From positions 1-24,221 of IMG/VR virus record IMGVR_UViG_3300048625_000097: 24,221 bases of DNA. One strand, given 5' to 3'. Source of the stretch: a virus. The notes beneath the pieces were generated by a model that was given only the letters and a program-made list of their open reading frames with translations, was not told the origin of the DNA and did not search any database. A program made the position numbers and the translations under genes. Below, piece after piece: positions 1 to 24,221 of the stretch (position 1 is the first letter of the stretch; every line of letters starts with the position of its first letter).

Positions 1-73
1 GCTAATGCGTCCCCTTTTTAGTTTATAAACAAAATTGAATATTTACGTATAATAAACTAAAAACAGACATACA

Positions 74-526
74 TTGGCAACAAACACAAACATTACAGAA
101 CAAAAACCCGCAGTTGTTGAAACTACAGCGCCGGTTAAGAAAACGGCCAGAAAGAAAAACTATTTAAACAATAGGGATTTATACGATCAAATCGTAATTT
201 CAAAAGAGCAAGAGAAGCTAACTAAAGAAGCAGAAAAAATGCTTATTCTTTTGGCAGAAAAAGCAATTAACAGAATGAAATATGTTGATGAAAAAGACAG
301 AGAAGATTGTCTATCATTTGCTATTTTGGATTTGTTAAAGTATTGGAAAGGCTTTAATCCTAAATACACCAATGCATTTGCATACTTTACAGAAATCGCT
401 AAAAGAGGTTATGCTAAAGGTTGGAATGCAATTCACCCAGAAAAATACAAAGGTACTATCTCATTAAATAAAGCTAATTCTCACAACGGAGAAGACAGCG
501 ACATGAGTGGAATTTACACAATATAA
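74..526 (+). CDS. 55: T4 gp55-like late-transcription sigma factor
   Basis: Probable phage sigma factor that directs host RNA polymerase to late promoters. The N-terminal part carries YLNNRDLYDQI (about residues 30-40), which resembles the YVNNKELLQAI region of T4 gp55. The core (about residues 82-117: DCLSFAILDL, KGFNPKYTNAFAYFTEIAK) matches the gp55 block that reads IADGIEASIKG, FDETKYKNPHAYITQA in T4. At 150 residues it is shorter than T4 gp55 (185), mainly at the C-terminus. The T4 clamp-binding tail (SLDFLYE) is not obvious; the protein ends DMSGIYTI, which might be a divergent version. The start is TTG: the frame has no ATG between the upstream stop at 53-55 and residue 56, and conserved sequence begins near residue 30. 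Placing it next to head genes and TATATAAT-type promoters fits the role. Recognition is from memory of family motifs. Confidence 0.75.
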   Translation: MATNTNITEQKPAVVETTAPVKKTARKKNYLNNRDLYDQIVISKEQEKLTKEAEKMLILLAEKAINRMKYVDEKDREDCLSFAILDLLKYWKGFNPKYTNAFAYFTEIAKRGYAKGWNAIHPEKYKGTISLNKANSHNGEDSDMSGIYTI

Positions 527-528
527 TA

Positions 529-1014
529 ATGTCAATAAAAAACGTAAGACCTACAAAAAAGTCAGGATTTAATCAAGGTTACTATATACCTAATGATCCA
601 ACTAAGTACGTTGGTCCTACTCCGATCATATACAGATCTTCATGGGAAAGAAAGTTTATGATGTGGTGTGATAACAATGACAAAGTTATGATGTGGTCCA
701 GTGAGCCGGTCCAAATAGAATACATATCTAGAGCGGATAATAAAAAGCATATATATTATCCAGACTTCTATATGAAAGTTCTTCAAGAAGATAATAATCT
801 TAAAGAATTTCTAGTAGAAATCAAGCCAAAGCAACAATTGATAAAACCAGAGCCCCCAAAAAAAGCTTCTAAAAAAGCTTTAAGTTCATATCAATTTTTA
901 GCAGAACAGTATATTAAGAATTTAGACAAATATACGTTCGCAAAAGAATATTGTAAAAACAGAAACTGGAATTTTATAGTTTTAACAGAAGACTCGATTA
1001 ATGGATTACGTTAA
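529..1014 (+). CDS. 4: T4 gp4-like head completion nuclease
   Basis: Head-completion protein of the T4 gp4 (also called 50/65) family, which acts on packaged heads before tail joining. The 161 residues are close to the 150 of T4 gp4. Family landmarks are visible: KYVGPTPIIYRSSWERKF (about 26-43), WSSEPVQIEY (56-65), YYPDFYMK (76-83) and FLVEIKP (94-100). Glu40, Asp79 in the PDF motif, and Glu97 with Lys99 form a PD-(D/E)xK / TnsA-like nuclease pattern. The C-terminal NWNFIVLTEDSI is also typical of the family, as in the T4 version ending in a WEF-ILTE segment. It begins two bases after the gp55 stop, so the two are co-transcribed. Its end overlaps the next gene by 14 bases. Confidence 0.85.
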   Translation: MSIKNVRPTKKSGFNQGYYIPNDPTKYVGPTPIIYRSSWERKFMMWCDNNDKVMMWSSEPVQIEYISRADNKKHIYYPDFYMKVLQEDNNLKEFLVEIKPKQQLIKPEPPKKASKKALSSYQFLAEQYIKNLDKYTFAKEYCKNRNWNFIVLTEDSINGLR

Positions 1015-1618
1015 GAAAGAAATATTGAAAATGATCAAAGAAAACAAGAGCAAAAAAGAAGCTCGAAATGTTTCTGAGAAATGGTTTTCAGATGCTCTCA
1101 AAAGCAGAAAAGATAAATCGGTCGAGCGTGTTGTTAAACCCTTTGAACCGGGCAAAATTTATGTTTTTGATTATGTCAATCCAGTAACAAAAGAAACTTT
1201 AGAATGGTGGGATATGAATCCAGTCGTTCTAGCTCTTTTACCAATAGATAAAACAACAGAATGTGGTATTAACTTAAATTTATTACCAGTTAAATTCAAA
1301 GAAGAATTCTTAGATAATTTCTATAAAATGTACCACTCTCAAATAGCTGCTCAAAAAACAGGTATTAAAAAAGATAACGCTAGTTTACAAAGTCCATTAA
1401 GATCTTTAAAATACGAAGTTGTTAAGAGATATTTAGACAAATATGGCTTTGGATTTGCTATAAGAAGATATAAAACACATCTTAAAAAGAATCAAGCCGT
1501 AGTATCTTATGAGAGCTGGGCTAAAATAGCTTTATGTGATTTTATAAAGTTAAATGGTGCTAGTCCGTGGAAAATCAAGAGACTTTTCACAGAGTACTAT
1601 AGAAATATGAATATATAA
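1001..1618 (+). CDS. Possible gp2-like DNA end-protector / head completion protein
   Basis: A 205-residue protein that overlaps the gp4 gene by 14 bases. A basic, Lys-rich N-terminus (about 1-45) is followed by PGKIYVFDYVNP, then GINLNLLPVKFKEEFLDNFY (about 87-106). This order resembles a family annotated as DNA end-protector protein (gp2) in cyanophages and other distant T4 relatives, where a 'GxNxHYLP....LxDxLY' block follows a 'Y-DPKTK' strand. A later RRYKTHLKKNQAVVSYESW (about 153-171) resembles the basic 'K-YL..HVRSRF' end of that family. In T4 genes 2 and 4 are neighbours and both act in head completion, which supports the call. I am unsure: the match is by pattern memory, and T4 gp2 itself is longer (274 residues). 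The gene stop overlaps a candidate late promoter serving the portal gene. Confidence 0.4.
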   Translation: MDYVKKEILKMIKENKSKKEARNVSEKWFSDALKSRKDKSVERVVKPFEPGKIYVFDYVNPVTKETLEWWDMNPVVLALLPIDKTTECGINLNLLPVKFKEEFLDNFYKMYHSQIAAQKTGIKKDNASLQSPLRSLKYEVVKRYLDKYGFGFAIRRYKTHLKKNQAVVSYESWAKIALCDFIKLNGASPWKIKRLFTEYYRNMNI

Positions 1619-1619
1619 T
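1612..1619 (+). promoter_or_regulatory. Candidate late promoter (TATATAAT) for portal gene
   Basis: TATATAAT in the context GAATATATAATT, 29 bases before the portal ATG and overlapping the stop of the preceding gene. It is the same octamer seen before the protease-scaffold, capsid, 7219 and 21374 genes. It is compared with T4 late promoters (TATAAATA), but no transcript data are available. Confidence 0.5.
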
Positions 1620-1648
1620 TAAATAAGTAAAAACTAAATACAAATATA

Positions 1649-3274
1649 ATGGCAGGATTCGTAGACAGAAACGGACCGTTTAGTACAGGTAAAAGACCTT
1701 TTAATTTGAGCGATACTCTTAAAAAGTTATCGTCTTTTGGTATGTATTATGACGACTTAGTGTTAAGACAATCACAAGCGATCGGTCCAATGGAAGATCA
1801 ATTTGGTTATGGCCAAATGAACTTAATGGGCGTTGATTCAGATGACATATACGGTGCATTTGCTGCACTTTCTATGGCAGATACTAACATGAGAAAGAAC
1901 CTTCCGTTCTTTGACATGAATTATAAATCTAAAAGAGATGAATTAAGACAATTTTCTCTTTATGATGAAATTGAAGACATTTTAGATATTCTTTGTGATG
2001 AATCTATTGTATTTGATGAGAAAAATTTCGTAGCAACACCAACCTTAATCGGTATGGAAGTTTCTGAAGAAGTTACATCATACATGCATAAATCATTTAG
2101 AAATATCTACCAATATTTTGGATTTGCCGGAGATCAATCAGCATGGTTTTACTTTAGAAAATGGTTAATTGATGGTTATTTAGCATTTGAGATCATTTAC
2201 AATCCTGAAATGACAGAAATTATTGGTTTCAAAGAAATTGATCCAACGACGTTAGTCCCAGGTTACAATAAAGAAGATGGTAAAAAAGTTTGGGTTCAGT
2301 TTAAAGATGATCCAATTAAAGAGCGTAAATTATATGATGCGCAAATTATTTACATCTCATACTCTTCTATTACTACAGCTTCACGTATTTCTTACGTAGA
2401 AAGATTAATTAGAGCATTTAACTTATTAAGAGTTATGGAACATACCAGAGTTATTTGGGCTGTTACAAATGCTTCATATAGAATGAAATTTATTATCCCA
2501 GTTGGTGGTAAATCTAAAACAAGAGCAAAACAATCATTAGCTCAATTAATGAATAACTATAAAGAAGTAGTTGATTTTGATTGGGATTCAGGTGTTCTTA
2601 ATACCAATGGTAAACCGATGCTTCAATTTAATAAAGAATATTGGTTACCTTCAAAAGATGGTGAACAACCAGAAATTGAAACTTTAGGCGGTGAAGGTCC
2701 AGAAATTAATGACGTTGAGTCTTTAAAATACTTCTCAGATAAATTAAAGCACGTTTCTAAGATTCCATATAGTAGATTTATGTACGAAGATGGTGGTGGA
2801 GAAAACAACATGGCAGCTGATGGTATGATCAGAGATGAGATTAAGTTTGCTAAATTCGTTAATCGTTTAAGATCTTCATTCCAAGAAATTTTAGTTAAGC
2901 CTTTATGGTTGCAAATGTGTATTAAATTCCCTGAATTCAAAGAGGATCCAATGTTTAGAACACAAATCGCGTTAAGATATAATGAAGAAAACATGTTTGC
3001 TGAAATGAAAAACATGGAAATCATGGAAAAACGTTTAGACTTTATTGGCAATATGCGTAATAATCTAATGACAACGAATCCATTAACTATGGAAGAAGAA
3101 CATTATTTCGATTTAGATTTCTTAGTAGATAAATATTTAAAGTTAAATAACGACGATAAAACGGCAAATGAGGCTGCTAAAGCAAGAACAGAAGCCAAAA
3201 AAGCTGCAGAACCAGAAGATCCTAACGCAATGGCTATGATGGGTGGTGGAATGCCAGGCGCTGGCGGATTATAA
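1649..3274 (+). CDS. 20: Portal vertex protein (gp20)
   Basis: Portal protein: a dodecameric ring at one capsid vertex that nucleates prohead assembly and is the DNA channel docking terminase and neck. Length (541) is close to T4 gp20 (524). Recognisable blocks include WFYFRKWLIDGYLAFEIIYN (about 167-186), SRISYVERLIRAFNLLRVMEHTRVIW (two helices near 248-273, the portal stem region), a KAxxxLxxLMxxYK block near 290-304, and EYWLPSKDGEQPEIETLGG (about 330-348) followed by FSDKLKHVSKIPYSRF. These match T4 gp20 in order, notably the 'FWLPRREGG-GTEISTLPGG' block and the 'LNVPSSRL' segment. The C-terminus is Ala/Lys-rich and ends with a Met/Gly-rich tail. It heads the head-shell block, as in T4 where 20 precedes 67/68/21/22/23. 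Confidence 0.95.
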   Translation: MAGFVDRNGPFSTGKRPFNLSDTLKKLSSFGMYYDDLVLRQSQAIGPMEDQFGYGQMNLMGVDSDDIYGAFAALSMADTNMRKNLPFFDMNYKSKRDELRQFSLYDEIEDILDILCDESIVFDEKNFVATPTLIGMEVSEEVTSYMHKSFRNIYQYFGFAGDQSAWFYFRKWLIDGYLAFEIIYNPEMTEIIGFKEIDPTTLVPGYNKEDGKKVWVQFKDDPIKERKLYDAQIIYISYSSITTASRISYVERLIRAFNLLRVMEHTRVIWAVTNASYRMKFIIPVGGKSKTRAKQSLAQLMNNYKEVVDFDWDSGVLNTNGKPMLQFNKEYWLPSKDGEQPEIETLGGEGPEINDVESLKYFSDKLKHVSKIPYSRFMYEDGGGENNMAADGMIRDEIKFAKFVNRLRSSFQEILVKPLWLQMCIKFPEFKEDPMFRTQIALRYNEENMFAEMKNMEIMEKRLDFIGNMRNNLMTTNPLTMEEEHYFDLDFLVDKYLKLNNDDKTANEAAKARTEAKKAAEPEDPNAMAMMGGGMPGAGGL

Positions 3275-3283
3275 TAAAATAAA

Positions 3284-3676
3284 ATGAATACATATATTAT
3301 GAAAAAATTAATTAAAACATTCGAACAATTTATATTTGAAGCCGAAGCTGTTAAAGCAGAAGATTCAGATGTTTATATCGATGATGTTACAGCTAACGGC
3401 GGAGATTTAACTATTAAAGGCGTTGAAATCTTAGGAGCTATCAAAGCATCTGCAACAGAAAAAGAATTTAAAGACTATTTCTTCCAACAATATGGCCAAA
3501 CTACTTTATTACCAGAAGATATGGCTACACTTTGTAAATATTACAATGAATACAAAGAAGAAGAAAACAAAGAAAAAGCTGATTCTGAAAAAGAAGGCGA
3601 TGATGAAAATTCTACTGAAGAAGATCCATTAGCAGGTTTAGACACAGATTTACCAACAGGAGAAGACGGAAAATAA
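3284..3676 (+). CDS. Small acidic prohead core protein (gp67/68 position) with capsid-targeting-like N-terminus
   Basis: A 130-residue acidic protein in the slot between portal and protease where T4 has the prohead core proteins gp67 and gp68. The C-terminal third is almost all Glu/Asp/Lys, as in T4 gp67. A second in-frame ATG at 3299 gives an N-terminus MKKLIKTFEQFIFEAEA, and this start looks better. It resembles the T4 capsid-targeting sequence of internal proteins (MKTYQEFIAEA), where gp21 cuts after the Glu. Here FIFE|A fits the T4 protease rule (Leu/Ile-X-Glu, then a small residue). The protein encoded at 16083 has a nearly identical leader. Likely role: a scaffold or core component cleaved during head maturation. 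The assignment to gp67 or gp68 rests on position and composition only. Confidence 0.6.
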   Translation: MNTYIMKKLIKTFEQFIFEAEAVKAEDSDVYIDDVTANGGDLTIKGVEILGAIKASATEKEFKDYFFQQYGQTTLLPEDMATLCKYYNEYKEEENKEKADSEKEGDDENSTEEDPLAGLDTDLPTGEDGK

Positions 3677-3705
3677 TAATATTAATTTTTTACATTTTAA
3701 ACAAG

Positions 3706-3716
3706 GATATATAATC
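3706..3716 (+). promoter_or_regulatory. Candidate late promoter GATATATAATC for protease-scaffold gene
   Basis: The 11-mer GATATATAATC is identical to the one upstream of the capsid gene (5558-5568). Its TATATAAT core (3708-3715) ends 22 bases before the ATG at 3738. It lies in a 61-base non-coding gap that is otherwise A/T-rich. Confidence 0.6.
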
Positions 3717-3737
3717 CAAAATATACTATAAAAATAT

Positions 3738-5519
3738 ATGAATACAAATTCAAAACTTTTGATTCTTGAAAGAAGTGGTTCTACATTAGCATTCGCTCAA
3801 GATAATTCAGGTGCTTATGTTCTTGAAGGTGTGTTCGGTGAAATCGATAAGTTAAACAGAAACAATCGTATCTATACCGAAGACGAATATTTACCTCAAG
3901 TAGAAAGCCTTCAAGCTAAAATCAAATCATCTAAGTTATTAGGTGAATTAGATCACCCGCAAAACTTTGACATTTCTTTAAAAAATGTTTCTCACATCAT
4001 TGAAGAATTAAGATATGACAAAGACAAGAAACAAATTCTTGGAAAAATTAGATTATTAGACACTGATGCTGGTAAACAAGCTAAAGCATTAGTTGACGCT
4101 GGTGTACCTTTACACATTTCTTCTAGAGCAGCCGGTACAGTAGAATCTAATGGAAAAGTTAAAATCAAACAATTATTTACTTATGATTTAGTTGCAGATC
4201 CTGGATTTGCTAATGCTGAATTAAAAAGAGTTAATGAGGCTTTTGGTTTTGAAGATGATCAAGATCTTTTAATTTACGAAATCAACCCAACTGATAATAA
4301 ACAAACACAAATAAAAGAAGAACAAAACATGGAAAACGCAAGATTCGTTAGTACTGATGACTTCAATAGTTATTCAAAATACTTAGCTGAAGAAATCAAA
4401 GCTTTAAAAGAATCTCTTACAGCATTAAATAGCTCTGAGTCTACTAACGAGGAGATTAAAAATCTAAAAGAGTATTCTTCTTATATAGCTGAAAAATTAA
4501 ACCAAGCAATTGCTTATTCTGAGCATGTTGCAGAAAAAGCTGATCAAGGAATTCAATTCGCTGATTCATTGGCAGAAAAATTAGATCAATCAATTCAATA
4601 TTCTGAGCACATCGCAGAAGGTGTTGAAGCTATCAAAGGTTACACTAACTATTTGGCTGAGTCTTATAACGAAGGAGTTATGACACACGAAAATGTAGTT
4701 AAATACGTAAACTACTTAAAAGAAAACTTAGAGAAAGTTACTGAATACGCAGAATATGTTGCAGAAACTGTAAACTCTAACTTATTAATGGAAGATGATA
4801 CTGATGCAGGTGTACCAGCAGAAGATATTAAAGAAGAACCAAACGATAAAACTCCAGAGGTTATCGATGCAGATGGTGATAAATATCCAAAAGCAGAAGA
4901 TGCAGCAGAAGATATCGAAGATGAATTAGAAAAAGACATTGAAGATTCAAAAGCTGACGGTGAAGATACTGGTAAAGAAGTTACTGAAACTGAAGACAAA
5001 ATGGATGCTTACAAAAAAGAAATTGCTGAGAAATTAGCTTCTCTAGTTGAAAGCGCTAAAGCAAAATCAGTTGCTGAACCACATTTCTTTAAATTTATAG
5101 CAGAAGCTAAAAAAGAAGAATTCAATACTTTATCACTTGAAGAAAAAACAACAATTGCAAAAGCAATCGAAGGTAAAGGTTTCTTAACAGAATCACAAAT
5201 CTATACATTGTGGAATAATGCATTAGCACCAATTCAACAATCAGAACCTTTAGTAATTTCTGCAATGCCAGCTGAATATAAAGAAACATGGAATTCTTTA
5301 TCAGAAGGTAAGAAAAATCAATTGTTAGCTCAATCTAAATATCATAGATTAGAAACAGAATATCAAGTAAGAAATTTCTGGCAAACAAGAGACTTAAGAG
5401 AAGTTGCTCAAGTTATTGAAAAAGTAGAAATGGTTAAAGAAAATAAAGAAGAAGCAAAACAATTACCATACGATATGACTGGTGTTGCTGAATCTTTAAA
5501 TAAAAGATTTAAAAAATAA
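3738..5519 (+). CDS. 21: Prohead protease-scaffold fusion (gp21 + gp22-like)
   Basis: A 593-residue protein that appears to join two T4 functions. Residues 1 to about 166 are the gp21 maturation protease, a herpesvirus-assemblin-like serine peptidase. LLGELDHP holds His73, HISSRAAG holds Ser128/129, and DLVADPGFANAEL (150-162) matches the third conserved block. After a linker, residues 198-351 are helical with a 14-residue repeat whose units include (Y/H/S)(I/V/L)AE. Residues about 352-415 are very acidic. Residues about 415-593 are Lys/Glu-rich helix ending ESLNKRFKK, typical of a scaffold or core protein such as gp22. In T4, 21 and 22 are adjacent separate genes; no stop or frameshift separates the two parts here. 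An in-frame ATG at residue 198 (4329), after an A-rich stretch and just before the scaffold domain, could start a separate scaffold. Protease call is firm; scaffold call rests on position and composition. Confidence 0.85.
   Translation: MNTNSKLLILERSGSTLAFAQDNSGAYVLEGVFGEIDKLNRNNRIYTEDEYLPQVESLQAKIKSSKLLGELDHPQNFDISLKNVSHIIEELRYDKDKKQILGKIRLLDTDAGKQAKALVDAGVPLHISSRAAGTVESNGKVKIKQLFTYDLVADPGFANAELKRVNEAFGFEDDQDLLIYEINPTDNKQTQIKEEQNMENARFVSTDDFNSYSKYLAEEIKALKESLTALNSSESTNEEIKNLKEYSSYIAEKLNQAIAYSEHVAEKADQGIQFADSLAEKLDQSIQYSEHIAEGVEAIKGYTNYLAESYNEGVMTHENVVKYVNYLKENLEKVTEYAEYVAETVNSNLLMEDDTDAGVPAEDIKEEPNDKTPEVIDADGDKYPKAEDAAEDIEDELEKDIEDSKADGEDTGKEVTETEDKMDAYKKEIAEKLASLVESAKAKSVAEPHFFKFIAEAKKEEFNTLSLEEKTTIAKAIEGKGFLTESQIYTLWNNALAPIQQSEPLVISAMPAEYKETWNSLSEGKKNQLLAQSKYHRLETEYQVRNFWQTRDLREVAQVIEKVEMVKENKEEAKQLPYDMTGVAESLNKRFKK
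4329..5519 (+). CDS. Possible internal in-frame scaffold product (nested start)
   Basis: The ATG at 4329 (residue 198 of the fusion) starts MENARFVSTDDF. It follows AAAAGAAGAACAAAAC, an A-rich purine context like that before other starts in the window (for example AATAAA before 3284 and AAACAAA before 5682). It lies precisely at the boundary between the protease linker and the coiled-coil scaffold. Lambda makes its scaffold Nu3 from an internal start in protease gene C, so a precedent exists. A separate product would let scaffold outnumber protease, as T4 needs. This is inference: no experimental or comparative proof is visible. Confidence 0.35.
   Translation: MENARFVSTDDFNSYSKYLAEEIKALKESLTALNSSESTNEEIKNLKEYSSYIAEKLNQAIAYSEHVAEKADQGIQFADSLAEKLDQSIQYSEHIAEGVEAIKGYTNYLAESYNEGVMTHENVVKYVNYLKENLEKVTEYAEYVAETVNSNLLMEDDTDAGVPAEDIKEEPNDKTPEVIDADGDKYPKAEDAAEDIEDELEKDIEDSKADGEDTGKEVTETEDKMDAYKKEIAEKLASLVESAKAKSVAEPHFFKFIAEAKKEEFNTLSLEEKTTIAKAIEGKGFLTESQIYTLWNNALAPIQQSEPLVISAMPAEYKETWNSLSEGKKNQLLAQSKYHRLETEYQVRNFWQTRDLREVAQVIEKVEMVKENKEEAKQLPYDMTGVAESLNKRFKK
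4476..4790 (+). repeat. Tandem 14-residue coiled-coil repeat in scaffold domain
   Basis: Residues 247-351 of the fusion divide into seven 14-residue units plus one 7-residue half unit (317-323). Examples are SSYIAEKLNQAIAY, SEHVAEKADQGIQF and ADSLAEKLDQSIQY. Fourteen residues is two heptads, and the extra heptad keeps phase. Each unit has an (I/V/L)-X-Glu at the same position: Glu252, 266, 280, 294, 308, 329 and 343. DNA identity between units is only partial, so the repeat is kept at the protein level. Confidence 0.85.
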
Positions 5520-5557
5520 GAATTTTTAAAAAATTAAAAAATTCACTTTTTTAAATA

Positions 5558-5568
5558 GATATATAATC
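5558..5568 (+). promoter_or_regulatory. Candidate late promoter GATATATAATC for major capsid gene
   Basis: An 11-base perfect copy of the motif at 3706-3716. The core TATATAAT (5560-5567) lies 114 bases before the capsid ATG, much farther than at other genes, so it would give the capsid mRNA a long leader that contains two inverted repeats. Confidence 0.6.
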
Positions 5569-5590
5569 TAATAACACAAGAATACAATAT

Positions 5591-5648
5591 TCGACTCTCA
5601 GTTAAGAAGCAAAAAACTGAATTATGTCGAGCCGTAGATGCAATCTAC
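5591..5648 (+). promoter_or_regulatory. Structured 5' leader of major capsid gene (two hairpins)
   Basis: Between the candidate promoter and the capsid ATG are two inverted repeats. The first nests TCGAC (5591-5595) with GTCGA (5626-5630) and CAGTT (5599-5603) with AACTG (5615-5619). The second pairs GTAGAT (5634-5639) with ATCTAC (5643-5648) across a 3-base loop. They stop about 33 bases before the start, leaving an A-rich unpaired ribosome-landing zone. Neither is followed by a T-run, so they are not intrinsic terminators. A role in mRNA stability or translation is inference. Confidence 0.5.
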
Positions 5649-5681
5649 ACAAACTAAACATAAAAAGAACATTTAAACAAA

Positions 5682-7112
5682 ATGGCACAATTAATTAACG
5701 AAGCAGAGATCAGAGAAACATGGTCTCCAATTATCGAGGCTGCTACAGGTATCAATGACGCTAGCAAATTAGCGTGGATGTCAGAGTATTGCCACAACCA
5801 CAAGTTGTATGAAGATGCAACTGCTCACATGAGCTTAGACCCAACTATGAACTTAAGAGGTATGGGTGTAGTATCATTTCCTTCAGGATTTGGTTCTAAT
5901 CCTACAACATTAGGTTCAGGTGACAAAGCTCCAACTTTATTGCCTTTAGCAATGCAAGTTGCTGCTCAAACAATCGCTTTAGATTTAGTACCAGTTATTC
6001 CAATGGCAGGTCCAATGGGATTATTGTCTTACTTAGACTTCGTTTACGAAGGTGGTAGATTAGACGGTGGTGTTGCTCCAACTTACATTAAAACTGCTGA
6101 TGCTGCTGCTGGAGCTGACGTTAATGTAGGTAAATCTAGAATTGACGGTAAAAACATCATCAAAATTGTTGATGCTTTAGATCCTCAAACTGAAAACTCT
6201 ATCGCTGATAGATACGCTGGTGCAGAATTAGTAAAAGGTTTAGAAGATCATATCCCAGGATTCTCTGGAAAAGGTACTAACCAAGCTTACACAAGAGAAG
6301 AAGGTGAAAGAACTAATGAGAAATTAATGGGTCTTTCTTTATTCAGTAAAGCAGTTGAAGCTAAAACCTTCCAAGTTGCTGCTGCTGTAACTAGAGAGCA
6401 AGTTCAAGATTTAAAACAATTCGGTGTTGATGCTGTTGCTCAAGTTGAAGCAGTTTTAGTTAACGAATTAACTCAATCTATTAATGATTTGATCATCTAT
6501 GAAATCGATCAATTAGGTCAATCTAACATCACTAAAGCTACTGCTGCAGGTGAAATTTCTTCAACTTCAATGAACGTTGAATTAATCGCTGCATCACAAT
6601 TAAATGGTGGTAAAACTGAAGGTTCTGAGCACAGAAAAATCTTAACAGGTATTTTAGCTGCTGCTAACTTAATCGCTAACAGAGGTAGAAGAGGTGCAGG
6701 TAACTTCGCGGTTGTAGGACCACAAGTTGCTACAGCTTTACAATCAGTTGCTGGTTACGTTCCAAACCCATTCGCTAATACAGTATCTCAAGCTGCAGGT
6801 GCAATCTACCCAGTAGGTTCTGTAGCAGGTGTACAAGTTTACACTAACCCAAAATGGAAGTGGAATAACTACGACGTATTAGTTGGTAGAAAAGGTGACG
6901 GTAACGGTCCTGGTTTAGTATTCATGCCTTACTTAATGGCTGAATCAGTTCAAACTATCGCAGAAGGTACAATGGCACCAAAAATTGCTGTTAAATCTAG
7001 ATTTGCATTAGTTGAAGCAGGTTTCCACCCAGAAACACAATACGTGAAATTCACAGTTGGTGCTAAGACAGTTAACAACGTATCTTGGACTAACTTAATC
7101 TCTTTAGTGTAA
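5682..7112 (+). CDS. 23: Major capsid protein (gp23)
   Basis: The hexameric shell protein of the head, 476 residues (T4 gp23 is 521 before processing). It is placed right after protease/scaffold and followed by a strong terminator, as expected for the most abundant late product. LLPLAMQVAAQTIALDLVPVIPMAGPMGLL (about 85-114) matches the T4 segment in which RRAIPNLIAFDICGVQPM precedes a proline/glycine turn, and the C-terminal LVFMPYLM plus SRFALVEAGFHPET parallels T4's ending. Codon use is strongly biased (GCT, GGT, TTA, GTT), consistent with high expression. T4's 65-residue propeptide ending FLTE|A has no equal-length counterpart. The candidate processing sites here are very close to the N-terminus: LINE|A (after residue 7) and PIIE|A (after residue 19). 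The leader carries candidate regulatory hairpins. Confidence 0.93.
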   Translation: MAQLINEAEIRETWSPIIEAATGINDASKLAWMSEYCHNHKLYEDATAHMSLDPTMNLRGMGVVSFPSGFGSNPTTLGSGDKAPTLLPLAMQVAAQTIALDLVPVIPMAGPMGLLSYLDFVYEGGRLDGGVAPTYIKTADAAAGADVNVGKSRIDGKNIIKIVDALDPQTENSIADRYAGAELVKGLEDHIPGFSGKGTNQAYTREEGERTNEKLMGLSLFSKAVEAKTFQVAAAVTREQVQDLKQFGVDAVAQVEAVLVNELTQSINDLIIYEIDQLGQSNITKATAAGEISSTSMNVELIAASQLNGGKTEGSEHRKILTGILAAANLIANRGRRGAGNFAVVGPQVATALQSVAGYVPNPFANTVSQAAGAIYPVGSVAGVQVYTNPKWKWNNYDVLVGRKGDGNGPGLVFMPYLMAESVQTIAEGTMAPKIAVKSRFALVEAGFHPETQYVKFTVGAKTVNNVSWTNLISLV

Positions 7113-7145
7113 TTTTTAATTAACTAATAGAAATTAGTACATATT

Positions 7146-7177
7146 AAAAGGGCTTCCAATTTGGAAGCCCTTTTTTT
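7146..7177 (+). terminator. Rho-independent terminator after major capsid gene
   Basis: GGGCTTCC (7150-7157) pairs perfectly with GGAAGCCC (7163-7170) across a 5-base AATTT loop, followed by seven T (7171-7177). Upstream A residues at 7146-7149 can extend the stem with the T-run. It lies 34 bases after the capsid stop and just before a new late-type promoter, so it separates two transcription units. Confidence 0.92.
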
Positions 7178-7190
7178 GTTTTAAAGCGAA

Positions 7191-7200
7191 GATATATAAT
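7191..7200 (+). promoter_or_regulatory. Candidate late promoter GATATATAAT for gene at 7219
   Basis: GATATATAAT follows the capsid terminator by 13 bases. Its TATATAAT core (7193-7200) ends 18 bases before the ATG at 7219. The terminator-then-promoter arrangement supports a real transcription start here. Confidence 0.6.
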
Positions 7201-7218
7201 GTATATAAAAATAATACT

Positions 7219-8916
7219 ATGAATATGAATTTTGAAAATTGGTATAGTAAAATGTTAAGTGAAACTACTGAAACGCAAGCTTCACCGGCGACTGACATTA
7301 AACCAAAAACAGATGCAATTGCAAATGTTCCTAGCAGAGAAGATATAATAAGTGACGTCGATTCTATCATGACACAATTAGATCAATTATCAGCTCAAGT
7401 TAAAGAAGATTTCGATATTGAAATATTAGATGAATCACTTGTATTAGAAGGTGCATGGGATGATACTAAAGATAATTTTGGCTCTTTATTCGGTGATCCT
7501 GTTTTTCAATTAGTTGGATTAGGTATAGCAGGTATTATAGGTGCATTAGGCCTAAGTGTTAAGGCTGTAAAAGATACTAAAAGAAACGGAGCTATTGGTA
7601 AAATGGTTATGGGAGATTATGCTAAACTTAAACAACTTAAATTACAAGAAGTAAAATTAGAAGCCATCCAACACCAATTAGAAGAAAAGAAAGATGATAT
7701 TGAAGCAGCTAACGAATCTATCATCGATGAAGCTAATCCAGCTGCTAAAAAACCAGCTCAGAAACCTGCTCAGAAACCACAAGCAGGTCCAAACGCTCAA
7801 GCTAGACAAACAGCTATAGCCGATAAAGAAAAAGCTTTAAAAGCCAAAGAAGCTGAAGCTAAAAAGAATGCAGCCGCTGCCGGCAAAACAACTTCTAGCG
7901 ATGAAAATGATGCTAGAGATAAAATGTCTGAAAAAATAGAAGCACAAATACAAGCTATTATAAAGAAAAGAGATGTTTTAGATTCATCGATAACTACATA
8001 CGAAAGTACGTTAGATGCTAAATACGCTGAAGAAAAAATCACAGGGTTTGGTTCTAAAAAAGTACATACTCTAATTGCATCTGCCAAAGATGGCGTAGCT
8101 CAAGAAGTTGCAGAAGCAAAATTAAAATTCTTTAGCGAAACTTTATCAGATGAAGCTTTAAAAGAACTTAAAGAAAGTCTTGATGCTATTAATCAAAGAC
8201 AAGCTAAAAGAACAGCAGATATTAATAAAGAAGCTGAAGAAAATGCCGCAAAAGCAAAAGAAGTAGCGGCTGAAGACGAAGATGTTAAAGCAGCTTTAGA
8301 TAAAATTAAAAATACAAACGCAGATGATGAAGAAGAACCAGAAACTGAAGAAGAACCTACTTCTGATGATGGTGATGGCGAGTCTGACGCAGTAAAAGCT
8401 CTTAAAAAACAAAAAGAAGACGACGACGAAAAGAAAAGACAGGAAAGAGCTGCTAACAAAGAAGATGACACTAAAAATGCTGAAAAAGAAACCACTAAGA
8501 ATACCAAAGATGGTAAATTAGACAGAGTGGAAGATATGATTAAAAAAGAAACTGAAAAGGTTCAAAATAATCCAGAAGCTAAAAAGATCAAAGATAAAAT
8601 TGAAGAATTAGAAGGCGCTATCGAAGAGCTTAAAAACAAAGAAAAGAGATCTAAAGAAGACGATGATAAAATTGCTATGATACAAAAAGGTGTTGAAGCA
8701 CAAAAGAAACAATTAGACAAGGTATCTTCATCTGATAAATTACAAAAACTAAAAGATTTAAAAGATCAAATTGCCGCTAAAGAAAACTGGCAATTAGAAG
8801 GAACTGAATTAGGTAGATTATTTGAAATGGAAATTTCAAAGCTTGAAAAAGAATACATGATTAATGAATCAAGTTTTTTAAGTATATCTGATAAATTTAA
8901 ATTATTAATGGGTTAA
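7219..8916 (+). CDS. Unknown Ala/Glu/Lys-rich coiled-coil protein with one membrane-like segment (late, virion candidate)
   Basis: I do not recognise this 565-residue protein. The N-terminus MNMNFENWYSKMLSE|TTE resembles the capsid-targeting leaders at 3284 and 16083, and LSE fits the gp21 rule. Residues about 94-115 (FQLVGLGIAGIIGALGLSV) are a glycine-rich hydrophobic segment. From about 130 to the end it is helical and highly charged, with an Ala/Pro/Lys/Gln linker repeating KPAQ (about 177-190), Glu/Asp-rich stretches near 370-395 and long Lys/Glu coiled coils. It has its own late-type promoter and sits where T4 has vertex gene 24, but it does not look like gp24. An internal head protein or an elongated virion protein is plausible. 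Its stop shares the palindrome TTAA (8913-8916) with the stop of the opposing gene. Confidence 0.6.
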   Translation: MNMNFENWYSKMLSETTETQASPATDIKPKTDAIANVPSREDIISDVDSIMTQLDQLSAQVKEDFDIEILDESLVLEGAWDDTKDNFGSLFGDPVFQLVGLGIAGIIGALGLSVKAVKDTKRNGAIGKMVMGDYAKLKQLKLQEVKLEAIQHQLEEKKDDIEAANESIIDEANPAAKKPAQKPAQKPQAGPNAQARQTAIADKEKALKAKEAEAKKNAAAAGKTTSSDENDARDKMSEKIEAQIQAIIKKRDVLDSSITTYESTLDAKYAEEKITGFGSKKVHTLIASAKDGVAQEVAEAKLKFFSETLSDEALKELKESLDAINQRQAKRTADINKEAEENAAKAKEVAAEDEDVKAALDKIKNTNADDEEEPETEEEPTSDDGDGESDAVKALKKQKEDDDEKKRQERAANKEDDTKNAEKETTKNTKDGKLDRVEDMIKKETEKVQNNPEAKKIKDKIEELEGAIEELKNKEKRSKEDDDKIAMIQKGVEAQKKQLDKVSSSDKLQKLKDLKDQIAAKENWQLEGTELGRLFEMEISKLEKEYMINESSFLSISDKFKLLMG

Positions 8917-9419
8917 GATTTTTTACCTTTTTTAACTAATCTAAAGAACTCTTGTTGTTGATTCAGCAAGAGTTCTTTGCATTTCTTGCGAAACTCAACT
9001 GAAGATTTTAAAATTCTTGAATCTACCATCGGAGCCTTTAAAGCATCATGATAATCTGGATGGACAAAGTTTTCCAATGAAAAATCACTCATTTTAGCTT
9101 TGATTGGATTGCCAGACAAAGCACAATACCAATCAATTGTATTGTAATTTTCTATAAGATCCTCTTTTTGTATAATTTCACCAGTAGACCAATCGTAGAA
9201 TAATTTATTAGTAGAGCTTAATCTACTAACAGAATATGAATTTTGTTCAAATAATATTAATGCAAAAGCATCCGATTGGCACCTTTCTTTAAGCAGTGGA
9301 TTTTCTATCAACAATCTCTTTTGAGATTTTGACAATGTAGTAAACCTGATACCAAACCTATTAGTTGGGTAAGGTCCATTAGTTCTTTCTATTTTAGGAT
9401 GTTTCTTTTTTGCTGACAT
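8913..9419 (-). CDS. Unknown 168-residue protein, only minus-strand gene
   Basis: Not recognised. It starts MSAKKKHPKIERTNGPYP, is basic at both ends (C-terminus RLVKKGKKS), and has a central block reading DWSTGEIIQKEDLIENYNTIDWYC (in two adjoining parts near 91-114). There is no signal peptide or membrane segment. A CALSG followed by NFVHP might suggest a metal-binding nuclease, but the remaining HNH residues are missing. It is convergent with the 7219 gene, with a 4-base stop overlap, and divergent from the clamp-loader gene with a 31-base gap. Length and absence of low complexity make it a credible gene. Its opposite orientation in an otherwise co-directional late and replication region suggests separate, perhaps early, expression or insertion as a single-gene unit. 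Confidence 0.75.
   Translation of the reverse strand: MSAKKKHPKIERTNGPYPTNRFGIRFTTLSKSQKRLLIENPLLKERCQSDAFALILFEQNSYSVSRLSSTNKLFYDWSTGEIIQKEDLIENYNTIDWYCALSGNPIKAKMSDFSLENFVHPDYHDALKAPMVDSRILKSSVEFRKKCKELLLNQQQEFFRLVKKGKKS
8943..8978. other. Perfect 12-bp inverted repeat near convergent gene ends
   Basis: AAAGAACTCTTG (8943-8954) and CAAGAGTTCTTT (8967-8978) are exact reverse complements separated by 12 bases. The site lies inside the 3' coding part of the minus-strand gene and 26 bases past the stop of the plus-strand 7219 gene. No T-run follows on either strand. It could fold in the transcript 3' end from either direction; a T-rich stretch precedes it on the plus strand. Confidence 0.6.
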
Positions 9420-9435
9420 ACTGAAACTTATTTAT

Positions 9436-9453
9436 CATGTTTAATATAACATG
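9436..9453. promoter_or_regulatory. Dyad CATGTT-N6-AACATG between divergent genes (operator-like)
   Basis: CATGTT (9436-9441) and AACATG (9448-9453) form a perfect 6-bp dyad around TAATAT, in the 31-base gap between the minus-strand gene and gp44. It touches the first possible gp44 start codon (ATG 9451). If translation starts at the second ATG (9469), the dyad lies wholly in the leader. A regulator binding site is an inference from symmetry alone. Confidence 0.3.
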
Positions 9454-10419
9454 TATAAACATAAAAATATGATTCGAGCACTATTTACAGAAAAGTACAG
9501 ACCTAAAAATCTAGAGGACTTAATTTTACCAGACCGAGTAATGAATAAGTTCAAAGATGGTTTAACCCAAAACATGCTTTTAGCTGGAAGTCCAGGTACA
9601 GGCAAAACTTCAACAGCTAAGGCTATTGTTAATCAGTTTAATTTACCATATCTTTATATCAACGCATCGACAGATACATCGGTAGAAGTTATTAGAACTC
9701 GAATCACTGATTTTTGTTCAACTATGTCAGTCTTAGATGATCAAGGCAAATTTAAAGTAGTTTTGTTAGATGAGGTTGATGGTGTATCAGATCAATTCTT
9801 TAAAGCTCTTAGAGCAACAATGGAACAATTTGCAGCTAATTGCAGATTTATTGCAACTTGTAATTATGTAAATAAAATTCCAGATCCAATTCTTTCTCGT
9901 TTTGAAGTTATTAATTTTGACTTTGACAAATCAGAAGAGACTGAATTGACTAAAAAATATATCAAGCGTGTTTATGAAATTTGCGGTAAGGAAGAAATGA
10001 CAATAGATAAACCAGCTTTGGTAGAATTTGTTAAAAGAAACTTTCCAGATTTAAGAAGCACTTTAAATAAATTACAAGGTTACAAAACAAGCGGCACTAC
10101 TAATATTACGGTAGAAGACGTTAAGAAATTTAATTCAGTCTACAAAGATCTATTTGAACTAATCTTTAATGAAACTGACCCGGTTAAGAATTATAAGTTG
10201 TTGGTTAGTGAATACTCAAATAGAGTAGATGATGTTTTACAATCACTCGGATCTGATTTTGTAGAATACATTCAAACAGAAAAGCCAAACAACGTAAAAT
10301 CTATTCCACAAATTATAATTTCTGTAGCAGAACATCAAGCACAAAGAGTGCATGTTATTGATCCAATCATTACCATGTTATCATGTGTTTACAAATTACA
10401 AGAAATTGTAAGATCATAA
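9451..10419 (+). CDS. 44: Clamp-loader ATPase large subunit (gp44)
   Basis: AAA+ ATPase that, with gp62, loads the sliding clamp gp45 for DNA polymerase and, in T4, for late transcription. The 322 residues match T4 gp44 (319). Visible motifs in order are EKYRPKNLEDLILP (14-27, the RFC-like box), Walker A GSPGTGKT (46-53), Walker B VVLLDEVDG (103-111), sensor-1 ATCNY (135-139) and the SRF arginine finger (149-151). The segment FVKRNFPDLRSTLNKLQGY resembles T4's VKKNFPDFRKTIGELDSY. A second ATG at 9469 (MIRALFTEKYRP) would put the start closer to the RFC box and may be the real one. It opens the replication block. Unlike T4, gp62 does not follow directly: a nuclease and a small ORF intervene. 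Confidence 0.95.
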   Translation: MYKHKNMIRALFTEKYRPKNLEDLILPDRVMNKFKDGLTQNMLLAGSPGTGKTSTAKAIVNQFNLPYLYINASTDTSVEVIRTRITDFCSTMSVLDDQGKFKVVLLDEVDGVSDQFFKALRATMEQFAANCRFIATCNYVNKIPDPILSRFEVINFDFDKSEETELTKKYIKRVYEICGKEEMTIDKPALVEFVKRNFPDLRSTLNKLQGYKTSGTTNITVEDVKKFNSVYKDLFELIFNETDPVKNYKLLVSEYSNRVDDVLQSLGSDFVEYIQTEKPNNVKSIPQIIISVAEHQAQRVHVIDPIITMLSCVYKLQEIVRS

Positions 10420-10489
10420 GAAAAAACATCTAAAAATATTTTACCATATCGTGGAAAATAGTTATATTTACAATAACAACGAAGAAGAA

Positions 10490-11698
10490 ATGAGACTAGG
10501 CAAACACACATTACTAATTGACGGAAACTACTTCATATACAGTAGGCTTTTCGTTATGCCTAAGCCTTCTAGTGGAAAGTTACTAGAAGACGATAAAAGC
10601 AAAGGTCAATTTATGAGAAAATTGGCAATAGATTTTGCATCTGAAATTAGAAAAATGCAACCATTTGTGGATCGTATTGTCTTGGCAATTGATTCTAAGT
10701 CATGGCGTAAAGACCTTTTTCCAGAAGCTGAGTACAAAGGCACCAGAGTGCAGAACGAGACAGTTTGTTGGGACGGCGTATATCAAATATACGAAGAGTT
10801 TAAAACTGTTTTGGCTAAACAAGGTGTGATCGTGGAGCAGATTCCAGGCGCAGAAGCCGACGACATCTTATTTGCATGGTCGACTTATTTAAATGCCAAT
10901 GGTAAAAACTGTATTGTTTGGACAGGTGATAGAGATTTAATTCAATTAGTAGATTACTCTAAAGCAACAGACGGTTACACTTTATGGTACTACAATACCA
11001 AAAAGAAATTAATTGTATTCGAAGGCTTTAATAAGATGATCGCCACAGACATCGACGACAGAACTGAAGACGATGATGATTTACTTTTTAATTTGGCTAG
11101 TAAAACTTCATTCTTAGAAAAAATGAGAATGGACGTTATGGATTGGATTAAAAAGAATGGTATTGAAATAGAAGAAATTAATTGTGATCATTTTATCTTT
11201 CAAAAGATTTTAATGGGTGATAAATCAGATAACATCAAATCTGTAGTTTCTTGGGTTAAAGGTGGTAGAACTTATAGCATTACACAAAAACAAGCTGATA
11301 AAATATTAGATCAATATCTTAAAGAAGAAGAATCATTTGTGATTGATCACATGTTTAGTGATGCACAAGTTGATAAAATCGTAGATATTACTTATAGAGT
11401 GGTAAATAACTCTTCTAAGTCTCAAATTAAATTAAGATTTAATCAAAACTTAGATATTATGTTATTGCACCATAATACTATTCCAGAACCTATTCAAGAG
11501 CAAATGCAATCTGCTATAGAAAAAGATGTTATTATAGAGCCTACGCTTAGCAAATTGACACAGATGGAAAGAATTCTAGAAGGTAATAAATGGATGGCAA
11601 CTAAAGCTGAAAATGCACCTAAAAGTTATGATGCGTTTTCTGATTTAGATGTCTCTGATGAAAAGCCTTTGACTAAAAATCTAAACGAATTGTTTTAA
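10490..11698 (+). CDS. rnh: T4 RNase H-like 5'-3' exonuclease (FEN family)
   Basis: Flap/5' nuclease that removes RNA primers from Okazaki fragments, as T4 RNase H does. Acidic metal-ligand motifs in FEN order: HTLLIDGNYFIY, DRIVLAIDSKSWRKDLFP followed by EYKGTR, IPGAEADDILF, VWTGDRDLIQLV, then KILMGDKSDNIKSV (helix-3-turn region). These align with T4 RNase H (LIDFSQ, VLCIDNAKSGYWRRDF, YEANDHIA, SSDGDFTQL, LKGDKKDNVASV). Numbering from this start gives 402 residues, longer than T4's 305; extra sequence includes an acidic insert near TDIDDRTEDDDD and a C-terminal tail ending FSDLDVSDEKP and LNELF. A GTG at 10451 would add 13 polar residues, but ATG 10490 follows GAAGAAGAA and sits nearer the first motif, so I prefer it. 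It lies 70 bases after gp44. Confidence 0.88.
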   Translation: MRLGKHTLLIDGNYFIYSRLFVMPKPSSGKLLEDDKSKGQFMRKLAIDFASEIRKMQPFVDRIVLAIDSKSWRKDLFPEAEYKGTRVQNETVCWDGVYQIYEEFKTVLAKQGVIVEQIPGAEADDILFAWSTYLNANGKNCIVWTGDRDLIQLVDYSKATDGYTLWYYNTKKKLIVFEGFNKMIATDIDDRTEDDDDLLFNLASKTSFLEKMRMDVMDWIKKNGIEIEEINCDHFIFQKILMGDKSDNIKSVVSWVKGGRTYSITQKQADKILDQYLKEEESFVIDHMFSDAQVDKIVDITYRVVNNSSKSQIKLRFNQNLDIMLLHHNTIPEPIQEQMQSAIEKDVIIEPTLSKLTQMERILEGNKWMATKAENAPKSYDAFSDLDVSDEKPLTKNLNELF

Positions 11699-11699
11699 T

Positions 11700-11867
11700 A
11701 TGGCACATATTTCACAAGAAGATCAAGAACAAATAGACTTGATACTTTTAGAAGCTAACGCATATAACTTAAAGTGGGAAGTTATAGACTTCGCAGAAAA
11801 AGAAATGGCTAATGGTGTAGATCCAGTCGAAGCACATCAAATAGCCTTTAATGAATGGATTAAATAA
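11700..11867 (+). CDS. Small acidic protein, 55 residues, unknown
   Basis: A short ORF filling the gap between the FEN nuclease and the gp62-like gene. It starts one base after the upstream stop (TTTTAATATGGC) and ends six bases before the next ATG, which is tight operon packing. The product begins MAHISQEDQEQIDLILLEAN and ends HQIAFNEWIK, is acidic and predicted helical. The pattern 'EVIDFAEKEM...DPVEAHQIAFNEW' resembles small phage proteins seen near replication genes in other T4-like phages, whose function I cannot name. Lack of overlap with its neighbours and good codon use support it as real. Confidence 0.7.
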   Translation: MAHISQEDQEQIDLILLEANAYNLKWEVIDFAEKEMANGVDPVEAHQIAFNEWIK

Positions 11868-11873
11868 AACAAT

Positions 11874-12296
11874 ATGCAATTAGACGATACTAAATTATTT
11901 GACTTTGTAAAAATTATGTTTACAAAGAAAGCTGATTATGCAAACATAAAAGAGCAAACGAAACGAAGACATCACTTTATGATTAATCGTTTTTTTGCTA
12001 TTAAGTTTCCAGCAAATGCACAAATGTTCAATAAGAATGGTATCAACGGTGCTTCAGTGATTGATAGTTGGAGCTTAGTTGCCCAAAGATTTACTTCTGT
12101 ACCAATGTGGATTTACACAAAGACCAAAAAAGCAGCGCCTAAAAAGGATGAATATATACCTAACGACGCTGCTTTAGAATTGTTTATGAAGATTCATGAG
12201 ATTGGTAAGAGAGAATATAATGAATTAAAGAAATTCTCGCCAGATGAATTAGAAAAAGAATTGCGTAAATTAGAAACCACAATTAAAGTTTATTAA
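11874..12296 (+). CDS. 62: Probable clamp-loader small subunit (gp62-like)
   Basis: A 140-residue protein with the general pattern of distant gp62 proteins. HHFMINRFFAIKFP (about 31-44) resembles the 'YMINRFLSMN' start of cyanophage gp62. VPMWIYTKTKKA (about 78-89) resembles the 'LPKGKKFFKYIKGKK' block, and residues about 99-140 form a helical end with EIGKREYNELKKFSPDELEKEL, like 'YEVSKKEAKDYIELL'. T4 gp62 (187 residues) has a comparable order but is longer. Gp62 bridges and completes the gp44 pentamer that opens the clamp. Its location within the block that contains gp44 supports the call. The similarity is weak and from memory. Its final A is the first base of the next start codon (TTAATGAC). 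Confidence 0.55.
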   Translation: MQLDDTKLFDFVKIMFTKKADYANIKEQTKRRHHFMINRFFAIKFPANAQMFNKNGINGASVIDSWSLVAQRFTSVPMWIYTKTKKAAPKKDEYIPNDAALELFMKIHEIGKREYNELKKFSPDELEKELRKLETTIKVY

Positions 12297-12946
12297 TGAC
12301 AAATTTCTCTGTTTTAGACGCAACCGACATCATAGATGTAATATTATTTAAGTATAATTACTATGATTTTAAAATCTGGACAGGAGCTAAAAACGCATTG
12401 AATTACATCGACGTCAATGATCAATCAATTTTAGTTTCGCCCAAAGATTTAAAGAAACATATTGAAACCACATATCCAAATGAATTAAATAAATTTAAAT
12501 CTATTGGATCAGAATTCTTGCACAAAGATGCCAATTCAATCTATTTCTTTAACACAATGCTTAAAGAAATGTCACGTTTAAAGTGGATCAAGCTAACTCT
12601 AGATAAAAGTAAAAATTATTCTAGAATGATTGATGATAAAGTAAATGGTCCAAGAATTACATTTTCTTTTAAAGTTCTACATGTTACTTACAAATTATTT
12701 GAGATGTTTGATGAAGATGAACTTAAAATTTTCAATAACGTTTTAATAGATTTAAAAATCTTAGAGCCTAATAAACCATATCAAAGGCATAAATTAAACT
12801 ATATCCTATCAAAATTAGATGGCTTTATAGAACAACAAGCTCTTAAGCACACTGTTGAAGTAGAACCTGTACTTATATTTTTAGACTCAGTTGAAGAAAA
12901 GTTAGAAGGGGATAATCCTGAAGTTTTATTAGTTACAGACTATTAG
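12296..12946 (+). CDS. Unknown 216-residue protein in replication block
   Basis: Not recognised. Begins MTNFSVLDATDIIDVILFKYNYYDFKIW. It is mixed helical, with no membrane segment and no clear catalytic motif. Central ANSIYFFNTMLKEMSRLKWIKLTLDK and later FEMFDEDELKIFNNVLIDLKIL suggest a helical, protein-binding fold. The C-terminus is acidic (EEKLEGDNPEVLLVTDY). The length equals T4 helicase loader gp59 (217), and gp59 lies near rnh in T4, but I see no gp59 motif, so I do not assign it. Start overlaps the upstream stop by one base, so translation is coupled with the gp62-like gene. A 9-bp hairpin follows its stop. Confidence 0.75.
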   Translation: MTNFSVLDATDIIDVILFKYNYYDFKIWTGAKNALNYIDVNDQSILVSPKDLKKHIETTYPNELNKFKSIGSEFLHKDANSIYFFNTMLKEMSRLKWIKLTLDKSKNYSRMIDDKVNGPRITFSFKVLHVTYKLFEMFDEDELKIFNNVLIDLKILEPNKPYQRHKLNYILSKLDGFIEQQALKHTVEVEPVLIFLDSVEEKLEGDNPEVLLVTDY

Positions 12947-12951
12947 ATTTA

Positions 12952-12976
12952 TTTCTTGAATATATACTTCAAGAAA
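12952..12976. terminator. 9-bp inverted repeat around TATATAC (terminator or promoter-in-hairpin)
   Basis: TTTCTTGAA (12952-12960) pairs perfectly with TTCAAGAAA (12968-12976) across a 7-base TATATAC loop. Outer ATTAGA (12942-12947) and TCTAAT (12981-12986) can extend it. It lies between the 12296 and 12992 genes. It has no downstream T-run, so it is a weak terminator at best. The loop and arm hold TATATACT (12961-12968), one base from the late-promoter core, 23 bases before the next ATG. Confidence 0.35.
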
Positions 12977-12991
12977 AAAGTCTAATGTTTA

Positions 12992-13438
12992 ATGAGTTTA
13001 AAATTTAAATTACCAGCGTTTAATAGACCTGCATTTTTACGAAATTTTGGTAAAAGAGAAGGTCTAGTGTACACAATCATTTTATTTTGGATAGGCCTTG
13101 GTATTTTAGGGGCTTTACAAAAAGCTGATTTTCCGCAAATGGCTATTTACTTCGGTTCTTTAACTGCGTATGCTGCTACTTATATTTGGGCAGAAACAAA
13201 AAGACCAAGTTTAAAAACAGGTATAGTTTTACCTGGCCCAAATTCCAGAAGAGAAATTATGATTTATGTTGTAGTTGTTTTATGGGCAATTGCAGGTGTT
13301 TTAGGTATTTTAAATGGCATAAATCTTTCTGATTTATCAATTTATTTTGTATCATTGACAGGCTTTGTTGCTTCTTGGATTGCCGGTGAAGTTTATAAAC
13401 CGCAAGATGAAATTAAAATAGATAACACAAATGGTTAA
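12992..13438 (+). CDS. Four-helix membrane protein built of two repeated halves
   Basis: A 148-residue integral membrane protein, function unknown. Hydrophobic segments lie near residues 24-42, 48-66, 88-107 and 113-132. The two halves are homologous at an offset of 65 residues: LVYTIILFWIGLGILGAL with AIYFGSLTAYAATYIWAE, and IMIYVVVVLWAIAGVLGI with SIYFVSLTGFVASWIAGE. Each half ends with a basic-Pro motif (KRPS, YKPQ). The N-terminus is basic, lacking a signal peptide. Its position between replication and structural genes, small size and membrane nature allow a holin or other lysis or inner-membrane role, but nothing shows this directly, and holins usually have one to three helices. It overlaps the next gene by 8 bases, so the two are co-translated. 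Confidence 0.7.
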   Translation: MSLKFKLPAFNRPAFLRNFGKREGLVYTIILFWIGLGILGALQKADFPQMAIYFGSLTAYAATYIWAETKRPSLKTGIVLPGPNSRREIMIYVVVVLWAIAGVLGILNGINLSDLSIYFVSLTGFVASWIAGEVYKPQDEIKIDNTNG

Positions 13439-15380
13439 AGGATATACAGCGAATGAATACGGCGATTTTTTAATAGCTTCTATTAAAGATCCATATACTA
13501 ATGTACAAAAAGTATTAGATTGGAATATTTTAGTAGGACTTTCTGATTTAAATACAGTTGGTAAAATATCATTAACTTTAGATTCAGTTGATGTATATGG
13601 CGCACAAACTAATTTTTTAGGCTATCAATCCGGTGATAAAATAATAGTAGGTAATAATATTCTAACAATAGATTCAGTCGTTGATGCTAATCATATAATT
13701 TTAGTTGATCCTTCACCTATTACTGCAGCAAACGTTATTTTTTATAAAGAACCAAATCAATATTCTTATTTTGAATACGAGTATAGATTTTCACAAACCC
13801 AAGGTGGCGGAACATATTCAGAATTTAGACCTTTAACTAAAGATATTAATTTTGGAGATCTATTACATTTAGAGTTTGATCCAAGAAAACCATTATATTT
13901 AGATGTAAAATGTGAAGTTGCAGCACTTTTGCCAGCAAACACATTAACTATATTATCTATAACATATACCTTACAAAGAGATAATGGTATTATAGAATCA
14001 TGTCCTCAGTTTTGCACAGACTGTTTAGATCCATATTTATACAATGGATGCGCTAACATTAGAGTTAACTGTGACGATACCAATCAATTTCAACCATATA
14101 ATTTAGGTAAATCTCAACAGGTTTATTTACAATTATCTAATATGGTGTCAGACATATTTGGCCACCAAGTTAAATATTTTAGAACTGAACCAGATCAAAG
14201 ATCTAAAGACGTTATTTTAATGGAATATTCTTTATTTCATGTTGCAGATGAACAAACAGTTAAAATTTTAGTACCAGATAATGAATTTCCACAAGAATCA
14301 TCAATATCGTATGATATGTTTGGTATGGATTTTGAAGAATTTGAAATTCACATTGTTAAAAAAGAATTTGAACACGCTTTTGGTTATGGTAAGCAGCCTA
14401 GAAATAAAGACTATATGTTTATTCCTATCATCAATAAGATGTACACGGTAAGCTCGGTTTCTTTAGGAGATCGTTTTAATGCAGCTATATCTTATTGGAA
14501 ACTTAAATTAACAAAATACAGTGCGTCAAACGCAGTTGATACAGATGGATTTACAGAATTAACAGATATGATAGTTACAGGCATAGATGAAGTATTTGGA
14601 GCAGAAATTAAAGACGTACAAGATCAAGTTACAAAACCAGAACAATATCAAACAGTTTCTACTTCATATAGAGATGGTATTAGACAATTTCAATCTAAAG
14701 ACATTAAGATTGTTGACTATGATTTAAAAAATAGATGGACTGTAGTTTCCAAAAACTATTATGATTTAACTCAAGTTGATAAAACAAATGTTGCTTTAGA
14801 ATATGTTAAGAAAAGTAATTTAAAAGCTACTGATGATTTTGCTTTAACAGCATGGATTTCACCACAGTTTGAAACTGCAAATAATATTGAAGATTATTTT
14901 GTCTTTGGTGATTATGCAGTGTCTAACGGATTTAGATTATTGGTAAGTCCATTTGCATTTACAGTTATTATCAATGGTATTGCATATACGTATGCGCATA
15001 ATATGGTTTTCGCAAAAGATAAATGGTATGCATTTATTTTAAATGCAAGTAATACTTACAGACAAATGTCGCTTCATGTGTATGCATTAGATCCAAATAG
15101 TAATGAAGGACTTCCACAATTACAAGATAATAATTTAGTTCCGGCTTTCCATGAAACTAAAGATTTAAATAATGCGTTGATGTGGAATTCAGATACTTAT
15201 TATCATTTAAATGGTGCAAAATTACATATAACTAATATTAGAATGTTTGAAAAACCAATAGAATTAGAACAACATCATAATGTATTAAATCAGTATGTTG
15301 TTAGAGATAATCAATTGGCTCTTATTATTGATAATGCTATTCCTTCTATTGGCTTCCAGAAATTCAAGAACGCTAGATAA
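13431..15380 (+). CDS. Large virion structural protein with cysteine cluster and LamG-like C-terminus
   Basis: A 649-residue protein, mostly beta by composition, in the place where T4 has neck/tail-completion genes 13-15, upstream of terminase; no T4 gene is recognisable. Residues about 1-110 look like a beta domain (SGDKIIVGNNILTIDSVV). Residues 161-214 hold six Cys (161, 191, 195, 198, 207, 214), including CPQFCTDC, which could bind metal or form disulfides. Residues about 250-390 form another beta-rich domain. From about 465 to 623 the sequence follows the concanavalin A/LamG pattern: DDFALTAWISPQF, NGFRLLVSPFAF, KDKWYAFILNAS, MSLHVYAL and AKLHITNIRMFEKPIE. Carbohydrate or surface binding is possible, or a purely structural jelly roll. 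It overlaps the membrane-protein gene and precedes gp16. Confidence 0.6.
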   Translation: MVKGYTANEYGDFLIASIKDPYTNVQKVLDWNILVGLSDLNTVGKISLTLDSVDVYGAQTNFLGYQSGDKIIVGNNILTIDSVVDANHIILVDPSPITAANVIFYKEPNQYSYFEYEYRFSQTQGGGTYSEFRPLTKDINFGDLLHLEFDPRKPLYLDVKCEVAALLPANTLTILSITYTLQRDNGIIESCPQFCTDCLDPYLYNGCANIRVNCDDTNQFQPYNLGKSQQVYLQLSNMVSDIFGHQVKYFRTEPDQRSKDVILMEYSLFHVADEQTVKILVPDNEFPQESSISYDMFGMDFEEFEIHIVKKEFEHAFGYGKQPRNKDYMFIPIINKMYTVSSVSLGDRFNAAISYWKLKLTKYSASNAVDTDGFTELTDMIVTGIDEVFGAEIKDVQDQVTKPEQYQTVSTSYRDGIRQFQSKDIKIVDYDLKNRWTVVSKNYYDLTQVDKTNVALEYVKKSNLKATDDFALTAWISPQFETANNIEDYFVFGDYAVSNGFRLLVSPFAFTVIINGIAYTYAHNMVFAKDKWYAFILNASNTYRQMSLHVYALDPNSNEGLPQLQDNNLVPAFHETKDLNNALMWNSDTYYHLNGAKLHITNIRMFEKPIELEQHHNVLNQYVVRDNQLALIIDNAIPSIGFQKFKNAR

Positions 15381-15415
15381 ATTTTAGATACATATCTAGT
15401 AAATAATATAATATT

Positions 15416-16081
15416 ATGTCAGAAGAAAAGAAAAGAAGCATCAGCGAACAGGCTGATGATATACGTAGAGAATTAGACGAATTAATAGGTACAGATGATT
15501 CTATAACAGATGTTGTAGATCAAGACCCGGTTTTACCTCCTGCTAGAATTAGATCTAATGTTAGTTTTACTGAAATGAAAAGTGCTGCTAATAAACAAGC
15601 AGAAAAAACTATAACAGCTTTAATGAAATTCTATTTAGACGAAGACATCATCACCAAAGATGAATATGTCATGGCTAAAAAGAAAATGGACGAAATGACA
15701 ATGAGTTCATTGGTTTATCAACTACAAGCAGGCGAAAGAGCACTTACTATTTTATTGGAAACTATAGAAGACGGTGAAATGGCACCTAGAATGTTTGAAG
15801 TTTTAGCAACATTACAAAAATCTATGCTAGATGTTATTAAATCACAGACGATGTATTTGATGGCAACTGAAGAATCTACTAAGCGTATTGCTAGAGATAT
15901 TGAAATGTATAGAAAAAATATAGATAAAACAGAAATTCAAGCTTCAGGTGGTTCTATAGAAAACGGAAACGTACAAAGAGGTACAAAAGATCTTATGCGT
16001 CTTATTAGACAAAGTGAAGGTATGACGGAAGACGCAGAGACAATAGACATTGAAGATACTGAAATAAATACAGAAGATTAA
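15416..16081 (+). CDS. 16: Terminase small subunit (gp16)
   Basis: Regulatory subunit of the DNA-packaging motor, which forms rings and stimulates gp17 ATPase. The 221 residues exceed T4 gp16 (164) by an acidic N-terminal part. The core block APRMFEVLATLQKSMLDVIKSQ (split: APRMFEVLATLQKSM at about 123-137 then LDVIKSQ) parallels T4's [22 protein letters not shown]. The long flanking helices (KLYLDEDIIT region and ATEESTKRIARDIEMYRKN) fit the coiled-coil centre. The glycine-containing TEIQASGGSIENGNVQRGTK tail, then DLMRLIRQSEG, matches the T4 C-terminal order (GAVPTGQMNIQ, TELMDEIG). It is one gene upstream of gp17. No strong TATATAAT element is seen; a palindrome TAGATACATATCTA (15385-15398) is in the short upstream gap. 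Confidence 0.85.
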   Translation: MSEEKKRSISEQADDIRRELDELIGTDDSITDVVDQDPVLPPARIRSNVSFTEMKSAANKQAEKTITALMKFYLDEDIITKDEYVMAKKKMDEMTMSSLVYQLQAGERALTILLETIEDGEMAPRMFEVLATLQKSMLDVIKSQTMYLMATEESTKRIARDIEMYRKNIDKTEIQASGGSIENGNVQRGTKDLMRLIRQSEGMTEDAETIDIEDTEINTED

Positions 16082-16082
16082 T

Positions 16083-16550
16083 ATGAAGCATGTAAAATTA
16101 TTCGAACAATTTTTATTTGAAATAGGAGATTCATCTTCTAAAAAATATAAATATAAGATTATTGGTAAATTTAATGATATGTCTGAGTTTAATAAAAGAC
16201 TTTATGCTAAATTTAAAACAGAGTCAAAATTAGAATATACGCTAACTGTTATAAATATAAATTCATTCTTAGATGTTGATTTTACAGCAGATGGAGAATA
16301 TGATGAAACCAACAGAGGAGAAATGTTTAGTGTAATGTCAACTATCACTGATGTTGTAGAAAATATTTTAAACAACAACGAAAGTATTCGCGGTATAAGA
16401 TATGAACCCAAAGAAAACGGAGTAGATAAAGGCGTAGGAAGAGATAGATTATATAAAATTTTTCTAGAAAAATCTGTTAAAAGACTTGGAAAATCAATCA
16501 AATTTATACAACAAGGCGGTACGGTTTTCGGTATAATAACACAAGATTAA
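16083..16550 (+). CDS. Unknown protein between terminase subunits, with capsid-targeting-like leader
   Basis: A 155-residue protein inserted between gp16 and gp17, which are adjacent in T4. Its leader MKHVKLFEQFLFE|IGDS nearly repeats MKKLIKTFEQFIFE|AEA of the 3284 gene, and LFE fits the P3-P1 rule of the T4 protease. The remainder is alpha/beta: YTLTVININSFLDVDFTADG, a helix with VMSTITDVVENILNN, then IRGIRYEPKENG, GRDRLYKIFLEKSVKRLG and a terminal strand GGTVFGIITQD. The pattern 'helix, IRGI-strand, R..LYKIFLEK' is one I associate with phage proteins of unknown function. If the leader works as in T4, the protein would be packed into the head and possibly injected. It starts one base after the gp16 stop and ends one base before gp17. 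Confidence 0.6.
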   Translation: MKHVKLFEQFLFEIGDSSSKKYKYKIIGKFNDMSEFNKRLYAKFKTESKLEYTLTVININSFLDVDFTADGEYDETNRGEMFSVMSTITDVVENILNNNESIRGIRYEPKENGVDKGVGRDRLYKIFLEKSVKRLGKSIKFIQQGGTVFGIITQD

Positions 16551-16551
16551 T

Positions 16552-18381
16552 ATGGCAGAAAATGTAAGCGATAATAAATGGATCCCTAATGAATCAGCTG
16601 ATGTTCAAACTGCAAAATTAGTATGGTCCACAAAAAATGTTAATGACTATGTCTTAGCATTAGATAAAGGTTATAAGCCAAATGTTAGTTCACCTTTTTA
16701 TGAAGGTAAACAGCACCTTAAAAAAGGTAATATTGTTTTTGAATATACAGACGCTGAAATCCAAGAAATAGCTAAATGTGCCAAGGACATTGTTTATTTT
16801 GCTGAGAAATACGCAGTAGTAATGACTGATGATGGTATTCAAAAAGTAAAACTTAGAGAATATCAAAAAGTTATGTTACGTAACTTACAGGATAATAGAT
16901 TTAATATCGTATTGGCATCTCGCCAAATGGGTAAAACAGTTACGGCTTCTATTTTCAATGCATGGTATATTATTTTCAACTATGATAAAAACACATTACT
17001 TTTAGCCAATAAGGCAGACTCAACTAAAGAGATTATTGATAAAGCTAAAGTTGTAATTGAACACGTTCCATTTTATATGAAACCTGGAATTATCAAATAT
17101 GACGTAATGAACGTTAGAGCCGATAATGGTTGTCGTTTAGTTGGTCAAGCTACCACAGCTAAAGCGGGTATTGGTTTTACCATCCATAACTTATATCTGG
17201 ATGAGTTTGCCCACGTTCAATCTAATATCGTAGATTCATTCTATGAAAACGTTTATCCTACTTTATCGGCTTCTAAAATCTCAAGGATCAATATTACTTC
17301 TACACCAAATGGATTTAATAAGTTCTATGAAATTTGGTCAGCTGCAGAAAAAGGCGACAATGCATATACACCATTAAGAATTGACTGGTGGCAACACCCT
17401 GATAGAGATGATGCGTGGTATCAAAGAGAACTTAAAAACCTAGGTTCTGATCATGCATTTAATAGACAGTACGGAAATGAATTCGTTTCATCATCTACGC
17501 TGTTATTATCTCCAGGCTCAATGGCAACCATGAGAAAAAAGGCAAAGAAATTTATTCATCATGAATTAGAAGACTTTGAAAATATACACATCGATACGAA
17601 TGGTTATTTGATGTGGAACCCAGATTTTGATTTAGACACAACTATTTTAGAAGATAAACGCTGGTTATTTTCTGTAGATATTGCAGAAGGTAACGGAGGC
17701 GACTATTCTATTATTAATGTTTTTGAAGTAGAACCTATGAGCAAAAAGCACATAGATAAAATTGCAAACCCTGGAGCAATGTATGACTTCTTTAGAATCA
17801 ATCAAGTTGCAATATTTAAATCAAATGAACACGTTATTGAAGATTTTGCTAAGATTTTATATACATTAGCATGTGAAGTCTTTAATCCAGAAAACGTTAA
17901 AATGGTTATTGAATTTAACACATACGGAAGTATCTTGTTACAATATTTACAAACAGTATTTCCTCAAAGAAATGAATTTGAAGATGAGATGGTCTTAAGA
18001 TTTAAACACCGTCACGATTCTAAAACATTAAAAGCTGGTTTAAGATTAAAAGCAGATAATAAAGCTGTCTTTTGTCAAAACTTTAAAAAATTAATAGAAG
18101 CTAATAGAATTTTTATTAACGATATAGACACTGTTAATGAAGCTTCTCTTTTTGGAACTTTAAAAAATGGTAGTTATGGAGCTCAAATGGGCCACGATGA
18201 TGCTATTATGACAGCCATTAACGCCACAGAATTCTATGGAACTACAGATTATGCAGATTTTGTTGAAGAATTATTAGACGTTATCGATGAAAATTTACAT
18301 GATTACATGGAACAAACGCTGTTTAAAGACACAGATTCACAGGGAGATCTTCAATATGATATTTATGATCTTTTAAAATAA
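16552..18381 (+). CDS. 17: Terminase large subunit (gp17)
   Basis: DNA-packaging motor with ATPase and nuclease domains; 609 residues versus 610 in T4. Walker A SRQMGKT (123-129), Walker B LYLDEFA with Asp217-Glu218, and coupling motif ITSTPNG (248-254) define the ATPase, alongside LREYQKVML (101-109), the adenine-binding region. The nuclease triad is visible: Asp376 in FSVDIAEGNGGDYS, Glu454 in VIEFNTYG, and Asp549/550 in GHDDAIM, matching T4 Asp401, Glu458 and Asp542. All key residues are present. The gene starts one base after the preceding stop and is presumably in one transcript with gp16. A late-type promoter follows for the sheath. Confidence 0.97.
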   Translation: MAENVSDNKWIPNESADVQTAKLVWSTKNVNDYVLALDKGYKPNVSSPFYEGKQHLKKGNIVFEYTDAEIQEIAKCAKDIVYFAEKYAVVMTDDGIQKVKLREYQKVMLRNLQDNRFNIVLASRQMGKTVTASIFNAWYIIFNYDKNTLLLANKADSTKEIIDKAKVVIEHVPFYMKPGIIKYDVMNVRADNGCRLVGQATTAKAGIGFTIHNLYLDEFAHVQSNIVDSFYENVYPTLSASKISRINITSTPNGFNKFYEIWSAAEKGDNAYTPLRIDWWQHPDRDDAWYQRELKNLGSDHAFNRQYGNEFVSSSTLLLSPGSMATMRKKAKKFIHHELEDFENIHIDTNGYLMWNPDFDLDTTILEDKRWLFSVDIAEGNGGDYSIINVFEVEPMSKKHIDKIANPGAMYDFFRINQVAIFKSNEHVIEDFAKILYTLACEVFNPENVKMVIEFNTYGSILLQYLQTVFPQRNEFEDEMVLRFKHRHDSKTLKAGLRLKADNKAVFCQNFKKLIEANRIFINDIDTVNEASLFGTLKNGSYGAQMGHDDAIMTAINATEFYGTTDYADFVEELLDVIDENLHDYMEQTLFKDTDSQGDLQYDIYDLLK

Positions 18382-18401
18382 TAAATTGCAAATATTACAT
18401 T

Positions 18402-18412
18402 GATATATAGTC
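18402..18412 (+). promoter_or_regulatory. Candidate late promoter GATATATAGTC for tail sheath gene
   Basis: GATATATAGTC differs from the capsid-gene 11-mer by one base (G for A). Its core TATATAGT (18404-18411) ends 28 bases before the sheath ATG, within a 58-base intergenic gap. Confidence 0.55.
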
Positions 18413-18439
18413 TAAAGATAAAAAAATACTTATAAAATT

Positions 18440-20698
18440 ATGGCACTTAGTCCTCAATTATTGAACTTTAAAAGTTCTGGTGTTTACAGACTTGAATTTG
18501 ACAAGTCTCAAACAACAACTAACAACGTTCAGACAATCAGATTAGTAGTTGGACATTCTAAAAAAGGTCCTTACAACACACCAGTTTTCGTAAAAACTGC
18601 TGAAGAATTTAATGCTATTTTCGGTTCAATTGACACGAATTTAGAAAAATTAGGTATGTTCTTCCATAGATCAGCATTAGCTACTTTGGGTAGAGGTCCA
18701 ATTTTAGCTTTAAATATCGCAGATATTAACGTAAACGATACTATTGCTTTCCAATCTCCAGTAACTAACGGTTCTGTTGATTCTATTTCAGCTTTGGATG
18801 GCGCTAATGAATTAGCTAGCTATTTTAATGTTGATAAATTCTGGTTCCCAGAAGATAAAGCAGTTTTAGATACAATTGGAAATCTTGACAATGATAGAGT
18901 TTTAAACTTTATCAATATTAAACAAGAACCTATCACAGTTATTGTAAGAAAAGCACAAGACGTTACATCTTTTGAAATTTCTGCAAGAGAATGGTACGGT
19001 GAAGGTAATGTTCCTGCATTCTTAAATGATTTTGATTTAGTTTCAGATTTCATGGTAGATGTATTTGTTTTCAAAGGTAAATTTAACCCAGCAGATATGG
19101 ACACAGATCCAATCTACGGTGCATTTTTTGATGCAAATGGTTTAATCAAAGGAAAATTAAATGAATTTTCTGCTTTAAGACAAGTTACATTATTAGCGCA
19201 ATATACTGGTTCATTAATTCCAAACTTTAAAGATTTAGAAGGAAGAAACTTATACATTGAAGCGGGTATTAACCAAGAAGCTAGAAGAACAGGTTTATTC
19301 TGTGCAGTTAACGAAGATTTAGTAACTGATGAGAATGGAACTAAAGTTGATTTAGTTGGTCATATCTATGATGAAACTTTAGACTATGAAGCATTGTCGT
19401 ATGTTATTGACAATTCAGTTAACCCTAAAGCTATTGCTTATGACGGCGATGTTTATGCAAACAATGCATCTACATTTACAATGACGTTCGCAGTTCCTGC
19501 TGAAGCAGATGCTTTCCCAATTAAAAAAGGCCATTATGTTGATGCATTAGCATCTAATAGATTAGCTAAAGTACAAAGAGTACAAAGATCAGGAAATGTA
19601 TGGACAGTAACTTGTAGTCAACCGGTTGCAGCTACATGGTCAGGATTCTATAACACTTCATTTGAAGAAGCTACAGTTTCTTACAAACCTTTAGTTTTAG
19701 AAAAAGCTACAATAGCATCTAAAACAATTTCTGGAGTTTTATCTCAATTAACAGGAACTGGTTTATTCGCAGCTTTAGTTGACAAAGATGTTATTGATTT
19801 TAGATATATTGTAGATACTTTCGCATCTTATGAAGATGGTTCTATTTTAAACAAAAAAGAATTATCGTTCTTAGCACACGAAAGACAAAATGCAGTAGCT
19901 ATTTTAAATGCTCCTACAGTTTCAGATTTCAAAAAATCAACTGATCCATCATTTAAAAATGATAACAATGAATTTAAAGTTGCTTACATCCAAGATGGTG
20001 GTAATTTAGATAAAAACCCAAGTTCATTATATGCTTTACCTTCTATCAATGATGGAGCTAATTACGCATTCTATTATGGACCAGGTTTATTAGTAAGAGA
20101 AAATGGTAAAGACACTATTGTTCCACCAGCAGCTTACGTATCTAATAACTTTATTGACAAATATTTCAACGCTTTACCTTGGTCAATCGTTGCAGGACCT
20201 AGAAGAGGTGTTGTATCAGGAGCTAATGTAGTAGGTGTAGAATACGCGTTTGACAAAGCTGACAGAGATATTTTAGAACCATTCGGTATTAACCCAATCG
20301 TCTTCCAAAGAGGTGCAGGATTAACTATCTTAGGTAATAAAACAGCTCAACAATCAGTTAAATCTGCATTATCTTCAGCTCACGTAAGAGAGGTATTAAT
20401 CTATATCCAAGACGGTATGGCTAACATCCTTAAAAACTACGTATTTGAATTTAATACAGCTCAAACAAGATTAGAAATCAAAACTTTAGCAGACGCATTT
20501 ATGCAATCTGTAAAAGCTGACACAGGTATTTACGATTTCCAAAATATTATGGATCAAACTAATAACACAGATGATGTTATCGACCACAATATGGGTATTA
20601 TTGATACTTTTGTTGAACCAGTTAAAGGTTTAGAAGTTGTTGTTCACAGAACTACAATCTTAAACACAGGAGAAATCAAAACTGGAAACTTTTCTTAA
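18440..20698 (+). CDS. 18: Contractile tail sheath protein (gp18)
   Basis: Main sheath subunit, which contracts on infection. It has 752 residues versus 659 in T4, the excess lying in the middle domains. The N-terminus (FKSSGVYRLEFD, then TIRLVVGHSKKGPYNTPVFVKTAEEF with a split at GHSKKGP) is the sheath pattern of an opening strand followed by 'G.s.~GP.n.P..v.s..~F...FG'. IFGSID and LGMFFHRSA complete it. The C-terminal core holds LPWSIVAGPRRGVV, DRDILEPFGINPI, GLTILGNKTA and HVREVLIYIQDGM, the conserved handshake and inner-core region of sheath proteins. The order 17-18-19 is as in T4. Own late-type promoter upstream; the next gene has one too. Confidence 0.93.
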   Translation: MALSPQLLNFKSSGVYRLEFDKSQTTTNNVQTIRLVVGHSKKGPYNTPVFVKTAEEFNAIFGSIDTNLEKLGMFFHRSALATLGRGPILALNIADINVNDTIAFQSPVTNGSVDSISALDGANELASYFNVDKFWFPEDKAVLDTIGNLDNDRVLNFINIKQEPITVIVRKAQDVTSFEISAREWYGEGNVPAFLNDFDLVSDFMVDVFVFKGKFNPADMDTDPIYGAFFDANGLIKGKLNEFSALRQVTLLAQYTGSLIPNFKDLEGRNLYIEAGINQEARRTGLFCAVNEDLVTDENGTKVDLVGHIYDETLDYEALSYVIDNSVNPKAIAYDGDVYANNASTFTMTFAVPAEADAFPIKKGHYVDALASNRLAKVQRVQRSGNVWTVTCSQPVAATWSGFYNTSFEEATVSYKPLVLEKATIASKTISGVLSQLTGTGLFAALVDKDVIDFRYIVDTFASYEDGSILNKKELSFLAHERQNAVAILNAPTVSDFKKSTDPSFKNDNNEFKVAYIQDGGNLDKNPSSLYALPSINDGANYAFYYGPGLLVRENGKDTIVPPAAYVSNNFIDKYFNALPWSIVAGPRRGVVSGANVVGVEYAFDKADRDILEPFGINPIVFQRGAGLTILGNKTAQQSVKSALSSAHVREVLIYIQDGMANILKNYVFEFNTAQTRLEIKTLADAFMQSVKADTGIYDFQNIMDQTNNTDDVIDHNMGIIDTFVEPVKGLEVVVHRTTILNTGEIKTGNFS

Positions 20699-20700
20699 TT

Positions 20701-20710
20701 GATATATAAA
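20701..20710 (+). promoter_or_regulatory. Candidate late promoter GATATATAAA for tail tube gene
   Basis: GATATATAAA begins two bases after the sheath stop codon, with the core (20703-20710) ending 28 bases before the tube ATG. The last base of the core differs from the TATATAAT consensus, so support is slightly weaker than at 3706 and 5558. Confidence 0.5.
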
Positions 20711-20738
20711 ACATAAGATAAAAATAATATAAAGTAAA

Positions 20739-21293
20739 ATGGCTTTACCACACTATTCGCAAGACCAGACTGCAAAGAAAGGTCAACAATATGAACCAGT
20801 ACAAAAGAATTTATTCGAAGTTACTGTATTGCCTCCGACTGGAGTAGCAGATGCTCCTTTATTAATTCAACACGTAAACACAATCTCAGGATTAGAATTA
20901 TACAAAGGAATTGAAGCGGTTGCACAAAAATTTAAGTTCTCTACAAGATCTTTCGCTGGTATGCCTAGTGAAACTTCAGTAGATGTAACTATTAATTTTT
21001 CATTAAACTTAAACAATGCTAACCAAGCATATTTGTATAAAACAATGAGACAATGGTATAACAAACAGTTTGATCCTCAAACTGGTGTTATGGGTCTTAA
21101 AAAAGATTACGTAGGTACTATTGTTATCGTTCAGTTCAATAGAGCTGGAGATATTTATAGAACAGTAACTTTAGAAGATTGTTTTATCACAAGTGCTCTA
21201 GGATTTACTGCTGAATTGTCATACGCTGAAGCAGAACCAGAATCTTTAGAAGTTATTTGGAGATGTGATACTTGGAAAGAAGTATTAGCATAA
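20739..21293 (+). CDS. 19: Tail tube protein (gp19)
   Basis: Inner tube subunit that stacks into hexameric rings inside the sheath. The 184 residues are slightly longer than T4 gp19 (163). It is a beta-rich protein typical of tube proteins: NLFEVTVLPP opening strand, HVNTISGLELYKG with the conserved loop, KFKFSTRSFAGMP, then VDVTINFSLNL. NQAYLYKTMRQWYNKQFDP helix follows, and RAGDIYRTVTLEDCFITSAL with a final LSYAEAEPESLEVIWRCD strand match the common 'itl.~~f~~s.~~~~ls~~~~~~~~i~vtf~~d' ending. It directly follows the sheath gene and is followed by a good terminator. Confidence 0.88.
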   Translation: MALPHYSQDQTAKKGQQYEPVQKNLFEVTVLPPTGVADAPLLIQHVNTISGLELYKGIEAVAQKFKFSTRSFAGMPSETSVDVTINFSLNLNNANQAYLYKTMRQWYNKQFDPQTGVMGLKKDYVGTIVIVQFNRAGDIYRTVTLEDCFITSALGFTAELSYAEAEPESLEVIWRCDTWKEVLA

Positions 21294-21301
21294 CAACATT
21301 A

Positions 21302-21337
21302 AAGGATGGGACACTCAAAATCCCATCCTTATTTTTT
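21302..21337 (+). terminator. Rho-independent terminator after tail tube gene
   Basis: AAGGATGGGA (21302-21311) pairs perfectly with TCCCATCCTT (21321-21330) across a 9-base loop, followed by ATTTTTT (21331-21337). It begins 9 bases after the gp19 stop and precedes the late-type promoter at 21346. Confidence 0.9.
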
Positions 21338-21345
21338 GATTTAAA

Positions 21346-21353
21346 TATATAAT
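21346..21353 (+). promoter_or_regulatory. Candidate late promoter TATATAAT for gene at 21374
   Basis: TATATAAT in the context AAATATATAATATAAT, 20 bases before the ATG at 21374 and directly downstream of the tail tube terminator. Confidence 0.5.
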
Positions 21354-21373
21354 ATAATATCAACATAATCTAC

Positions 21374-21598
21374 ATGTCTAAAGATAAATTAACTAAAAAA
21401 TTGCAAGTGCTTTTAAGCGAAGACGAAGTCTTTGTACTTAATCGCATTATATTAAATGACGCAATTGAACGAGAAGAAAGACCCATTTCTATTTCAGCTT
21501 TTATTAGAGAGCTAATTCGCCTTGAAATAGATAGTCGCTCAGATGAGAGTAAAATATGGGACAAAAATAAAATTAATAAACTTAAATCTAAAAAGTAA
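21374..21598 (+). CDS. Ribbon-helix-helix (Arc/MetJ-type) DNA-binding protein
   Basis: A 74-residue basic protein. KLTKKLQVLLSEDEVFVLNR (about 5-24) fits the N-terminal ribbon and first helix of the RHH fold, and SISAFIRELIRLEI (about 39-52) fits the second helix with the typical 'S.SaFIReLI' motif. The C-terminus is Lys-rich. Such proteins dimerise and bind short palindromic operators as repressors. It is co-translated with the following gp26-like gene (stop and start share an A in TAATG), and it has its own late-type promoter. A transcription regulator inside a tail/baseplate cluster is unusual; alternatively it may serve a non-regulatory structural role. Confidence 0.65.
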   Translation: MSKDKLTKKLQVLLSEDEVFVLNRIILNDAIEREERPISISAFIRELIRLEIDSRSDESKIWDKNKINKLKSKK

Positions 21599-22566
21599 TG
21601 CAAAACAACGAGAATGAAAACTTAGATCTAGATAAACAATATGAAAATGTTGTTAAACAAAGAGAAGAGTTACCACTTAGCGAAACTGTTATTGAAGAGC
21701 CTGTAAATCTAGGTAAAGTTCAAATGGACAGATTCGCCACACAAAAAGCAGAAGACGCTGATTTCCACTTAGGTTATCACCCGATTCCAGTTATTAATTT
21801 ACCTTCAGGTGGTATGTTTTACCCAGAAGGAACAGAAATTTCAATTCGTTCTGCAAAGGTTGCAGAAATTAGACACTTTTCAACTATTGACGAAACTAAT
21901 GTTTTAGACGTTGACGATAAATTAAATAATATCGTAGAGTCTTGTACAAGAGTTTTATCAGGAACTAAAAAAATGTCATACAAAGATCTTTGTGAAGAAG
22001 ACAGATTTTATGTAATTCTTTCTATCAGAGATTTAACATTTCCAGAACCTGAATCTAAATTAACAGTGGATCATTTAGATAAACACGGAGAAAAGCACAC
22101 TATTGAAATTAAAAAGGAATACTTTCAATACTTTAAAATTCCAGAAACATTAGACAAGTACTATGATATGGAATCTAAATCATTTTTAATTGAAACCAAA
22201 TCATTTGGTACAATTGAAATGAAACCACCAACTATCGGTGTTATGCAAAAAATGACAGCATATATCAGAGAGAGACAAAAAACAGGTGGTAAAATCGATC
22301 AATCTGTTCTACAAATAATGCCTTATTTAGTTGGAGAATGGAGAGGATTTACAGATAATGACATCTTCAGATTTGAAGTTGACATGAATGGATGGTCAAA
22401 CAAAAAATATAGTTTGATTTATAAATTAGCAGAACAAATGAAGACTGGAATTCAGCCAAACATGTTAGTGAAGATCGGGGACGACGAGGAGGTGGTCCCA
22501 ATCAGCTTTCGTGACGGAATCAAATCTCTTTTCATTGTTCAAGATTTCGCTGGAGAACTTCTTTAA
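21598..22566 (+). CDS. 26: gp26-like baseplate hub / tail assembly protein
   Basis: A 322-residue protein, probably in the T4 gp26 family (baseplate hub assembly; T4 gp26 is 208 residues). The conserved entry PVINLPSGGMFYPEGTEISIRSAKVAEIRHFSTI (in two parts, LPSGGMFYPEGTEI then VAEIRHFSTI, near 62-97) matches the family's 'LPSkG.~Yp.g..i.vr..t..Ee..l' pattern. A 60-residue acidic N-terminal extension precedes it. The middle has LNNIVESCTRVLSG and EDRFYVILSIRDLTF, also typical. It ends GELL before TAA at 22564. The last bases overlap the 22511 ORF in the +1 (equivalently -2) frame, and the 3' end contains a GC-rich patch with AGGAGGTG. Expression of the pair by frameshift, as in tail chaperones of other phages, is possible. 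Confidence 0.7.
   Translation: MQNNENENLDLDKQYENVVKQREELPLSETVIEEPVNLGKVQMDRFATQKAEDADFHLGYHPIPVINLPSGGMFYPEGTEISIRSAKVAEIRHFSTIDETNVLDVDDKLNNIVESCTRVLSGTKKMSYKDLCEEDRFYVILSIRDLTFPEPESKLTVDHLDKHGEKHTIEIKKEYFQYFKIPETLDKYYDMESKSFLIETKSFGTIEMKPPTIGVMQKMTAYIRERQKTGGKIDQSVLQIMPYLVGEWRGFTDNDIFRFEVDMNGWSNKKYSLIYKLAEQMKTGIQPNMLVKIGDDEEVVPISFRDGIKSLFIVQDFAGELL
22474..22517 (+). other. GC-rich, SD-bearing patch in gp26-like 3' end
   Basis: These 44 bases are 27 G/C (61%), in a genome that looks about one-third G/C. Codons GGG GAC GAC GAG GAG GTG GTC replace the usual GGT GAT GAT GAA GAA GTT GTT. They contain AGGAGGTG (22487-22494), a perfect match to the anti-Shine-Dalgarno core, and GGGAC (22478-22482) which can pair with GTCCC (22495-22499). 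Confidence 0.6.
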
Positions 22567-22786
22567 GACAAAGTTTTACGTATATTTACATTTACATATA
22601 CAACCATCTGAGCTTGAAAAAATGGAATTCTATGAATACCACTACTTACTCAGAGATCTAACAGATCATTTAAAGAAAGAACAAGAGGCAAACAAAGGTC
22701 AACAAGATTCAACATCAGAAATGATGAGCGGTATGAAAATACCAAATATTAAAATGCCAACAATGAGAACTCCGTCACTTAAGTGA
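22511..22786 (+). CDS. gp51-like hub/tail assembly protein, overlapping frame
   Basis: A frame overlapping the 3' end of the gp26-like gene by 56 bases, open from 22472 (stop at 22469-22471). The GTG at 22511 gives 91 residues. The region SLENFFKTKFYVYLHLHIQPSELEKMEFYEYHYLLRDL (pieces: LHIQPSELEKM and EFYEYHYLLRDL) follows the short hub/tail-chaperone pattern 'yh..~~..i..m.~~E~~~l~~~l'. T4 has 26 followed by 51. The end is a Met/Lys-rich tail. How it starts is unclear: the GTG is 16 bases after the AGGAGGTG, an ATG at 22622 is also in frame, and a +1 slip at CTT TAA (22561-22566) would fuse it to gp26. Its final codons lie in a terminator stem. Confidence 0.6.
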   Translation: MTESNLFSLFKISLENFFKTKFYVYLHLHIQPSELEKMEFYEYHYLLRDLTDHLKKEQEANKGQQDSTSEMMSGMKIPNIKMPTMRTPSLK

Positions 22787-22796
22787 TGGAGTTTTT
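22769..22796 (+). terminator. Rho-independent terminator overlapping gp51-like stop codon
   Basis: ACTCCGTCACTT (22769-22780) abuts AAGTGATGGAGT (22781-22792); all positions pair, with one G-T. T residues continue to 22796. The loop forms from the innermost bases. The stop TGA at 22784-22786 lies in the stem, so translation reaches the hairpin. Confidence 0.75.
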
Positions 22797-22798
22797 AA

Positions 22799-22806
22799 TA
22801 TATAGT
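22799..22806 (+). promoter_or_regulatory. Candidate late promoter TATATAGT for tape-measure-like gene
   Basis: TATATAGT (context TTAATATATAGTAAAAG) follows the terminator and ends 30 bases before the ATG at 22837. It has the same G variant as the sheath promoter. Confidence 0.5.
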
Positions 22807-22836
22807 AAAAGCTATATAAAAGATATAAAGATATAA

Positions 22837-24221
22837 ATGAAATTTAATCCCGTACAGGCGCTTCAGTCATTACTTTCACCGTTAGATAAATTAACCGCAG
22901 TTTCAGAAGCGGAATTGGTATTAACGCAAGATATTCATAAAGTTCTAACAGTAGATTTAAAATCGGCCGCTAATGATATGGCTTCTGAATTATCTACACA
23001 AACTTCAATATTAAAGGACATTAAATCTTTAATCAAAGATCAAATTAAAGAATCTAAAAATCGTAGTAACAATTCTGGCAGAGACGAAAGAGTAGAAAGC
23101 TCTGGAGGATTTAAACCAATGTCTATGAAAGACACTGGTTTGACTGCTGTAATGATTATAGGCGTTGCGGCTGCATTAGTTTCAGCTGCAGGTATATTTA
23201 TGTTTATGCCAGTTTTAAATCCAATGCAACTGTTGTCTGCGCTTGCCGTAGCAGCTACATTAGCTTTAGTGGCACCCGTTTTTATTAAAATCGCCGATGT
23301 TCTTGGTAAAAATCAAGGACTTATAAATGCAAGTTATGGCGGTTTCTCGGGCTCAAAACCAGATACTAGCAATATGTTCTCTATCATGGGAGCAACCTTA
23401 TTAACAATGGTTGGTATCTCAGTTGCTTTAGTTTTATCAGGTGCGGTATTATCGTTTATGCCTGTTATTGGCGCTGGACAATTCTTAACTGCATTAGCCA
23501 TAGGACTTATTATGATTCCATCAGCTTATGCATTTGTCTTATTTGCAAAAACAATCAAAGATAATAAATTAGGTGTTAAAGATATGGGCATGGTAGTACT
23601 TTCATTTCTTGGAGTAGCTGCCGGTATTGTTGGAACGGCTTTGATATTTCAAATGTTACCTGACAAATACAAAGCTCCAGATTTATTATGGTCGCTTCAA
23701 GTTGGTTTTGCAGTTGCTTTATTTTCAGTTTCATTCTTTTTAATTATGAAAGCTGTTCAAGGCGCTTCTCTTAAACAAATTATGTTTGGCTCATTAGCAA
23801 TTGGAGCTATAGCTCTGGGTATTGTTGGCTTGTCTTATGCATTTCAATATTTACCAGATGGTAAATATAAAGCTCCAGATATGACATGGTCTTTAGTTGC
23901 AGGTACAGCGGTTGCTTTATTTGCAGTTTCATTCTATTTTGTAATGAAAGCTGTTAAAGGAGCTAGTCCACAAGAATTACTTTATGGAGCTATTGCAATT
24001 CCATTAATTGCTATTGCCATCGCCGGTGTTGCTTGGGTATTTTCACAAGCTGCAGAATCATTAAGTGGATTAAAAGGACCAGATCCAATTGAAACCTTAA
24101 AAGCAGGTTTAGCCATACTTGTCTTTGCAATTCCATTTGCTTTATTAGCCATGGTATTTCAAAAGTTTGGAGTTGGTCCTAAAGAAGCTTTATTAGGTGT
24201 TTTAGGAACTGTTGCAACAGC
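22837..24221 (+). CDS. Putative tail tape measure protein, hydrophobic, internally repeated (runs off window)
   Basis: A frame open from ATG 22837 to the window end (461 codons, no stop), so it is partial at its 3' end. Residues 1 to about 80 are helical and polar, with MKFNPVQALQSLLSPLDKL and a Ser/Asn/Arg linker. From about 100 on it is almost all hydrophobic segments. The MP/LP motif begins units at about residues 122, 206, 272, 337 and a more divergent 403: FMPVLNPMQLLSALAVA, FMPVIGAGQFLTALAIG, QMLPDKYKAPDLLWSLQVG, QYLPDGKYKAPDMTWSLVAG. Each unit has two hydrophobic helices joined by a KAVxGAS or KTIKDNK-type loop. Immediately following two small assembly genes is the classic place for a tape measure, many of which carry membrane segments. 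It does not resemble T4 gp29 in sequence as far as I can tell. Alternatively it is an inner-membrane protein. Confidence 0.6.
   Translation, partial: MKFNPVQALQSLLSPLDKLTAVSEAELVLTQDIHKVLTVDLKSAANDMASELSTQTSILKDIKSLIKDQIKESKNRSNNSGRDERVESSGGFKPMSMKDTGLTAVMIIGVAAALVSAAGIFMFMPVLNPMQLLSALAVAATLALVAPVFIKIADVLGKNQGLINASYGGFSGSKPDTSNMFSIMGATLLTMVGISVALVLSGAVLSFMPVIGAGQFLTALAIGLIMIPSAYAFVLFAKTIKDNKLGVKDMGMVVLSFLGVAAGIVGTALIFQMLPDKYKAPDLLWSLQVGFAVALFSVSFFLIMKAVQGASLKQIMFGSLAIGAIALGIVGLSYAFQYLPDGKYKAPDMTWSLVAGTAVALFAVSFYFVMKAVKGASPQELLYGAIAIPLIAIAIAGVAWVFSQAAESLSGLKGPDPIETLKAGLAILVFAIPFALLAMVFQKFGVGPKEALLGVLGTVAT
23200..24221 (+). repeat. Tandem ~66-residue two-helix protein repeats
   Basis: Units start at residues 122 (84 residues, with an inserted Gly/Ser-rich linker), 206 (66), 272 (65), 337 (66) and 403 (divergent, continuing past the window). 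The third and fourth share KYKAPD plus W-SL and MKAV-GAS. Protein-level repeats with diverged DNA. Confidence 0.7.

Follow-up and report, generated by a model that had tools for sequence, protein, structure and literature searches.

Two overlapping open reading frames, resembling gp26 and gp51, in a stretch of viral DNA of 24,221 nucleotides (the window; all features on the + strand) very probably encode one tail assembly chaperone (TAC) made in two forms by a programmed frame change at or near TCT_CTT_TTC_A, a reading that rests on sequence comparison. Most ribosomes would translate the gp26-like frame to the TAA at 22564 and yield the short form, while a minority would change frame by net +1 or -2 at this site (22525-22534), or no more than two codons away from it, and read a further 84 codons up to the stop at 22784. 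The resulting long form, gp26(1-311/312) joined to a gp51 extension, would correspond to gpGT in lambda and to gp51 in T4. The frame is presumably changed by the ribosomes rather than by an altered RNA, and the short form would coat the tape measure protein and the long form recruit tube subunits. Comparisons among relatives show how the two frames are related, that the homology spans the fusion, where one frame gives way to the other and that an upstream AGGAGG is under selection. A programmed frameshift between gp26-like and gp51-like TAC frames had been proposed earlier from the letters of the window (the sequence-only reading), and this proposal is supported by a second frame that is +1/-2 in all relatives read and encodes a conserved +1 peptide; the reading had also located the frames, the overlap from 22472, the end of the first frame and AGGAGGTG (22487-22494) correctly.

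Gene layout, relatives and family

The gp26-like short form (TAC-N; 21598..22566) has 322 aa, of which residues 1-312 are common with the frameshift product, and its frame ends in GGAGAACTTCTTTAAG, the TAA occupying 22564-22566. Shifted by +1 (equivalently -2) with respect to gp26, the second frame stays open between 22472 and its own TAA (22784-22786), and within it we delimit a gp51-like C-terminal extension at 22532..22786 (84 aa, beginning SLFKISLENFFKTKFYVYLHLHIQPSELEKMEFYEYHYLL). The fused product would have approximately 395 aa if the slip is +1 and 396 aa if it is -2. In the dual-coded overlap (22532..22566) the zero-frame tail reads IVQDFAGELL* and the +1 frame reads SLFKISLENFFK. Upstream of the pair lie genes for a tail sheath (18440..20698; phrog_34521, E=1.5e-125; PF17482) and a tail tube (20739..21293; phrog_4542, E=2e-7), and downstream lies the N-terminal part of a long hydrophobic-repeat ORF (22837..24221) that runs off the window and has 864 aa in the near relative L272. 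By position and make-up this ORF encodes a probable tape measure protein; a family search with it returned no tape-measure (or other) family match. The order of sheath, tube, TAC and long hydrophobic ORF is the one that should be expected for a TAC.

A scan of IMG/VR yielded 80 near loci, of which 78 include a stop; each of these has an open +1 frame from 59-122 nt 5' of the stop, and nearly everywhere it runs on approximately 72 codons past the gp26 stop where the contig allows. Distant phages were taken from tblastn and inspected singly, giving 11 records from the uncultured huge phages LR756500, LR745206, LR756501 and LR756504, Sphingomonas phage PAU, Flavobacterium phage MaF61, Chryseobacterium phage MA9V-1, Tenacibaculum phages PTm1 and pT24, and Prevotella Lak phages. 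A further 57 unique loci came from additional scans, which gave members of the LR745206 and LR756500 clades and one MaF61 relative. The downstream frame is +1/-2 in every relative (78 near loci, 57 further loci and 11 distant records), unlike the net -1 of the tandem heptamer class (X_XXY_YYZ). Named hosts of phages with this form are mostly Bacteroidota, and no relatives were found in cellular genome contigs. In LR745206 a second gp26-like gene (L189; 262761-263216; 256 aa) has no extension and lies at a great distance from the tail genes, next to two methyltransferase-like genes. In LR756501 (L089; gp26 stop at 3823) the overlap holds approximately 69 extra nucleotides with VFS repeated, and the +1 frame is open throughout.

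The extension in the +1 frame matches phrog_634, the baseplate hub assembly catalyst (T4 gp51 family), with E=1e-4; searching with the gp26 part and the extension together did not raise the phrog_634 score. Compared with the T4 baseplate family (PF12322 and phrog_150), the gp26 part alone had no Pfam match, and its best PHROG was phrog_36717, function unknown. An AlphaFold2 model of gp26 alone (pLDDT 80) was confident to about residue 310 and low past the shift point. Compared with BFVD, the predicted fold resembled a baseplate hub subunit of Bacillus phage SP-15 (E=5e-9) and T4-like baseplate hub assembly proteins (E=4e-7 and 1e-6); Foldseek against the PDB gave nothing significant, with the HK97 TAC (2OB9) at E=4.5 only. 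Going by the predicted fold and the phrog_634 extension, the gp26 part is of the same family as T4 gp26/gp51. T4 gp26 and gp51 themselves match PF12322 at 8.8e-64 and 3.9e-52, respectively, and both also match phrog_150, while the phrog_634 part is found in gp51 only (residues 147-246); judged by these matches, T4 gp51 consists of a paralogue of gp26 to which the phrog_634 extension is joined without a change of frame. The fused profile of the window's group and a cyanophage fused profile gave one alignment (columns 67-374, E=1e-11) that runs across both junctions. A direct hhalign comparison with the single T4 gp51 sequence gave no significant result.

Position and mode of the proposed frame change

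In nearly all lineages, with the exception of Lak, a conserved +1 peptide, FSL(F/I)(Q/K/R/M)...L..(F/L/Y), begins approximately 10-14 codons 5' of the stop. In the distant phages the zero-frame tail past (I/L)F is variable, while the +1 frame of those same bases is conserved. Third bases of the zero frame vary up to AAR and are almost invariant from TCT CTT TTC on (third-base entropy near 0; 51 sequences), and a like freeze sets in at the homologous TCA GGT ATT TTC in a second clade (52 sequences; a clade only ~24-29% identical). Residue conservation in the overlap was ~1.00 in the +1 frame and 0.71-1.00 in the zero frame, where it dropped to 0.71-0.86 in places. Quantification over 10 overlap codons in 15 lineages gave a mean BLOSUM62 score per site of 0.72 for the zero frame and 1.69 for the +1 frame; in the eight most divergent lineages the scores were 0.08 and 0.75, respectively (shuffled: -0.5 to -0.7). 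The phrog_634 alignment of the +1 frame starts at frame residue 20, which is nt 22529. Since the +1 frame is conserved from ~22525-22534, it would be translated from there, and we place the shift there, at the proposed site TCT_CTT_TTC_A (22525..22534), where the onset of the third-base freeze, the start of the phrog_634 alignment and the homology to the -1 site T_TTT_TTC of cyanophages come together. On these comparisons the shift site is approximately 35 bases 5' of the stop codon at which the sequence-only reading had put it. Between the upstream hairpin described below and the shift site (22505-22527) the third bases of TTT, GAC and ATC are also nearly invariant, as are those of TTT CCC AAC GGA in the second clade. 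RNAalifold gave no convincing conserved stimulator structure downstream.

Two slips at TCT_CTT_TTC_A are about equally good candidates. In a +1 slip the peptidyl-tRNA-Leu would move from CTT to TTT, and in a tandem -2 slip the tRNAs would move from CTT to CTC and from TTC to TTT; in both cases the next codon would be TCA. Both modes re-pair well in the window clade, and the -2 tandem slip of the Mu/arterivirus type (NTT_TTY) would fit this clade and most lineages. Where lineages have ATT_TTC, a -2 slip gives perfect re-pairing of the A-site codon only, not of the P-site codon. Re-pairing is poor in either mode at TTG_TTC (L070), CTA_TTC (L073), TTA_TTC (L099), ATT_GTC (pT24) and ATA_TTC (Lak), where the NTT_TTY pattern fails as well; since neither slip fits these lineages, the re-pairing rule appears incomplete. 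Two other movements were considered and rejected. A slip on AAA_A could occur in L099, LR756504 and pT24 but does not hold generally, because in the window clade a T comes after the AAA or AAG. A tRNA-Phe hop between TTC 22531 and TTC 22538 would suit several lineages, yet PAU, PTm1 and pT24 do not fit it, and the conserved S-L would be left out of the product.

The AGGAGG element, internal starts and the stop codon

Upstream of the shift site, in a GC-rich patch, is a small hairpin GGGAC[GACGAGGAGGTG]GTCCC (22478..22499; 5' arm 22478-22482, 3' arm 22495-22499), whose loop holds a Shine-Dalgarno (SD)-like AGGAGG (22487..22492), 35 nt 5' of the shift-site CTT. AGGAGG occurs once in the window. 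Across 105 unique loci from two distant clades we counted 105 copies of GGAGG within a 40-nt element, compared to 1 per 1780 bp elsewhere; some loci carry two copies, and in a few GAGGAGA or GAGGAGC replaces it. Glu codons in the element are GAG rather than GAA by 247 to 31 (544 to 2237 in the rest of gp26), and the neighbouring Gly codon is GGG in 47/47 sequences that have Gly there, although GGG makes up 0.3% of Gly codons in the window ORFs. The distance from the purine run to the shift codon, counted on the sequences, is 35-41 nt across lineages. Most lineages have AGGAGG or nearly so, while LR756504 and PTm1 are without a purine run. Selection on AGGAGG is thus well supported at the level of sequence. 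The sequence-only reading had named synonymous sites as a check on both AGGAGG and the CTT TAA at the end of gp26; AGGAGG passed as a site under selection, whereas the invariance of CTT TAA in 78/78 loci is forced by dual coding.

The stem around this element differs by lineage: GGGAC/GTCCC in the window, GTGTGG/CCACAC in LR745206 relatives, ACTGTGAC/GTCGCAGT in L102 and CTTCC/GGAAG in MaF61, with short hairpin stems also in PAU, L082 and pT24. The window-clade stem is 100% paired in 21 distinct haplotypes, without covariation. In the hairpin of the LR745206 clade (97.4% paired) one pair is UA in 17, CG in 5 and UG in 2, a compensatory pattern whose covariation score was reached in 0/500 shuffles. 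When flanks were shuffled around single hairpins, p ranged from ~0 to 0.9, mostly ~0.01-0.7; as this significance is modest, the claim of a hairpin rests on its repeated occurrence and on the one covarying pair, and is moderately supported.

From its position and the known use of SD stimulators we infer that the AGGAGG hairpin acts as a frameshift stimulator, for example by anti-SD pairing with the shifting or a trailing ribosome. In yeast, +1 shifting is reported to be stimulated by a hairpin on the 5' side (PMC6321510). Tentatively, and with some doubt on our part, this may be a new type of stimulator, an SD in a hairpin loop at a roughly fixed distance of 35-41 nt upstream, adapted to ribosomes that normally hide the anti-SD, perhaps retuned in a Chryseobacterium phage, and acting over about one ribosome length, for instance via a trailing ribosome. 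The phage in question, MA9V-1 (L087), has the loop AGCGAGACAG instead of GGAGG approximately 40-50 nt 5' of the shift site, with GAGA in the loop of a TGGT/ACCA hairpin. The anti-SD of its host family is UCUCA (PMC8710568); given this altered anti-SD, GAGA could be a matching SD, in this one lineage only.

Also possible, though we would not favour it, is a real frameshift to which the AGGAGG hairpin is unrelated, its bases being kept by the protein (a treble-clef C..CG.E motif) or serving to slow ribosomes for folding. The element sits where many relatives encode CxxCGxE, so that its spacing would be fixed by the protein, and single hairpins are weak by the flank-shuffle test. However, the window clade has lost the cysteines yet keeps GGG GAC .. 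GAG GAG, even though GAG accounts for 13% of Glu codons in the window and GGG is as rare as given above; in MaF61 the purine run falls in other codons (CAA GGA GGG) and the Glu codons there are GAA. The compensatory pairs in the LR745206 clade likewise speak against a role confined to the protein.

If, instead, the ORFs were two separate genes, the second protein would start in the +1 frame at GTG 22511, TTG 22535 or ATG 22622, possibly with AGGAGG as its SD, which we consider very improbable. In its favour, GTG-53 or TTG-29 or both are present in the +1 frame of all window-clade sequences, and PAU has an ATG in this frame 6 nt after GGGAGG. Yet no start position is shared across the window clade, GTG-53 being GCG in many sequences and TTG-29 being TTA in others, and the GTG and TTG candidates, at 18 nt or more, are off SD spacing. 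From -65 to +75 the +1 frame of LR756501 contains neither ATG nor GTG nor TTG, and in L082 and L099 the +1 ORF has no start codon before +28. Moreover, T4 gp51 and the cyanophage -1 site described below indicate that the functional unit elsewhere is the fusion. An internal start for a second gene was thus rejected in general. The sequence-only reading had called the start of the second protein weak and had suggested comparing the overlap in relatives. In the window GTG 22511 and TTG 22535 are the only start codons in the overlap, with the first ATG at 22622, and some relatives are without any start codon in the second frame.

The specific mechanism that reading had favoured was a prfB-like +1 slip at the stop codon, within CTT CTT TAA (22558..22566), in which CTT_TAA_G would become CTT_T_AAG and gp26 through GELL would continue as KTKFY (peptide SLFIVQDFAGELLK); we now regard it as very improbable. 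In its favour, 78/78 window-clade loci have the motif unchanged, re-pairing from CTT to TTT is known from prfB, and the prfB +1 site is present in 72% of Bacteroidia genomes surveyed (PMC8710568). L070, L073 and L099 keep CTT CTT TAA despite poor re-pairing at the CTT_TTC position, and Lak phages have TTT_TAA_T. As in prfB, the window clade has a CTT next to the stop, together with an SD-like element in a phylum that rarely uses SD for initiation. However, the +1 frame 5' of the stop is conserved as protein and aligns to gp51/phrog_634, so that it must be translated, its coding beginning approximately 10 codons before the stop. CTT TAA is absent in the LR745206, PAU, MaF61, PTm1, pT24 and LR756504 lineages, where the stop contexts include GAA TAA (LR745206 clade), TCT TAA (PAU) and GAG TAA (MaF61). 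Nor is a GGAG just 5' of the CTT kept (CAGAA, CAAGAA), and AGGAGG, 35-41 nt from the actual site, does not have the spacing of prfB, whose SD lies 3 nt from a slip at the stop. Because Leu-Leu-stop and Asn-Phe-Phe-Lys read from the same bases permit no other sequence, we judge the invariant CTT CTT TAA to be a by-product of dual coding. Lak phages (L083/L084; gp26 stop at 3817) stand apart: they have GAT_TTT_TAA_T, a perfect +1 slip site, and their +1 frame is without the usual overlap motif, a displaced extension motif, ELFKIPYDDLMHIVYVLSKEMNLSFSDVKDM, lying some 30-40 residues further on. Prevotella Lak phages may, by these features, use a stop-codon slip.

Two-form chaperones elsewhere and what the finding would mean

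Lambda (gpG/gpGT), Mu and HSTV-2, among others, make short and long chaperones by frameshifting immediately upstream of the tape measure gene, and the window would do likewise 5' of its probable tape measure gene. The slip sequence of the window differs from the TAC sites of these phages, and the likeness drawn here is one of arrangement. Recorded TAC shifts comprise -1, -2 (Mu) and +1 (HSTV-2), with no shift in T4 (PMC5009743). According to Vladimirov, Gautam and Davidson (2022, Virology 566:9-15), as cited in PMC12846349 and PMC10885494, gp26 and gp51 are the T4-like TACs, with T4 using two genes. In T4, genes 26 and 51 are separate, divergent neighbours, whereas the window has one gene and a frame change; common to both is a short form plus a long form that carries the same extension. 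T4-like TACs have accordingly been known since 2022, and in the open-access literature searched we found no report of a +1/-2 version in this phage group or of the upstream element.

In cyanophages and the pelagiphage Mosig the extension comes after gp26 in the -1 frame, entered at T_TTT_TTC. When cyanophage-type loci were scanned, 68/68 unique sequences had T_TTT_TTC together with an open -1 frame; in 29/68 an SD-like run lies 9-10 nt 5' of this site. This fusion is homologous to the window's and has its junction at the same place (GLQSFF against GIKSLF), but the shift is a canonical -1, in contrast to the net +1/-2 of the window with its SD-like run in a hairpin loop 35-41 nt upstream. The cyanophage 'gp51' (L094-L097, L190-L269) is annotated as a small separate gene or omitted, though it is the -1 extension of gp26.

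One chaperone family would thus have solved the problem of making two products in three ways: by a -1 shift in cyanophages, by a +1/-2 shift in phages with mostly Bacteroidota among their named hosts, and by gene duplication in T4. With three solutions in one family, the origin of T4's two genes becomes testable. Many large phages have a small gene annotated as 'gp51' or as hypothetical, and the finding would also correct this. Finally, the AGGAGG hairpin, retained in phages of a phylum where SD is little used, may offer an entry to the question of whether anti-SD pairing influences the reading frame from a distance.
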